From: Hyphomicrobium sp. NDB2Meth4
GTDB lineage: Bacteria > Pseudomonadota > Alphaproteobacteria > Rhizobiales > Hyphomicrobiaceae
Length of the DNA: 64,000 bases
Assembly (NCBI RefSeq): GCF_900117445.1
Contig: NZ_FPEJ01000001.1
Coordinates: 486,501 to 550,500, forward strand
Reading direction: 5' to 3'
A program made the translations under genes and the position numbers. The notes under the pieces are model-generated. The model worked only from the letters and a program-made list of their open reading frames with translations, was not told where the DNA came from and searched no databases. Positions 1 to 64,000 of this stretch are shown in pieces. The first letter of the stretch is position 1. Every line of letters starts with the position of its first letter.

Positions 1-1499
1 CCGCCAGGCTGAATGACAGCGGTGGCTCCCGCCTCGGCTGCCGTCAGCAATCCATCCGCAAACGGGAAGAAGGCATCCGAGGCTACGACGGACCCGCGCG
101 TCAGCGGCTCGGACAATCCGAGTGCGGCAGCAGCATCTGCCGCTTTGGATGCGGCGATGCGCGAAGAATCCACCCGGCTCATCTGCCCTGCACCGATACC
201 CACGGTCGCCCCATCCTTCACGTAGACGATGGCGTTCGACTTCACGTGCTTTGCCACCTTGAACGCGAACAGCAGATCGGCCAGCTCCTGTTCACTCGGC
301 GCACGCTTGGTCACAACCTTGAGGTCAGACGCGGTTATCACGCCGTTGTCGCGCGACTGCACCAGCAATCCGCCTGCTAGCGACTTGACGAACGTGCCAG
401 CCGCACGCGGATCGGGAAGACCATCCGTCGTCAACAGTCGCAGGTTCTTCTTTGCCGCGAAGATCGCCTTCGCTTCCTCGCTCGCCGCCGGGGCAATCAC
501 CACCTCGGTGAAGATCTTGGTGATCTCCTCCGCGGCCTCCGCATCGATCAGACCGTTGAGCGCGATGATCCCGCCGAAGGCACTGACGGAATCGCAGCGC
601 AGCGCTTTGAGATAAGCGTCCTTCAGGCTCTCGCCGGTCGCCACCCCACACGGATTGGCGTGTTTGATGATCGCCACCGCCGGCTTGTCGACGCCGAACT
701 CCGCAACGAGCTCGAACGCCGCGTCCGTATCGTTGAGGTTGTTGTAGGACAGCTCCTTGCCCTGATGCTGCTGGGCCGAAGCAACGCCCGAACGCACATC
801 GCCCGAAGCATAGAATGCCGCCTGCTGATGCGGGTTCTCACCATAGCGCAGCGGCAGCTTCAGCCGTCCGCCGAACGAACGCCACGCGGGCATCTCATCG
901 CCCACCTCTTTCGCGAACCACTGGCTGATCGCCGCATCGTAGGCAGCCGTGCGTGCATACGCTTTGGCCGCCAGCTTGCGGCGTAGCTCCAGCGTCGTCG
1001 CACCATCGTTGGCGCGCATAGCTTCGAGCACGGCGTCATAGTCGGCCGGCTCCACCACAACGGTCACGCCCGCATGGTTCTTCGCCGCGCCGCGGATCAA
1101 CGCAGGCCCTCCGATGTCGATGTTCTCGATGCAGTCGTCAAAGTCGGCGCCCTTCGCCACCGTCGCCTCGAACGGATAAAGATTGACCACCAGGAGATCG
1201 ATCGGTGCGATGCCATGCGCAGCCGCCTGAGCCTCGTGATCGGCGTCGCCGCGGATCGCCAGCAGACCGCCGTGCACAGCTGGATGCAGTGTCTTCACGC
1301 GGCCATCCAGCATCTCCGGAAATCCGGTAACCTCGGACACGTCTTTCACCGCGAGCCCAGCCTCGCGCAGCGCCGCCGAGGTTCCACCTGTCGAGATCAG
1401 CTCGACGCCCATATCGACCAGAGCACGCGCAAACGGGATCAGCCCCGACTTGTCGGAGACAGAAAGAAGCGCGCGGGCAACGCGCGGGGCGGTGGTCAT
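1..1499 (-). CDS. purH: Bifunctional AICAR transformylase / IMP cyclohydrolase, 3' end beyond window
   Basis: Translating the minus strand from the ATG at 1499 gives a PurH protein (start [19 protein letters not shown]) open to the window edge. It performs the last two steps of IMP synthesis in the cytoplasm. The N-terminal MGS-like IMP cyclohydrolase domain has [14 protein letters not shown] and the [10 protein letters not shown] motif; the transformylase part has [13 protein letters not shown] and [10 protein letters not shown], carrying the family's Lys-His pair. The visible part is about 499 codons and ends in AVIQPGG. About 30 residues are missing relative to the usual ~530. The start overlaps the stop of the heparinase-like gene by 4 nt (ATGA), so the two are probably co-transcribed. 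Confidence 0.97.
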
Positions 1500-3214
1500 T
1501 CCAGATTTCCTTCCGGCAGTCGCTCAGCGACCCAATTCACTTCCGTTTCCCCGAAGGTCACGCCACGCAGCACGATTTGCTGCCGCGGCCGGGGTCCGGC
1601 ATTTTCGGCGAAATATACGCTCTCTTCGATGCTGAGAGCAGCGCCCTCGACGCTGAAACGCCAGCGCTGGCCGCCGGGCAGCGTTATAACGGCCTCGTCG
1701 AAGGCGTCGCCGCGGCCACAGCGCGCACTCGGCGCCAGATGGAAATGAATTGCGAACGGTAGATCGACGCGCAGGCGGATTTTGCCATTGAGCCCATCCA
1801 GCCGGTCACGCCCCTGAAGACGCAGGCCATCCGCCGTCAGTTGCAGCCGGCGGCTGTGAATGAGTTCATGCCGCCGGTAGTAACCATCATGGCTCGCCTC
1901 GAGGCTCACCCCATCGCCCTCCACGAGCTGCCACTCGACCCGCTCGGGATAGCGCAGGGGCGGAGCGCCGGTCAGCGCCTCGATCTTTCGATGTGTGATG
2001 AGCCGCGAGGACGATGTCTCAGCTAGCACCAGTGTGTTGTGGCTCGCGGTCGCACGCGCCGCCGGAAACCAATCGCCAGCAGCAGGCCCCGGCAACCCAC
2101 CGTTGACGAACAACAACTCTCGGCCATCGCTCATCTCAAACGACAGACAGCCAGCCTGCGCCTGCGAGGACTGCGCCAACGCAGGCGGTCGCCCCACATC
2201 CGCAATGATGGTGGTCGCGCCGCATTCGAGGCGCGCATATCCCGAAGCCCGCGCCTCACGCAGCGGCCCTAACGAGCCATCGTCATAGGCAGCAACGGTC
2301 GCCAGCGCCGCCGCTTCTGAACACCCAACGCCGTTGAACCGCGCCAGCATGCCATCACCCAGACGCAGATAACGCAGCATCGGCAGCATGTGCTCGAGCG
2401 TCTCGCTTACCCCGAGCGGCAACTTGCGATCACGCGCTGTGAAGCACTGGCATAGCGGCAGCAGATCGAGCAGCAGCTCCACCAGCAGAGCAGGGTTGCG
2501 CGTGATGTGTCCGCCATCGGCCAACACCTGCCACGACAGTTCCGCCGCGAGGTTCGCTTCAACATCGCGCAGCTTTTTGTCGTGTCCCGCCAGCGACAAC
2601 ACCGCAAAGGCCAGCGCCATGACAGCGAGCAGCCGCTCGTAGCCATCCGGCGCCTCACGCCACGTCGATGACAAATGCGCAAGCTGCCGCCCGAGGCTTC
2701 GGGTAATGGCCCCATAGGTTTCGGGATCGGCATCTTCCAAGAGGAAGTTTGCATGCGACAACCACGAGATCAGCCGGCGTGCGCTCACAGCAGGCGCCGC
2801 CGCTACACCCGTCCGCGCGTGCCCGAAGCGCAACGTCCATTCGAGCGCCAACCGACGCCCGGTTAGACGTGCTTCTTCGCTGCCCACCGCATCGAGATTG
2901 CGCAGCCACCCGAACCCGTGCAGCTCACTGGCCCACGCCGCGTTGGGCGCATCCGCTTCGAACGGCGAGCGTCCCTTGAGCATGAGGAGGCTACCGGCAA
3001 GACCGAACTGCCCATGCTCCAGCTCCGTCCAGAAGCTCGGATCGGCGGTGCGCAGGTCTTGGGGTACGATCAGCAGATACTCGACCGGCGTCCTCGCCGT
3101 GACCCAACGCTTCAGCGGCGTTGCGATGACGCTGGCGAACCCCGGCCGCCTGCCAGACTCGTCGACCGCGAGTGCAGCCTTGCGCAGCCGCTCCTTGAGC
3201 GTCAGTTCAGCCAT
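1496..3214 (-). CDS. Heparinase II/III family protein
   Basis: A 572-residue protein. The N-terminal ~270 residues are helical, as in alginate/heparin lyase toroids. The C-terminal half is beta-rich and includes [15 protein letters not shown], a stretch typical of the Heparinase II/III C-terminal domain. Family members cleave uronic-acid polysaccharides by beta-elimination, but the substrate of this alphaproteobacterial branch is not known to me. No clear signal peptide is seen at the start [15 protein letters not shown]. It lies between rsmB and purH on the same strand and overlaps purH by 4 nt. That neighbourhood suggests a housekeeping rather than a catabolic role; this is inference. Confidence 0.85.
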
Positions 3215-3350
3215 GCGAGCCCCGCAGCGCCCACCCGGCTCGGGCAGGCCTCGATGTGTCTACCACCATAGGTTCGGGTTAGCGCCGCTCATCGGCCAAC
3301 ACAAGGCACGGACGTCCCATGCCTGTGCGCAGATTGCGATTGGCTGCGGA

Positions 3351-4745
3351 TCAACCGTTGAGAACGAGCCGCGCGGCATAAAATCCGTCGAGCCCGGACA
3401 ACTCCGGCTGTGCAAAAGACAGATGCGAGGGGAGCGTGCGCAGATCGCCGTCACGCGTCAGCCACTCCGCAGCCACACCTGATTCGCCCGCCACGATCGG
3501 CCGGCGCTTGAAGTTCGGATGCCGCTCAAGAAAGCGCACGATCTGATTCGCACCCTCTTCCGGCTCTAAAGAGCACGTGCAGTAGAGCAGCGTGCCGCCG
3601 GGCACGAGCATTCCCGCAGCATTATCGAGCAGCCGCTCCTGTATCTCCGCCAGCGCTGCGACATCCTCGGGCCGCTTCAGCCGCAGAATGTCGGGGTGCC
3701 GCCGGATCGTGCCGGTCGCCGTGCACGGCGCATCGAGCAGCACCGCATCGAAGCGGCGCTCGGGAGACCACGTTCCCGCATCGGCCTCGACAAGCTCCGC
3801 GTTGAGATGCAGTCGTTCGAGGTTCGCACGCAAGCGCTGCAGCCGCGTGCCCGCGAGATCAAGCGCGGTGACATGCGCCCCGGCGGCAGCAAGCTGCGCC
3901 GTCTTTCCGCCCGGAGCCGCGCACAGGTCGACGACCGATTTATTCGCTACATCGCCGAGAAGTCGCGCCGGCAACGCTGCGGCCGCATCCTGCACCCACC
4001 ACGCGCCTTCCGCGAACCCTGGGAGCGCGTCGACGCGCCCGCCCGCCGCAAGCCGCACCGAACCTGTCGGCAGAAGTGTGCCTCCAAGACGTTCGGCCCA
4101 CACTTCCGGCTCCGATTTGACGCTGACGTCCAGGGGCGCTTCGTTCAGCGAGGCGACTGCGATCGCCCGCGCCGCCTCCGCTCCATAAGCCGCCATCCAG
4201 CGCTGAAGCATCCACGCCGGAATGTTGAGCGCTACAGCGTCCTGCTGCTCCAGCGCCGCCTTGCCTTCGCGGCCCGCACGCCGAAGCAAAGCGTTGACCA
4301 GCTTGTCATAGCGCCCGGCATGGCGGTCCCGACGCGCCTGATCGACCGCAAGACCGACCGCAGCGTGCGGCGGTGTATCGAGAAGCAGAAGCTGCGCCGC
4401 ACCCGACAACAGGATCGGCCATAGCGCGCCCTGCTTCTTCGGCAACGGCTTCTCGAGATAGCCGTTGAGGATGGCTTCGAGCTGGCCCAGACGCCTCAGC
4501 ACTGTAGACGCGATAAGACGAGCGAGTGCCCGATCGCGCGGCTCCAGTGTGCTCGATTGAAACTCCTTCGTCAGCGCTCCGTCGAACGCATGGCCTTCGT
4601 TCAACACCACACTCAGCAAGCGCACTGCCGCTTCACGCGCTGGTAAGCCCGGCGGCAGCGGGGCACTCGGCTTAGATTGTCGAGGCTGCGAATGGGCACG
4701 CCGCGGTTTCTGAATGATCGACGTGCCGCCCTTCGCCACTTGCAT
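3351..4745 (-). CDS. rsmB: 16S rRNA m5C methyltransferase, RsmB/NOP family
   Basis: SAM-dependent cytosine-5 methyltransferase, by family acting on C967 of 16S rRNA. An N-terminal NusB-like helical domain (about residues 35-165) precedes a Rossmann methyltransferase domain. Motif I VVDLCAAPGGKTAQLA is near residue 270, the DAPCTATGTIRRHPD motif with one conserved Cys is near 337, and the TCSLEPEEGANQ motif with the catalytic Cys is near 385. The chosen ATG at 4745 overlaps the htpX stop as TGATG, pointing to translational coupling. An ATG at 4790 would add 15 residues lying inside htpX and is less likely. The lead of ~30 residues is basic and disordered. Confidence 0.93.
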   Translation of the reverse strand: MQVAKGGTSIIQKPRRAHSQPRQSKPSAPLPPGLPAREAAVRLLSVVLNEGHAFDGALTKEFQSSTLEPRDRALARLIASTVLRRLGQLEAILNGYLEKPLPKKQGALWPILLSGAAQLLLLDTPPHAAVGLAVDQARRDRHAGRYDKLVNALLRRAGREGKAALEQQDAVALNIPAWMLQRWMAAYGAEAARAIAVASLNEAPLDVSVKSEPEVWAERLGGTLLPTGSVRLAAGGRVDALPGFAEGAWWVQDAAAALPARLLGDVANKSVVDLCAAPGGKTAQLAAAGAHVTALDLAGTRLQRLRANLERLHLNAELVEADAGTWSPERRFDAVLLDAPCTATGTIRRHPDILRLKRPEDVAALAEIQERLLDNAAGMLVPGGTLLYCTCSLEPEEGANQIVRFLERHPNFKRRPIVAGESGVAAEWLTRDGDLRTLPSHLSFAQPELSGLDGFYAARLVLNG

Positions 4746-5695
4746 CAACCCCACGGACCGCGCGACGCCGAGCGCGCGCCCTGTGACCACGGCCCGTCTG
4801 ACGTGTCGCCATGATCATCCCCACGAGGAATACCCGTCTGCCCCATCTGCCGCGCCAATGCCTCGAGCGCCGCGATGCGGTTCTCGGTGTTGGGATGCGT
4901 CGAGAACAGGTTGTCCATGCCGCGCCCCGACAGTGGGTTGATGATGAACAGCGAGGCGGTCGCCGGTGCGGCCTCCGCCTCCTCGTTGGGGATGCGGTGC
5001 GCATAGCCCTGAATTTTCGAAAGCGCCGACGCCAGCGACAGCGGGCTGCCGGAAATCTCCGCACCGTTGCGGTCGGCAACGTATTCGCGCGAGCGGCTGA
5101 TCGCCATTTGCACCAGCATCGCTGCCAGCGGAGCAATCAAAATCGCCACCAGCGATCCGATCACGCCCGGGCCCGAATTTCCATCGCGGTTGCCGCCGAA
5201 CAGCATGCCGAATTGCATGTACTGCGCCAGCATGGAAATGGCACCACCGATCGCCGCCGCGATGGTCATCGTCAGCGTATCGTGGTTCTTGATGTGCGCC
5301 AGCTCGTGCGCCATCACACCCGCCAGCTCGTCAGGCCGCATGGCCTGCAGCAGGCCGGTCGAAGCGCACACCGCAGCATTCGCCGGATTGCGCCCCGTCG
5401 CGAATGCATTCGGCTGGGGGCTGTCCATGACGTAGACGCGCGGCATCGGAAGCCCGGCACGCTGCGCCAGGTGCCGCACGATCCCGTAGTATTCCGGCGC
5501 CGTCCGCTCGTCGACCTCGTGCGCGCCATACATGCGCAGCACCATCTTGTCGGAGTTCCAGTAGCTAAAGAAGTTCATCCCCATCGCCAGGATGAACGCG
5601 AACACCATACCGGTCTGTCCGCCAACCAAAGCGCCCAGCGCCACGAAGATCGCGGTCAGCACCGCGAGAAGCATGGCCGTCTTGACGTAGTTCAT
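4745..5695 (-). CDS. htpX: Membrane zinc metalloprotease HtpX
   Basis: M48 family inner-membrane protease of about 316 residues that degrades misfolded membrane proteins. Two N-terminal membrane segments lie within residues 5-48, the zinc site HELAH is near residue 128, and two further hydrophobic segments follow it. The downstream glutamate ligand lies in [15 protein letters not shown]. The C-terminal ~30 residues (rich in Gly, Asp and Ser) are poorly conserved. The frame is open further upstream to 6022, but the start [16 protein letters not shown] matches the family and sits 107 nt from the divergent SDHAF4-like gene. First gene of the htpX-rsmB-heparinase-purH run. Confidence 0.95.
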
Positions 5696-5802
5696 TGTTG
5701 TCGCAGCTCCGCCTTCAGCAACCAGAGAGATGCTATATGGAGAGGGACTTTGGCAACCACCAGTCCCGCCCATCAGTCCCGATCCGAGGCCCGTTGCGAG
5801 AC

Positions 5803-5991
5803 ATGAGCACGAACACTGATAAGCGACCGTTGACGCCTGCCGCCGAGCGCGCCCTGGCCGAGGCAGAGGCTCGCCGCAAGGCACGCGAAGAAAACCAGAA
5901 AAAGCCTGCTCCCGAGGTTGGCGGCCGTGACGGCCCCGATCCCGCCCGCTATGGCGACTGGGAAAAAGGCGGCATCGCTTCCGACTTCTGA
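5803..5991 (+). CDS. DUF1674 protein, SDHAF4-like succinate dehydrogenase assembly factor
   Basis: A 62-residue protein starting [19 protein letters not shown] charged Ala/Lys/Glu helix is followed by the C-terminal signature [17 protein letters not shown], diagnostic of DUF1674. In mitochondria the homologous SDHAF4/Sdh8 binds flavinylated SdhA during complex II assembly; the same role here is inferred from homology. Transcribed divergently from htpX. An upstream in-frame start at 5695 would overlap the htpX start and gives a non-conserved leader, so it was rejected. Confidence 0.88.
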
Positions 5992-6080
5992 CATCGCTCT
6001 GTCTCGGCGCGGCCGTCTCCATTGTTGGCGGCCTGCGCCAAAGGCTGTAGTCAATTGTTAACAGCCTTCAGGAACTCCCA

Positions 6081-6791
6081 ATGCGCCGCCGCGGCCTGAC
6101 CTTCCTTCGCGCCTTTCTTGCCCTGCTCCTGGCGCTCGTCGCCTTTGCCGCGTTCTGGTTCGGCATCGTGCCGCAGCGTTACGCGCCCTTTGCACCCATC
6201 TCACTGGAAGACCCGCCGCACTGGTTCGTCGACTTCAGGCTCGCCGCGCTGCGCCGCGATCCCCAGCAATGCGCAGCGATCCTGAACGCCCCGCACATCC
6301 TGGCGACCCCCATTGCCGATAAGGTCCAGACCAACGGCTGCGGTTGGACCAATGCCGTGCGCGTCGCTGAAGTCGCCGGCGCCGAGATCGGGCTGGGGCA
6401 GCTCACGTGCGAGGCCGCCACTGCGCTGGCCTTATGGATGGAGTACGGCGTGCAGCCGCTCGCCAACCAGATGTTCGGCAGCCGCGTCGCCTGGGTACAG
6501 GACATGGGCACTTACAACTGCCGAAACATCATCGGCAACAAGCGCTGGATCGACATGCGCAGCCAGCACTCGTTCGCCAACGCGGTCGACATCGGCGCCT
6601 TTCGCCTCGCGAACGGCAAGCAGATGAGCATCACCGCCGACTATAAGCGTGACACCCCTGAGGGCCGCTTCCTGCGCGAAGCTCACCGCCGCGCCTGCTA
6701 CTATTTCCGCGTCGCGATCGGACCTGAGTTCAACGAGGCGCATCACGACCATTTGCACCTCGACCGCGGCACGCTCGTCAGCTGCAAGTAG
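6081..6791 (+). CDS. Extensin-like family protein with membrane anchor
   Basis: A 236-residue protein with a hydrophobic N-terminal segment (about residues 9-27) that may anchor it to the inner membrane or act as a signal sequence. The rest matches the extensin-like C-terminal domain of Proteobacteria. Motifs RSQHSFANAVDIGAF and HHDHLHLD resemble the zinc ligands of LAS/VanY-type peptidoglycan peptidases, so a cell-wall peptidase role is plausible but not shown. Cysteines (QQCAAIL, GCGW, LTCEAA, YNCRN, RACYY, VSCK) suggest periplasmic disulfides. AGGA lies 7 nt before the ATG. It ends 1 nt from the convergent NmrA-like gene. Confidence 0.85.
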   Translation: MRRRGLTFLRAFLALLLALVAFAAFWFGIVPQRYAPFAPISLEDPPHWFVDFRLAALRRDPQQCAAILNAPHILATPIADKVQTNGCGWTNAVRVAEVAGAEIGLGQLTCEAATALALWMEYGVQPLANQMFGSRVAWVQDMGTYNCRNIIGNKRWIDMRSQHSFANAVDIGAFRLANGKQMSITADYKRDTPEGRFLREAHRRACYYFRVAIGPEFNEAHHDHLHLDRGTLVSCK

Positions 6792-6792
6792 C

Positions 6793-7665
6793 CTAAGCAG
6801 CCTTGCTGCCCCGGCGCGCAAAGTCTTCGATCGTAGTCGTCGGAGCGCCGAGCTCGTCCCAGGTCTCCTGCGCCTTGAATGTCTCCGGATAGTTCAGCAC
6901 CGCGTGCATGATGCGCGCGTTGAAATCGAGTTCGCGCGAGAACAGCCCGCCGAGCCTCACGAGCCACAACGGCACACGCGTGATTTGCAGCCGCCCGCCC
7001 GTAGCCCCGACATACCGTTCCGCCGCTTCATCGTAGGTCAGCGGTTGAGGTCCCTGGATGACGTACTCACGCCCCGCGGCCGACGGCAAAGCGAACGCCT
7101 TCGCAACCTGGCGCCCATAATCGTCGCCCGCGATCCAATAGTTGGGATGCTTCGCACGTCCCAGCATCATCATCCGCGTCCCGACGACGTGCCGCTGTTT
7201 CAGCGTCTCCATGAAGTTCGACGGATAGAAGATTGTATACGCGATGCCCGACGCTTTGATGCGCGCGAGCGCCTCGCGCCAGATATCGATCACCCACCAG
7301 CGGCTGTCCGTGTCGTGCACCAGCGCAGAGAGGTACCCAATGCGCCCAACTCCCGCATCGCGCGCTGCCGCAAGAATGTTTTCCAGTCCCTGCTTTTCAG
7401 TGTGAAAATCACCCGGCGCTTCGCCCGGCGCTACCGACAAGCTGAGGTAGATGGCGTCCTGCCCCGCGAGGCCGCGCCGCAGGCCAGCAACGTCCCGCAC
7501 ATCCGCCTCGACGACAGCGACTTTGCTTGGAAGCACGCGCCGCGCCTTGTCGGGGTTACGCACCAGCGCGGTCACCTCGAAGCCAGCGTCGGCCAGCGCT
7601 CGTACGACCGGCAGCCCTAGCATTCCCGTGGCGCCGATCACGGCAATCTTGCGGATAGGTTTCAT
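6793..7665 (-). CDS. NAD(P)-binding NmrA/SDR-a family protein
   Basis: A 290-residue atypical short-chain dehydrogenase starting MKPIRKIAVIGATGMLGLP. The glycine-rich GATGMLG nucleotide-binding loop is at residues ~11-17, followed by TALVRNPDKARR, typical of NmrA/NDUFA9-like proteins. YTIFYPSNFMETL and the later GDDYGRQVAKAF also fit the family. The substrate is unknown; members can be sensors, chaperones or reductases. The ATG at 7665 overlaps the TGA of the upstream FAD oxidoreductase gene by 4 nt, so the two are likely one transcript. Confidence 0.85.
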   Translation of the reverse strand: MKPIRKIAVIGATGMLGLPVVRALADAGFEVTALVRNPDKARRVLPSKVAVVEADVRDVAGLRRGLAGQDAIYLSLSVAPGEAPGDFHTEKQGLENILAAARDAGVGRIGYLSALVHDTDSRWWVIDIWREALARIKASGIAYTIFYPSNFMETLKQRHVVGTRMMMLGRAKHPNYWIAGDDYGRQVAKAFALPSAAGREYVIQGPQPLTYDEAAERYVGATGGRLQITRVPLWLVRLGGLFSRELDFNARIMHAVLNYPETFKAQETWDELGAPTTTIEDFARRGSKAA

Positions 7666-9020
7666 GGCTGCGTCGCACCCCGATCGCACCACCAGTCGTC
7701 GAGCGCCATCGCCGCTGTAACCGCCTTGGCGCCCAGTGACCCGATGGGCTCGGGCGGCAGCGGCAGCGACCGCCTGTTGACGAACCACAGATCCGTGAGG
7801 TCGGTTTTCTTGTCGAGGATCAAGTCGCGCAGGATGCGTCCGTTCATGTGTGCCAGCGCAACGCCGTGCCCCGTGCAGCCAACCGAATAGGCAGCGGCGC
7901 CACCATGCAGCGTACCGATCTGAGGCGTTGAATCCGCCGTCACCGAGAAGGCCCCGCCCCAGCGATGCGCAATCTTGATACCGGCCAATCCGGGAAATGT
8001 CGTCGCGATGAATTCCTCCAGATGCCGCCAGGCCGCAGGATGCGTGTCATGATTCATGCGGCCACCGAGCGGCACGAACCCCGGCCCGCCACCCATAAGC
8101 AGCCGGTTGTCTGGCGTCAGGCGATAGAAGTGCATGAAGTTGCGGCCATCCTCGACGCCCTCGCGCCCCGCCCATCCGATCGATGCTCGCTGCGCCTCGC
8201 TCAATGGCTCCGTCACGACGATGAACACGAATGCCGGCAGCTGCTTTAAACGCATGCCGGGAATGAGGTGCGTATAGCCATTCGATGCAAACACGACCTT
8301 TTCCGCAGTCACAGTCGCGCCGTTGCTCTCCAGGCGAAACCTGCCGCCCTCGCGGCGCACATTCTTCACTGGCGAATTCTCGTAGATCTTCGCGCCCGCG
8401 CTCTGCGCCACGCCCGCGAGCCCATCAACCCACTTGCGCGGATTGATGAGACCGCATCCCGGCTCGACCATCGCGCCGAGATACGTCGGCGAGTGCACAC
8501 GCGCACTGAGTTCCTCGGGACCGATCCACTGATGCCCGTGGATACCGAGCGCTTCCAGCGTCGCAATCTCGTCCCTGATGCGCGCCGCATACCGCGGCGT
8601 CGTCGCCACCTTCAGAAATCCGCTTCGCTGGTAATCGCAATCGAGCGCGTGTTCTTCCAGCATCGTCTCAAGTGCCGCGATCGAGCGCTCCATATGCGCA
8701 TGCGCAGCGCGCACCTTCTCCGCGCCATGCAGCGTCTTCATGAGGCCCAGCGACGCGCCGAACAACGTCATCACGAAGCCGGCGTTACGCCCGCTCGCAC
8801 CGTACCCGACCGTCTCGCTTTCCAGCACTGCCACATTCAGCGACGGGTCGGCTGCCTTCAGATGATATGCCGTTGAAAGCCCGGTGTACCCTGCACCTAC
8901 GATCGCAACATCGACCGACACGTCACAGTCAATCTTGCGCCCCGGCGCACGTGTGACCTTGCTGCGGTCCCAATAATTGTCCGCGCGCAAATGTGTCTCG
9001 GCAGCCATGCGATCATCCAT
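7662..9020 (-). CDS. FAD-dependent amine/amino-acid oxidoreductase, DAO family
   Basis: About 450 residues. The N-terminal FAD-binding Rossmann motif VAIVGAGYTGLSTAYHL is near residue 38, and the glycine pattern ASGRNAGFV after it is typical of glycine oxidase / gamma-glutamylputrescine oxidase relatives (OrdL/PuuB type). The C-terminal YSVGCTGHGVALAHMNGR fits the DAO family FAD-contact region. It probably oxidises a secondary amine or amino acid; the substrate is not deducible. The start is uncertain: ATG 9020, ATG 9008 and GTG 9056 are all possible, and none has a strong ribosome binding site. Confidence 0.85.
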   Translation of the reverse strand: MDDRMAAETHLRADNYWDRSKVTRAPGRKIDCDVSVDVAIVGAGYTGLSTAYHLKAADPSLNVAVLESETVGYGASGRNAGFVMTLFGASLGLMKTLHGAEKVRAAHAHMERSIAALETMLEEHALDCDYQRSGFLKVATTPRYAARIRDEIATLEALGIHGHQWIGPEELSARVHSPTYLGAMVEPGCGLINPRKWVDGLAGVAQSAGAKIYENSPVKNVRREGGRFRLESNGATVTAEKVVFASNGYTHLIPGMRLKQLPAFVFIVVTEPLSEAQRASIGWAGREGVEDGRNFMHFYRLTPDNRLLMGGGPGFVPLGGRMNHDTHPAAWRHLEEFIATTFPGLAGIKIAHRWGGAFSVTADSTPQIGTLHGGAAAYSVGCTGHGVALAHMNGRILRDLILDKKTDLTDLWFVNRRSLPLPPEPIGSLGAKAVTAAMALDDWWCDRGATQP

Positions 9021-9092
9021 ACTTTGAAAATTGGTGCGGCCGTGCAATGCACTCACCCTAGCACAGCCCGCTGGGCAGTCATTCGACTGCCC

Positions 9093-9950
9093 TTAAGCCG
9101 CGACCGGCATCGCCGGCGACGCGATATTGCGGACTTCTTCGACGATGCGGGCCACGAACGCGCGCGTGCTTTCGACCACCACATGGCGCTGCTTGTCGAG
9201 CGTCACCATGTGATAGCTGTCGTTCAGCACCACGAGGTCGACCTGACCCGTCAATTCGCCCTTGAGGTACTCGGCATTGTTGATGGCTGCGTAATCATCT
9301 TCCAGCGAGTGCACGATCAGCGTCGGCTGCTTCACGCGCGGGAGGAGCTTCTTCGCAGCATCAACCATGCGGCGATGCTCGAGAACCATCGTCGCGGGGA
9401 CACCGGCGCGGCCGTATTCGCAGCCCTCACCAGAAAGGGCCTGCTGCACGAACTGGCGCACGCGGGGGCACTTGATGCCGAGCGAAGCAGCGTCCGGGAA
9501 AGTCATAAAGCCAGCGAACCAGCGCGACCGCACCAGCTTGAACAGCCGCGCCGTCCACGGCATCGCCCAGCCATTCATCCACAGCGTCGGCGAGAACAAG
9601 GACACGCCCTGCACCTTGCCGGGGTTCCGCGCGGCGAGATGGAGGCCGAGGATGGCACCCATGCAGAGACCGCCGACGATGACCGTGTCGCACTCGCGGC
9701 GGAGATCGATCAGGGCCGCACGCGCCGACATGTACCAATCCTGCCAGCTGCCGGTGTTTTCGTTGCCGTGTCCAGCGAGCTGGGGAACGTGCACGGTGTA
9801 GCCAGCGCGGGACAGCCCCATGGCGACGAAGCGCATCTCAGCGGGCGTACCGCACAGCCCGTGCAACAAGAGCACGCCAACCCTGCCACCCTCGAAACGC
9901 AAACCCTTGGAAGCCGTGTCCTTCGACGTCGTGTGCAGGGTGGCGGTCAT
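9093..9950 (-). CDS. Alpha/beta hydrolase (carboxylesterase-like) with Cys nucleophile
   Basis: A 285-residue alpha/beta hydrolase related to Est30-type carboxylesterases. The oxyanion-side motif LLLHGLCGTPAEM, the nucleophile elbow GGLCMGA, the acid in HSLEDDYA and the histidine in SYHMVTLD are all visible. The elbow carries Cys96 where most relatives have Ser; the codon is TGC at 9663-9665. Cys nucleophiles occur in dienelactone hydrolases. No signal peptide, so cytoplasmic. The substrate is unknown. It is a single gene between the DAO oxidoreductase and acs, both on the same strand, with 70-165 nt gaps. Confidence 0.85.
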   Translation of the reverse strand: MTATLHTTSKDTASKGLRFEGGRVGVLLLHGLCGTPAEMRFVAMGLSRAGYTVHVPQLAGHGNENTGSWQDWYMSARAALIDLRRECDTVIVGGLCMGAILGLHLAARNPGKVQGVSLFSPTLWMNGWAMPWTARLFKLVRSRWFAGFMTFPDAASLGIKCPRVRQFVQQALSGEGCEYGRAGVPATMVLEHRRMVDAAKKLLPRVKQPTLIVHSLEDDYAAINNAEYLKGELTGQVDLVVLNDSYHMVTLDKQRHVVVESTRAFVARIVEEVRNIASPAMPVAA

Positions 9951-10049
9951 GGCGCTGTCTCCTCATTCGATGAAGACAGGCTATGGGGACGGCCGCCGCG
10001 CCGCTGTTCCGCGCGGGACTCGGGCCAGATCTATTGAGAAGGCGAGACT

Positions 10050-10082
10050 GAAAAGCGAAAGGGCGCCCCGCAGAGCGCCCTT
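10050..10082 (-). terminator. Intrinsic terminator downstream of acs
   Basis: A perfect 8-bp stem, aagggcgc (10059-10066) with gcgccctt (10075-10082), closes an 8-nt loop. Read on the minus strand it is followed by CGCTTTTCAG, a short U-tract. It lies 34 nt past the acs stop and before the esterase gene. There is no T-run on the plus side, so I assign it to acs. Confidence 0.6.
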
Positions 10083-10115
10083 CCCTTCACCACAATACCA
10101 ATGAATTACGGCAGC

Positions 10116-12071
10116 TTAGCTCGCCGCGTCTCGCCGGTTCTGCCGGTTTTCGATCAGATCCTGCACCACCGCCGGATCGGCTAGGGTCGAAATATCCCCC
10201 AGGTTGGAGAACTCGTCCTCGGCGATCTTGCGCAGGATGCGCCGCATGATCTTGCCCGAGCGGGTCTTCGGCAGGCCGGGCGCGAACTGGATGAGATCGG
10301 GCGACGCGATCGGACCGATCTCCTTGCGCACGTGGGCGGTCAGCTCTTTCACCATCTCGGGGCCAAACTCCTCCCCGCTGACGAGCGTGACGTAGCAGTA
10401 GATGCCCTGGCCCTTGAGATTGTGCGGATATCCGACCACAGCCGCCTCGGCGACCTTCGGATGCGAAACCAGCGCGCTCTCGACTTCCGCGGTACCGAGC
10501 CGGTGCCCGGAAACGTTGATCACATCGTCGACGCGGCCGGTGATCCAGTAATAGCCATCCTCGTCCCGGCGGCAGCCGTCTCCGGTAAAATAGGTGCCGG
10601 GATATGTGCTGAAGTACGTCTGCACGAAGCGCTCGTGATCGCCATAAACCGTGCGCGCCTGACCGGGCCAGCTGTCGAGGAGGACGAGATTGCCGGTGGC
10701 AGCCCCTTCCAGGGTTGCGCCCTTATCGTCAACCAGCGCCGGTTGCACACCGAAGAACGGCGTCGTCGCCGAGCCGGGCTTCAGCGCCGTCGCTCCGGGC
10801 AGCGGCGAAATGAGGATGCCGCCTGTCTCGGTCTGCCACCACGTATCGACGATCGGGCAGCGATCCTCGCCGACCACGTGATAATACCACTCCCACGCTT
10901 CGGGGTTGATCGGCTCGCCGACGCTGCCGAGCAACCGCAACGACGACCGGTCGGAAGCCTTCACGAAATCATCGCCAGCCCCCATCAGCGCGCGAATTGC
11001 GGTAGGTGCCGTGTAGAAGATGTTCACCTTCCACTTGTCGACGACGTTCCAGAAGCGCGATTGCGTCGGGTAGTTCGGAATGCCTTCGAACATCAGCGTG
11101 GTGGCGCCGTTCGCCAGCGGTCCATAGACGATGTAGCTGTGCCCAGTAACCCAGCCGACATCCGCCGTGCACCAGTAGACGTCGCCGTCGTGATAATCGA
11201 AAACATACTGGTGCGTCATCGACGCATAGACGAGATAACCGCCGGACGAATGCACCACACCCTTTGGCGTGCCGGTCGATCCAGACGTATAAAGAATGAA
11301 CAGCGGATCTTCTGCGTTCATCTCCTCGGGAGGACAATCGGCGGAAACCTTCTCGGTTTCCTCGTGCAGCCAAAGATCGCGCCCGGCTGTCCACGCCACG
11401 GGGCGCCCCGTGCGCCGCACAACGAGCACCTTCTCATCGCCCTTGCCGACACGCGCCAGTGCATCGTCGGCATTCTTCTTAAGCGGCACGAACTTGCCGC
11501 CACGCACGCCCTCGTCGGCCGTGACGATGAATTTTGATTCCGCGTCTTGTATGCGCCCAGCAAGGCTTTCCGGCGAGAAGCCGCCGAACACGATCGAATG
11601 GATCGCGCCAATGCGGGCGCACGCCAGCATCGCGTACGCCGCCTCGGGGATCATCGGAAGATAGATAGTGACGCGATCACCCTTCTTGACCCCGTAGGAC
11701 TTGAGCACATTCGCAAACTTGCAAACGCGCTCATGCAGCTGCCGATAGGTGATCTGCTCTTCCTGGGTCGGATCATCGCCTTCCCAGATAATGGCGACCT
11801 GATCGCCGCGCGTCGCCAGATGCCGGTCGATGCAGTTGGCCGCGACGTTCAGCGTGCCGTCCTCGAACCACTTGATCGAAACATTATGCGGATCGAACGA
11901 GGTGTGCTTCACCTTCGTGTACGGCTTGATCCAGTCCAGGCGGCGGCCGACCTCGCCCCAAAATCCGTCCGGATCGCTCACCGAGCGCTCGTATAGCGTC
12001 TTGTAGCCATTCTCATCGATGAAGGCGCGCTCACGCCATTCACCCGGAACCGGATAAACCTTCCCCGACAT
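10116..12071 (-). CDS. acs: Acetyl-CoA synthetase (AMP-forming)
   Basis: A 651-residue enzyme that makes acetyl-CoA from acetate, ATP and CoA via acetyl-AMP. The adenylation motif [12 protein letters not shown] is near residue 259, WWQTETGG forms the acetate pocket region, and the C-terminal [13 protein letters not shown] holds Lys607, equivalent to the acetylation-controlled lysine of Salmonella Acs. The start [12 protein letters not shown] gives the usual family length. The frame stays open 180 nt upstream, but that extension is not Acs-like. The 232 nt between this start and the methyltransferase stop should hold its promoter. Confidence 0.96.
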
Positions 12072-12303
12072 GGGCGTTCTCCCAGAGTTTTTCATCGTTG
12101 CCGCCATTATGCCGACGGCGCTTCGTGAGGGCAATTTGGCACTTCGGCGAAGACAGATCCGCGCACAGCAGAACCGCTCCCGCTCCTGGCGCAGCACCAT
12201 GCAGACAAAGGACGGCAGCCCAATGACCTTGGTCAAAGGGGTTGGCCCCAACCGCGAAAACGCGCCGAAACGCTAATTTCTCAGCCTAGTTCCGATATCG
12301 GTA

Positions 12304-12984
12304 CTAGCCAAGGCGCCAGACGCTCGTTCGCTTAATCTCGGCGTCCTCCAGTTCACGCGTCACCGGAACCCGATACTCTGCCGCGACTTCGAACCGTCCC
12401 TTCGGAAAATAGTTGCGCTGCGGATCCCCGATCAACGCCACCGCCCCCTTCGCGGCGGCCGCCTCGATGAATCGGGTGACGAGTTCCGCCAGTTGGCGCT
12501 CATAGAAGAGATCGCCGACGAGGATGACATCGAAATCCCCCGGCTCGCCCTCGAGCAGGTTCTCCGCCGTCGTCTCTACGGCAACCCCATTGAGCGTCGC
12601 GTTGAGTTCCACCGCCGCCAACGACAACCGGTCGAGGTCTGAAGCCAAAGCCGACGCGGCGCCCGCCTGCATGGCGGCAATCGCGGTGAGCCCGGATCCG
12701 GAGCCCAGATCCAGCACCTTCTTGCCTGCGAGCAAACCGGGATTGTCGAGAATATAGCGCGCCAGAGCCTGGCCGCCCGCCCAGGCGAAGGCCCAGAACG
12801 GCGGTGGCACATTCATTTCGCCAAGCTCGTCTTCAGTCTTCTGCCAGATCGGCAGCGACTCCTCGGCAAGATGCAAACGGACCTCAGGCACAAGCGGTGG
12901 CGTCAACACTTGCGTGTTGCCGGCAATGAACGCTTGCGCGGCTTCTCGGCTGTTCAGGTCGAGCCGCGCCGCCGCTTTTGTCAT
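12304..12984 (-). CDS. METTL20-like class I methyltransferase (possible ETF-beta lysine methyltransferase)
   Basis: A 226-residue SAM methyltransferase. Motif I KVLDLGSGSGLTAIAA, the acidic SAM-ribose residue in ASDLDRLSL, and the post-motif GDLFYE resemble METTL20/ETFBKMT and its alphaproteobacterial homologues, which methylate lysines of electron-transfer flavoprotein beta. The N-terminal FIAGNTQVLTPPLVPEVRLHLAEE also fits that group. The specific substrate is inferred; a generic protein-lysine or small-molecule methyltransferase is the alternative. Its start overlaps the EVE gene stop by 4 nt. Confidence 0.8.
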   Translation of the reverse strand: MTKAAARLDLNSREAAQAFIAGNTQVLTPPLVPEVRLHLAEESLPIWQKTEDELGEMNVPPPFWAFAWAGGQALARYILDNPGLLAGKKVLDLGSGSGLTAIAAMQAGAASALASDLDRLSLAAVELNATLNGVAVETTAENLLEGEPGDFDVILVGDLFYERQLAELVTRFIEAAAAKGAVALIGDPQRNYFPKGRFEVAAEYRVPVTRELEDAEIKRTSVWRLG

Positions 12985-13424
12985 TTCTTTGACTTCTTAG
13001 CCGGTCGTTTCAATCCGCCCATGCGGCACACCTCTGCCCACTCCGCCGCCGTCACCGGCTGCACCGAGAGCCGGAACGATTTCACCAGCGACATCTCGGA
13101 AAGCTTCGGGTTTTCTTTCACATCAGAGAGCGTCACAGGCTTGGGCATAGCCTCCACGGCGCGCACGTCGACGCACTCCCATTTGCCGGTGTCATCAGTT
13201 GGATCGGGATGGGCCGGCTCGATCACCTCGCAAACCCCAACCACCTCTTTGCCGATATTGGAGTGATAGAAGAAGCAAAGGTCGCCGACCTTCATGTCCT
13301 TCATAAAATTGCGTGCAGTGAAGTTGCGCACCCCGCTCCAAGGCTCGCCCTTCGCGCCCTTGGCGACCAGATCGTTCCACGAGAATGCATCGGGCTCGGA
13401 CTTCATCAGCCAATAGGCCGGCAT
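12981..13424 (-). CDS. EVE domain protein
   Basis: A 147-residue single-domain protein starting MPAYWLMKSEPDAFSWNDL. The EVE fold is a PUA-like domain that binds modified bases in RNA or DNA. Family hallmarks seen are YWLMKSEP at the start, GVRNFTARNFMKDMKVGDLCFFYHS in the middle, and GVCEVIEPAHPDPTD after it. The C-terminal tail is Lys-rich (KRPAKKSKK). Upstream partner of the METTL20-like methyltransferase in an ATGA-overlapping pair. Its biological target is not deducible. Confidence 0.9.
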   Translation of the reverse strand: MPAYWLMKSEPDAFSWNDLVAKGAKGEPWSGVRNFTARNFMKDMKVGDLCFFYHSNIGKEVVGVCEVIEPAHPDPTDDTGKWECVDVRAVEAMPKPVTLSDVKENPKLSEMSLVKSFRLSVQPVTAAEWAEVCRMGGLKRPAKKSKK

Positions 13425-13507
13425 AGTGCAATTCCTGAATCTATGTCGAAACGGGCGTCGCGCACCCCGGCGCCGCTGTCAAGCGTAGACACCGCATTGC
13501 GCCAAGC

Positions 13508-14503
13508 TCAATCTTCGGCTTTCAAAGGCCGCTGCATCAGCTGCTCGATGGCAGCATCGACCCCAAGCTTTCCTTCGACCACGTCGCAGACCGCGCAGGC
13601 GATCGGCATCTCGACGCCCTTCTCCTCGGCAATGCGCTTCACCGCGGCCGCCGTATAGACGCCTTCAGTCACCGCAAGTTTGCCCGCCAGCGCTTGAGTG
13701 AGCGACTCCCCGCGCCCCAGCGAACGGCCCAGCGACATGTTGCGCGACTGCGGGCTGCCGCACGTAAGGATGAGGTCGCCTAGCCCCGAAAGCCCGATCA
13801 ACGTCTCCGGGCGCGCTCCCAGCGCCGCTCCAAGACGCCGCATCTCGGCAAATCCGCGCGTAACCAGCGCTGCATGCGCGCTCGCGCCCAGACCCTTTCC
13901 GTCGACGATGCCCGCAGCGATCGCCAGCACGTTCTTCAATGCGCCGCCGAGTTCCACGCCGATCACGTCATTCGTCCAGTAAAGGCGGAATGCCGGTCCG
14001 CCCAGACGTTCAGCCAAAAGGCGCCCGACCGTCTCGTCCGCACAAGCAACGGTCAGCGCCGCCGGCAGTCCGCGCCCGACATCCGCGGCAAAGCTCGGGC
14101 CCGACAGCACCGCCAACGTCACATCCGGCAGCTCAGCGGCGATCACGTCGCCCATCATCTGGCCGCTCGCCTGCTCAATACCCTTGGCGCAGATCACCAC
14201 GGGTTGCCCCGGGCGCAGCGATGGCCGAAGCACTCGCGCCATCGAACGCACGTGCTGCGCGGGCGCCACCAGCAGCAGCGCGTCGGCTGCAGCCACGTCC
14301 GCCAACTCTCCGGTAGCCCTGACCCCCGGATCGAGCGCGACGCCGGGAAGAAAGGTGTCGTTCACGTGGTGCGCATTGATGGCACTCACGACATCAGGCT
14401 CGCGCACCCACAGTGCCACGTCGCGGCCCGAGTGGCGCATTGCTTGCGCTAGGGCCGTCCCCCATGCGCCGCCCCCGACGATGCCAATCCTGTCGATCTT
14501 CAT
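13508..14503 (-). CDS. gpsA: NAD(P)-dependent glycerol-3-phosphate dehydrogenase
   Basis: A 331-residue cytoplasmic enzyme that reduces dihydroxyacetone phosphate to sn-glycerol-3-phosphate for phospholipids. The N-terminal GIVGGGAWGTALAQAM is the dinucleotide fold; VICAKGIEQASGQMM, LSGPSFAADVGRGLPAA and the catalytic-lysine region ELGGALKNVLAIAAGI are family signatures. The start MKIDRIGIVGG at 14503 was preferred over an upstream ATG at 14521 that adds six residues. It follows tsaD with a 55-nt gap, an order common in Alphaproteobacteria. Confidence 0.96.
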   Translation of the reverse strand: MKIDRIGIVGGGAWGTALAQAMRHSGRDVALWVREPDVVSAINAHHVNDTFLPGVALDPGVRATGELADVAAADALLLVAPAQHVRSMARVLRPSLRPGQPVVICAKGIEQASGQMMGDVIAAELPDVTLAVLSGPSFAADVGRGLPAALTVACADETVGRLLAERLGGPAFRLYWTNDVIGVELGGALKNVLAIAAGIVDGKGLGASAHAALVTRGFAEMRRLGAALGARPETLIGLSGLGDLILTCGSPQSRNMSLGRSLGRGESLTQALAGKLAVTEGVYTAAAVKRIAEEKGVEMPIACAVCDVVEGKLGVDAAIEQLMQRPLKAED

Positions 14504-14558
14504 CGCTGGCCCCCGCCGCAAAACTCGCCCGACGCCCTTGTTAGCACAGCCGCCAGCT

Positions 14559-15662
14559 TCATGCCTTCACGCCCGCGCCAATAGCAGGCGCCGCATGCAT
14601 ATCGAGCGGCCAGCGCGGACGCACGGGTGCGCCGAGCGGATCGACGAGACCGCGCGCAAGCCGCTCTGCTCCCGCCCACGCGATCATCGCAGCGTTGTCG
14701 CCGCATAGGGCAATTGGCGGCGCATGAAAGGTGAAACCCTGCGCCTTGCATAGCTGCTGCAGACGCCCTCTCAGCTTCTCGTTGGCTGCAACACCGCCCG
14801 CAACCACCAGACGCAGCGGTGCATCTCCACCGATACGCACCCGCGCCACGTCCATCGCGCGTGCACAGCGATCGGCAACGGCATCGGCAACGGCAGCCTC
14901 GAAGGCAGCCGCGATGTCCGCCGCATCCTGATCGCTCAGCGGCGCCAGCTTCTCCGCGGTGCGGCGGACCGCCGTCTTCAACCCCGCAAATGAGAAGTGC
15001 AGCTCCGGCCGCCCAACCATCGGACGCGGCAGATCGAACCGGTCACCGCGCCCTCCGCGTGCCGCCCGCTCCACAGCGGGACCACCCGGAAACCCGAGAC
15101 CGAGCAACTTCGCCGTCTTGTCGAACGCTTCGCCCAACGCATCGTCGATCGTCGTTCCCAATCGCTCGTAGTCGCCGACGCCGCGCACGATCAAGAGTTG
15201 CGTATGCCCGCCTGAAACGAGCAGCAGCAGGTACGGCGGCGCGATCCCCTCGGTGAGCCCCACGGTGAGAGCGTGCGCTTCCAGATGATGTACCCCAATG
15301 AATGGCAGCCCCTGCGCCAGCGCCAGCGCCTTGCCGGTGATCGCGCCGACGATCAAACCGCCGATGAGCCCCGGCCCCGTCGTCGCCGCAACCGCCGACA
15401 GGTCGCCAAGTCCGATACCGGCCTCGGCCAGCGCATCCCGCACAAGTAGATCGAGACACTCGACATGCGCGCGCGCCGCGATCTCCGGCACCACGCCTCC
15501 GAACGGCCGGTGCTTCTCCCACTGCGTGCGCACGATGCTGGACAGGATGCGGCCGTCACCCCCGGGCGTGCGCAGAACCACTGCGGCAGCGGTCTCATCG
15601 CAGCTCGTCTCAATACCCAGAACGACACCGGGCCTAGCACTTGTCGGCATTGTTTCTTGCAT
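14559..15662 (-). CDS. tsaD: tRNA t6A37 threonylcarbamoyltransferase TsaD
   Basis: A 367-residue ASKHA-fold enzyme that transfers the threonylcarbamoyl group to A37 of ANN-decoding tRNAs, with TsaB, TsaC and TsaE. Visible signatures: [16 protein letters not shown] at the start, the metal-binding [20 protein letters not shown], and [10 protein letters not shown] near the C-terminus. The end GVKA gives normal family length. The start is either ATG 15662 or ATG 15650, four codons apart; the frame continues upstream to 15770 but without conservation. Divergent from hemC. Confidence 0.95.
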
Positions 15663-15784
15663 CTTGGGTAGAGACGATACCGCGTTTGCGTTCACGGGCC
15701 GGCACAGGCATAGATGGCTCGGCCGCGGCCCGCACCAGGGCAGGCCGCTGATCTGGCGTTCGCGTAGCACCCGGAGAGACGAGC

Positions 15785-16726
15785 TTGCAAGTTGAAGAGG
15801 CTGTGAAAGTCCGCATAGGCACGCGCGGCTCGCCCCTCGCCCTTGCCCAGGCGCACCAAGTGGCCGAGCGGCTCACCGCCGCCCACGGCCTTCGCGACGA
15901 TCAGTGTGAGATCGTCATCATTAAGACGACGGGAGACAAGATCACCGACCGCCCCCTCATCGAAGCCGGCGGCAAGGGTCTATTCACCAAGGAGCTCGAA
16001 GAGGCGCTGTTCGCCGGCGACATCGATCTCGCCGTCCACTCCATGAAGGATGTGCCTGCGTTTCTGCCACCGGGCCTTTCTATCGCAGCCATTCTCGAGC
16101 GCGAGGACCCGCGCGACGCTTTCGTGAGCCTCAAATATTCCTCGCTCGCTGACATGCCAGCGGGCGCTATCGTTGGCACTTCCTCGCCCCGGCGCCGCGC
16201 GCAGGTTCTTCACGCCCGCCCAGACCTCCAAGTCGTGGAGTTCCGCGGCAACGTGCAGACGCGGCTGCGCAAGCTGGAAGAAGGCGTCGCCGACGCGACG
16301 TTCCTAGCCTGCGCGGGCCTCAACCGCCTTGGACTGTCGCAGCACATTTCCGCGATCATGAACGACGATGTCATGTTGCCCGCGGTTGCGCAGGGCGCCA
16401 TCGGCATCGAAATCCGCACGGGCGACAATAAAATCGAAGATCTGCTCGCCCCGCTGAATGACGCAGATACGGCGCTGTGCGTCGCCGCCGAGCGCGCCTA
16501 CCTCGCCCAGCTCGAAGGCTCCTGCCGCACGCCGATTGCGGGCTTTGCGCAGCTCGAAGGCGCCAAGCTGCGTATGCGCGGCGAGGTCCTCTCCACCGAC
16601 GGCCAGCGCGTCCATGTTGCCGACATCGCGGCCGACGCGGATAACGACACCGCGGTCACGCTGGGAGAGCAGGTTGCCCGCACCATCCTGGACGCCGCCG
16701 GACCTGACTTTCACGCGGCCGGCTGA
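15785..16726 (+). CDS. hemC: Hydroxymethylbilane synthase (porphobilinogen deaminase)
   Basis: A 313-residue enzyme that condenses four porphobilinogens to hydroxymethylbilane, feeding haem and, through CobA, cobalamin. [18 protein letters not shown] at the start, the [11 protein letters not shown] region, [10 protein letters not shown] and the dipyrromethane-cofactor cysteine Cys247 in GSCRTPIAG are seen. The start is probably the TTG at 15785: GGAGAG at 15773-15778 lies 6 nt upstream. A GTG at 15803 has its purine run only 2 nt away. First gene of a hemC-hemD-mic60-hemY operon. Confidence 0.96.
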
Positions 16727-17463
16727 TGCGCCTGCTGATCACCCGGCCTGAGGCAGAAGCCGCCGCCTTCAGCGCGCAACTGGAAGCTCTTGGCCATTCC
16801 GTCGTGGCCGAGCCCCTGTTGCAGATGGAACTGCTCCCCATCGAGACCCGCGCGCTCGAAGGCGGAACGGCGCTCATCGTCACCAGTCGCAACGGCGTGC
16901 GCGCTCTCGCCCAAAGCCAAGCGTTCGATACCGCACGCAAGCTGCCAATGATTGCTGTAGGCCCGGGAACCGCCAGCCTCGCCCGCGAGCTTGGCTTTTC
17001 CGATATCGTTACAGGGCCTGGCACCGGGGCGGAGCTGGTTCCGATCATAACCGCGCAGGCCAGCAGCCTAGGAGGCGAATTTGCCCACCTCCGCGGAGAT
17101 GTAGTCGCTTTCGACCTAAAGGAAGCGCTTGCGGCCCATGGCATCGCCGTTCGCGAAATCCCAGCATACCGCAGTCAGCCCGCCAGCGCCCTCAGCCCGC
17201 AAACCCAGGCTTTACTGCAAAACCAAGAAGTCGACGCCGTCATCTTGATGTCGCCGCGAACCGGCGCAATCTTCACTGAACTCGTCAAGGCTTCCGGCCT
17301 GGAAGCGCCGGCCCGCAACCTCGTGTTGCTGTGCCTCTCTCCGGCCGTGGCCGCGGCCGTTAAGCCTCTCTCCCCCAAGAAGATTGAGGTGGCCGAGAGC
17401 CCGAACTTGGAGGCGATGCTGTCCGTAGTTGCCCGTGTAGCAACGCTCTGGTCAGGAGTGTAG
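16726..17463 (+). CDS. hemD: Uroporphyrinogen-III synthase
   Basis: A 245-residue enzyme that cyclises and inverts ring D of hydroxymethylbilane to give uroporphyrinogen III. Sequence conservation in HemD is low, but LLITRPEAEAAAFSAQLEALGH, TSRNGVRALAQ, GTASLAREL and the C-terminal VILMSPRTGAIFTEL fit the two-domain fold. The ATG overlaps the hemC TGA by 1 nt (TGATG), which supports both the identity and translational coupling. Confidence 0.92.
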   Translation: MRLLITRPEAEAAAFSAQLEALGHSVVAEPLLQMELLPIETRALEGGTALIVTSRNGVRALAQSQAFDTARKLPMIAVGPGTASLARELGFSDIVTGPGTGAELVPIITAQASSLGGEFAHLRGDVVAFDLKEALAAHGIAVREIPAYRSQPASALSPQTQALLQNQEVDAVILMSPRTGAIFTELVKASGLEAPARNLVLLCLSPAVAAAVKPLSPKKIEVAESPNLEAMLSVVARVATLWSGV

Positions 17464-17542
17464 GCTAGCGTCCAGCCCGCGTGCCAATGCTTCACGCCCG
17501 GACGGCGAGAAGCGGACGTATCCGCAGCGAGGTATTTCAGAA

Positions 17543-19282
17543 ATGACGGCCGATAAGAAAGAGCCCGAGAACAAGCCGGCGGGTTCCGCCTCCGCGCAGG
17601 GCCCCCGCCCGCACGCGACCCTTGATCTCAAGGCTAAAGACCTCACTCCCCCGGCACCGGCAAAGCCGGCCACCGCCGACGCCTCGGCAAAGGATAAGCC
17701 GTCTACGACCGCAACCTCAGCCGCATCGGCCGCGAGTAGCGCTTCCAGCACGCCTGCCTCCACGACGAAGCCTGATGCCGCCAAAACCGACAAAGACACC
17801 AAGAGCGACAAGCCCGCTAAGGACGCCAAACCGACAGTCGGCGCCCCGCCACCCGGCGCCGCCCAGCCGCCCGCTGCACGCGGCCATGGCGGATTCTTCA
17901 CCCACGTCGCGGCCGGCCTCGTTGGCGGTCTGATTGCGCTTCTGGCCGCCGATGCACTCGTCAGCCAGTTCGGCATCTCACTCACCAGCGAGCCCGACAA
18001 GACCGCGGCGCTCGAGCAGCGCCTCACCGCGATCGAAGCATCCCGCAGCCAGCGCTCCGCCTCGACGGAACTCGCCGCCCGGCTCGCCGCCGCCGAAGCC
18101 AAACTCAGCAAGGTTGAGCAACTCGACACCAACATCGGCGGCATCAGCCAGAAGCAGGCTGACTTCGACAAGACCCTCAACTCTCTGAACGAGAAGCTCA
18201 GCACCCAGGGCGAAGGCTCGCCGGAGGCAGAGCGCATCACCAAGCTCGAGGAACAGCTCGCAACGATGGCCAAGGCCGCCGAGAGCGATCCGCAGAGCGG
18301 CCGCATTCCCCAGCTCGCAGCCATCACCGGCAAGCTTGCCGATCTCGAGCAGACTATGTCCATCCAGCTCGACGCCCTGCGCAAGGGCGTCGCCGAGCAG
18401 CTTGCGACCGGAATCGGTACCGCCACGGAGGCCGGAGAGGCTGCCCGCGCCGGCGCCCAGCGTCTCGACCGCGAGGTTTCCACCTTGAAGGCCGAAGCCA
18501 CCGAGAATTCGACTGGACTTAACAGCCTCAAGACCGATGTCGATCAGACCAGCGCCGCGCTCCAGACCGTCCAAGAGGATCTGAAGCGCCTCAAGGCCGA
18601 CGTCTACGCGCGCCTGGCTGCCTTCGCCCGCCCCGAGGACGTCTCGACGGCGGTCACTCCGCTGTCCGACAAGCTCGCTGCGCTCCAGCAGGACGTGCAA
18701 ACAGTCCTCAAGAGTGAAGGCGACCGCCGCAGCACCGCCGAGCGCATCGTGCTCTCGCTCGAACTCGCCAACCTCAAGCGTGCCATCGATCGCGGCAAGC
18801 CATATGCGACTGAACTCGAGCAGACCCGAAAGGTGGCTGGCGGGGTAGTCGACCTCGCGCCGCTGGACCGCTTCGCCCTCGACGGCGTCCCCACCACGAC
18901 TGAGCTGCGCCAGCAGTTCAAGCCGATCGCCTTCACGATCATCGACGCCGAGGAGCAGCAGCAGGACGGCTCCATCGTCGACCGTCTGCTGGCGGGCGCA
19001 AAGTCGGTAGTGCGCGTACGCAAGACCGCACCGAACGCCGAGGACAAGAGCACTGAGGCGACCGTCGCTCGCATCGAAACGGCATTGAACGAAGATCGGC
19101 TCACTGACGTTCTGGAACTGGCAAAGACTCTGCCGGCCCCTGCACGTGAGGCGGCCGCCGAGTTCCTGAGAAAGGTTGAGGCCCGCGAAGCTGTGGATCA
19201 CGCCCTGTCATCGGTCGAATCCCAGCTCAAGGCCTCACTCGCCGCCGCGCCCGCCCCCGATTCCGGCAAAGCCGCTCAATAG
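17543..19282 (+). CDS. Mitofilin/Mic60-like inner-membrane protein (alphaMic60)
   Basis: A 579-residue protein. A low-complexity Ala/Pro/Lys/Thr-rich N-terminus (~115 residues) precedes a membrane segment at about 120-140 (HVAAGLVGGLIALLAADALV), then long Ala/Glu/Lys coiled coil to about 390, then a helical C-terminal domain like mitofilin. Alphaproteobacterial Mic60 is known to be encoded beside hem genes and to shape intracytoplasmic membranes, as its mitochondrial homologue shapes cristae. The hemD/hemY position here matches that. The function in this organism is inference; some annotations call this family COG4223. Confidence 0.85.
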   Translation: MTADKKEPENKPAGSASAQGPRPHATLDLKAKDLTPPAPAKPATADASAKDKPSTTATSAASAASSASSTPASTTKPDAAKTDKDTKSDKPAKDAKPTVGAPPPGAAQPPAARGHGGFFTHVAAGLVGGLIALLAADALVSQFGISLTSEPDKTAALEQRLTAIEASRSQRSASTELAARLAAAEAKLSKVEQLDTNIGGISQKQADFDKTLNSLNEKLSTQGEGSPEAERITKLEEQLATMAKAAESDPQSGRIPQLAAITGKLADLEQTMSIQLDALRKGVAEQLATGIGTATEAGEAARAGAQRLDREVSTLKAEATENSTGLNSLKTDVDQTSAALQTVQEDLKRLKADVYARLAAFARPEDVSTAVTPLSDKLAALQQDVQTVLKSEGDRRSTAERIVLSLELANLKRAIDRGKPYATELEQTRKVAGGVVDLAPLDRFALDGVPTTTELRQQFKPIAFTIIDAEEQQQDGSIVDRLLAGAKSVVRVRKTAPNAEDKSTEATVARIETALNEDRLTDVLELAKTLPAPAREAAAEFLRKVEAREAVDHALSSVESQLKASLAAAPAPDSGKAAQ

Positions 19283-19307
19283 AGCGCTTCAGTAGAGATT
19301 GCGTCGC

Positions 19308-20954
19308 ATGCTCCGCCTCATAGCATTCATCGTTGCCATCGCGTTCATCGCCGCCGGACTGGCCTGGCTTGCCGACCGCCCCGGTGAGCTGATCATGGAA
19401 TGGCAGGGCTACCACATCGAGACGAGCGTGTTCCGCGCGACGGTGCTGCTGGCAGTCTTCGTTGCTGTCGCATTCACCGGCTGGTCGATTGTTCGTAACA
19501 TCTGGTACAGCCCCGCCGCCGTCGGCAACGTGCTGAGCAAGCGCCGTCAGAAGCTGGGCCTTGATGCGCTCTCCAGCGGCATGATCGCGCTCTCGGCCGG
19601 AGACAAGACCGCCGCAACGCGTGCAGCCATCCAGGCACGCAAATCCCTGCCCAATGAACCGCTGACGCATCTCCTGCGCGCCCAGGCAGCCCAACTCACG
19701 GGCGACCGCACAACCGCGCGCCGCATCTTCGAGGCCATGCTCGCCTCGCCCGATACCGAGCAACTCGGATTGCGCGGTCTTTTCCTGGAAGCCCAGCGCG
19801 AGCACGAAACTGAAGCAGCGCGTCATTTCGCCGAGCGCGCCATTGCGCTCAACCCCAAGCTTGCATGGGCGGTCGACGCACTCTTCGATCTGCAATGCCG
19901 TGAGGGCGATTGGGAGGGAGCACTCGACACTCTCGCCGTCGCACGCAAGAACGGACATATCGAACGCCCGTTGGCCGACCGTCGCCGCGCAGTGCTGCTG
20001 ACCGCGCAAGCTCAGGCCTCCGAAGAAGCTGATCCGGAGCGCGCACTGAACCTCGCAGTCGAAGCCAACAGCCTCGCCACCGATCTCGTGCCCGCGGCCG
20101 CCATTGCCGGACGCCTTCTGGCGTCGCGCGGAAACACGCCGCGCGCAGCAAAGATCCTGCAGCGCACTTGGAGCCGCGCCCCCCATCCCGATCTGGCAAC
20201 CGCCTACGCGTACGCTCGCATCGGTGATAGCCCGCGCGACCGCCTCGACCGCGTACGCCAGCTCGCCGCGCTCAGCCCCAACTCCATCGAAGCGCCGATC
20301 GCCGTCGCCAATGCCGCGATCGAGGCGCATCAGTTCGACGAAGCCCGCGCTGCGCTGGAGCCGCTGATCCCATCGCGCATGACACAGCGCGTCGCGACGC
20401 TGATGGCACGCATCGACGGCGAGCAGAACGCAGACAAAGGCCGCGTGCGCGAGTGGCTGGCCCGCGCCGTCAACGCCCCGCGCGATCCCGCGTGGACTGC
20501 CGACGGCTTTGTCGCCGATCGTTGGATGCCCGTGTCTCCAGTCTCGGGCGCGCTCGATGCGTTCCAATGGCGCGTGCCCGTCGAGACGGTCGAGAAGAAT
20601 GCCGACGCAGCGCTAGCGAGCAAGCTCGAGGAGCTCGCGGCACTCGGCATGCGAAGCGATGACGACGACAATGCTCCACCCAGCGCGATTGACGACGACG
20701 CATCTGCGCGCATCGCACCCGCGGCATCTCCACGCGCCGAGCGTCCGGACCAGTCCGCTGCTGCCAAGGCTGCCGCGACGGACGTAACCGCCGTCACGAC
20801 GACGGCGGCATCATCCCGGCGCACGCCCACCATCAAAGGCCGCAACGGCGAGCAACCGACCCGCGTGTTCGTCGCTCCGCGCGCGCCCGATGATCCTGGC
20901 GCAGACTTCGGAGAGGGCGATCCCGACCTGCCCCTCCGGCCGCAACGCGCCTGA
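19308..20954 (+). CDS. hemY: HemY-like TPR membrane protein
   Basis: A 548-residue protein with two N-terminal membrane helices (about residues 4-22 and 42-60) followed by the HemY N-terminal domain and TPR-like helical repeats, e.g. PLTHLLRAQAAQLTGDRTTA and ALNPKLAWAVDALFDLQ. The last ~110 residues are Ala/Thr/Asp-rich and probably disordered. In enterobacteria HemY follows hemD and is linked to haem synthesis, though its biochemistry is unresolved; it is unrelated to Gram-positive HemY oxidase. ATG 19308 was chosen over a TTG at 19299. Last gene of the hem operon. Confidence 0.88.
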   Translation: MLRLIAFIVAIAFIAAGLAWLADRPGELIMEWQGYHIETSVFRATVLLAVFVAVAFTGWSIVRNIWYSPAAVGNVLSKRRQKLGLDALSSGMIALSAGDKTAATRAAIQARKSLPNEPLTHLLRAQAAQLTGDRTTARRIFEAMLASPDTEQLGLRGLFLEAQREHETEAARHFAERAIALNPKLAWAVDALFDLQCREGDWEGALDTLAVARKNGHIERPLADRRRAVLLTAQAQASEEADPERALNLAVEANSLATDLVPAAAIAGRLLASRGNTPRAAKILQRTWSRAPHPDLATAYAYARIGDSPRDRLDRVRQLAALSPNSIEAPIAVANAAIEAHQFDEARAALEPLIPSRMTQRVATLMARIDGEQNADKGRVREWLARAVNAPRDPAWTADGFVADRWMPVSPVSGALDAFQWRVPVETVEKNADAALASKLEELAALGMRSDDDDNAPPSAIDDDASARIAPAASPRAERPDQSAAAKAAATDVTAVTTTAASSRRTPTIKGRNGEQPTRVFVAPRAPDDPGADFGEGDPDLPLRPQRA

Positions 20955-21206
20955 TCTCCCCGCGCTCTGGACGCCGGCTGCGCTTCGCCACGCAGCGGCC
21001 GTGATCGGTGCGTCTTATCAAGACGATGAGGTGCCACGCGCCCAAAACGGCGCCGGCCAAGGCCCCGGTCATGGCCGAGGTCACACCACCGGCCATTTCA
21101 GCCGCTCTCCACAACCAGCCCGCAGCGCACCACTGCCGCACCAGCCGCCGCGGGCGTAGCGTGCCGCTCGGCCGCGTTCCGCGGCTGAACCATTCGGAGA
21201 ACACCG

Positions 21207-21479
21207 ATGTCCACCAGGGCTTTCGCACTGTTGATTGCCACGGCCGCAGTACTGGTCGTTCCCTCCGCCTACGCCGACACGACCGAAGACGACGTCACCT
21301 GGATCAACCAGTGCATTGCCGACAACAAGAAGGAAGGCGCCACGGAAGATGTGGTGCGCAAGTACTGCGTCTGCATGAACAATGCGATGAGCGACAGCGA
21401 GACAAAGTCGATCACCGAGTGGGAAAAGACGCATCCCGACGAGGTGAAGACATGCGATAAGGAAGCCGGCTGGAAGTAG
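21207..21479 (+). CDS. Small secreted protein with four cysteines
   Basis: A 90-residue protein with a signal peptide (residues 1-23, cleavage after AYA) and a mature domain of 67 residues. Cysteines are at 36, 54, 56 and 83, with the pair in KYCVCMNNAM. The charged mature chain (EWEKTHPDEVKTCDKEAGWK) is probably a small periplasmic disulfide-bonded helical protein. I do not recognise the family. The CxC pair is not a c-type haem site, which needs CxxCH. It is preceded by 252 nt with no gene, and no operon partner is evident. Confidence 0.7.
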   Translation: MSTRAFALLIATAAVLVVPSAYADTTEDDVTWINQCIADNKKEGATEDVVRKYCVCMNNAMSDSETKSITEWEKTHPDEVKTCDKEAGWK

Positions 21480-21495
21480 CCGCACCTTAAATTCA

Positions 21496-21538
21496 GCGCG
21501 GCTCGCCACGAAGGCATTTTTCCCGAAGCGAGCCGCGC
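21496..21538. repeat. Long inverted repeat after the small secreted gene
   Basis: A perfect 11-bp inverted repeat, gcgcggctcgc (21496-21506) with gcgagccgcgc (21528-21538), separated by 21 nt. It starts 17 nt past the stop of the small secreted gene. No U-tract follows on the plus strand, so it is not a canonical intrinsic terminator, but it may protect or end that transcript. Confidence 0.45.
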
Positions 21539-21539
21539 C

Positions 21540-22102
21540 CAAGAGCAACATTCACGTCACCAGCGCCTACCTATGCGAAGCGCGAGTTGGGATTTATTCC
21601 CGACAGACGTTGCCATCGGCCCACGGCATTGGCATGAGCAAGTTCCAATCAGCAAATAGATCCCATTCAATTTGCGCATGAATTGGCGCCACCCTGATAA
21701 GCCAGGGCCGTGAGCGCCCGGCCCCAGCCCCTCGACACCGATAAAAAATGCTGACTCAGCGGCTTTTGCCTCACCGGGAAAAGCGAAGCCTGCGCATGTG
21801 AAACTTTGTTACGTCCGTAGGAAGACTACCGCTGGTTCGATTGCACCCGGTTGCCTACGGTCCCTGTGCCACGACGACGCGGCCCGGTGCCTGATCTCAA
21901 CGTACGCATTTGCTGAGCGAGCACCCCCGCGAGGTTCCTTAATGGCAAAGGAGATCGCCACCTCGCTTCTTCAGTCGAACAAACTCGAAGCGATCCTGCC
22001 GACACTCGATTGAACCGGAACTTCTGTCGTTACTCGACCCGGGGCCAACGTGCCGCTCCCGGGAAGGAACGTGGCATGTCTGCAAAGAGGAGAGGAAACC
22101 AC
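21540..22102 (+). promoter_or_regulatory. Long intergenic leader upstream of xoxF
   Basis: About 560 nt without a convincing gene before the methanol dehydrogenase. It should hold the xoxF promoter and operators, but I cannot fix a -35/-10 pair. Two small inverted repeats stand out: ggga-tttat-tccc around 21592-21604, and caatt (21668-21672) with aattg (21681-21685). A strong ribosome binding site, AGGAGAGGA, lies 6-10 nt before the ATG at 22103. A 71-codon open frame at 21798-22013 looks non-coding. Confidence 0.35.
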
Positions 22103-24001
22103 ATGATACGCAGCTCGGTTCTCCTACTCGCCGGCCTATTGATGGCCAGCGCAGTGGGAATGCCAAGTCCCGGAATAGCCGAAACGGCATCCGAGGAAAT
22201 CGACGCCCGCGCCAAGAATCCCGACTGGTGGCCCGCCCCCGGTCGCGACAACAAGCTGACGCGCCACTCGGACCTGAAGGATATCAACACCGACACCATC
22301 AAGAAGCTCGAGTACGTCTGGTCGCAGTCGACCGGCGCACTGCGCGGCCACGAAGGTCAGCCTGTTGTCGTCGAGCACGACGGCAAGCCGATGATGTTCT
22401 TCTCCTCTGGCTGCCCCAACATGGCCCAGTGCAACATCGTCCAGGCACTTGACCTCACCGATCCCGATCACCCCGTCCAGGTGTGGAACTACGTTAAGAA
22501 GACCGATCGTGATGAATCGGCTGTTCCGCGCGCCTGCTGCGACACCGTCCATCGCGGCGTCAACTACGCTAAGGGCAAGGTCGTCTATCACACCCTCGAC
22601 GGCTTCGTGATCGCGCTCGACGCTTCGACCGGCAAAGAGGTCTGGGTCGTCAAGCACGCCTATCCCGAGCACGGCGAGACCATCACCGGTCCGACGCTGA
22701 TCGCCGAGAACCTCGTGATCGCCGGCTTCGGTGGTGACGAGTTCGCTGCCCGCGGCCGCCTCACGGCCTACGACATCGACACCGGTAAGGTCGTGTGGAA
22801 CTGCCACTCGACGGGTGCCGACAAAGACGTCTGCATGACGCCCGACACCAACAAGGCCAACCCGCACTTCGGCACCGCTGGCAAGGATCTCGGCATCTCC
22901 ACGTATCCTGAGACCAACGGCGGCGAGTGGAAGATCGGCGGCGGCTCTTACTGGGCGTGGGGCAGCTACGATCCGGAACTGAAGCTTGTCTACTGGTCGA
23001 CCGGCAACCCCGGCCACTGGAGCCCGAGCTATCGTTGCGGCGACAAGACCCACGAAGAGTGCAACACCGGCAAGTGGGACAACAAGTGGTCGATGACCAT
23101 TTTCGCCCGCAAAGTCGACACCGGCGAGGTCGCCTGGGCCTACCAGATGACTCCGTTCGACCAGTGGGACTATGACGGCGTCAACGAGAACATTCTTACC
23201 GACATGGACGTCGACGGTAAGAAGGTGAAGACGCTCACCCACTTCGACCGTAACGGCTTTGCCTACGTCCTCAACCGCGAGAACGGCACGCTGCTGCGCG
23301 CCAACAAGTTCGTCACGGTGAACTGGGCCGAGAAGGTCGACCTCAAGACCGGCCGTCCGATCAAGGTGCGCGAGCATTCTCCGTTCGAGGTTGGCCGCAA
23401 CACCCAGGCTTGCCCGTCTGCGATGGGCGGCAAGGACCAGCAGCCGTGCTCGGTCGATCCTAAGGAGCCTAACAAGTTCTACTGCCCCACCAACAACTGG
23501 TGCATGGAGGACGAACCTCAGGAGCGCACGCACACGCAGCAGGGCACGGTCTACGTGTTCGCCAACGTGTACATGTACCCCGAGAAGCCCGGCATCGCTG
23601 GCAAGCTGAAGAAGTTCGACGTGCTTGCAGGCAAGGCTGATTGGGAAATCCCCGATCCGTATCCGAACTGGGGCGGCACCATGGTCACCGACGGCGGCCT
23701 CGTGTTCTACGGTTCGAACAACGGTGACTTCCGCGCTGTCGACCGCAACTCTGGCAAGGTTCTTTGGCAGAAGCGTCTCGGCTCGGGCATCATCGGCAAC
23801 CCGATCACCTACAAGGTGAAGGGCAAGCAGTACGTGTCGATCTTCGCCGGCCTCGGCGGCTGGATCGGCATCCCGGTCACTGCTGGCCTCGACATGGACG
23901 ACAAGTACGGCGCCATCGGTGCCACGGCCATGGCGAAGGCAACCGGCCTCGACAAGATCCCGCAGGCCGGCATGCTCTACACCTTCCGTCTCGGTGAATA
24001 A
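22103..24001 (+). CDS. xoxF: PQQ methanol dehydrogenase, lanthanide-type (XoxF family)
   Basis: A 632-residue periplasmic quinoprotein that oxidises methanol to formaldehyde or formate. A signal peptide covers about residues 1-29 (ends GIAETA). The eight-bladed propeller carries the vicinal disulfide Cys145-Cys146 (RACCDTVHRG), the PQQ-stacking Trp in GGGSYWAW, and metal ligands Glu213 (GDEFAARG), Asn302 (TGNPGHW), Asp356 and Asp358 (DQWDYDG). The second Asp is the lanthanide signature; calcium enzymes (MxaF) have Ala there. It carries extra cysteines, including a short insertion around RCGDKTHEECNTGKW. No xoxG cytochrome c lies nearby. The clade within XoxF was not resolved. Confidence 0.93.
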   Translation: MIRSSVLLLAGLLMASAVGMPSPGIAETASEEIDARAKNPDWWPAPGRDNKLTRHSDLKDINTDTIKKLEYVWSQSTGALRGHEGQPVVVEHDGKPMMFFSSGCPNMAQCNIVQALDLTDPDHPVQVWNYVKKTDRDESAVPRACCDTVHRGVNYAKGKVVYHTLDGFVIALDASTGKEVWVVKHAYPEHGETITGPTLIAENLVIAGFGGDEFAARGRLTAYDIDTGKVVWNCHSTGADKDVCMTPDTNKANPHFGTAGKDLGISTYPETNGGEWKIGGGSYWAWGSYDPELKLVYWSTGNPGHWSPSYRCGDKTHEECNTGKWDNKWSMTIFARKVDTGEVAWAYQMTPFDQWDYDGVNENILTDMDVDGKKVKTLTHFDRNGFAYVLNRENGTLLRANKFVTVNWAEKVDLKTGRPIKVREHSPFEVGRNTQACPSAMGGKDQQPCSVDPKEPNKFYCPTNNWCMEDEPQERTHTQQGTVYVFANVYMYPEKPGIAGKLKKFDVLAGKADWEIPDPYPNWGGTMVTDGGLVFYGSNNGDFRAVDRNSGKVLWQKRLGSGIIGNPITYKVKGKQYVSIFAGLGGWIGIPVTAGLDMDDKYGAIGATAMAKATGLDKIPQAGMLYTFRLGE

Positions 24002-24030
24002 GCCCGCCTGAGATCCACGAAAGCTGGCGT

Positions 24031-24058
24031 CCGGTGCTGCGCGCACCGGGCGCCTTTT
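24031..24058 (+). terminator. Terminator-like hairpin between xoxF and the XoxJ-ankyrin gene
   Basis: Stem ccggtgc (24031-24037) with gcaccgg (24043-24049), a 5-nt loop, then gcgcctttt with four T at 24055-24058. It lies 30 nt after the xoxF stop. It may act as a partial terminator, giving more xoxF than downstream transcript. Confidence 0.55.
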
Positions 24059-24088
24059 CCGCCTCTGCAATCAGCGAAGTCGTACCCA

Positions 24089-25876
24089 ATGCATCAGCGC
24101 GTATTTCTGTTCGCCGCGGCTATTCTGGGCGTCATCGGCAGCACCAATGTCGAATCCGCCGAGCGCAAGGACTACACTCTCTCAGCACCCTACGAGGAGC
24201 TGACCCCAGCCGAGATCGCCGCCGCCAAGCGCGCCGCCAAGCAGCGAAAGATCACGCAGCTCTCGGTCTGCGCCGACCCCGGCAACATGCCCCTGTCAGA
24301 CAATCAGCAGCAGGGCTTTCAGAACAAGATCATCGAGGCGGTCGCCGCCGAGATGGGCGCGCGCGTCAGCTATTTCTGGCGCCCCTATCTTGAACGCGGA
24401 CTTACTCGCGAGACATTCGCCAACAACGAGTGCGACGTGCTGCTCGACATGCCGTCGGATTCAGCTTCGGTGCTCACCAGCATCCCGATCTATCGCTCGA
24501 CCTACGTGCTCGCCTATCCCACCGACAAGCACTACGACTTCAAGAGCCTCGACGATCCGCGCCTGAAGAAGTTGCGCATCGGTACTTACCAGCACTCGGC
24601 CATCCGCATCGTGCTCGCCCAGCACGGCATCAAGAACCTCGACTCCCTCGCGCTTGTCACTTCCGACGCCGACCTGCGGCCGGAGAACCAGCCTTGGCGC
24701 CAGGTGCAGGACGTAATGGACGGCAAGCTCGACGTCGTCGGCGTCTGGGGCCCGTTCGCGGGCTGGCTGAAGACGATGAAGCACGAGCCCATCACGCTGC
24801 AACCGGTCAACCTCATGGAAGACCGCATCCCGCTTGAGTTCTCGCTCTCCATCGGCGTGCAGAACACCGACGTGGTCCTGAAGTTCATGCTCGACAATGC
24901 GCTGATGGCGCGCCGCGACGAGGTTGCGAAAATCCTAGCGGACTATGGCGTCCCGCTCGTTCAGTGCAGCGACTGCGTGGTCTCCGGCGATATCCCTTCG
25001 CACGGTTCCTACGATAAGGAGGTCGCCCGCAAATATTCGGAGCGCTACCTCGAATCCGCCAAGCGGCAGGAGCGCGAGGCCACTCCCTCGCCCGACCAGG
25101 TCGTCACCGACGACAAGCTCGAGAATTGGCTGGCGGACGGCGCCGACATCCGCACCGAACTCGCCAATGCCATCCTCAGCTTCGACAAGGACCGCGTGCA
25201 GCTCTTGCTCTCAAAGGGAGCCAAGGCCAACGCCCTCGACGATCAGGGCTTGGCACCGCTGCACGTCGCAATCCAAAACCGAAGCTCCGACCTGGCCTCG
25301 CTTCTTATCGAGCACGGTGCCGATCCCAATCAGCCTGACAACGACGGCATCACTCCGCTCACCTACGCCATCAACCGCAACCACGTGCCTTCCATCAAGC
25401 TGCTCGTCGCCCACGGCGCCGACGTAAACGCCAGGAACAAGCAAGGCTATACGCCGCTCGAATTTGCCATCGGAGATGACAAGCTGTTTGCGGCCCAGGC
25501 GCTCATTGATGCCGGCGGCGATGTCAGCAGCGCCAATGGCAGCCAGAAGGTTACGCCATTGATGCTCATCGCTTCCAAGATTGCGCCGCAGGCCCGCACC
25601 ACGCATCTCGCTGGCGGCCCCACGCCGATCGACATCGCCAAAGAGCTCATCGAGCACGGCGCTGACGTCAATGCCAAATCAGCCTCGGGCATCACGCCTC
25701 TCATGGTTGCGGCCGGCAACAACAACGCCCCGATGATCGGCTTTCTTCTCTCGAAGGGGGCCGACCCCGCGCTCAAAAACAACATTGGCAAGACGGCCCT
25801 TGATATCGCACGCGACGCGCGCAACGAGGTCGCAACAAGCGCACTGCAGTTGCTTTCCGTTCCCGCGCCAAACTGA
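24089..25876 (+). CDS. XoxJ/MoxJ-like periplasmic binding protein fused to ankyrin repeats
   Basis: A 595-residue protein with a signal peptide (MHQRVFLFAAAILGVIGSTN). Residues ~50-300 form a type II solute-binding fold of the quinoprotein-dehydrogenase-associated group: LSVCADPGNMPLSDNQQQGF, WRPYLERGLTRETFANNECDVLLDMP, and RIGTYQHSAIRIVLAQHGI. Members (MxaJ/XoxJ) bind and help mature the methanol dehydrogenase. From about residue 350 there are six or so ankyrin repeats, e.g. DQGLAPLHVAIQNRSSDLAS and GITPLMVAAGNNNAPMIGFL. The two parts are one uninterrupted frame. The gene is 87 nt after xoxF. The role of the repeats is unknown; docking a partner in the periplasm is my inference. Confidence 0.88.
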   Translation: MHQRVFLFAAAILGVIGSTNVESAERKDYTLSAPYEELTPAEIAAAKRAAKQRKITQLSVCADPGNMPLSDNQQQGFQNKIIEAVAAEMGARVSYFWRPYLERGLTRETFANNECDVLLDMPSDSASVLTSIPIYRSTYVLAYPTDKHYDFKSLDDPRLKKLRIGTYQHSAIRIVLAQHGIKNLDSLALVTSDADLRPENQPWRQVQDVMDGKLDVVGVWGPFAGWLKTMKHEPITLQPVNLMEDRIPLEFSLSIGVQNTDVVLKFMLDNALMARRDEVAKILADYGVPLVQCSDCVVSGDIPSHGSYDKEVARKYSERYLESAKRQEREATPSPDQVVTDDKLENWLADGADIRTELANAILSFDKDRVQLLLSKGAKANALDDQGLAPLHVAIQNRSSDLASLLIEHGADPNQPDNDGITPLTYAINRNHVPSIKLLVAHGADVNARNKQGYTPLEFAIGDDKLFAAQALIDAGGDVSSANGSQKVTPLMLIASKIAPQARTTHLAGGPTPIDIAKELIEHGADVNAKSASGITPLMVAAGNNNAPMIGFLLSKGADPALKNNIGKTALDIARDARNEVATSALQLLSVPAPN

Positions 25877-25963
25877 ACGGCATCGTCTACGATCATGATG
25901 CCATGACGACCGCGGCAGTTCTCAAGAGAGGCGCCTCGCGTCCACGAACAACGGACAGATAGA

Positions 25964-26926
25964 ATGCGCAGACCACTAAGCCTGCTTCTCGCCTCCCTTT
26001 TGGCTTCCGCGTCTGCCGACGCCGCCCAGTTGTTCGTGAGCAACGAAAAGGACAACACCGTCACCGTTCTCGACAGCGAGACCATGAAGCCGGTGAAAGT
26101 CATCAAGGTCGGTCAGCGCCCTCGCGGCATCCGCATCACGCCGGACTTCAAATCCGTCCTCGTCTGCGCCGGAGATGACGACGCCATCGACGTCATCGAC
26201 ACCGAAAAGCTGGAAGTCACACGATCCATCCCCACACTTGCCGACCCCGAGTACCTCGAAGTCGAACCGAACGGAAAGCGAATGTTCATCGCCAACGAGG
26301 ACGACGCCATGGTCTCCGTCCTCGACATCGCGAGCGGCAAAGTCGAAGCCGAAATCGCCGTCGGCATCGAACCCGAAGGCGTGGCATTCAGTCCCGATGG
26401 CAAGCACGCAGTCGCGACGTCAGAATCGACCAGCATGGCGCACGTCATCGACACCACCACATTCAAGCTCATTGCGAACGTGCTGGTGGATACGCGCCCG
26501 CGCGCAGCGCTGTATGAGCCTGGCGGCAAGCGCTTCTGGGTCACGTCCGAGGTCGGCGGAACTCTCGCCGTCATCGACGCCGAAACCTACAAAATTACCA
26601 GGAAGGTTGGATTTGAGATCGAAGGCGTGCGCTCCGAGCTCATTCAGCCGCTCGGCATTCGCTTCTCCAAGGATGGTAAGCGCGGGTTCGTCGCCCTCGG
26701 TCGCGCCAACCGTATCGCCGTCATCGACGTCGAAAGCCTCAAGGTGACGAACTACATCCTCGTCGGACAGCGTCCCTGGCACATGGAGTTGTCTCCCGAC
26801 GGCGATAAGCTCTACGTCGCCAACGGCCTCACCAACGACATCACAATTATCGACGTGCCCAGCCTGCGGGCCGAGCGCTCCGTCCCCGTCGGGCGCCTGC
26901 CATGGGGCATCGCCATTAAACCCTGA
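25964..26926 (+). CDS. PQQ-dependent-catabolism-associated beta-propeller protein
   Basis: A 320-residue secreted protein with a signal peptide (residues 1-20, ends ADA). The mature chain is about seven YVTN-type blades, each with a pattern such as LFVSNEKDNTVTVLD, VLVCAGDDDAIDVIDTEKL and LYVANGLTNDITIIDVPSL. It matches the propeller family found with PQQ alcohol dehydrogenase systems; its exact role there is not established. It follows the XoxJ-ankyrin gene by 87 nt on the same strand, so it probably belongs to the xox cluster. It ends 25 nt from the convergent sensor kinase gene. Confidence 0.87.
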   Translation: MRRPLSLLLASLLASASADAAQLFVSNEKDNTVTVLDSETMKPVKVIKVGQRPRGIRITPDFKSVLVCAGDDDAIDVIDTEKLEVTRSIPTLADPEYLEVEPNGKRMFIANEDDAMVSVLDIASGKVEAEIAVGIEPEGVAFSPDGKHAVATSESTSMAHVIDTTTFKLIANVLVDTRPRAALYEPGGKRFWVTSEVGGTLAVIDAETYKITRKVGFEIEGVRSELIQPLGIRFSKDGKRGFVALGRANRIAVIDVESLKVTNYILVGQRPWHMELSPDGDKLYVANGLTNDITIIDVPSLRAERSVPVGRLPWGIAIKP

Positions 26927-26951
26927 TTGCGTAGCTTTTAAACAGCAGGCT

Positions 26952-28352
26952 CTACACCGCCATCCTGCCGCCGGCCGCCGTGCCGCGTTCCAGCGCCACC
27001 GGAATCCGCGCTTCCAGCGCGACGCCGCCGCTGCTGGCCGTGCCAATCTTGATGTCGCCCCCCGTCGCCCGCACCCGTTCTGACATACCGGCGATGCCGT
27101 AACCGGGCTTCATGCCATCCGGCAAACCACGGCCATCGTCGCAGATCGTAACTCGCACCACAGGCTGCCCGGCAGGTTGCCCCGGCGTTTGCATCGCGGC
27201 TGGCGCCCCCGGCGCGTTCGCTATTTCTACGCCCACGTCGATCACCGTCGCCTGCCCGTGCTTCAGCGCATTCGTCAGGCCCTCCTGCACCACGCGATAA
27301 ATCGTAAGATTACTCGTCTCATCGCAGTGGGAGACCGCATCATCGACGTCGAGGTTGATCGTCATCTCCAGATGATCCTCCTGCAACAGCGCCACGAGCG
27401 ACTTCAGCTTCGCTTTCAATCCGAACTCGTCGAGCCCGATCGGGCGCAACTTGTGCAGAACGCGCCTGTTCTTGCTCTGGATCATCTCCATTCGCTCAAC
27501 GATCGTATCGCACGATGCAAGCAGCTTCGCCCGGTCGTTCCCCCCTCGCTGCAGCTCGCCCTTAAGCGCCGTCACCGCCGCACGCACGGCGAACATGTAC
27601 GGCCCGAGCTCATCATGCAGCTCTCTTGCGAGTTCCTTGCGCTCCTCGTCCTGAATGAAAACGATCCGCTGAGCGAGACGCCGGTTCTCTGAAATCGTCC
27701 CGTCCAGCGTCGCCGCCAGGCGATTGAGCTTGCGGCAGATGTCGGCGATCTCCGGCGGGCCTTCCTCCGGAACGGCGACGTCATAGCGTCCGGAATCGAG
27801 CTGAAGCAGTGCCTCGCCAACCGTCTTGATCGGTTTCAACAGGTGCCCCACGAGCAAGCTCATCGCCAGCACCGTTGCGATCGCGAGCAACCCGCCCACA
27901 ACCACGGTCGTCTCGATCGACTCCCAAATCTCCGCAGCCTCGTGATCAGCCCGCGGCGCAATGATCAGCGTGCCGAAATCCTGCCCGTTCACCCGCACCG
28001 GCATTTCGACCGCAGGCGAAGGCTCCGCCAGCGCATTGAGCCACGCCGGCGCCTCGCCCTCGACCGGCTTGGCGGCAGCCTTCGCCGCGTCCAAATCACC
28101 TTCGCGATAGATGTTGACGTGCCGAAGATTCCCGAGATGCTCCAGTAACACCTTGAGGCGCTCGCCCGGATCCGGCGTGCCCTGCAGACTGGCGATCGCC
28201 GTCTCGACGAACTCGACGCCCAGCCGCTTGATGCTGTCATTCTCGGCCCTGATGCGCGGCCCCGCACTCACCACCATGACGATCACGGACGACATGAGCG
28301 CCAGCAGCAGCAGCGCTATGAACAGCGCATTGAGCCGGAAGCGGATAGACAT
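26952..28352 (-). CDS. NarL-type sensor histidine kinase, MoxY-like
   Basis: A 466-residue membrane kinase. Two membrane helices (about residues 8-30 and 148-170) flank a ~115-residue periplasmic sensor domain. A HAMP region follows, then the HisKA_3 box with phospho-acceptor His in LARELHDELGP near residue 241, and a HATPase with ICDDGRGLPDG and YGIAGMSERVRATGG. This architecture matches MoxY, the kinase that controls methanol oxidation genes in Paracoccus; the link here is by type and position beside the xox cluster. Divergent from the response regulator at 28463 and probably its partner. Confidence 0.88.
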   Translation of the reverse strand: MSIRFRLNALFIALLLLALMSSVIVMVVSAGPRIRAENDSIKRLGVEFVETAIASLQGTPDPGERLKVLLEHLGNLRHVNIYREGDLDAAKAAAKPVEGEAPAWLNALAEPSPAVEMPVRVNGQDFGTLIIAPRADHEAAEIWESIETTVVVGGLLAIATVLAMSLLVGHLLKPIKTVGEALLQLDSGRYDVAVPEEGPPEIADICRKLNRLAATLDGTISENRRLAQRIVFIQDEERKELARELHDELGPYMFAVRAAVTALKGELQRGGNDRAKLLASCDTIVERMEMIQSKNRRVLHKLRPIGLDEFGLKAKLKSLVALLQEDHLEMTINLDVDDAVSHCDETSNLTIYRVVQEGLTNALKHGQATVIDVGVEIANAPGAPAAMQTPGQPAGQPVVRVTICDDGRGLPDGMKPGYGIAGMSERVRATGGDIKIGTASSGGVALEARIPVALERGTAAGGRMAV

Positions 28353-28462
28353 GGAAGAATAAGCCTCACAATTACGCTATCGCGGGCTGGAACCCATTCC
28401 CAGGCGGGCGCCAGCTCTGGTATGTTATATTGTTATGCTTTGGAAGCCGAGACGAGACTGAC
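28353..28462. promoter_or_regulatory. Divergent promoter region between kinase and regulator genes
   Basis: A 110-nt gap between oppositely oriented kinase and regulator genes. It contains an AT-rich patch (about 28420-28437, tatgttatattgttatg) that stands out from the GC-rich surroundings. It is a candidate -10 or regulator-binding region. No exact promoter was assigned. Confidence 0.35.
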
Positions 28463-29080
28463 GTGAAGGTTCTTATTGTCGATGATCATCCCATCGTCCT
28501 GTCGGGCTGCCGTGCGCTGCTCGCTGAGGCCGATGACATGGAAATGATCGAAGCGCGCGACGCCGCCACCGCCCAGGAGGTGCACGCGGCGCAGATGCCT
28601 GACGTATTGGTCATCGACATCAACTTGCCCGACGTGTCTGGGTTCGAGCTGGCACGCCGCATCGTCGTGCGCGATCCGTCCGCGCGCATCCTCATGTTCT
28701 CCATGAACGATGACTCCATGTTCGCCGCGCAGGCGATCGAGTGCGGCGCTCGCGGCTACTTCTGCAAGAGCGACGATCCGCAGGAATTCATCGGCGCGAT
28801 CCGCGCTGTCTATCGCGGCGGCCACTCGCTGGCCCCGGAGATGGCGCAGAAAATCGCCTTTCTGCGCGTCGGCGCAGGCGAAGCTGGCGCCTCGCTGACC
28901 CAGCGCGAGCGCGAGGTGTTGCGCCTCCTCGCCAAGGGCAAGAGCATGTCCGAGATCGCCGCACTGATAAACGTCTCCTATAAAACGGTGGCGATGACGT
29001 GCGCCTCTCTGCGCACCAAGTTCAGCGCGCGCACCCCGATGCAGCTCATTCGCATCGCCGTCGAACAGAAGATCGTCTGA
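28463..29080 (+). CDS. NarL/FixJ-type response regulator, MoxX-like
   Basis: A 205-residue two-domain regulator. The receiver has phospho-acceptor Asp52 in VIDINLP, acidic residues in VDDHP and the conserved Lys in CKSDD. A LuxR-type helix-turn-helix (LTQREREVLRLLAKGKSMSEIA, SYKTVAMTCA) is at the C-terminus. The GTG at 28463 was chosen because it yields MKVLIVDDHPIVLSG, the same start as the paralogue at 29800. A TTG at 28430 would add an unconserved leader. Divergent from the MoxY-like kinase; predicted to control C1 genes, by inference. Confidence 0.9.
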   Translation: MKVLIVDDHPIVLSGCRALLAEADDMEMIEARDAATAQEVHAAQMPDVLVIDINLPDVSGFELARRIVVRDPSARILMFSMNDDSMFAAQAIECGARGYFCKSDDPQEFIGAIRAVYRGGHSLAPEMAQKIAFLRVGAGEAGASLTQREREVLRLLAKGKSMSEIAALINVSYKTVAMTCASLRTKFSARTPMQLIRIAVEQKIV

Positions 29081-29152
29081 ACGTCTCTGCCTTGTCGCAA
29101 ACGAGCCGGCCCGCTCTGGCGGACCGCGTCGGCGGGCAACCTCACGGACTGC

Positions 29153-29800
29153 CTAGAGGCCGGTTTTGCTAGCGTTTGCAGGCAGATGCTGGATTGCGAT
29201 GCGCATCAGCTCCGGCAATGTCCTCACGCCAAGCTTCGCCTTCAGTTGCGCGCTCGTATTGACGACCGTCTTGTAGCTGACGTGCAGCTCTTCGGCGATC
29301 GAGATATAGGGCTTTCCCTCGGCGATCAGTGACAGCGTCTGCAGTTCGCGCAGCGTCATCCGGCTGAGCGGATTGCGATCGCCGCGCGCCTCCATGAATG
29401 CGATCTGCGATGCCAGATCGTGGTTGAGATACGGCAAGCCGTCGCGCACGCGCTTGAACGCCTTCACGAACTCTTCCGACGACGTATCTTTCAGAAGATA
29501 TCCGTTGGCGCCGACTTCCAGCGCCCGGCTGACGATCATGCGATCGGAATGCATGCTGAGAACCAGCACTGGCGTGCGCTCATCGTGAACGCGCAGGCGA
29601 CGAATGAACGAAAGGCCACCAAGAGCACCCGACTGCATCGACAGATCGACGATGATCACATCGGGATGCTTCTGACGATAGATACGAAAGCCTTCGGACA
29701 GGCTGGCCGCGACCAGGATTTCTTCAACGCCCATGTCCTCCAGCAGCCGCCGGCAGCCCTGAATGACAATCGGGTGGTCGTCGATAACCAGCACTTTCAT
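29153..29800 (-). CDS. NarL/FixJ-type response regulator (second pair)
   Basis: A 215-residue regulator paralogous to the one at 28463. The receiver starts MKVLVIDDHPIVIQGCRR, with Asp52 in IIVDLSM and Lys in LLKDTSS. The output HTH has LRELQTLSLIAEGKPYISIAEEL and SYKTVVNTSAQLKAKLGV. Its ATG overlaps the stop of the upstream kinase gene by 4 nt (29797-29800), so kinase and regulator form one operon. It converges on the other regulator gene with a 72-nt gap. Confidence 0.9.
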   Translation of the reverse strand: MKVLVIDDHPIVIQGCRRLLEDMGVEEILVAASLSEGFRIYRQKHPDVIIVDLSMQSGALGGLSFIRRLRVHDERTPVLVLSMHSDRMIVSRALEVGANGYLLKDTSSEEFVKAFKRVRDGLPYLNHDLASQIAFMEARGDRNPLSRMTLRELQTLSLIAEGKPYISIAEELHVSYKTVVNTSAQLKAKLGVRTLPELMRIAIQHLPANASKTGL

Positions 29801-31257
29801 TGCATGTGGCCTTCAATCAATTCTTCTCGTGGACGATGCGCACCCTTCCCCGCCGGCAATGGCACGACGACAGAAACAGTCGTGCCGCCACCACGAGCAC
29901 TCTCGATATTGGCTGAGCCGCCGAGCCCACCCACCCGCTCACGCATCGCAGTCATACCGATACCCAGCGACGCACCTGGATCAAACCCGCCGCCGTTGTC
30001 GTGCACCGTCAGCTGCAGGACTCGTGACTGACCCGAGCCGTTGGACGCTACTGGCTCCTCGCGGAGATCGATGCTCATGCGTGTTGCACCACCGTGCCGA
30101 AGAGCATTGGTCACTGCTTCTTGCACGCAGCGGAACAGTGTCAGGTCTACGGCTTCCCCATAACCCGGCGCAAGGGAACCAATGGCAACGCTGAACGACA
30201 CTTCGGGATGCCGACGACCAAAACCTGCAACAAGGCTGCCGATCAGCTCGTTCAAGGGTATCCGGCCCAGTTCCACTGGCCGCAGCCGGCGCAGCAGATC
30301 GCGATTGATGGTCTTCAATCGCTCCGTGACCGTAAGGATTTCATCCACACGCTGCCGTATGGGGTCGCCTTGTGCTGCCGGCGCCTGCTCTGCAATCCGC
30401 CCGATAGAGGAAACATTGGCGGTAATGCCGAATAGACAAGGACCAGCCTCGTCATGCAGCTCGTTGGCAACCTGTCGACGCTCATCTTCCTGCAGATCGA
30501 TCACATTCTGATAGAGCTGCGTGTTCTCCGCACGCGCCTTCTCCAGCGCTTCTGCAAGCGTGTTGAACCGCGAAGCGATCACCGCCAGCTCATGCACGCG
30601 CGGCTCTGCCAGTCGGGTTCCGTAATGCCCGTCCTCGAGCTCCTGCATGCCGCTCGCGAGCCCCGACAGCGGATTGAGCAGCCGACCCAGCACCACGTAC
30701 AGCAGCGCCAGCATCATGGCGGTAATACCCAGCCAGATCACCGCGCGCCGCGAGGCCTCTTCCCACACCTCGCCCAATTCATCGCGCGGCTCGCCGACGA
30801 TGACGACGCTTCCCACGCGGTTCTCGCCCAGCAGCACACGCACTTCGCGCGTTCCGACTGTCGGGCCGACCAGGTCTGCGAACCATTGCGGTGCCCGCTC
30901 CGGATGCATGAACACGGGCCGCTCGTCATCTGAGCTGGCCCCTGTGGTCGGAGCGACCTGCACCAGATCGCCGGTTTTGTTGCTGACGAGAATGCGCGCG
31001 TGGCGAACGTACTTGAGCTGCTCCGGCAGAGCTTCCAACAGCTCACCGCCGCGACCATCGGCAGCCATCCGCTTTACCATGTCGTTGACGAGCTGCTGCG
31101 CGAGCTCCATCGACGCCTTGACCTCAACCTCCACGCGACTGCGCGCGTCGATCACGGCCAGCGCAATAGAAAGCAACACGGCGCCGACACTGATGATCGA
31201 TATCGAGATCATCAATTGCCACCTAACGGGAAGGTCGTTCCACCAGCGGCGATGCAT
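29797..31257 (-). CDS. NarL-type sensor histidine kinase (second pair)
   Basis: A 486-residue kinase with two membrane helices (about residues 13-35 and 160-182), a periplasmic sensor domain between them, HAMP, HisKA_3 box VANELHDEAGPCLFGI (His near residue 264), and HATPase with VHDNGGGFDPG and GIGMTAMRERVGGLGG. The start MHRRWWNDLPVRWQLM fits a cytoplasmic tail before the first helix; the frame is open 200 nt further upstream but without protein-like sequence. Translationally coupled to its regulator. Similar in design to the MoxY-like kinase. Confidence 0.88.
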   Translation of the reverse strand: MHRRWWNDLPVRWQLMISISIISVGAVLLSIALAVIDARSRVEVEVKASMELAQQLVNDMVKRMAADGRGGELLEALPEQLKYVRHARILVSNKTGDLVQVAPTTGASSDDERPVFMHPERAPQWFADLVGPTVGTREVRVLLGENRVGSVVIVGEPRDELGEVWEEASRRAVIWLGITAMMLALLYVVLGRLLNPLSGLASGMQELEDGHYGTRLAEPRVHELAVIASRFNTLAEALEKARAENTQLYQNVIDLQEDERRQVANELHDEAGPCLFGITANVSSIGRIAEQAPAAQGDPIRQRVDEILTVTERLKTINRDLLRRLRPVELGRIPLNELIGSLVAGFGRRHPEVSFSVAIGSLAPGYGEAVDLTLFRCVQEAVTNALRHGGATRMSIDLREEPVASNGSGQSRVLQLTVHDNGGGFDPGASLGIGMTAMRERVGGLGGSANIESARGGGTTVSVVVPLPAGKGAHRPREELIEGHMQ

Positions 31258-31607
31258 CCAGTTGAAATCCGTAGCCAAACTGCGCACCCCGCGGGCGGCC
31301 CTACCTTGCTTTACGCTGTGTGGAGGCACTCTGGCAGCCGAAATGGTGGCAATGCGGCCGGGCTCATTTTCCCGGCAACACCATCCAAAACCTCCCGAGT
31401 GCGTCGCAAGCCCGTGCCATCCAGCACGCCGCCGGAACGCTCGCCGTCCTGGGAGCAACCCGGTATTTCAGCGCGCTGGCATCTTGAACCGCGGGCCGGT
31501 TTAGTCTATTCGGCTGGCTTCTGACGCTGCCCTGGCAGCTAAGCGCCGGGATCAAGGGCCTCGCCCCACCCAGCGCCGGCCCCAGGCAATTGATATAGCA
31601 GCCAAAA
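31258..31607. other. Intergenic stretch upstream of the second kinase and tRNA-Thr
   Basis: About 350 nt with no convincing gene. It must contain the kinase promoter (minus) and the tRNA promoter (plus). A small inverted repeat aaccg-cgggc-cggtt lies near 31487-31501. I see no other structure. Confidence 0.4.
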
Positions 31608-31683
31608 GCCGCAATAGCTCAGTCGGTAGAGCACGTCATTCGTAATGACGGGGTCGGGGGTTCGAATCCCTCTTGCGGCACCA
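31608..31683 (+). tRNA. tRNA-Thr, anticodon CGT
   Basis: A full cloverleaf of 76 nt. The acceptor stem GCCGCAA (31608-31614) pairs with TTGCGGC (31673-31679). There is a D-arm with GCTC/GAGC, an anticodon arm CGTCA-TTCGTAA-TGACG giving anticodon CGT (reads ACG), a T-arm with TTCGAAT between GGGGG/CCCTC, discriminator A, and CCA encoded at 31681-31683. Confidence 0.97.
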
Positions 31684-31782
31684 TCCTGAACAGCCATAAC
31701 GCCTTGACACATAACGCACTTTCGTCGCGCTGCGTAGCGAGGCGAGTGTAGCGGTCCCCCAGGGCCCACCGAGCGGCGGTGG

Positions 31783-32568
31783 TCACGCGCCAACGCTGCC
31801 GTTCTGCAAGGGCGCTGCCGGTGGGACGCGCACCAGGTAGACATCCATGATCCACCCCTTCGCCCGTCGGCGCGCCTCGCGCACGGCGAGGATGTGTTCC
31901 AGCACGCCGGCCACCTCACCTTCAGCTAGAACCTCGTCATCCGTGCCGAGATAGGCACCCCAGTAGATGTGCGCTTCTCTGCCGGCGAGCGAGCGCAACC
32001 CCTCGCCGTTGTCGAGAAACACGACGACGCTCGTGTGCGCCTCCGGAAACGCCGACGCCAACCGTCTGCCGGTGGTGATCAGCACCGGATCGCCAATCGT
32101 ATTGAGCGCGATGCGATGGCGCGCCGCCAACAGCTGTATGCTGCTGATGCCGGGAATGACGTCGTAGTGGATCCCGCAACCTGCTGCGGCGACCGCGTCC
32201 AGAATGCGCAACGTGCTGTCGTAGAGAGCCGGATCGCCCCACACGAGAAATGCCCCGGTCTCTCCCTCCCTCAAGGTCTCGTCGATCGCCTCAGCGACCG
32301 CCCTTGCCCGCTCCGCGTGCCAAGCGTCGACGCCCGACTTGTAGGACAGCGATGCATCCCTCGACGGGCTGGGCAGGATCGCGAACCTGTATGGCCGCTC
32401 GGTGCAGTAGCGTGCGCAGATTGCCTTGCGCAGATTGGCCAGCTCAGCCTTTTCTTCGCCCTTGTCGAAGATGAAGAACACGTCCGTTGCGCGCAGCGCC
32501 TCGATGGCCTGCACTGTGAGTAGGTCAATGCCGCCCGCGCCGACACCGATGGCCCGAATACGCTTCAT
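31783..32568 (-). CDS. cobF: Precorrin-6A synthase (deacetylating)
   Basis: A 261-residue tetrapyrrole methylase that methylates C1 of precorrin-5 and releases acetate in the aerobic cobalamin route. The start [20 protein letters not shown] has the SAM-pocket GVGAGG. The rest fits Cob[48 protein letters not shown]. The ATG overlaps the cobQ stop by 4 nt. Last gene of cobO-cobQ-cobF and convergent with the tRNA gene. Confidence 0.94.
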
Positions 32569-34085
32569 GTCCGGCTGCGCACGCGCGATGCTGCAACTTC
32601 GCCAGTCATCGGCATGGATATCCGCGGCTGGCGCGCGATCTCCATCAGCGCGTCAATGTCGATGTGCCGGGCCAGATGCTCACCCAGGCGATCCAACGTT
32701 TCTTCGATCCGATCCTCGTACCGCACGAAGCCGGCCTCGACGCCAAGCCCCTGTAGGAAGTGCTTCCGGTACACGTCGTCGGCGAAGAGGCCATGCACGT
32801 AGCAGCCTTCGACGCGCGCATCGGCGCTGCGCGCCCCGTCAGCGCGACCATCGCTGAAGACCACCATAGGTCGCGCGCAGTCCGCTCCGCGCGTTCGGCC
32901 GACGTGCATCTCGTAGCCTTTGAACGAAGGACCATCCACCGCAACACCCGACACGTCGACCAGCATCTTGTCTCCGCCGAGCGTTGTCTCGACCTCGAGA
33001 AGGCCCAAGCCTTCGCACGCCCCCGCAGGCCCTTCCATGCCATCAGGATCAGCGACGCAGCGCCCCAGCATCTGGTAGCCGCCGCAAATGCCAAGCACGC
33101 GTCCCCCGCGCCGCACATGCGCTTTGAGGTCCACATCCCAACCGCAGGCGCGCAGTGCCGCAACATCGGCAATGGTCGACTTGGACCCAGGCAGGATGAC
33201 GAGATCGGCATCTCCCGGAATCGGCTCACCGGGACGCAGAAATGCAATGTCGACGTGCGGCTCCATGCGCAACGGGTCGAAGTCGTCGAAGTTCGAAACA
33301 CGAGGATACGCCAGCACCACGATCTTGCGCGCGGCCTGAGATTTCGTCTCTCGCTCTGCAAGGCCAAGCACGTCCTCGGCCGGCAACAGGCGCGCATCCT
33401 CGAAATAAGGAACGAGGCCCAGCGCGCGCCATCCCGTTGCCGTAGCGACCGCCGTCATGCCGTTCGCAAACAGCGCCGGATCGCCGCGGAACTTATTGAC
33501 GAGGAAGCCTTCGATCATGTGCGCGTCGTCTGTCGGCAGAACTGACTTCGTGCCGACGAGACTGGCAATTACCCCGCCGCGCTCGATGTCGCCGATCACG
33601 ACAACCGGCACGTCGGCTGCACGCGCAAACCCCATGTTGGCGATATCGCCGCTGCGCAGGTTGATTTCCGAGGCCGAGCCGGCGCCTTCGACGAGAACGA
33701 TGTCCGCTTCGCCGCACAGCCGCTCGAAGCTATCGAGAACCGCCGGCATGAGATCTGGCTTCATGCCTTGGTACTGCGCCGCTCTGGCGTTGCCGACAAC
33801 GCGCCCCTGCACGATCACTTGTGCGCCCACATCGCTTTGCGGCTTCAGCAGCACCGGATTCATATGCACGCTCGGCGCCACGCCCGCCGCGCGCGCCTGC
33901 AGCGCCTGTGCGCGGCCTATTTCGCCGCCATCCGCCGTCACCGCAGCGTTGTTCGACATGTTCTGCGGCTTGAAAGGCCGCACGATGAGACCGCGATTTC
34001 GCAACAGCCGCGCCAAGCCGGCGACAAGCATCGACTTGCCGACGTCCGATCCGGTCCCTTGGAACATGATCGCTTTGGCGACCAT
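32565..34085 (-). CDS. cobQ: Cobyric acid synthase
   Basis: A 506-residue glutamine amidotransferase that amidates side chains b, d, e and g of adenosyl-cobyrinic acid a,c-diamide. An N-terminal P-loop domain ([19 protein letters not shown]) binds ATP. The C-terminal class I GATase domain has Cys334 in [12 protein letters not shown] and a later CYVHGLF with the catalytic His. The ATG at 34085 overlaps the cobO TGA by 1 nt (TGATG). An extension to 34352 lies inside cobO and was rejected. Confidence 0.96.
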
Positions 34086-34696
34086 CAGAACTCGATACCT
34101 TCCTGCGCCTTCACGCCCGCCGCAAAATGATGCTTCACCGGCGTCATATCCGTGACGAGGTCCGCTGCCTCGATAAGCTGAGGTTTGGCATTGCGTCCCG
34201 TCACCACGACATGAAGATCGGCCCGTCTGCGCGCCAGCGCCTCCAGAACACACTGTAAATCGAGATGATCGTAGCGCAGCGAGATGTTGAGCTCGTCCAA
34301 TATCAGCAGGCGGATGGAAGGATCGTCCATCAGGGCTTGTGCCTTCGCCCAAGCGCGTTCTGCCGCCGCAACGTCACGCGCGCGATCCTGCGTCTCCCAT
34401 GTGAAGCCTTCGCCCAGCGCGTACCATTCGACCTGGCCGGGAAACCGATCGATGGCGTAGCGTTCGCCGGTATCCCACGCGCCCTTGCCGAACTGAACGA
34501 CGCCAGCCTTGAAGCCCCGTCCCAGCGCACGTAGCAACAGACCGAACGCGGCCGTGGATTTTCCCTTGCCCTTTCCGGTGTGAACGATGAGAAGCCCTTT
34601 CTCGATCGTCTTGCCCGCAACCTCGGCGTCTTGCGCGGCCTTCCGGTTTGCCATCTTCGCCTTATGGCGGTCGGTATCCACGGCGGTATCGGGCAT
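34085..34696 (-). CDS. cobO: Cob(I)yrinic acid a,c-diamide adenosyltransferase
   Basis: A 203-residue CobO/BtuR-type enzyme that adds the 5'-deoxyadenosyl ligand to cob(I)alamin precursors. The P-loop [19 protein letters not shown] is near residue 39; [24 protein letters not shown] and [19 protein letters not shown] are family signatures. First gene of the minus-strand trio cobO-cobQ-cobF, with its start about 110 nt from the divergent cobalamin riboswitch. No riboswitch is visible on its own strand. Confidence 0.95.
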
Positions 34697-34804
34697 CTCA
34701 GCCTCCGTTCTTCAACTGCCGCTCGTTGCATCAGAGCGGATTGCGTTCGTGGGTGCGCGACGCAATTGTCATTGACGCCGTTACAAGCGGCGTCTTATCA
34801 AACC

Positions 34805-34978
34805 TTACGACGGTTCCCCGCAAGGGGATTCAAAGGGAATGCGGTGAGGTCTGAGTGAGACCAATACCGCAGCTGCCCCCGCAACTGTAATCGGCGAGCC
34901 TGCGACAAGCACACCACTGGGAAACCGGGAAGGTCGTTGCAGGCGTTGAACCGAGAGCCAGGAGACCTGCCGTCGCAA
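34805..34978 (+). promoter_or_regulatory. Adenosylcobalamin riboswitch
   Basis: Outer stem P1 is cgacgg (34808-34813) with ccgtcg (34970-34975). The conserved B12 box agccaggagacctgcc is at 34956-34971, and the internal hairpins (ggttccccgcaagggga, gcggtgaggtctgagtgagacc) and the GCCTGCGACAAGCACACCACTGG region fit the cobalamin riboswitch pattern. It ends about 40 nt before the cbtB start, so it probably controls cbtB and the co-directional cob genes. Confidence 0.93.
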
Positions 34979-35020
34979 CGCAACCCGAATGGCCCCGGTG
35001 GGTGGGTCGAGGAGGCAGTT

Positions 35021-35194
35021 ATGACGACAGCCATCACGCATGGCAAATCTCAGCGCATTGATGTTCGCATCGCAGCACTCGCGGCATTCGCGTTTGGCAT
35101 CGGCCTGGTGCTGACCACGGGCTTTGCGCACTCTTCGATGGTCCACAACGCAGCCCACGACACGCGTCACGCGCTCAGCTTTCCCTGTCACTGA
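35021..35194 (+). CDS. cbtB: Cobalt transporter subunit CbtB
   Basis: A 57-residue single-pass membrane protein starting MTTAITHGKSQRIDVRIA. A hydrophobic helix (about residues 18-38) is followed by a short His-containing tail (VHNAAHDTRHALSFPCH), the metal-binding feature of CbtB. GGAGG lies 6 nt before the ATG. It is the first gene behind the riboswitch and precedes cbtA by 9 nt; together they are predicted to import cobalt. Confidence 0.9.
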   Translation: MTTAITHGKSQRIDVRIAALAAFAFGIGLVLTTGFAHSSMVHNAAHDTRHALSFPCH

Positions 35195-35203
35195 GCCACA
35201 TTG

Positions 35204-35953
35204 ATGCTCACGCGGGTTTTCGCGGTCGGCCTTCTGGCCGGGCTGCTGGCAGGGCTTATCGTGGCTCTGCTGCAAGCCTACACCACAACGCCACAAATCC
35301 TTGAAGCCGAGCGCTTCGAGAACGCTCCGGCTGCCGCGCACGCAGCCGCGGCAAGCGCGTTCGCGCCCGCGCGGCTGATCCTCGTGCACGACGCGCACGA
35401 GCACGCCGAAACCGCCAGCGAATGGCAGCCGTCCGAGGGCCCGGAGCGCACGCTTTTCACCGCCATCGCCACCATCGGCACCGCCGTCGGCTTTGCCCTG
35501 ATACTCATCGCCGGCATGCTCTGGAGCGGCGACCGGATCAACGAGACGAACGCCATGGCATGGGGCGCAGCAGGTTTTGCTACCGCCGGTCTTGCACCCG
35601 CCATGGGCCTTGCCCCGGAAATCCCCGGCATGATGGCCGCGGACCTCTTCGCCAGGCAGCAGTGGTGGCTGACGACATGCGCGGCAACGGCAGCTGCACT
35701 GTGGCTGTTCTTGCGCGCCGAGCAGCCCTGGTTGCGTCTGATCGCAGTTATCCTGCTGATCGCACCGCACGCAATTGGCGCACCGCACCTGGGTGCTGAA
35801 GCCAGCGGCGATCTCGTTCCTGCCGAACTCGCGGCGCGCTTTGCCGCCACGTCGCTCGCTGTTCAGGCGACGCTTTGGATCGCGACAGGCTACTTCGTTG
35901 GATTGCTTTGGACGCGCATCGGCGCAGGGGAGGACAGCGCCGATGGGCTCTGA
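35204..35953 (+). CDS. cbtA: Cobalt transporter subunit CbtA
   Basis: A 249-residue integral membrane protein with about five to six hydrophobic segments (first at residues 3-25, FAVGLLAGLLAGLIVALLQA). The family signature around GAAGFATAGLAPAMGLAPEIPGM and a His-rich loop (ILVHDAHEHAETAS) fit CbtA. Works with CbtB in cobalt uptake for corrin synthesis. The TTG just before the ATG (35201) is a less likely start. Overlaps the DUF1636 gene by 11 nt. Confidence 0.9.
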   Translation: MLTRVFAVGLLAGLLAGLIVALLQAYTTTPQILEAERFENAPAAAHAAAASAFAPARLILVHDAHEHAETASEWQPSEGPERTLFTAIATIGTAVGFALILIAGMLWSGDRINETNAMAWGAAGFATAGLAPAMGLAPEIPGMMAADLFARQQWWLTTCAATAAALWLFLRAEQPWLRLIAVILLIAPHAIGAPHLGAEASGDLVPAELAARFAATSLAVQATLWIATGYFVGLLWTRIGAGEDSADGL

Positions 35954-36341
35954 AGTCGATATTTTCGTATGCATCTCCTGTCGCCAGCGGAGCGAGGAAG
36001 ACGGCAGTCCGGCACGACCGGGAGCCGAGCTCGCCACTCAGCTCAAAGCGCGCCTCGCCGACAGCAATGCAGACGGCATCACAGTGCGCGAGGTCGAATG
36101 CCTCGCCGTGTGCAAGCGCCCCAGCACCATCGCGCTCGCCGCAGGTGGCAAGTGGACCTACGTCATCGGCGACCTCGAAACCGAAGCGCATCTTGCCGAC
36201 ATCGTTACGACCGCACTTGCCTATCAGCGCGCCGCAGACGGCATCGTGCCCTGGGCCGAGCGCCCTGCTGCGTTCCGCAAAGGCGTGATCTCCCGCATCC
36301 CTCCGCTTGGCTTTGAGCAACCTGCGCCGGAGAGCACATGA
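35943..36341 (+). CDS. DUF1636 protein, probable [2Fe-2S] thioredoxin-like ferredoxin
   Basis: A 132-residue protein starting MGSEVDIFVCISCRQRSEE. Four cysteines, C10-x2-C13 and C53-x3-C57 (VECLAVCKRP), have the spacing of thioredoxin-fold [2Fe-2S] ferredoxins. DUF1636 genes are often found in cobalamin operons, but the function is not established; supplying electrons for cobalt reduction or for CobG is my speculation. It overlaps cbtA by 11 nt and cobW by 4 nt, so it is tightly embedded in the operon. Confidence 0.85.
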   Translation: MGSEVDIFVCISCRQRSEEDGSPARPGAELATQLKARLADSNADGITVREVECLAVCKRPSTIALAAGGKWTYVIGDLETEAHLADIVTTALAYQRAADGIVPWAERPAAFRKGVISRIPPLGFEQPAPEST

Positions 36342-37375
36342 CCGACATTGCCAAGATCCCTTGCAGCATCATCACCGGGTTTCTCGGGGCGGGAAAAACG
36401 ACGCTGGTCCGTCACGTGCTGCAGAACGCCGGCAACCGCCGACTTGCCGTTATCGTCAACGAGTTCGGCGACGTCGGCATCGATGGCGAGATTCTCAAAA
36501 GCTGCGGAATAGCCAGCTGCGGGGAAGGCAGCATCGTCGAGCTCTCCAACGGATGCATCTGCTGCACTGTCGCGGACGACTTTGTGCCGGCTCTGGAGGG
36601 CCTGCTCGCCCTACCCGAGCCACCGAAGCATATCCTTATCGAGACATCCGGCCTCGCCCTGCCAAAGCCGCTTGTTCAGGCCTTCAACTGGCCGGCGATC
36701 GCGTCGCGAGTCACCGTCGACGGCGTTATCACCGTGGTGGACGGTGCGGCAGTCGCTGCCGGCCGCTTCGCCGACGATCCCGAGCAGCTGAAACAGCAGC
36801 GCGCCGACGATGCCTCTGTCGATCACGACAATCCGCTCGAGGAAGTCTACCAGGATCAGCTTCTGTGCGCCGATCTCATCATTCTCAACAAGGCCGATCT
36901 GCTCGATGACACCGCGCGCGAGCGTGTTGCGGCGGAAATCAAAGCCGCCATACCCAGGGCGGTAAAGGTCGTCGCCGCCGAAGGGGCGAAGCTGGACCCC
37001 GTAATCTTGCTCGGCCTCAACGCCGCCGCCGAAACCGACCTCGCCGCGCGCCCCTCGCACCACGACACCGAGGACGAGCACGACCACGAGGACTTCGAAA
37101 CCTTCATCGTCGACGTGCCTCAGGTGACCGAACCGGCAAAGATCATCGACCGCATCATCTCAGCCACCGCCGCGCACGACATCCTGCGCGTCAAAGGCTT
37201 CGCCGAGGTCGAAGGCAAGCCCATGCGGCTTCTCATTCAGGGCGTCGGGCAACGGTTGCAGCACCAGTTCGATCGCCCATGGAAAGCCGACGAAGCCCGC
37301 CTGGGCCGCATCGTCGTCATCGGTCGAAGGGGCCTCGACCGAGAGGCGATTGCACGCACGATGGCGGGAGGCTGA
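36338..37375 (+). CDS. cobW: CobW, COG0523 GTPase of cobalamin synthesis
   Basis: A 345-residue P-loop GTPase. Walker A GFLGAGKTTLVRHVL is near residue 14, the metal-binding motif Cys73-Ile-Cys75-Cys76 follows, and NKADLLDD is the guanine-specificity motif. A His/Asp/Glu-rich linker (HHDTEDEHDHEDF) precedes the CobW C-terminal domain. CobW is thought to deliver Co(II) to the CobNST chelatase. Start overlaps the upstream stop as ATGA; cobN follows directly. Confidence 0.95.
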   Translation: MTDIAKIPCSIITGFLGAGKTTLVRHVLQNAGNRRLAVIVNEFGDVGIDGEILKSCGIASCGEGSIVELSNGCICCTVADDFVPALEGLLALPEPPKHILIETSGLALPKPLVQAFNWPAIASRVTVDGVITVVDGAAVAAGRFADDPEQLKQQRADDASVDHDNPLEEVYQDQLLCADLIILNKADLLDDTARERVAAEIKAAIPRAVKVVAAEGAKLDPVILLGLNAAAETDLAARPSHHDTEDEHDHEDFETFIVDVPQVTEPAKIIDRIISATAAHDILRVKGFAEVEGKPMRLLIQGVGQRLQHQFDRPWKADEARLGRIVVIGRRGLDREAIARTMAGG

Positions 37376-37383
37376 TCGCCGTC

Positions 37384-40300
37384 GTGCACCTCCTCGCCAC
37401 CCAGTCAGCATCGCTCGATGAGGCAGACGTCGCCGTCGATCTCGGACAGACGGCCGCCGATATGGTCGTATTGTCTTTCAGCGACAGCGACCTCTCTGCG
37501 CTGGCATCCGCATGGAGGAAGGAACGCGACACGCTTCCAACCTTGCGACTTGCCAGCCTGAAGAAGCTGCGTCACCCGATGTCGGTTGACCTCTACATCG
37601 ACGCTGTGATCACCAAGGCCAAAGTCGTCATTGTTAGAATTCTCGGCGGTCTCGACTATTGGCGCTACGGGCTGGAGCGGCTGTCCGAGACATGCCGGAA
37701 ATCGGGCGCGAACTTTATCGCACTCCCAGGCGATGACCGCCCCGACGCGCGCCTCGCCGCGCTCTCGACAGTCGAGCCCGAGCGTCTCGCACAGTTCGAT
37801 GCCTACTTCCGCCACGGCGCCCCGGACAACATGGCGCTCGCCCTCAACGCCGCCGCCAAGCTGGCCCGCGGGCAACCGATCCAGTCACAGGCGCCCCCGA
37901 TCCCGCACGGTGCGACGATCATCATCTCGGCTCGCGGCGAAGTCGTCAGCAGCACGCAACTGCAGGACTATCTCGCGACAGAGCAGCCGAGCGCTTTTGT
38001 AATTTTCTATCGCGCCAGCCTTCTTGCGGGTGACTTCGCGCCTGTCATGTCGATGTTGCGGCAGCTGGAGGCTCAAGGCCTGCACGCCACCGGCATCGCG
38101 CTCACCAGCCTGAAGGATCCAGCTGCCGAGCGCGTGTTGTCCGCGCTGATCGCCGCCCGGCGCCCCTCGGTCATCGTCAACGCGACGGCATTTTCGGCGC
38201 GACGACACGACGACACGACTGTCCTCGATGCCGCGGACTGCCCTGTGTTGCAGGTCGCGCTTTCCGGCACCGACCGCGAGGCATGGGACGCATCTACGCG
38301 CGGCCTTCCCTCCAGCGACCTCGCAATGAATGTCATCCTCCCGGAGATCGATGGGCGGTTGTTTACGCGCGCCATATCGTTCAAGGCCGAAGCCGCGATC
38401 GACGACGAACTGCAGTATGCCGGCGTCGTCCACGCTCCGGCCGAGGATCGCATCCTGTTCGTCGCGAAACTCGCTGCAGCGTGGGCGCGCCTTGGCCTCA
38501 CGCCACGCAGCGAACGCCGCCTTGCAGTGATGCTCTCCGACTATCGCGCGCGCGGCGGCCGCACCGGCTATGCCTGCGGGCTCGACACAGCGCAAAGCGC
38601 CCTTGAAATAGTGCTGTCGCTTCGCGAGGCCGGCTTCACCGCCAGCGAATCGGATGTCGCTCCCGACGAGCTAATCGCCCAACTCACCACGCAACCGAAC
38701 GACCACATCACGCTAGACCTCGACGCCTACGCCGAGCACCTTGATGCGTTGCCTGCGCCCGTACGCGATGAGATAGTCGCCGCCTGGGGCCGCCCGGAGG
38801 ACGATCCCGCCTTCCGCAACGGCGCATTCTCCTTTCCGTGCCTCCGCACCGGAAATGTGATGCTGTTGTTGCAGCCGGACCGGGGTTCAAGCGGCCATCG
38901 CAAGCAAGGCTATCACGACACCTCGTGCCCGCCCCGGCACGGTTACGTCGCACTCTATGCAGCCCTCAACCGTGTCGCGCGGATCGACGCACTCGTTCAT
39001 CTCGGAACCCACGGCACGCTGGAATGGCTGCCAGGGAAAGCCGTCGCCTTATCGGAAAGCTGCTTCCCCGAAGCAGTGCTCGGACCAGTGCCCGTCGTCT
39101 ACCCGTTCATTGTCAACAACCCCGGCGAGGCAGTGCAAGCCAAGCGGCGCATTTCCGCCGTAACCATCGGACACGTGACACCGCCTCTCAGCGCAGCGGG
39201 CCTGCATGGTGGCCTCGCCGAGCTGGAAGGCCTGCTCGAGGAGTACAGCGAAGCAGAAACCATCGACCGCCGACGCGCGCAGCTGCTCGAAGCCGAGATC
39301 ATGGAGCGCGCCTGGCGCTCGGGACTGGCGCAGGACTGCGGTGTCGAGGCGAGCGACCCGCCGCGCCTTGCCATTGCCAAGCTCGACGCCCAGCTTTGCG
39401 ACATCAAGGACCTCGCTGTTCGCGACAGTCTCCACGTCTTTGGCCGCGCCGCGACGGCGGATGTAATCGACACGCTGACAGACGCGACGGCGCGCAGCCT
39501 CGACACACCGCCCGATTCCCCCGCGGTCGTTAACATTCGCGCGGCCCTAGCTGCATGCGCCGCACGCGAGCGCCAAGCCCTGATCGCGGCCCTCGACGGG
39601 CGACGCGTCGCGCCGGGTCCTGCCGGCGCCCCGACGCGCGGCCGGCTTGACGTACTTCCAACCGGACGCAACCTGACCACGATCGACCCTCGCGCCATTC
39701 CGACCCGCACCGCGGCGATCATCGGCGGACGCGCTGCCGCCGAAGTCGTGCGCAGGCATTTACAGGACAGCGGCGAATACCCACGAGCTGTAATGCTCGA
39801 TCTCTGGGCGTCAGCATCGCTCCGCACTGGGGGCGACGACCTCGCGCAGGCACTCAGCTATCTCGGCGCGCGCCCCACGTGGGATCATGCGTCCAACCGC
39901 GTTACCGGGATCGAGGTTCTCCCCCTGGCCAAGCTCGACCGGCCGCGTATCGACGTCACGCTGCGCATCTCCGGGCTCTTCCGCGACATCTTCCAGATGC
40001 AGATCGCTCTGTTCGACATGGCCGTGGCCCGCGTCGCCGCGCTCGAAGAGGACGACGCAGACAATCCCTTGGCCAAAGCGCGCAGAAGCGGGGGCAGTCT
40101 CGCCCGCATCTTCGGGGGAGGTGCCAACGTCTACGGCGCGGGCGCAGCCGATGCCGCACTCGATACCGGCTGGGCGACGCGCGACGACCTCGCCCACGCC
40201 TATTTGCAAACTGCGACTCGAGCCTTCGGCGCTTCGGATTCGGATCGCGAAGCGGCAGCTGAGTTCGCCGCGCGCATCTCCGCCGTCGACGCTCTGGTTC

Positions 40301-40818
40301 ACCCCCAGGACGACCGCGAGCGCGACATCCTGGATGGCGATGGCGTTGCTGATTTCGTCGGCGGCTTTGCTGCTGCCGCGCAAATGGCGGGACGCAATCC
40401 CCGACTCTATCATATCGACACCAGCCATCCCGAATCCCCCATCGCGCGGACCATTCCGGAAGAGATTGCCCGCATTGTGCGAGGACGTCTCACAAACCCG
40501 CGCTGGATCGCGGGAATGCTGAAGCACGGGCACCGAGGCGTCGCAGAGGTCGCCCAGGCCGTCGACGCGCTTTATGCCTTTGCCGCCACGGGAGCCGGGG
40601 CCCCATCTCATCTGTTCGATGCCGTGCACGACGCCATCATCGCCGATGCCGACACCTTGCACCGCCTCGCCTCTGCTAATCCCGCTGCCGCACTGGCGAT
40701 CTGCGCACGCTTGGAGGACGCCATCCGCCGTGGACTGTGGACTCCGCGGCGAAACGCGGTGCACGCCGAATTGGCTGCGCTGCGCACCACACCAAGCGAC
40801 CAGCGGGCACGCGCATGA
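37384..40818 (+). CDS. cobN: Aerobic cobaltochelatase large subunit
   Basis: About 1144 residues. CobN, with CobS and CobT, inserts Co(II) into hydrogenobyrinic acid a,c-diamide using ATP. Family stretches seen are GGLDYWRYGLERL near residue 90, the metal-site region VHLGTHGTLEWLPGK near 540, and IFGGGANVYGAGAADAALDTG near 905. The GTG at 37384 gives VHLLATQSASLDEADVAVDL, typical of the N-terminus; upstream sequence in frame overlaps cobW and is not CobN-like. cobS and cobT are not in the window. Overlaps cobG by 4 nt. Confidence 0.95.
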   Translation: MHLLATQSASLDEADVAVDLGQTAADMVVLSFSDSDLSALASAWRKERDTLPTLRLASLKKLRHPMSVDLYIDAVITKAKVVIVRILGGLDYWRYGLERLSETCRKSGANFIALPGDDRPDARLAALSTVEPERLAQFDAYFRHGAPDNMALALNAAAKLARGQPIQSQAPPIPHGATIIISARGEVVSSTQLQDYLATEQPSAFVIFYRASLLAGDFAPVMSMLRQLEAQGLHATGIALTSLKDPAAERVLSALIAARRPSVIVNATAFSARRHDDTTVLDAADCPVLQVALSGTDREAWDASTRGLPSSDLAMNVILPEIDGRLFTRAISFKAEAAIDDELQYAGVVHAPAEDRILFVAKLAAAWARLGLTPRSERRLAVMLSDYRARGGRTGYACGLDTAQSALEIVLSLREAGFTASESDVAPDELIAQLTTQPNDHITLDLDAYAEHLDALPAPVRDEIVAAWGRPEDDPAFRNGAFSFPCLRTGNVMLLLQPDRGSSGHRKQGYHDTSCPPRHGYVALYAALNRVARIDALVHLGTHGTLEWLPGKAVALSESCFPEAVLGPVPVVYPFIVNNPGEAVQAKRRISAVTIGHVTPPLSAAGLHGGLAELEGLLEEYSEAETIDRRRAQLLEAEIMERAWRSGLAQDCGVEASDPPRLAIAKLDAQLCDIKDLAVRDSLHVFGRAATADVIDTLTDATARSLDTPPDSPAVVNIRAALAACAARERQALIAALDGRRVAPGPAGAPTRGRLDVLPTGRNLTTIDPRAIPTRTAAIIGGRAAAEVVRRHLQDSGEYPRAVMLDLWASASLRTGGDDLAQALSYLGARPTWDHASNRVTGIEVLPLAKLDRPRIDVTLRISGLFRDIFQMQIALFDMAVARVAALEEDDADNPLAKARRSGGSLARIFGGGANVYGAGAADAALDTGWATRDDLAHAYLQTATRAFGASDSDREAAAEFAARISAVDALVHPQDDRERDILDGDGVADFVGGFAAAAQMAGRNPRLYHIDTSHPESPIARTIPEEIARIVRGRLTNPRWIAGMLKHGHRGVAEVAQAVDALYAFAATGAGAPSHLFDAVHDAIIADADTLHRLASANPAAALAICARLEDAIRRGLWTPRRNAVHAELAALRTTPSDQRARA

Positions 40819-42089
40819 CCCGCCTAGGATCGACGAGCGAAGACTATCGCGTCCGCGGCTGGTGCCCGACGGTACGCCGCCCCATGGCAACGGGCGATGG
40901 GCTGATCGTGCGCCTCAACACGCAGCGCCGCTTGCTAGCGCCAGACGATCTCGTCGCGCTCGCAGCCATCTCCGATGATCACGGCAATGGACTGATCGAC
41001 CTCACGCGTCGCGCCAACCTGCAGATCCGCGGCGCGGCTGAAAACGCATTGCCCGCGGTTTGGCATGAACTCGAGGCAGCTGGCCTGCTACCCGAAGATG
41101 AAGCTTCCACCCACAACATTCTATTGGCTCCGCTCGCAGGCGCGGGTGATGGAGAAGTCACCCCCATCCGACCGCTTGCGGTTGCACTCGCCTCTGCGCT
41201 CAGCATGCGGCTCGGGGCCCATGGCCTGCCCGACAAATTCTCCTTCGCTGTCGATGGTGGCGGGCTCCTGTCGCTTGGCGACATCGCCGCCGACATCCGC
41301 TTGCGCGCTTATCGCGATGAGCACGAACAAGTCGTAGTGGCCATCGGCACCGATACGCCGCTCGGCACCCATTGGCTCGGCGCCACCACGCCGGATGACG
41401 CTGCTGCCACCGCCGCGGCAATTGCGGCGGGCTTCATGGAGCACAGGAGCGCCAGCCAGCGGCACATGCGCGACCTCAGCGTCGACACGCTCGACCAGAT
41501 AGCGTCGCGCTGCACCGCCTGGCACATCAAAGCGCTACCAACGTTGTCCGATCGCGCTTGCGTGCACCCCCTGGGGATAGTGCGCAATCAGGCGGGCCGC
41601 GTTGTCGCCGCGGGCGTAGCCGCTGCCTTTGGACGGATGACGTCGCGCCATCTTCGCCACCTGGCACAGGCTGCCGCCGACACTGGTATCGCAGCGCTGT
41701 CGGTCTCGCCATGGCGCTCTCTCTATGCGCTGACGCACGACGAAAAGCAGGCGGCCGCATTTTCGGCATCCGCCGCCGCGCTCGGCTTGCTGATCGACGA
41801 GAACGATTCCCTGCTTTCGATCGATGCCTGTCCCGGCGCGCCTTCCTGCGCGTCCTCCTCGGTCGACACACACCAGGCCGCCCGCACCCTCGCGCCGCAA
41901 CTGGCGCGACTTGGAATCCACTCCTGCCACGTTTCTGGCTGCAACAAAGGCTGCGCGCGCTCCAAAGTAGCCGACGTCACCCTCGTGGGCACCGGCGACA
42001 CATTCGCTCTCGTTAAGCACGGAACCGCACGCGACAAGCCGGTGCGCACGCTCACGCTACGCGACCTCGCATCAATGCAGCACCTCTGA
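40815..42089 (+). CDS. cobG: Precorrin-3B synthase
   Basis: A 424-residue enzyme of the nitrite/sulfite-reductase fold that uses O2 to make precorrin-3B (ring contraction step). N-terminal RGWCPTVRRPMATGDGLIVRL and a Fe-S/haem domain with Cys339, Cys345, Cys376 and Cys380 (CPGAPSC and GCNKGCARS), which bind the [4Fe-4S] cluster. Its presence marks the aerobic cobalamin route. ATG overlaps the cobN stop by 4 nt. Confidence 0.94.
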   Translation: MTRLGSTSEDYRVRGWCPTVRRPMATGDGLIVRLNTQRRLLAPDDLVALAAISDDHGNGLIDLTRRANLQIRGAAENALPAVWHELEAAGLLPEDEASTHNILLAPLAGAGDGEVTPIRPLAVALASALSMRLGAHGLPDKFSFAVDGGGLLSLGDIAADIRLRAYRDEHEQVVVAIGTDTPLGTHWLGATTPDDAAATAAAIAAGFMEHRSASQRHMRDLSVDTLDQIASRCTAWHIKALPTLSDRACVHPLGIVRNQAGRVVAAGVAAAFGRMTSRHLRHLAQAAADTGIAALSVSPWRSLYALTHDEKQAAAFSASAAALGLLIDENDSLLSIDACPGAPSCASSSVDTHQAARTLAPQLARLGIHSCHVSGCNKGCARSKVADVTLVGTGDTFALVKHGTARDKPVRTLTLRDLASMQHL

Positions 42090-42102
42090 AGGAAGCAGTA
42101 TC

Positions 42103-42735
42103 GTGCGTCCCACTCACGACTATCTGCGCGACGGCGCCGAAATATACCGCAACTCGTTCGCCATCATTCGCGCCGAAGCCGACTTATCGCGCTTCAGTGG
42201 CCGCGCCGAAAAGGTGGCCGTGCGCATCATCCACGCGTCCGGGATGGTCGAAATCGCTGGAGACATCGAGCAGTCAGCTGAATTCGCCGAAGCCGCGGCC
42301 AAAGCATTGCACGCCGGGGCACCAATTATTTGCGATGCGCAGATGGTCGCCCACGGCGTAACGCGGGTTCGCCTTCCTGCAGATAACGCCGTCATCTGCA
42401 CGCTGTCGGATCAGCGAGTGCCGGAGATGGCGCGAGCCCTCGGAACCACGCGCTCGGCGGCGGCAGTCGAGTTGTGGCGGCCGCATCTTGCCGGCGCTGT
42501 AGTCGCTGTCGGCAATGCACCCACCGCCCTCTTTCATCTGCTCGACATCATCGCCAACGGCGCACCTCCCCCGGCAGCAATCATCGGCGTTCCTGTTGGC
42601 TTCGTCGGTGCCGCGGAATCGAAAGACGCGCTGGCCGCCGATCCCCCCGCGCCGTTCCTTATCGTGCGCGGGCGAAAAGGCGGAAGCGCCATTGCAGCCG
42701 CCGCCATCAATGCCCTGGCGAGTGACAAAGAATGA
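42103..42735 (+). CDS. cobH: Precorrin-8X methylmutase
   Basis: A 210-residue CobH/CbiC enzyme that moves the C11 methyl group to C12, giving hydrogenobyrinic acid. The conserved catalytic His is in VRIIHASGMVE; CDAQMVAHGV, VGNAPTALFHLL and GVPVGFVGAAESK are family signatures. GTG start with the purine-rich GAAGGAAG upstream. It lies 13 nt after cobG and overlaps cobI by 4 nt. Confidence 0.96.
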   Translation: MRPTHDYLRDGAEIYRNSFAIIRAEADLSRFSGRAEKVAVRIIHASGMVEIAGDIEQSAEFAEAAAKALHAGAPIICDAQMVAHGVTRVRLPADNAVICTLSDQRVPEMARALGTTRSAAAVELWRPHLAGAVVAVGNAPTALFHLLDIIANGAPPPAAIIGVPVGFVGAAESKDALAADPPAPFLIVRGRKGGSAIAAAAINALASDKE

Positions 42736-43493
42736 CGAAGCTCGAAGCCATCGCGGGCTGCGCGCACGCCGGCACGCTCTACGGGATCGGCGTCGGCCCC
42801 GGCGACGTGCGCTACACGACGCTGCGTGCCGCGGGGCTGATCGGTTCCGTCGACGTCATCGCCTATTTCGCCAAGCGTGGCCGCGAGGGCAACGCCCGCC
42901 GCATCGTCTCGCCACTTCTGTCTACCGGCCAACGCGAAATGCGGCTCGAATACCCGCTCACCGACGAGATCCCCGCTGCGGATCCCGCCTATCGGAGCGC
43001 TATCGCAGCGTTCTACGCCGCGACCGCCGACGCGCTATCGGTCGAGCTCAACGGCGGACGCTCCGTTGGCCTTCTCGCCGAGGGTGACCCGTTCTTCTAC
43101 GGCTCGTTCATGCACATGTGGCGCCGGCTTGAAAAGCACCACCCGGTCGAGGTGGTACCCGGCGTCACTGGTATGTCCGGCTGCTGGACGCGCGCCAATG
43201 CGCCGATCACGTGGGGCGACGATGTCCTGACAGTCATGCCTGGGACCCTGCCCGAGGCGACACTCATCGACCGTCTGTCGAACGCGGATGCCGCTGTCAT
43301 CATGAAGGTCGGACGTAACTTCGCTAAAGTTCGCCGCGCCATCGATGCCGCAGGCCTCCTCGGCCGCGCCATCTACGTCGAGCGAGGCACCATGAGCGAA
43401 GAACGAGTGCTGCCGCTGTGCGACCACGACGGCGATGTCACCGTGCCCTACTTCGCCATCATACTCATCCCCGGCCAAGGGCGGCGGCTATGA
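42732..43493 (+). CDS. cobI: Precorrin-2 C20-methyltransferase
   Basis: A 253-residue tetrapyrrole methylase that methylates C20 of precorrin-2. GIGVGPGDVRYTTLRAAG binds SAM; AEGDPFFYGSFMHMWRRL and VVPGVTGMSGCWTRANAPITWGDD identify CobI. Start overlaps the cobH stop by 4 nt (ATGA), and its own stop overlaps the cobJ start, so the three are translationally coupled. Confidence 0.94.
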   Translation: MTKLEAIAGCAHAGTLYGIGVGPGDVRYTTLRAAGLIGSVDVIAYFAKRGREGNARRIVSPLLSTGQREMRLEYPLTDEIPAADPAYRSAIAAFYAATADALSVELNGGRSVGLLAEGDPFFYGSFMHMWRRLEKHHPVEVVPGVTGMSGCWTRANAPITWGDDVLTVMPGTLPEATLIDRLSNADAAVIMKVGRNFAKVRRAIDAAGLLGRAIYVERGTMSEERVLPLCDHDGDVTVPYFAIILIPGQGRRL

Positions 43494-44251
43494 CGGGAAA
43501 GCTCACTATTGTCGGCCTCGGCCCGGGCGATGCGGAACTCACCACCCCTGCCGTGACCGAAGCCTTGCGGACGGCTACCGACCTCGTCGGATACGAGACC
43601 TACCTTGCCCGCGTTGCCCTGCGAGACGGCCAGAAACGACACGCGTCCGACAACCGCGTCGAGATCGATCGAGCGATGCACGCGCTCGCGCTCGCAGCCG
43701 AAGGACGCACCGTAGCTGTCGTATCAGGCGGAGATCCTGGGGTTTTCGCGATGGCTGCCGCCGTCATGGAAGCAATCGAGACGGGCGATGCGCGGTGGCG
43801 CGACCTCGACGTGCGCGTTGAGCCGGGCGTCACCGCGATGCTCGCTGCCGCTGCCCTTGCCGGCGCGCCGCTTGGCGCCGATTTCTGCGCCATATCGCTG
43901 TCGGACAATCTGAAATCGTGGGAGACGATCAGCCGCCGCCTTGTCGCTGCGGCATCGGCCGACTTCGTCATCGCCCTCTACAATCCCGCCTCAAAAGCGC
44001 GACCGCACCAGCTCGCGCGCGCCTTCGAGCTGCTGCAGCGGCATAAGTCCGGCGCCACTGTCGTCCTCTTCGCCCGGGCAGCAGGCACCTCATCCGCGGC
44101 GCTGGAGATCACCACGCTTGCGAATGCGACGTCCAAGCCCGCGGACATGCGAACGCTCGTCATCATCGGATCCAGCACCACGCGCTTGATCGAACGCACC
44201 GCAGCCCAGCCGCTTGTCTACACGCCTCGCGCGGAGGTCGTCCGCCCATGA
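43490..44251 (+). CDS. cobJ: Precorrin-3B C17-methyltransferase
   Basis: A 253-residue tetrapyrrole methylase that methylates C17 and drives ring contraction. Start MTGKLTIVGLGPGDAELT; YLARVALRDGQKRHASDNRVE, VSGGDPGVFAMAAAV and ALYNPASKARPHQLA are CobJ signatures. It overlaps cobI by 4 nt and its 3' end overlaps the 3' end of the antisense cobK by 34 nt. Confidence 0.94.
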   Translation: MTGKLTIVGLGPGDAELTTPAVTEALRTATDLVGYETYLARVALRDGQKRHASDNRVEIDRAMHALALAAEGRTVAVVSGGDPGVFAMAAAVMEAIETGDARWRDLDVRVEPGVTAMLAAAALAGAPLGADFCAISLSDNLKSWETISRRLVAAASADFVIALYNPASKARPHQLARAFELLQRHKSGATVVLFARAAGTSSAALEITTLANATSKPADMRTLVIIGSSTTRLIERTAAQPLVYTPRAEVVRP

Positions 44252-44994
44252 GCCGTGTCCACAAGGCCATCGAGCCAACGCAATGCGGCCTCGGCGTCGG
44301 TGCACTCGTTCGCATCCGGCTGGTCGGGTCTGGCGATCATCACGACCTGAATACCGAGTTGACGCGCCGCCACGATCTTGGCCTGCGCCGCCGCGCCGCC
44401 CGAATTCTTGCTCACGACGACTTCGATCGCGCGCTCGCGCATCAGCGACAGCTCATCGACCAGCGTGAATGGGCCGCGCTGCAGAATGACGTCGGCGAGC
44501 GGCGGCAGATCGACAGGATTTGGCGCGTCGACTGCCCGCACCACATACCGATGCTGCGGCGCGTGCTTGAACACCGCCAGCTCGTTGCGACCGATTCCGA
44601 GAAACACGCGTCGGCGCTCCGTCCCCAACGCCGCGCACGCCGCCTCGGCATTTGCGACGTCGCGCCAATCATCGTCGCGCTCTCGCTGCCAGGGCGGCCG
44701 ATGCAATCGCAGCAGCGGCAAACCGCATTCCCGCGCAGCCGTAACGGCGTTGACCGAGATACGCGCGGCGTAAGGATGCGTCGCATCGATCACCACGTCG
44801 ATGGCTTCATGGCGCAGCCAAGCCGCAAGCCCTTCAGCACCACCGAACCCGCCGATGCGCGTACGAGTACCCGCCAGCAGTGGCGCCGCTGTGCGGCCAG
44901 CAAGGGAATAGATCGGGCTGAAGCGTTCATCGAGCGCCAGCTCCGCCGCCAGTGCGCGTGCCTCAGTCGTGCCGCCGAGGATGAGAACGCGCAT
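44218..44994 (-). CDS. cobK: Precorrin-6A reductase, antisense within the cob operon
   Basis: A 258-residue NADPH-dependent reductase of precorrin-6A. Start MRVLILGGTTEARALAAEL; IDATHPYAARISVNAV and VFLGIGRNELAVF are CobK signatures, and the C-terminal LVVSKNSGG-like motif (EVVVSKNSGGAAAQ) completes it. AGGG lies 7 nt before the ATG. It runs against the rest of the operon: its 3' end overlaps cobJ by 34 nt and its ATG shares bases with the cobL ATG (CATG at 44992-44995). It therefore needs its own promoter inside cobL. Confidence 0.94.
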   Translation of the reverse strand: MRVLILGGTTEARALAAELALDERFSPIYSLAGRTAAPLLAGTRTRIGGFGGAEGLAAWLRHEAIDVVIDATHPYAARISVNAVTAARECGLPLLRLHRPPWQRERDDDWRDVANAEAACAALGTERRRVFLGIGRNELAVFKHAPQHRYVVRAVDAPNPVDLPPLADVILQRGPFTLVDELSLMRERAIEVVVSKNSGGAAAQAKIVAARQLGIQVVMIARPDQPDANECTDAEAALRWLDGLVDTAHGRTTSARGV

Positions 44995-46240
44995 GATTGA
45001 CCCTGCAAACTCCGCCTTGGCTCCGCGCAACGCGCCCGAACCCTGGTTATCTCTCATTGGAATTGGCGAGGATGGTGTCGACGCACTGTCGCCGGTCGCT
45101 CGCCGATTGATCGCTGCCGCCCATCTCGTCGTCGGCGGCGAAAGACATCTTAAGCTCGCGGGCAGTCTGATCAAGGGGCGCCAGCTTGCATGGCCGCGGC
45201 CCATCGAAGACGCGTTTGCCAGCATCGTTGCGCTGCGCGGAAACTCGGTCACCGTTCTTGCTACGGGAGACCCGTTCCACTTTGGCATCGGCAAGCAACT
45301 CGCCGGGATCATAGACCCCAGTGAAATGGTGTGCCTGCCCCAGCCGTCGGCATTCTCCCTTGCTGCCGCCCGCCTTGGCTGGGCGCTGCAGGATGTCGCG
45401 ACGATTTCCCTGCACGGACGCGATCTCCGGGCGGTCGGCCGCCACCTCCATCATGGCGCGCGCATTCTTGCTCTTTCGTGGGACGGCACGACGCCTGCAA
45501 AGCTCGCCAAGCTGCTCACCGAACGCGGTCTCGGCGATTCACCAATCACTGTGCTGGAGCGCATGGGATCACCCGATGGGCGCATTCTCCGGACAACCGC
45601 CACTATGGGGTTCGCCCATCCGGTTGCTGCTCTCAACACGATTGCGATTGAAGTCGCAGCTCAGCCCGGCGCCATCCAACCCAGCCTCGTCAGCGGACTC
45701 GACAACGCTCTTTTTGCCAACGATGGGCAGCTTACGAAACGCGAGATTCGCGCGATCACGCTATCATCATTGGCACCGCGCAGGGGCGAGCTTCTCTGGG
45801 ATGTTGGCCTCGGCGCCGGCTCCATCGCCATCGAGTGGCTGCTCGCTGACCCAACGTTGCGCGCCATTGGCATAGAGGAATGCTCCGCGCGCGCCGACAC
45901 CGCCGCTCGCAACGCAGCTGCGCTCGGCACGCCCGAGCTGCAAATCGTTGCCGGTCGCGCACCCGATGCTTTTGCGGGCCTGCCCTCACCCGACGCAATC
46001 TTCATCGGCGGCGGCATCACCGATGGCATCATCGCCCCCGCATGGTCGGCACTCAGGCCCGGCGGACGCATGGTCGCCAACGCGGTCACACTTGAAGGAG
46101 AGGCCGCGCTGCTGGACGCATTTCGACAGCTTGGCGGCGACCTAACGCGCATCGAAATATCCCGTGCCGCACCGGTAGGCACGCTTTCAGGCTGGCGCCC
46201 CGCCATGCCCGTCACACATTGGCGGGCCGTGAAGCCATGA
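44993..46240 (+). CDS. cobL: Precorrin-6Y C5,15-methyltransferase (decarboxylating)
   Basis: A 415-residue fusion. The N-terminal CobE/CbiE-type methylase (WLSLIGIGEDGVDALSP, ATGDPFHFGIGKQL) acts at C5; the C-terminal CbiT-type Rossmann methyltransferase (LLWDVGLGAGSIAIEWL, IFIGGGITDGIIAPAW) methylates C15 and decarboxylates. ATG 44993 is the nearest start to the conserved region; ATG 44981 and GTG 44969 are in-frame alternatives that would extend into cobK. Overlaps cobE by 4 nt. Confidence 0.93.
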   Translation: MIDPANSALAPRNAPEPWLSLIGIGEDGVDALSPVARRLIAAAHLVVGGERHLKLAGSLIKGRQLAWPRPIEDAFASIVALRGNSVTVLATGDPFHFGIGKQLAGIIDPSEMVCLPQPSAFSLAAARLGWALQDVATISLHGRDLRAVGRHLHHGARILALSWDGTTPAKLAKLLTERGLGDSPITVLERMGSPDGRILRTTATMGFAHPVAALNTIAIEVAAQPGAIQPSLVSGLDNALFANDGQLTKREIRAITLSSLAPRRGELLWDVGLGAGSIAIEWLLADPTLRAIGIEECSARADTAARNAAALGTPELQIVAGRAPDAFAGLPSPDAIFIGGGITDGIIAPAWSALRPGGRMVANAVTLEGEAALLDAFRQLGGDLTRIEISRAAPVGTLSGWRPAMPVTHWRAVKP

Positions 46241-46620
46241 TCGTCGCAGGTATTGGATGCCGTCGTGGAACCAGCGCTGAGTGCGTGATCGAGGCGCTGC
46301 ATGGTGCGCTCGCGCGCTCCGGAATCGCACAGTCCAAACTTGGCGCGCTGGCAACGAGCGCTGACAAGCACGATGAGTTCGGCATCTTCGAAGCCGCCAA
46401 GCGGCTGTCGCTCAGCATTGTACTGGTCCCGCAAACCGCACTGCAGAAAATGAGCATGCACACGCTCACCTTCTCTGCACGCGTGCGGTCACTGAAGGGG
46501 GTGAACTGTCTCGCCGAAGCCGCCGCACTCGCGGCCGCAGGGCCGGGCGCCCGTCTTATTGCGCCACGCCACGCAACATCCGTCGCAACCTGCGCATTAG
46601 CCGAAGGCGGTGCACCATGA
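46237..46620 (+). CDS. cobE: Cobalamin biosynthesis protein CobE (CbiG C-terminal-like)
   Basis: A 127-residue single-domain protein starting [21 protein letters not shown]. It matches the C-terminal domain of CbiG, as CobE does; conserved pieces are [20 protein letters not shown] and [13 protein letters not shown]. CobE is required in the aerobic pathway, but its exact step is unsettled. Coupled by 4-nt overlaps to cobL before it and cobM after it. Confidence 0.88.
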
Positions 46621-47387
46621 CGGTTCACTTCATCGGCGCAGGGCCGGGCGCCCCCGACCTCATCACCGTGCGCGGACGCGATCTCATCGCGCGCTGCCCC
46701 GTGTGTCTCTATGCGGGCTCCCTTGTACCAAAGGCCGTCCTCGACCATTGCCCTCCCGGCGCCCGCATCATCGATACAGCGCCACTAGCATTGGACGACA
46801 TCATCGCCGAAATGCAGGCAGCCACCAGCCGCGGCGAGGACGTCGCACGGCTGCATTCCGGGGATCTCGCGATCTGGAGCGCCATGGGTGAGCAGCTACG
46901 CCGCCTCGATGCGCTCGCCATTCCCTATACGGTCACACCGGGCGTCCCCGCGTTCTCCGCCGCGGCCGCCGTCCTGAGCAAAGAACTCACGCTGCCGGAG
47001 GTCGCACAGTCGGTCATCCTCACGCGCACGCCTGGGCGGGCATCGTCCATGCCACCCGGCGAAACCCTGGCGGCCTTCGCCGCAACTGGTTCCACGCTTG
47101 CCATCCACCTATCGATTCATGTGCTCAAAGATGTCGTCACCGATCTCACGCCACACTATGGGGCGGACTGCCCCGCAGCGGTCGTCTACCGCGCGACATG
47201 GTCGGACGAGAAAGTCGTTCGCGCAACGCTGGCTACGCTTCAGCAGGCAATCGCAGACGCTGGCGCTGGCGCGATCGAGCGCACCGCACTCATCCTGGTC
47301 GGTCGCACACTCGCCGCCGACTACTTTGCCGAAAGCGCTCTCTATTCCAAAGGCTATGACCGGCGCTTCCGCGGAGGCCGGCAATGA
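46617..47387 (+). CDS. cobM: Precorrin-4 C11-methyltransferase
   Basis: A 256-residue tetrapyrrole methylase that methylates C11 of precorrin-4. [20 protein letters not shown] binds [41 protein letters not shown] and [19 protein letters not shown] are CobM signatures. It overlaps cobE and cobA by 4 nt each. Confidence 0.95.
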
Positions 47388-48190
47388 CTGACCTCTCCTT
47401 CCCCGAATTCCGCTCCGGCGAAGTCTGGCTTGTCGGCGCAGGGCCAGGCGATCCTCGCCTTTTGACACTGCTGGCCGTGCATGCGCTGAAGTCTGGCGAT
47501 GTCGTGGTGCACGACGAGCTGATCGACAAGCGCGTGCTGGGATTCGCATCAGAGGGCGCCGAAATACTGTCGGCGGGCAAACGCGGCGGAAAGCCATCCG
47601 CGCATCAGGCCGACATCAACGACCGGCTCATCGAGCTGGCCCGTGCTGGTCGCAAGGTTGTCCGCCTCAAGGGGGGCGATCCCTTTGTGTTCGGACGCGG
47701 CGGCGAAGAAGCGATCACTCTGGCGCGTGCCGGCGTGCCCTTCCGCATCGTTCCTGGCCTGACCTCCGGCCTGACTGCGGCAGCCCTTGCCGGCATTCCC
47801 GCAACGACACGCCAGACCAATCACGCCGTTATCCTGGCGACGGGGCATCGCGCGCTCGACGAGGAGGCGATGCGCGATTGGGCGGCGATGGCACGCACCG
47901 GCCAGCCCATCATTTTCTACATGGCAATCTCGAACCTGGAGCGGATCTGCGCCGTTTTGCGGGACGCTGGGATGGACGCTCGAACGCCGGTTACATTCAT
48001 CATGGCCTCCACGTACGAGGCCGAGCGCACACTAGACACCACGCTGGAGCACGCTGCCCGCGATGCGCGCGAGCATGCCATCACCGCTCCCGCCCTCATC
48101 GTTATCGGCGCCATAGCCGCCTTGCGTGGCGAGATCACCCCGTGGCTCCGCCGCGAGCCCCAGCAAACTGGAAAACCGGGCGGGGACTAA
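47384..48190 (+). CDS. cobA: Uroporphyrinogen-III C-methyltransferase
   Basis: A 268-residue SUMT that methylates C2 and C7 of uroporphyrinogen III to give precorrin-2, the branch from haem to cobalamin. [35 protein letters not shown] and [16 protein letters not shown] are diagnostic. It lacks the CysG dehydrogenase/chelatase part, as expected of a cobalamin-dedicated enzyme. It is the last gene of the riboswitch-led operon; I see no clear terminator after it. Confidence 0.95.
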
Positions 48191-48536
48191 TGGCAATCCC
48201 GTCAGAACGATTGCCGCATAGCCCCCTTGAACTCCGACCGAGCCTACGCTCGCTGGCCGCTGTTCGGGGAGCATACTTCGCGCATTTCCTGGGTTCGCGC
48301 CCTTCACAGAGGTCGTTCGGCCTCTAAGCCTGGTGATTCTGAGCACGACCAAAGATCGATGCCGATCGGCAACGCTTTTAGCTGATCGACTTGGCAACGC
48401 TTGCCAGCCAATCCGGCCCGACGCTTAATCGTGGCGGGGATCAAAAAGAACTTCGGCTTCGCGAAGCGGCGCGCGTTCCGGGAAACAAACAATAAGTGGC
48501 GACAAGAAGAGGGCTGTCGTCGACAAAGGCGCGCCC
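48191..48536. other. Intergenic region after cobA
   Basis: 346 nt with no convincing gene. It holds a direct repeat ggcaacgctt at 48368-48377 and 48393-48402 (25-nt period) that could be a protein-binding site. No clear terminator or promoter was identified. Confidence 0.35.
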
Positions 48537-49865
48537 ATGCCCATCGCCATCCGACTTGACGCGGACCAATCCTCCTTCGCCACCGATGCTCACGGCAACG
48601 GTAACGCGCACAGCATCGAAGCGCCCAGCCCACTCAGCCGCCAGATTCAGATACGTGAACAGCCACTCGCGAATACGTCGGCTGTCGACACGATCGCCGC
48701 CGCACTCGCGAACTCTCCCGTGCTGCCGTCGCGCGAGCCCCCCATGTCGCTCGACCTCGCATCCGGATTAGCACTCGCACGTCCCGCCGAAGTGCTTCGT
48801 TATGACGATCGCACCAGCGCCTTGCTGCCTCAGTCGACGACAGACAGCCTCGAGCCACTCCCGGCCGCGCCGCTGCCATCTCCGTTTGCACCGCTTCCGT
48901 TCAACCCGAGCATGCCCGACATCGCAAGCTGCGCCCCGACGCGAGTATTTCGCGCCGGAGACGATATCGCGCTCTTCCTCAGGAACCCTGCGGCCATCGC
49001 CGCACGCAGCGGCCTCCCATCGGCCGTGCGCTACTCGCTGGTGCTAGCCGTCGTCAGCCGCATCACGCGTATGCCGCTCTTCATGGTGGCACTAGAGCAC
49101 GGACCGTTCGACACGGCTTGGCTTTGCACCTTCGGCACCGATGGCGTGCATCGAAATCTCGGCGCGATGTCCGTCGACGAGGAGCAGTTCTTTGCCCATG
49201 CCGCTAGCATCGTCTCGACCGAATTCGGGCAGATGCTCGTGGAATTGCCCATGCCGCAGGGCGCACCGCTGGCGGGCTATGCCGGCACAGCACACGAGGC
49301 GCCACCGCGCACGGCGCACACCGCGCCTACCGGCAAGGCGCCGTGTCACGACCTCGATCAATTCCTAAGGATGCTTGATGAAGAGCCGGTCCCCGCCTCC
49401 GACCCCATAGTTTCCCGCATGCAGGACTTGATGCGCAACGTCGCCATCTATCTGAATGCTGGAACGGGAACGGATGCGGAAGCCGCCCACCTGGAGCGCG
49501 AACTGCAGTGGGCGGCGATGCACTTCCCGCCTCGCCAATGCCAGACCCTGGCGCGCAGCGTCCGGGCTGCCTCGCCCGCTTACCGCCGACGGCTTGATCT
49601 GATGAAACAGGCACACTTCAATTTCGTCACCACCGGCAAAGGTGCGATTGGACCGCTGCTGAACGAGATCGCCGAGCTCGAAGCCGCCGGGGTGCTGTCC
49701 CTGCAGGAGCGAGCGACGCTCCATAACGCGCTGACGCCACAACCGCCGGTCGCGCGGCCCTCTGTGCCGCCGGCCGCCTCGAGGGCACCCGCCGCAGCAG
49801 GCCCTCCACCAGCCCGGCTGCCACCTAAGCAACCCATGCCGTGGTGGCGCCGCCTCCTGAGATAA
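48537..49865 (+). CDS. Protein of unknown function, 442 residues, disordered ends
   Basis: I do not recognise this protein. The first ~125 residues are Pro/Ser/Ala-rich and probably disordered. A folded block at about 135-240 (TRVFRAGDDIALFLRNPAAI, PLFMVALEHGPFDTAWLCTF) is followed by a helical block at about 275-400, and a Pro/Ala-rich tail ends in MPWWRRLLR. There is no signal peptide or clear membrane helix. It stands alone between the cob operon and the convergent PilZ gene, 15 nt apart. The protein-like composition and length argue that it is real. GC-rich codon usage matches its neighbours. Confidence 0.65.
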   Translation: MPIAIRLDADQSSFATDAHGNGNAHSIEAPSPLSRQIQIREQPLANTSAVDTIAAALANSPVLPSREPPMSLDLASGLALARPAEVLRYDDRTSALLPQSTTDSLEPLPAAPLPSPFAPLPFNPSMPDIASCAPTRVFRAGDDIALFLRNPAAIAARSGLPSAVRYSLVLAVVSRITRMPLFMVALEHGPFDTAWLCTFGTDGVHRNLGAMSVDEEQFFAHAASIVSTEFGQMLVELPMPQGAPLAGYAGTAHEAPPRTAHTAPTGKAPCHDLDQFLRMLDEEPVPASDPIVSRMQDLMRNVAIYLNAGTGTDAEAAHLERELQWAAMHFPPRQCQTLARSVRAASPAYRRRLDLMKQAHFNFVTTGKGAIGPLLNEIAELEAAGVLSLQERATLHNALTPQPPVARPSVPPAASRAPAAAGPPPARLPPKQPMPWWRRLLR

Positions 49866-49880
49866 GAGGCGGCACAGGCA

Positions 49881-50219
49881 TCAGATTTCAGCGTTCAGCG
49901 CAGGATGATCCTCGGCCAGCGGCTGAGCGAAGGTCACGCCACAGAAACCGCCCACCGACCAGTCCACGGTCCCGTTCACTACGTCCTGTGAGGGCAACAT
50001 GACCGTCACGGTATCGCCCGCCGCAAGGCCGAATACACCGTCGAGCTTGATCCCGCTGGGCGATACGCTGCGGATCATTGCGCTCAGCTTACGGCTCCCA
50101 GCCACCACCCGCGCGTGTTGTATCGGCCCACGCATAAAGGCTGGCCGCTGCGCCAGCGCCTGCTTCGCCGATGACTGATAACGCGTCGCCGAATAGTCCA
50201 TTTGAACCCGATGTTCCAT
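49881..50219 (-). CDS. PilZ domain protein
   Basis: A 112-residue protein. A short N-terminal region (TRYQSSAKQALAQRPAFMR) precedes a PilZ-like beta-barrel: SVSPSGIKLDGVFGLAAGDTVTVMLPSQ and GTVDWSVGGFCGVTFAQPL. PilZ domains often bind cyclic-di-GMP through RxxxR and D/NxSxxG; here only an SxSG-like part is obvious, so nucleotide binding is uncertain. The start may be ATG 50237, six codons earlier. Convergent with the unknown gene at 48537. Confidence 0.75.
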   Translation of the reverse strand: MEHRVQMDYSATRYQSSAKQALAQRPAFMRGPIQHARVVAGSRKLSAMIRSVSPSGIKLDGVFGLAAGDTVTVMLPSQDVVNGTVDWSVGGFCGVTFAQPLAEDHPALNAEI

Positions 50220-50383
50220 GCCTGCACCCGACCTCATGCTCGCATGATGCTGTTGCGGCCGCCTTGAGCCGCCTGTCCAGGATTGAATAGAACTATTCAG
50301 ATCCTCTTAAGTTTCCCTCATCGGATCGCACCGAATGAAATATCTGACTTCCAAGTCGACCCCGAACCGATGATGGAGCCCTG

Positions 50384-51274
50384 ATGCGCCTGATCGATCG
50401 CTGGCTTGCTCGTTATGCCGAACCTCAAGAGGCTGCCCTCGAAGCTGTCAGAGGCCTCAAGCCCATCGTCGTCGTTACGGGCGCTTCACAAGGGATCGGA
50501 CTGGCATTGGCCCGGCGTTTTGGCCGCGCCGGCCACGACGTTGCCCTCATCGCGCGAGGAGCAAATGCGCTCGAAGCTGCGGCCGGACTGATTGCCTCAG
50601 ACTACGCCGTCACCGCAATGGCCATCCCCATGGATGTCACCAACCCGGAAGCGATCGACCGCATCACCGCCCAGCTCGGCGCGAATGGCTTCTATATAGA
50701 AGTGCTCATCAACAATGCCGGCGTGGGGCTCGCCGGGCCATTCGCTCATCAATCCCAGGAAGCGATCGCGCACCTTATTGATCTCAACGTCACGGCCCTG
50801 ACCCGGATGACCCGTGCAGTCCTCCCCGACATGCTTGCCCGCGGCCATGGCGGCATTATCAACTTGGCCTCCCTGGGAGGGCTTATCCCCGGGCCCAACC
50901 AGGCCGTTTACTACGCCAGCAAGGCTTATGTCGTATCACTTACTCGCGCACTGGCTGCAGAGAACGCCGGTCGCGGCGTGCGCATGTTGGCCGTGGCCCC
51001 TGGCCCGGTGGACACCGGTTTCCATAGAGCAATGGGCACCGAACTTTCTTTTTACCGCCAGCTACTAATCGCCTTGAGTGCGCGCCAGGTCGCGTTCGAA
51101 TCCTACCTCGCCTTCAAGCTCGGCTGGCACCATTATGTGCCCGGCCTGACCGGCAAGCTCCTGCAAATAGCCGTTTGGATCATCCCCCACGCGCTGCTGC
51201 TTCCGCTTATGGGCTGGCTCTTGCGCCGACGCGACGAGCGGCCTTGGCACGACGTCGGCAACCCGTCGGCGTGA
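50384..51274 (+). CDS. Short-chain dehydrogenase/reductase
   Basis: A 296-residue classical SDR. The NAD(P) loop VVVTGASQGIGLALARRFG is near residue 30, NNAG is present, the catalytic Ser in INLASLGG and Tyr-Lys in YYASKAYV are intact, and PGPVDTGF follows. A hydrophobic C-terminal stretch (LLQIAVWIIPHALLLPLMGWLL) may attach it to the membrane. The substrate is unknown; lipid or steroid-like substrates are common for this shape. It appears monocistronic. Confidence 0.88.
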   Translation: MRLIDRWLARYAEPQEAALEAVRGLKPIVVVTGASQGIGLALARRFGRAGHDVALIARGANALEAAAGLIASDYAVTAMAIPMDVTNPEAIDRITAQLGANGFYIEVLINNAGVGLAGPFAHQSQEAIAHLIDLNVTALTRMTRAVLPDMLARGHGGIINLASLGGLIPGPNQAVYYASKAYVVSLTRALAAENAGRGVRMLAVAPGPVDTGFHRAMGTELSFYRQLLIALSARQVAFESYLAFKLGWHHYVPGLTGKLLQIAVWIIPHALLLPLMGWLLRRRDERPWHDVGNPSA

Positions 51275-51589
51275 TTGCCGCACCGCAACGTCATTTCCTT
51301 TCTCGAAACAAATTTCCGTTTAGTGTCGTTCGGCGTCGGGAATTGTGTCTAGCGTATCACGGCGCAGTCGGCGCGGTGGCGCGCCGGCGAGTATCGTTAA
51401 ACTCGCTCTGTGCGCGCTGCCGCGTCTTCCTTGCATAAGTCTCTTGAATCTTGCCGTCGACGCTCCCCATCTCAGCCCGCGTCGAACCTTCTCACCCACC
51501 GCGACATCTCATCTTCACCATCCAGGGAACATTCCTGGACAGCCGCGCGTCGACGCCCTAAACGCCGATACTCGAGCAGTGAGTGCAGG
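51275..51589. other. Intergenic region upstream of the GH15 gene
   Basis: 315 nt without a convincing gene. The GH15 frame is open back to 51410, but the extra residues are a Ser/Arg-rich stretch unlike the family. Presumably carries the promoter of the trehalose/glucan cluster; no box was identified. Confidence 0.4.
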
Positions 51590-53401
51590 ATGCCCGGTCG
51601 CAACGCTTCCAATCCCTCAGCAAACCTGGACCTCGCTCCAATCGGCAACGGGCGAACGTCTGCCCTTGTCGACACCAACGGGCGCATCGTCTGGTGGTGC
51701 TTCCCGAGGTTCGATTCAGATCCCGTTTTCTCACGCCTTTTGGCCGGAGACGATGAAAAGGGCTTCTGCGACGTCGTCATGCAGGGCCAGACGACGACGC
51801 ACGCCGCGTACGTCCGCAACACCGCCATTGTCGAGACAATACTAGAGGACGCGAGCGGCAACGCCGTCCGTATCACCGATTTTGCCCCGCGTTTCATGCT
51901 CTATGAGCGCGCGTTCCACCCCGCCCAGCTGATCCGCCGCATCGAACCCCTGCGCGGTCTGCCCCGTATCACGATCCGATTGCGCCCGACTTTCAACTAC
52001 GGCCAACCCGCCGAGCCCCCCGCCATCGGATCGAACCACATGCGATTTGGCGGTGGCGCCGATGTACTGCGCGTCACCACCGACGCGCCGCTCTCCTACA
52101 TTGCCCACGAAACGCCCTTCGCGCTGACAAATCCCGTGACGCTCGTACTCGGCTCGGACGAACCGCTCCAAGCCTCCGTCGACAGCATCAGCCGCGAGTT
52201 TCTCGAACGCACGCGCAGCTACTGGGTGAATTGGGTGCGCGGCCTCGGCATCCCGCTCGACTGGCAGTCTGCGATCATCCGCGCTGCCATAACTTTGAAG
52301 CTTTGCCAGTTCGAGGAAACGGGAGCGATCATCGCAGCCGCGACCACGTCGATTCCAGAGGCCCCCGGCACGCAACGCAATTGGGATTACCGCTTCTGTT
52401 GGCTCCGCGACGCCTTCTTTGTGGTCAGCGCACTCAATCGTCTGGGCGCGACCCAGACGATGGAAAACTACCTCAACTACATCACCACCATTGCCGTCGA
52501 AACCGAGACCCCACTGCAGCCAGTCTACGGCATCATCCCAAATCTGCCGCTCACCGAGCGCATTGCCGAAAACCTCGCCGGCTTCCGCGGTATGGGGCCT
52601 GTCCGCATCGGCAACCAGGCCGCCGAGCAAACCCAGCACGACGCATACGGCAGCATCATCCTTGGCGCCTCGCATATGTTCATCGACGAGCGTCTGCCGG
52701 GCATGGGCGATGCGGCGCTGTTTCGCCGGTTGGAACCGCTCGGACACCTGGCACGCAAACGCTACCTCGAGCCCGATGCCGGTCCGTGGGAATATCGCGG
52801 CCGCGCACGCATTCATACCTATTCGGCAATGATGTGCTGGGTTGCCTGCGATCGGCTCGCGCGCCTTGCCGGCTTGTTGTCGCTCAACGAGCAAGCCGGG
52901 TACTGGCGCGCCGAGGCCGACAAAATCCGTGATGAGATCCTCTCCCGCGCCTGGAGCAAGAAGTGGGGCGCCCTCGCAGGAGCCTTCGAGCACGACGACC
53001 TCGACGCCAGCGTGCTGCTCGCCGCCGAGTTCGGGCTGCTGCGCGCCGATGACGAGCGCTATCGCTCAACCGTCGAAGTCATCGGCCGCGAGTTGGGCCG
53101 CAACGGCTTCATGATGCGCTATGTCGCCGACGACGATTTCGGAGCGCCCGAAACTGCATTTCTCGCTTGCCAGTTCTGGTACGCCGATGCCTTGGCCTTG
53201 ATCGGCGAGACGCAAAAGGCACGCGACATCTTCACCGACATTCTCTCGCGCACCAATACTTTTGGCGTGCTCGGAGAGGACATTGATCCCGTCTCCGGCC
53301 AGCTCTGGGGCAACATTCCTCAGACCTATTGCATGGCGGGCATCATTAACACCGCGATGAAGTTATCCCGCAGCTGGGAAGACGCTTGGGTGGCCAGCTA
53401 A
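51590..53401 (+). CDS. Glycoside hydrolase family 15 protein (glucoamylase or trehalase type)
   Basis: A 603-residue GH15 enzyme. The N-terminal domain starts LDLAPIGNGRTSALVDTNGRIVWWCFPRFDSDPVF, typical of bacterial GH15. The (alpha/alpha)6 catalytic part has NWDYRFCWLRDAFFVV near residue 264 and GVLGEDIDPVSGQLWGN near the end, where the catalytic glutamate is expected. No signal peptide, so cytoplasmic. Neighbours otsA and otsB suggest the substrate is trehalose or a glucan made with it; GH15 trehalases are known. ATG 51590 starts MPGRNASNPSAN. Confidence 0.88.
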   Translation: MPGRNASNPSANLDLAPIGNGRTSALVDTNGRIVWWCFPRFDSDPVFSRLLAGDDEKGFCDVVMQGQTTTHAAYVRNTAIVETILEDASGNAVRITDFAPRFMLYERAFHPAQLIRRIEPLRGLPRITIRLRPTFNYGQPAEPPAIGSNHMRFGGGADVLRVTTDAPLSYIAHETPFALTNPVTLVLGSDEPLQASVDSISREFLERTRSYWVNWVRGLGIPLDWQSAIIRAAITLKLCQFEETGAIIAAATTSIPEAPGTQRNWDYRFCWLRDAFFVVSALNRLGATQTMENYLNYITTIAVETETPLQPVYGIIPNLPLTERIAENLAGFRGMGPVRIGNQAAEQTQHDAYGSIILGASHMFIDERLPGMGDAALFRRLEPLGHLARKRYLEPDAGPWEYRGRARIHTYSAMMCWVACDRLARLAGLLSLNEQAGYWRAEADKIRDEILSRAWSKKWGALAGAFEHDDLDASVLLAAEFGLLRADDERYRSTVEVIGRELGRNGFMMRYVADDDFGAPETAFLACQFWYADALALIGETQKARDIFTDILSRTNTFGVLGEDIDPVSGQLWGNIPQTYCMAGIINTAMKLSRSWEDAWVAS

Positions 53402-53491
53402 CCCGCCGCGAATTGCTCAATTGGAACTAAAACGCGACCTAAACGTTTATCGCCCAATACCGAATCTACTCCTGAGACTGACAGGAGAAGT

Positions 53492-54946
53492 ATGGGCCGC
53501 CTCGTACTCATTTCAAATCGCGTCGCCGACCTCTCGAAAGCTTCACAAGCGGGAGGCATGGCCGTCGCGTTAGCCGATACGCTGCGCACGCGCGGCGGAC
53601 TTTGGCTCGGCTGGAGCGGGAAGATCGGCGAGCGCCGCGACGAGCAGCGCAGCGATCCTGACTTCACCAAATTCGGCAACGCCACCGTCGCCACCTTACC
53701 GCTCAGCGCCCGCGAGCATGAAGCCTACTACATTGGCTATTCCAACAACGTGCTCTGGCCCGTGTTTCACGATCGCCTGGATATCGCCCAGTTCGAAGCT
53801 GGCTACTATCAGCGCTATCTCGAGGTGAACAAGCGGTTCGCACGCGCGCTGCACCCGCTCCTGCGCCCCGACGACAGCATCTGGGTGCACGACTATCACA
53901 TGATCCCGCTCGGCATGGAGCTGCGCGCACTCGGCGTCACCAATCCGATCGGCTTTTTCCTGCACATCCCGGTGCCGCCCGCACAGACGTTCCTAGCCAT
54001 TCCCGAGCACCGCGAGCTGGCACGAGGCCTCGCCGCTTACGATCTCATCGGGCTGCAGACCAAGGTCGATGTCGGCAATCTGATCGACTACCTGCAGGAT
54101 GGTGTCTTCGGCCGCATTCTCCAGGATGGGCGCATCCGCGCCTTCGATCGCGAGCTGTCGATCGCCGCCTTTCCGGTTGCCATCGACGTCGATGCATTCG
54201 TGGATTCGCGCCCCAAGCACACTGCTAAAAAGCTGTCCACCACCCGCATCCTCGGTGTCGATCGCCTAGACTACACCAAAGGGCTGCCGCAGAAGTTCCG
54301 CGCCTTCAGCCGCTTCCTCGAGAAATACCCGGACTACCACGGCAAAGTTCTTCTCTCGCAGATCGCACCGCCGACGCGCGAGACGGTCACCGCCTACGCT
54401 GACATCCGTCATGAGCTGGAAACGCTCTCGGGCCGTATCAACGGCCGCTTCGGCGAGTTGGACTGGGTGCCGATCCAGTACATCCATCGCTCCACGCCGC
54501 GTAAATTGCTGGTCGACGTCTACCGCAACTCCCGCGTCGGGTTCGTCACCCCGCTGCGCGACGGCATGAACCTCGTCGCCAAGGAATACGTCGCAGCCCA
54601 GGATCCCGATGATCCCGGCGTTCTCATACTGTCGCGATTCGCCGGTGCTGCTGAGCAGTTGCAAGAAGCATTGATCGTCAATCCCTACGATATCGAGGAG
54701 ATGGCCGACGCGCTGAAGAAGGCGCTCGACATGGACCTGACCGAACGGCGTGAACGCCACGAGGCGCTCCTGTCGGACATCCGCCGCAACGACACCTACG
54801 CATGGTGCCGCTCCTTCCTAGACTCGTTGGAAAGCACCAGCCGTAGCGCGCCACTCGCGATCCCCACCTCGCCTTCGGAAGCGGCGCGCCGCGCGTTGCA
54901 GGAAATCGAGATGGCCCGCGTCGCACCACGCGCGCGCCATCAATGA
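53492..54946 (+). CDS. otsA: Trehalose-6-phosphate synthase
   Basis: A 484-residue GT20 glycosyltransferase that joins UDP-glucose and glucose-6-phosphate. [56 protein letters not shown] and [16 protein letters not shown] are diagnostic for OtsA. It starts 90 nt after GH15 with AGGAG before the ATG. Trehalose is a compatible solute and stress protectant. A PfkB kinase gene separates it from otsB. Confidence 0.95.
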
Positions 54947-54988
54947 GTGAAGCGGTGCGGGCCACCACATGCCGCCTGAGAGGCACAC

Positions 54989-56077
54989 ATGAAGGCACTC
55001 TGCATCGGTGGCGCAACGGTCGACGCGATCGCGACGATAGAAAGCGATAGCATCGAACGCATGTCGATGTTGAATGCAGAGACGTCCTTTCTGTTGCTCG
55101 AAGAAGGACGCAAGACGGAAGCGCACGATATCTCCACCCATTGCGGCGGCGGCGCCGTCAACGCGGCTGTCGCCCTTTCACGCCTCGGCCTTGACGCATC
55201 CGCCATCGCCAAGCTTGGCCGCGATGCGCGCGCCGACTTCATCCTGTCGCGCCTCACCGCGGAAGGCGTATCGACGCGCTGGATCATCCGCGACGCCACC
55301 GCCCCTACCGGCGCCTCCATGATCATCTCGTCCCACGAGCGCAACGCAGCCGTCTTCACGTTTCGCGGTGCGAATGCCCACCTCGAGTCGGCAGACCTCG
55401 CTCGCGAGGCTTTCGACGTCGACCTGGTCTACATCTCGAGCCTTTCCGGCAAATCCGCCGACTGCTTCCCCCAGGCAGTACGCATGGCGCGTACCGCAGG
55501 CGCCCTCATCGCCGTCAACGCAACGATCCGCCAGCTCGCGGTGCACCCCGACGCGTTCCTCGCAAATCTCGCCGCGATCGACATCCTCGCACTCAACCGC
55601 CGCGAGGCCGAAGCGCTCCTGCCCCGGCTGACCAACTCCGCCGCGAGCAGCCCCATGCCGCGCATCACCGCTGGTGATCAGGCGCCGCCGTTGCTGACCC
55701 GCGGGCTGCAATCGGGCACCTTCGAAATGAGTTTGCCGACTTTCTTCGCGGCATTGCGGGCCCGCGGCACACGCCACATTATGCTCACCGATGGCAGCAA
55801 CGGAGCTTTCGTCTGCTCTGACGCGGACATGATCTACTGCCCCGCCGAGCCCACGGACGTCGCCAGCACAGCAGGCGCGGGCGACGCAATGGGCGCGACA
55901 TTCTCTGCCTTCATCACCCTCGGCTACCCGGCCGACGTCGCATTGAAGGCTGCGACAATCAATGCCGCGAACGTCGTGGCTTTCATTGACACGCAGTCCG
56001 GGTTATTGGGGCGGCACGCCCTGGAGCAGCGTCTCGGCGCCAGCTCCGGACAAAAACTGCGCAGATGGAAGATGTGA
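54989..56077 (+). CDS. PfkB family sugar kinase between otsA and otsB
   Basis: A 362-residue ribokinase-fold kinase starting MKALCIGGATVDAIATIESDSIERM. The N-terminal substrate-lid region has THCGGGAVNAAVALSRLG; the catalytic loop is STAGAGDAMGATFSAF. PfkB members phosphorylate sugars or nucleosides at a primary hydroxyl. The substrate is not clear; its place inside the trehalose pathway suggests glucose, fructose or a related sugar, which is only inference. It is 42 nt from otsA and 15 nt from otsB. Confidence 0.87.
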   Translation: MKALCIGGATVDAIATIESDSIERMSMLNAETSFLLLEEGRKTEAHDISTHCGGGAVNAAVALSRLGLDASAIAKLGRDARADFILSRLTAEGVSTRWIIRDATAPTGASMIISSHERNAAVFTFRGANAHLESADLAREAFDVDLVYISSLSGKSADCFPQAVRMARTAGALIAVNATIRQLAVHPDAFLANLAAIDILALNRREAEALLPRLTNSAASSPMPRITAGDQAPPLLTRGLQSGTFEMSLPTFFAALRARGTRHIMLTDGSNGAFVCSDADMIYCPAEPTDVASTAGAGDAMGATFSAFITLGYPADVALKAATINAANVVAFIDTQSGLLGRHALEQRLGASSGQKLRRWKM

Positions 56078-56092
56078 GGGGAACCTGGCCTG

Positions 56093-56920
56093 ATGACCGA
56101 CAGAGCCGTAGCCGCGAGAAAGCAACCGGCAGAATTGGTCTTCACGGAGGAACATGCCGTTGAGTTTCCTCCCATCTCCGCCGGCAGCCTCCTCGGCGGC
56201 GACGTACACAACATCGCCCTGTTTCTCGATTGCGACGGCACCCTGCTCGACATTGCAGCGACGCCGGGCGAGGTGCGCGTACCCACTGGACTGGTCGAAC
56301 TGCTGAAGCGCATCTCCGATGGCCTCGGCGGCGCTCTCGCCTTGCTGACCGGCCGTCAGCTCGCCGAAATCGACATGCTGCTTACGCCCATCGAATTCAT
56401 CGGAGCCGGCGTCCACGGCGCCGAGCTACGCATGCTTCCCGGCGGCGCCGTCACACGCATTACCAATTCGCTGCCCGCCGCTCTCATCGACGACGTGATG
56501 CATCACGTACAGAAGCTGCCCGGCATCATCGCTGAGCCGAAGGGCCCAGGCATCGCGGTTCACTATCGGCTGGCCCCTCATCTCGCTCCCTCGCTAGAAG
56601 CCGAGCTGCGCGCGCTTGTCGCCCGCCACGCCGATGATCTCGTGCTCTGCCCCGGTCGCCAGCTCTTCGAGATCATTCCTGCCGGCCACTCCAAGGGCAC
56701 GGCCCTAGAGACGATGCTGAAGCTGCCCGACTTTGCCCACCGCAAGCCGATCATGATCGGTGACGACGTCGGCGACATCCCGGCACTCGAAGCAGCGTTC
56801 CGGCTAGGGGGCGCAGGTCTGCGCGTCGCCGGCGAGCAGTTCCGCAAAGGCGCAGAATTCGCCGGCCCCGCGGAAGTGATAAGCTGGCTCCAGCGCCTGG
56901 AACTGCTGCTGCGCAAATAA
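56093..56920 (+). CDS. otsB: Trehalose-6-phosphate phosphatase
   Basis: A 275-residue HAD-type phosphatase that releases trehalose from trehalose-6-phosphate. Catalytic motif FLDCDGTLLDIA is near residue 44, LLTGRQLAEIDMLL and GVHGAEL follow, and the C-terminal MIGDDVGDIPALEAAF binds Mg2+. The ~40 residues before the HAD core are not conserved. Completes the OtsA-OtsB pair. It ends 5 nt from the convergent iron-permease-like gene. Confidence 0.93.
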   Translation: MTDRAVAARKQPAELVFTEEHAVEFPPISAGSLLGGDVHNIALFLDCDGTLLDIAATPGEVRVPTGLVELLKRISDGLGGALALLTGRQLAEIDMLLTPIEFIGAGVHGAELRMLPGGAVTRITNSLPAALIDDVMHHVQKLPGIIAEPKGPGIAVHYRLAPHLAPSLEAELRALVARHADDLVLCPGRQLFEIIPAGHSKGTALETMLKLPDFAHRKPIMIGDDVGDIPALEAAFRLGGAGLRVAGEQFRKGAEFAGPAEVISWLQRLELLLRK

Positions 56921-56925
56921 CCCGA

Positions 56926-57366
56926 TCACGTCGGCGCCGGCGGGCAATCCGCCGCGCCGCCATCGCGCGCCTTCTCGGCAAGCTCGCGGTACTTCTTGCG
57001 CAGCCGCTCAATCTCCGCTTCCTCAAGCTCCTCCAAGTCGAGCAGCGTATTGCGCGCCCCCTCGATCGACCGGATCAGTTCGTCGAGCTTCACTTGGATG
57101 GCTTCGGAATCGCGGTTCTGCGACGCCTGAATGGCGAACACCATCAGGAACGTTACAATCGTCGTGCCCGTGTTGATCACGAGCTGCCACGTGTCCGAGA
57201 ATCCGAACAACGGTCCGGTAACGATCCACACCGCCACCACGGCAACCGCAGCCGTGAACGCATAGGGGCTCCCCGCTGCGCGAGAGCACCAGCGCACGAA
57301 GCGCGTAAATAGCGATGAATTTTTGTTGCTCAGCTGCGAGGGATAAAACGACGCCATTGGAGACAT
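56926..57366 (-). CDS. Low-affinity iron permease family membrane protein
   Basis: A 146-residue membrane protein. Two hydrophobic segments (about residues 33-54 and 64-85) are followed by the family signature FLMVFAIQASQNRDSEAIQVKLDELI and a charged coiled-coil tail (LEELEEAEIERLRKKYREL). The family name derives from yeast Fet4; iron transport by these short bacterial forms is not established. The start is ATG 57366 or ATG 57357. It is divergent from the ROK gene. Confidence 0.83.
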   Translation of the reverse strand: MSPMASFYPSQLSNKNSSLFTRFVRWCSRAAGSPYAFTAAVAVVAVWIVTGPLFGFSDTWQLVINTGTTIVTFLMVFAIQASQNRDSEAIQVKLDELIRSIEGARNTLLDLEELEEAEIERLRKKYRELAEKARDGGAADCPPAPT

Positions 57367-57509
57367 CCCGACTGATCGGCCTCCACAACGCGCCCCAGCA
57401 AACCGAAGTTCCGGCCTCCACATGGCTGGAACTCTTTTCCTCACACCCGAGTTTTATCTAGCGCGACCGAACCGAGCGCGGTCGATCCTGAAACATTTTG
57501 GGTAGGTCA

Positions 57510-58580
57510 ATGGGCGTTAAGACAGCAAGCGAGCGTCCAGTCATCAACGCGCATGGCGGAAAAGTGCTGCCCAGCGTCGAGGTCGACAGTTACAACTTGG
57601 AGGTAAAAGACGACGACGGCTTCGTTGGCGACAAGGCCAGCCGTGGCGCCTTTCACGAGATGCTCGACAAATGGCGCGAGCCGCTGCGCAAGCTTGGCGC
57701 AGATCCCTTGGGCGACACCACCTCCGAACAATTGAGCAAGAAGCAGATCGATAAGCTCCTCGCCGACGGAGACCCCGAAGCCGCAGGCATCGTGCACAGC
57801 GCCGTTGAAGAATTTTCCCAGACGCTGTTCTCCGTCATCAAGCGCTTCGTAAAAGTCGCCGCCTGGCGCGACACCGAAGCAATCGTCATCGGCGGCGGCT
57901 TCCGCGGCAGTCGTGTCGGGGAGCTCGCCGCAGGCCGCACCGAGGTCCTTCTCAAGGCTGCCGACTATGACATCGAGTTGGAGCTCATCCACAATGATCC
58001 CGACGAGGCCGGCCTGATCGGCGCCGCCCACCTGATGCCGTCCTGGATGCTCGAAGGCCACGACGGCATCCTCGCCGTCGATATCGGCGGCACCAACATA
58101 CGCGTCGGCATCGTTGAGACACGGCTCAAGAAGGCCAAAGATCTCTCCAAGGCAGAAGTGTTCGCGTCCGACCTCTGGCGCCATGGCGACGAGAAAACCA
58201 AACGCGACGGCGCCGTCGCCCGGCTGATCGAGATGCTCGCCGAGCACATTGCCATCGCAGAGAAGAAAGATCTGAAACTCGCCCCGGTCGTCGGCATCGG
58301 CTGCCCCGGCGTCATCCGCGAAGACGGGTCCATCGAGGCGGGCGCTCAGAACCTGCCCGGCAACTGGGAAAGCAGCCGCTTCAACCTAGCAGATTGCGTC
58401 CGCGAGCAGCTACCGCTGATCGGCGGGCATGAGACGCAAGTCGTCATTCACAACGACGCCGTGGTGCAGGGCCTCAGCGAACTGCCCCAGATGCAGGACT
58501 ATACCCGCTGGGGCGTGCTCACCATCGGCACCGGCCTCGGCAACGCCCGCTTCACAAATCGTCACAAGACGACAGATTGA
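57510..58580 (+). CDS. ROK family protein with circularly permuted halves
   Basis: A 356-residue ROK-type kinase/regulator homologue. Residues ~1-185 look like the C-terminal part of ordinary ROK proteins: LLADGDPEAAGIVHSAVEEF, EAIVIGGGFRGSRVGELAAG, then HNDPDEAGLIGAAHL. Residues ~190-350 look like the N-terminal part: ILAVDIGGTNIRVGIVETR, GIGCPGVI, NLPGNWES, the catalytic NDA in VVIHNDAVVQG, and LTIGTGLGNARF at the very end. The ROK zinc motif is absent. With catalytic residues present, a glucokinase-like role beside trehalose genes is plausible. ATG 57510 has GGTAGG 3 nt upstream; TTG 57498 is an alternative. Confidence 0.85.
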   Translation: MGVKTASERPVINAHGGKVLPSVEVDSYNLEVKDDDGFVGDKASRGAFHEMLDKWREPLRKLGADPLGDTTSEQLSKKQIDKLLADGDPEAAGIVHSAVEEFSQTLFSVIKRFVKVAAWRDTEAIVIGGGFRGSRVGELAAGRTEVLLKAADYDIELELIHNDPDEAGLIGAAHLMPSWMLEGHDGILAVDIGGTNIRVGIVETRLKKAKDLSKAEVFASDLWRHGDEKTKRDGAVARLIEMLAEHIAIAEKKDLKLAPVVGIGCPGVIREDGSIEAGAQNLPGNWESSRFNLADCVREQLPLIGGHETQVVIHNDAVVQGLSELPQMQDYTRWGVLTIGTGLGNARFTNRHKTTD

Positions 58581-58655
58581 GTCAGTAGTCCCCGCCCGGA
58601 CGGTTGACGACCCCAGGATTGCAGGCCACACATACGCCGCTTGGATGGGGCGGGG

Positions 58656-58680
58656 GCCCGGCTGCCCCAACGGGCTTTTT
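58656..58680 (+). terminator. Intrinsic terminator after the ROK gene
   Basis: Stem gcccg (58656-58660) with cgggc (58671-58675) and a 10-nt loop, followed at once by five T (58676-58680). It separates the ROK gene from the efflux operon. Confidence 0.65.
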
Positions 58681-58766
58681 CATCCAGAATAATTCTAGGG
58701 TTGCAGCACGCTGATAGCGCTCACCGCGCATCTGCGTGCTCTCGCCGGTTGTCGGGGTTCGGGGCC

Positions 58767-59906
58767 ATGATCAAGCGCTTTCTAATCGCTCTCATCATAA
58801 TGAGCGCACTGATTGGCGGCATCGCGTTCTTCAAGCTCGTCTTCATGCCGAAGATGATCCAGGAGTTCCTTAGCTCCCAGGTGCCGCCGCCCGCCACCAT
58901 TACCGCCGAAGCCGCCAAGACCGAGGAATGGGTCGAACGTCTGCCCGCCATCGGCACGCTGATCGCATCGCAAGGCGTCGAGATCGCCTCGCAGGTCGCC
59001 GGCATCGTCACCGGCATCAACTTCGAGAGCGGCCAGGATGTTACCGCTGGCGCCAAGCTTGTGCAGCTCGATATCTCCGTCGAGCAGGCTGATCTGGCTA
59101 GCGCCCAGGCCACGCTTCTCGAGGCCGAGGTCGCGTTCAAGCGCGTGTCCGACCTCCTGATCAAATCGGTCGCCTCCGAGGCTAACGTCGATACCGCGCG
59201 CGCCAAGCGCGACACTGCCGTTGCCGCCGTAAATCGCATCAAGGCACTGATCGCCCAAAAGGGAATTATTGCACCGTTCGCCGGACGTCTCGGCATCCGC
59301 CACGTCGAGCTTGGCCAATATATCTCGCCCGGCCTTGCCATGGTCACGCTGCAGGCGCTCGACCCGATCTGGGTCGACTTCCCCATGCCCGAGCAGAACG
59401 TCGGCAAGCTCCGCGTCGGCCAGACCGTCGATCTTACAGTCGACGCCTATCCGGGCCACGTCTTCGCCGGCACGATCACTTCGCTCGACGCCCGCGTGTC
59501 GCAGGAGACGCGCACCCTCCTCGTCCGCGGTACATTGCCGAACCCCGATCGCACGCTCCTTCCGGGCATGTTCGCCAACGTGGCCGTGCTCGCGGGCGCA
59601 CCGAACAGCGTCATTACCGTGCCCCGCACCGCCGTCACTTACAGCCTCTACGGCGACAGCGTTTACGTCCTGAAGCGCAAGGAAGACCAGGCCGCGCCAG
59701 CAAAGCCTGAGGACACAATCTACACTGTCGAGCGCCGTTTCATCAAAACGGGTCAGGTACGCGACGAGCGCGTCGCCGTCACCACCGGGCTTGCGGCAGG
59801 CGATCAGGTCGTCACCAGCGGCCAGGTGAAGCTCACCAATGGTGCGCTTGTTCGCGTCGACAATTCGCAGGCGCTGGTGCCGCCGGCCACCCGTCCGCTG
59901 CAATAG
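58767..59906 (+). CDS. RND efflux periplasmic adaptor subunit
   Basis: A 379-residue membrane-fusion protein. One N-terminal anchor helix (MIKRFLIALIIMSALIGGIAF) is followed by a lipoyl/hairpin region (VEIASQVAGIVTGINFESGQDV, coiled coil about 105-165) and beta-barrel domains (LGQYISPGLAMVTLQALDPIWVDFP, PNPDRTLLPGMFANVAV). It links the RND pump to an outer-membrane channel. The pump gene follows 9 nt later; no outer-membrane factor gene is seen. ATG 58767 sits after the ROK terminator. Confidence 0.92.
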   Translation: MIKRFLIALIIMSALIGGIAFFKLVFMPKMIQEFLSSQVPPPATITAEAAKTEEWVERLPAIGTLIASQGVEIASQVAGIVTGINFESGQDVTAGAKLVQLDISVEQADLASAQATLLEAEVAFKRVSDLLIKSVASEANVDTARAKRDTAVAAVNRIKALIAQKGIIAPFAGRLGIRHVELGQYISPGLAMVTLQALDPIWVDFPMPEQNVGKLRVGQTVDLTVDAYPGHVFAGTITSLDARVSQETRTLLVRGTLPNPDRTLLPGMFANVAVLAGAPNSVITVPRTAVTYSLYGDSVYVLKRKEDQAAPAKPEDTIYTVERRFIKTGQVRDERVAVTTGLAAGDQVVTSGQVKLTNGALVRVDNSQALVPPATRPLQ

Positions 59907-59915
59907 GGACCCGCC

Positions 59916-62900
59916 ATGTCGTTCACCGACATCTTCATTCGCCGGCCCGTTCTCAGCTCCGTCGTCAGCTTGCTCATCCTGCTGGTGGGCCTGAGCGCCG
60001 CGTTCAACTTGCAGGTGCGCCAGTACCCCGAGCTGTCGAACACCACGATCACCATCACCACGTCATATCCCGGCGCCAACGCCGACGTGATCAAGGGCTT
60101 TATCACCGTTCCCATTCAGCAGGCGGTGGCAAGCGCCGAAGGCATCGACACGCTGACGTCTACGTCACGCCAGAACGTCTCCACCGTCACGCTCAACCTG
60201 CGCCTCAACGCCGATCCCGATCGCGCCGTCACCGACGTCCTCTCCAAGGTCAATCAGGTGCGCAGCGTGCTGCCACCGGAATCGATGGACCCGGTGGTCG
60301 TAAAGCAGACCGGCGAGTCGACTGCGCTGATGTACCTATCGTTCAACAGCGACGTGCTGTCTGCCTCGCAGATCACCGACTATTTGACCCGCGTGGTGCA
60401 GCCAAAGCTGCAGACCGTGAACGGCGTTGCCAATGCCCAGATCCTCGGCGGCCAGACCTTTGCCATGCGCATCTGGCTCAACCCCGAGAAAATGGCCTCG
60501 CTCGGCGTCACGCCGCTGCAGGTGCGCACTGCGCTCGCCACCAACAACTTCACCACCGCCGCCGGACAGATCAAGGGCGACTTCGTCGAGACCACTATCA
60601 ACGCCGAGACCTCGCTTGCCAGCGCGGACGCATTCGGCGAACTGGTTGTGGCCGCCCGCGGTGACGCGCTTGTCCGCCTGCGCGATATCGCGGAAATTTC
60701 GCTCGGCGCAGAGGACGTGAATTCCACCTCCGTCTTCGACGGCCTTAAGGCGGTGTTCATCGGCATTTATTCGACGCCAACCGCAAACCCGCTCACCGTC
60801 ATAGACGACGTGCGCAAGGAGTTTCCGGCCATCGAGGCCGAGCTGCCGCCCGGCATGTCCGCCGCCATCGCCTACGACTCGACTAAGTTCATCGACGCTT
60901 CGATCTCCGAAGTCGAAAAGACCCTCATAGAGGCGGCGGTGATCGTCATCGTCGTCATCTTCCTGTTTCTCGGCAGCCTCCGTTCCACGCTCATCCCGAT
61001 CGTCACCATCCCGCTGTCTCTCATCGGAGTGATGTTTGCGCTGCTCGCGCTCGGCTATTCGATCAACCTGTTGACACTACTGGCCCTCGTGCTCGCCATC
61101 GGCCTCGTCGTCGACGACGCCATCGTCGTCGTCGAGAACATTCATCGCCACATCGAGGAAGGGCTGTCGCCCTACGACGCCGCTATTGTGGGCGCGCGCG
61201 AGATCGCCGTTCCGGTCATTTCGATGACTATCACCCTTGCCGCCGTGTATGCCCCCATCGGCTTCGTTTCCGGCCTGACCGGCTCACTGTTCCGCGAATT
61301 CGCCTTCACGCTCGCCGGCGCGGTGATCGTGTCGGGCATCATCGCCCTGACACTGTCACCGATGATGTGCTCCAAACTGCTCACCAGCGAGCTGTCGGCC
61401 GGCGGCTTCGTGCGCTTCCTCGACCGCACCTTCGAACGGCTCAAGAACCGCTACCAGCGTCGCCTCACCCGCACACTGAATTACCGCCCCGTGACGCTCC
61501 TCGTTCTGTTCGGCGTCATCATCGCTACCGCGCTCATGTACGCGACCGCGCAGCAGGAGCTGGCTCCCGAAGAGGACCAGGGCATCCTCTTCAATCTCGT
61601 CAAGACGCCACCCGCGACCAACATCGACTACACCGAGCAGGTGACGAACCACCTCTACCAGATCTTCAATACCGTTCCCGAGAAGGAGCACGTCTTCGCC
61701 ATCAACGGTATGGGTGGCGACGTGCATCAGGCCTTCGCCGGCATCCTTTTCAAGCCGTGGGAAGAGCGCAACCGCACGCAAGCGCAGATCCTTCAAGAGC
61801 TGCAGCCGAAGGTGAACGGCGTCGCCGGCGCGCAGGTCCTGACCTTCGGTCAGCCATCGCTCCCGGGCTCGACCGGCGGCCCGCCGCTCCAGTTTGTGAT
61901 CACCACCACCTCTGACTACGAGCAGCTCGCCCAGGTGCTGCAGAAGGTGCAGCAGGAGGCCATGCAGAGCGGCCTCTTCATCTTCGCGGACAGCGACTTG
62001 AAGTTCGACACACCGCAGATCGAGGTGAAGATCGACCACGCCAAGGCCAACAGCCTCGGCATCACCATGCAGGACATCGGCGCCTCGCTGGCGACGCTGC
62101 TCGGTGGCAACTACGTCAACCGCTTCAACCTCTATGGCCGCAGCTATCAGGTCATTCCGCAGGTGCCGCGCGACTTCCGCCTCCAGCCCGACTGGATCAA
62201 GCGCTACCAGGTGAAGACGTCCTCCGGACAGATGGTGCCGCTCTCGACCGTCGTAGATGTGCGCGAGAGCGTGCAGCCGAACGCATTGACCAGCTTCCAA
62301 CAGTTGAACTCGGCCATGTTGCAGGGTGTGCCATTCCCGGGCCGCACCATTGGCGAGGTCATCACCTTCCTCAAAGCCAAGGCGAAAGAACTCTTTCCCG
62401 AAGGCTTCACTTACGACTTCCAGGGCGAAAGCCGCCAGTACGAGCAGGAAGGCAACCGTCTCGTCGTCACCTTCATTTTCGCGCTGGTCGTGATCTACCT
62501 AGTGCTCGCTGCCCAGTACGAGAGCTTCCGCGATCCGCTGATCATTCTCATCGCCCTGCCGACGTCGATGTTTGGCGCATTGCTCCCGCTCACGTTCGGC
62601 CTCGGCACCATCAACATCTACACCCAGATTGGTCTCGTTACCCTGATTGGCCTCATCTCCAAGCACGGCATCCTGATGGTCGACTACGCCAATCAGTTGC
62701 AGATCGAAAAAGGCATGGGTCGCCGCGAGGCCATCGAGGAAGCCGCGGCCATCCGCCTCCGGCCCATCCTGATGACCACGGCCGCCATGGTCATCGCCAT
62801 GGTGCCGCTGATCTTTGCCTCCGGCGCCGGCGCAGCCTCGCGCTTCGCCATCGGCATCGTCATTGCGTTCGGCATGACCATTGGCACGCTGTTCACGCTG

Positions 62901-62990
62901 TTCGTCACACCCGCGGTTTACACCTACATCGCGCGTGAGCACCGCCGCGACGCCCACGCCACGCAGGTGATCCACGGCCCAGCCGAATAG
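59916..62990 (+). CDS. RND efflux transporter permease (HAE1/AcrB type)
   Basis: A 1024-residue inner-membrane pump. Start MSFTDIFIRRPVLSSVVSLL. Twelve membrane helices in two bundles; the proton-relay Asp pair is in AIGLVVDDAIVVVENIHRHI near residue 400, and the second half has LIGLISKHGILMVDYANQLQ with the matching Lys region. Porter domains include VNQVRSVLPPESMDPVVVKQ. Extrudes drugs or other lipophilic compounds by proton antiport; the substrate range is not predictable. Cotranscribed with the adaptor. Confidence 0.95.
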   Translation: MSFTDIFIRRPVLSSVVSLLILLVGLSAAFNLQVRQYPELSNTTITITTSYPGANADVIKGFITVPIQQAVASAEGIDTLTSTSRQNVSTVTLNLRLNADPDRAVTDVLSKVNQVRSVLPPESMDPVVVKQTGESTALMYLSFNSDVLSASQITDYLTRVVQPKLQTVNGVANAQILGGQTFAMRIWLNPEKMASLGVTPLQVRTALATNNFTTAAGQIKGDFVETTINAETSLASADAFGELVVAARGDALVRLRDIAEISLGAEDVNSTSVFDGLKAVFIGIYSTPTANPLTVIDDVRKEFPAIEAELPPGMSAAIAYDSTKFIDASISEVEKTLIEAAVIVIVVIFLFLGSLRSTLIPIVTIPLSLIGVMFALLALGYSINLLTLLALVLAIGLVVDDAIVVVENIHRHIEEGLSPYDAAIVGAREIAVPVISMTITLAAVYAPIGFVSGLTGSLFREFAFTLAGAVIVSGIIALTLSPMMCSKLLTSELSAGGFVRFLDRTFERLKNRYQRRLTRTLNYRPVTLLVLFGVIIATALMYATAQQELAPEEDQGILFNLVKTPPATNIDYTEQVTNHLYQIFNTVPEKEHVFAINGMGGDVHQAFAGILFKPWEERNRTQAQILQELQPKVNGVAGAQVLTFGQPSLPGSTGGPPLQFVITTTSDYEQLAQVLQKVQQEAMQSGLFIFADSDLKFDTPQIEVKIDHAKANSLGITMQDIGASLATLLGGNYVNRFNLYGRSYQVIPQVPRDFRLQPDWIKRYQVKTSSGQMVPLSTVVDVRESVQPNALTSFQQLNSAMLQGVPFPGRTIGEVITFLKAKAKELFPEGFTYDFQGESRQYEQEGNRLVVTFIFALVVIYLVLAAQYESFRDPLIILIALPTSMFGALLPLTFGLGTINIYTQIGLVTLIGLISKHGILMVDYANQLQIEKGMGRREAIEEAAAIRLRPILMTTAAMVIAMVPLIFASGAGAASRFAIGIVIAFGMTIGTLFTLFVTPAVYTYIAREHRRDAHATQVIHGPAE

Positions 62991-63076
62991 CCCCCTCCAG
63001 CGTCATCCTCGCGCCTGTACCGAGGACCCATCGCGACGCATAGACCTTCGCTCGAAAGAGAATGCTGAACCTTGGG

Positions 63077-63097
63077 CCCTCGGCATAAAGCCGAGGG
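63077..63097. repeat. Perfect hairpin between RND and Nramp genes
   Basis: A perfect 8-bp stem ccctcggc / gccgaggg (63077-63084 and 63090-63097) around a 5-nt loop ataaa. It lies between two convergent genes. No U-tract follows on either strand, so it could be a bidirectional transcript end or a dispersed palindrome. Confidence 0.45.
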
Positions 63098-63121
63098 TTG
63101 CAGTGGGCGCGGCGCGCGTCT

Positions 63122-64000
63122 CTACCCGACTGACAGGTCGTAGAGGACCTTGATGTTGAGGGCGATCACCACCACGGCCACGATCACCGCCAGCGCCGTC
63201 ACCCATCGCGGGGCCACGAGTACGCCCATCTTCCGCTTGTCGGCCGTGAACATCACCAGCGGCACGATTGCAAAGGGCAGCTGCATGCTCAGCACAACCT
63301 GACTGAGGATCAGCAGCGAACCTGTGCCGCTTTCGCCATAGAGGATGACACCGATACTCGCCGGGATGAGCGCAAGGCTTCGCGTCGCCAGCCGCCGCAG
63401 CCAAGACGGCAGCCGCACGTTGATGAAGCCTTCCATCACCACCTGACCCGACAGCGTCGCCGTCACCGTGGAGTTGAGACCGCAGCACAGCAGCGCCACA
63501 CCGAACAGCGCTGCAGCCGCCGACGAGCCCAATAGCGGCGCCAGCAGGTGCTGCGCCTGCTCCAGATCGGCAATGCCGCTATGCCCCGCCTTGTGGAACG
63601 TCGCCGCCGCCAGGATCAGGATCGACGCATTGACGATCAGCGCCAGCATCAGCGCGATTGAGGAATCAATCGTCGCGAACTTGATCGCCTCGCGCTTCGA
63701 TTCAATGTCATCCCCGATGGCCCGGGTCTGCACGATCGAGGAGTGCAAATACAGATTGTGCGGCATCACCGTCGCGCCAAGGATGCCCATCGCCAGATAC
63801 AGCATCTCCGGATTGCGCACGATCTCCACCGTCGGCGCAAAACCCAGGATCACCTGGCGCCAGTCAGGATCGGCCAACGCCACCTGCACTCCGAAGCACG
63901 CCGCAATCACCATCAGCGTGCCGACGACGAACGCCTCGATCCAGCGAAACCCGAGGTTCTGCAAATAGAGAATGAGAAACACGTCGAGCGCGGTAATAAA
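63122..64000 (-). CDS. mntH: Nramp-type divalent metal transporter, 5' end beyond window
   Basis: The last ~292 residues of an Nramp (SLC11) metal transporter; the reading frame enters the window as [20 protein letters not shown] and runs to the stop at 63122. Typical helices include [15 protein letters not shown] (metal-binding TM6 with Met-Pro-His), [20 protein letters not shown], and a C-terminal [16 protein letters not shown]. Imports Mn2+ and/or Fe2+ with protons. The start and the TM1 DPGN motif are outside the window. Confidence 0.92.

Follow-up and report, generated by a model that had tools for sequence, protein, structure and literature searches.

The window analysed here, a stretch of 64,000 nucleotides from Hyphomicrobium sp. 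NDB2Meth4, contains a gene whose product carries the motifs of the ROK family in an unusual order. This raises the question of whether the protein is a true circular permutant of the ROK fold and, if so, which activity such a rearranged protein would retain. A preliminary description, made from the sequence, had pointed out that the motifs normally late in ROK proteins come first, followed by the series running from DIGGT to GTG, and that the zinc motif is missing. Both observations hold in the translation, where VIGGG occupies residues 126-130, AGLIGAA 167-173, DIGGT 191-195, GIGCPG 262-267, HNDA 314-317 and GTG 340-342, and where the zinc motif CxCGxxGC is absent, as it is from the homologue alignments A1 and A3. 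The gene and its parts are the following:

57510..58580, + strand: the permuted ROK-family gene, encoding 356 aa (ATG at 57510, stop codon within the range)
57534..57617, + strand: new N-terminal arm, residues 9-36, with the conserved H15 and a strand at 23-28
57567..58040, + strand: equivalent of the ROK C-terminal half, residues 20-177 (profile match 71-177; structural match from residue 20-23)
57618..57632, + strand: GFVGD, residues 37-41, near the helix after the zinc loop of normal ROKs, with the conserved D41
57885-57899, + strand: VIGGG, inside the equivalent of the C-terminal half
58008-58028, + strand: AGLIGAA, inside the same segment
58041..58067, + strand: junction, residues 178-186, where the old ROK C-terminus is fused to the old N-terminus (gap between the profile matches, 177/187)
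58068..58565, + strand: equivalent of the ROK N-terminal half, residues 187-352
58080-58094, + strand: DIGGT, in the equivalent of the N-terminal half
58293-58310, + strand: GIGCPG, in the same half
58350-58367, + strand: NLPGNW, in the same half
58449-58460, + strand: HNDA, in the same half
58527-58535, + strand: GTG, in the same half

Profile comparisons

The protein reaches the Pfam ROK profile (PF00480) in two stretches, with 39.3 bits against a cut-off of 22.9. It displays the DxGGT metal/phosphate loop, the N-D base and the GTG phosphate loop of this family, but not the usual linear order of the fold, and because its halves are reversed it is classed here as a permuted variant rather than as an ordinary ROK member. 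Scored singly, the N-terminal part aligns with profile positions 191-291 (E 0.028) and the C-terminal part with positions 2-142 (E 8.7e-7). Rotating the single sequence barely discriminates between orders, since HMMER adds both stretches whatever their order: the unrotated sequence obtains 39.7 bits against 39.3 for the native one, two other rotations obtain 32.2 and 30.8, and the NCBIfam scores are hardly altered by unrotating the protein.

Contrary to this test, a profile-profile rotation scan does discriminate. The permuted family was represented by alignment A1 (29 sequences), and the ROK profile by 35 distinct normal-order sequences from loci L091-L153, seven loci and any rows lacking the DIGGT/GTG motifs being left out. 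The matches between both profiles cross, with residues 187-351 aligning to ROK 2-142 (E 2.3e-12), and residues 71-177 to ROK 198-297 (E 2.1e-6). When the permuted family was rotated in 15-residue steps (24 rotations), the highest score came from the cut at 180 (123.5 vs 91.4 for the native order), which gave a collinear match over ROK 2-297. After removal of the polyphosphate-glucokinase-like rows from the profile, the best of the 10 rotations tried was 185 (95.9 vs 69.7 native), and these same rows served as a normal-order control, which scored best unrotated (161.8; 12 rotations). The N-half, which is the weaker one, scored 50.8, whereas the highest score among 100 column shuffles was 24.5 and reversal gave 16.4; being above all 100 shuffles, the N-half score excludes a chance match.

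Predicted structure

Structure prediction, one of the checks proposed in the preliminary description, returned a single compact fold. The AlphaFold2 model (pLDDT 89.4, pTM 0.88) contains both halves of the ROK fold, the N-half with a moderate structural Z, and the two halves tile head to tail 20 of the 23 ROK entries found in both 50-match structure lists, as in 3r8e, where the C-half covers 0-145 and the N-half 146-290. The model's sequential match to human hexokinase 1hkb, a tandem duplicate, spans positions 257-701 of the chain with 286 aligned residues and crosses the two copies, as expected of a permutant; its rmsd of 33.8 arises because the two copies are not one rigid body.

A different arrangement would be that of domain-swapped or unrelated halves, where a normal ROK would be completed only in a swapped dimer. 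The sequence alone is compatible with swapping, and NagK is described as a dimer in the excerpts of PMC10031466 used here. However, the single-chain model is compact at the pTM given above, and the arm that is disordered when the N-half is modelled alone (residues 1-30, pLDDT under 50) becomes ordered in the whole-chain model, where the blocks 11-20 and 21-30 reach pLDDT 82 and 93, which makes this arrangement very unlikely.

Distribution and conservation

A scan of GTDB contigs found at least 542 relatives among the stretches scored, the best 80 of which were retrieved. Even genome samples, each including the genome of origin, were drawn at three ranks: the class sample of 240 genomes has 9 carriers of the permuted gene, the order sample of 121 has 16, and the phylum sample of 398 has 22, of which five lie outside the class. 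Every match in these three samples is near full length. The 117 distinct sequences, window protein included, align collinearly, and 115 of them have the permuted motif order (GGG, DIGGT/S-N, HNDA/G, GTGLG). One exception, L088 (from genome G122), stops before GTG; the other, L180, differs only in the residue preceding GGG, and counts as an exception because the motif pattern missed this residue. The same order is found in isolates, MAGs and plasmids. Among the 207 plasmid records with the gene, which include Sinorhizobium meliloti pSymB, 204 contain 80% or more of the protein at a single site, and a search with the C-half only returned 206 records, 205 of them with at least 80% of this half; the one left is the 306-base fragment on a Bradyrhizobium barranii plasmid. 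No close relatives in normal order were seen in the sampled genomes or in this C-half search.

This survey of homologues, also proposed in the preliminary description, refutes the idea of an assembly artefact, a frameshift product or a pseudogene remnant of a tandem ROK pair, which can practically be dismissed. Nothing in the window gene speaks for it, and the hints elsewhere are the shortened L088 and one plasmid with a 306-base fragment; against it stand the common order in isolates, MAGs and plasmids, a dN/dS of about 0.1 (0.098-0.113 against four relatives), and the matches of the 398-genome search (E 1e-8), all near full length. Given the same order in relatives, neither an artefact nor a normal-order orthologue explains the permuted gene. 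Taken together, the rotation maximum, the control family, the compact model, the tiling and the homologue survey support what had initially been suggested, that is, a true circular permutation of the ROK fold, real and conserved.

A tree of 65 rows was built from the DIGGT half only, by a quick search with SH-aLRT support only, and it included two of the four Glk rows. In it the permuted sequences cluster as a single group (95) that joins the polyphosphate-glucokinase-like rows (95), with long branches. This single group makes one origin of the permutation likely, as judged from this half.

Some minor observations concern individual homologues. Four sampled matches (G122, G698, G538 and G381) were each reported with one internal stop, and two copies of the permuted gene are present in each of the genomes G531 and G547. 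The 306-base fragment, unannotated and located on a Bradyrhizobium barranii plasmid (L197:3001-3306), is 39% identical to residues 237-348 and is probably a remnant of a permuted gene. Many Bradyrhizobium homologues (e.g., L020, L024, L031, and also L075 and L085) continue for 24-45 residues past GTGLGN in a tail rich in Lys, Asp, Glu and Asn, located exactly at the new C-terminus; the window protein has 11 residues there, and the Bradyrhizobium homologue L059 is an exception with 12. The homologue L036, labelled Frankia sp. RB7, is 63% identical and Bradyrhizobium-like, so that its label may be wrong or its record mixed.

Among the plasmid records listed, the gene is annotated as "ROK family protein" or, in a few, as "hypothetical protein", and many have no feature at all; for the S. 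meliloti pSymB relative, the records call it at most "ROK family protein". Circularly permuted ROK kinases have no published description that we could find in the PubMed Central open-access literature, permutation is not mentioned in the excerpts of PMC10031466 and PMC12696579 used here, and for the pSymB gene the open literature, as represented by excerpts, yielded only a pSymA ROK regulator. As far as PubMed Central open literature shows, the permuted clade is thus an undescribed branch of ROK kinases; its swapped halves have stayed hidden in well-studied symbionts, where the protein goes by the name "ROK family protein".

Active site and sugar site

In the excerpted text of PMC10031466, the residues of PsNagK are assigned to the metal (D6), the phosphate (T10 and T132), the catalytic base (D105) and the sugar (N104, E154, H157 and D187); D6, T10, N104, D105 and T132 are required or important, both termini lie in the small domain, and zinc is described as characteristic of ROK kinases. 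By motif correspondence, D6, T10, T132, D105 and N104 become D191, T195, T341, D316 and N315 in the permuted protein. Throughout the 117 sequences D191, N196, N315 and D316 are invariant, and so are Q280 to G284 (QNLPG), W286 and H225; T341 is a threonine in all 116 ungapped rows, and T195 is a threonine in 107 and a serine in 10.

The sugar side presents a different picture. The E-x-G-H sugar motif was not found by eye in the permuted protein or its alignments, and NagK E154 and H157 lack an obvious equivalent. The candidate registers are D26/N29, H15 (placed by hhalign), and L20-P21-S22 with both residues lost. Position 26 is D in 108 sequences, E in three and T, A, S or N in six, and position 29 is N in 111, S in five and G in one; positions 19 and 22 vary across homologues. 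H15 is kept in 116 of the 117 rows, the remaining one being a gap, and D41 is replaced by E in a single sequence. Both residues belong to the new N-terminal side and may form part of a rebuilt sugar site, in which D41 would be the counterpart of NagK D187, and the arm at 57534..57617 might hold the E-x-G-H strand of normal ROKs. With the zinc motif absent and no E-x-G-H placed, the sugar site looks remodelled; the phosphate-transfer chemistry has probably been kept and sugar recognition altered. The preliminary description was silent on the lack of a placeable E-x-G-H motif.

We consider, with good confidence, that the protein arose by natural circular permutation from a ROK sugar kinase and most likely binds Mg-ATP. 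The old termini, both in the small domain in NagK, are fused at residues 178-186, and the new ones open right after the GTG phosphate-binding strand, ahead of the E-x-G-H/zinc region, in a chain that is still predicted to fold as one two-domain ROK-like unit. Mg-ATP would be bound through D191, T195 and T341, and D316, with N315, would activate the sugar hydroxyl for phosphate transfer. On the strength of these sequence features, the protein is probably an active sugar kinase. ROK kinases are hinge enzymes of two domains, and a permutant that occurs naturally and is widely conserved would provide a direct test of their closure around the substrate, since its new termini open near the sugar site.

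Relationship to known sugar kinases

The zinc ROK kinases (NagK, NanK and ROK glucokinase) share with the permuted protein the fold of the halves and the metal, phosphate and base residues, but have the halves in the other order, and the CxCGxxGC and E-x-G-H motifs that are theirs were not found in it. The closest group sampled in the half-length tree is that of the zinc-less polyphosphate-glucokinase-like ROKs (L098/L135, L134 and L136, with the solved relative 1woq). These have the DIGGT, ND, QG, GTG order in common with the permuted protein and, in L098, L134 and L136, equally lack the zinc motif, with 34% identity over 175 columns that cover the DIGGT half and little beyond. Contrary to it, they are in normal order and have 242-262 aa instead of 356. 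The permuted protein stays far below the cut-offs of ROK glucokinase (TIGR00744, 35.3 vs 260.35 bits; 34.9 after unrotating) and polyphosphate glucokinase (NF045942, 24.8 vs 250 bits), the latter being a cut-off under which the polyphosphate-glucokinase-like ROKs themselves fall.

Glk glucokinase (PF02685) matches the C-half weakly, with 13.2 bits, under the cut-off of 22.1. The genome of origin has one Glk, a separate gene in normal order (G000:C4:866472-867398, PF02685 1-312), and no further ROK over threshold. The replacement of glucokinase does not by itself account for the gene, as 8 of the 9 carriers examined have Glk; G203, a carrier without it, has a normal ROK. Owing to the ordinary Glk in the genome and to the E-x-G-H contacts that could not be placed, glucokinase is not favoured over kinases of other sugars. 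Glucose, for example released from trehalose, is a tentative candidate substrate, trehalose or another trehalose-pathway sugar is a rather doubtful one, and the remaining probability goes to another sugar or polyol.

Genomic neighbourhood and trehalose genes

In the window, the permuted gene is preceded by genes of trehalose metabolism and related functions:

51410..53401, + strand: GH15 glycosidase with a trehalase-like N-terminal domain
53492..54946, + strand: otsA, trehalose-6-phosphate synthase (PF00982)
54989..56077, + strand: PfkB-type sugar kinase
56093..56920, + strand: otsB, trehalose-6-phosphate phosphatase (PF02358), the recurrent neighbour

They are followed by an opposite-strand PF04120 gene and then by the permuted gene. 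Within 6-kb flanks, trehalose genes occur in eight Hyphomicrobium loci and L062 among the best 80 of at least 542 loci, and are missing from the full flanks of the Hyphomicrobium loci L015, L018 and L026 and from the Bradyrhizobium loci. They are also found in 5 of 19 further regions (L177-L195), namely L186 and L192-L195. In L186 (genome G258), otsB, GH15 and otsA are divergent from the permuted gene. An adjacent, divergent otsB also occurs on plasmids of Rhizobium, Shinella and Roseateles; no such neighbour is present in the pSymB region of S. meliloti or in that of Bradyrhizobium p195_2. PF02358 is encoded in 30 of 32 carrier genomes tested (of 40 carriers from the class, order and phylum samples), and in six of them, from three families (G000, G327, G258, G303, G338 and G582), it is no more than about 0.8 kb away from the permuted gene. 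Within the order sample, 14 of 16 carriers have otsB, vs 40 of 105 non-carriers (Fisher p 2.5e-4, relatedness not corrected). In G336, which is without PF02358, an ABC transporter of sugar-binding type precedes the permuted gene, and a Hydrolase_3/S6PP-type HAD phosphatase follows it (L188:7059-7778). The pairing of a kinase-like gene with a sugar-phosphate phosphatase is thus recurrent in some lineages and far from universal.

This arrangement also bears on an alternative function, in which the permuted ROK fold would not phosphorylate sugars and would act instead as a sensor of sugars or sugar phosphates, or as a partner protein. Transcription repressors are among the members of the ROK family, and a divergent arrangement with a common upstream region, as seen here with otsB in several lineages, is frequent for regulators; in addition, the E-x-G-H and zinc motifs were not found and the genome already contains a glucokinase. 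However, a sensor could dispense with the metal, phosphate and base residues, which are retained across the 117 sequences, and the Pfam scan finds no DNA-binding domain in the protein, so that we regard this alternative as unlikely.

Returning to the permuted sugar kinase, a more specific proposal would be a clade with a rebuilt sugar site acting on a trehalose-pathway sugar, perhaps trehalose itself, and opposing OtsB, which we consider quite unlikely. Were the trehalose link true, it would identify a so far unassigned enzyme or sensor in trehalose metabolism and, in the case of a kinase, give the trehalose 6-phosphate metabolism of rhizobia and their relatives an additional ATP-driven step. 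No report linking ROK with trehalose and otsB was found in the PubMed Central open-access literature, and a search against PADLOC for anti-phage defence was negative at E up to 1.

The region L195, labelled Roseateles sp. XES5 (UNVERIFIED_ORG), has the otsB pair as in Shinella and may be mislabelled or mixed. On the Rhizobium plasmids L192 and L194, the permuted gene and its divergent otsB immediately precede the repABC replication genes. A second otsA-like gene lies elsewhere in the genome of the window, on a different contig (G000:C8:162703-164151).
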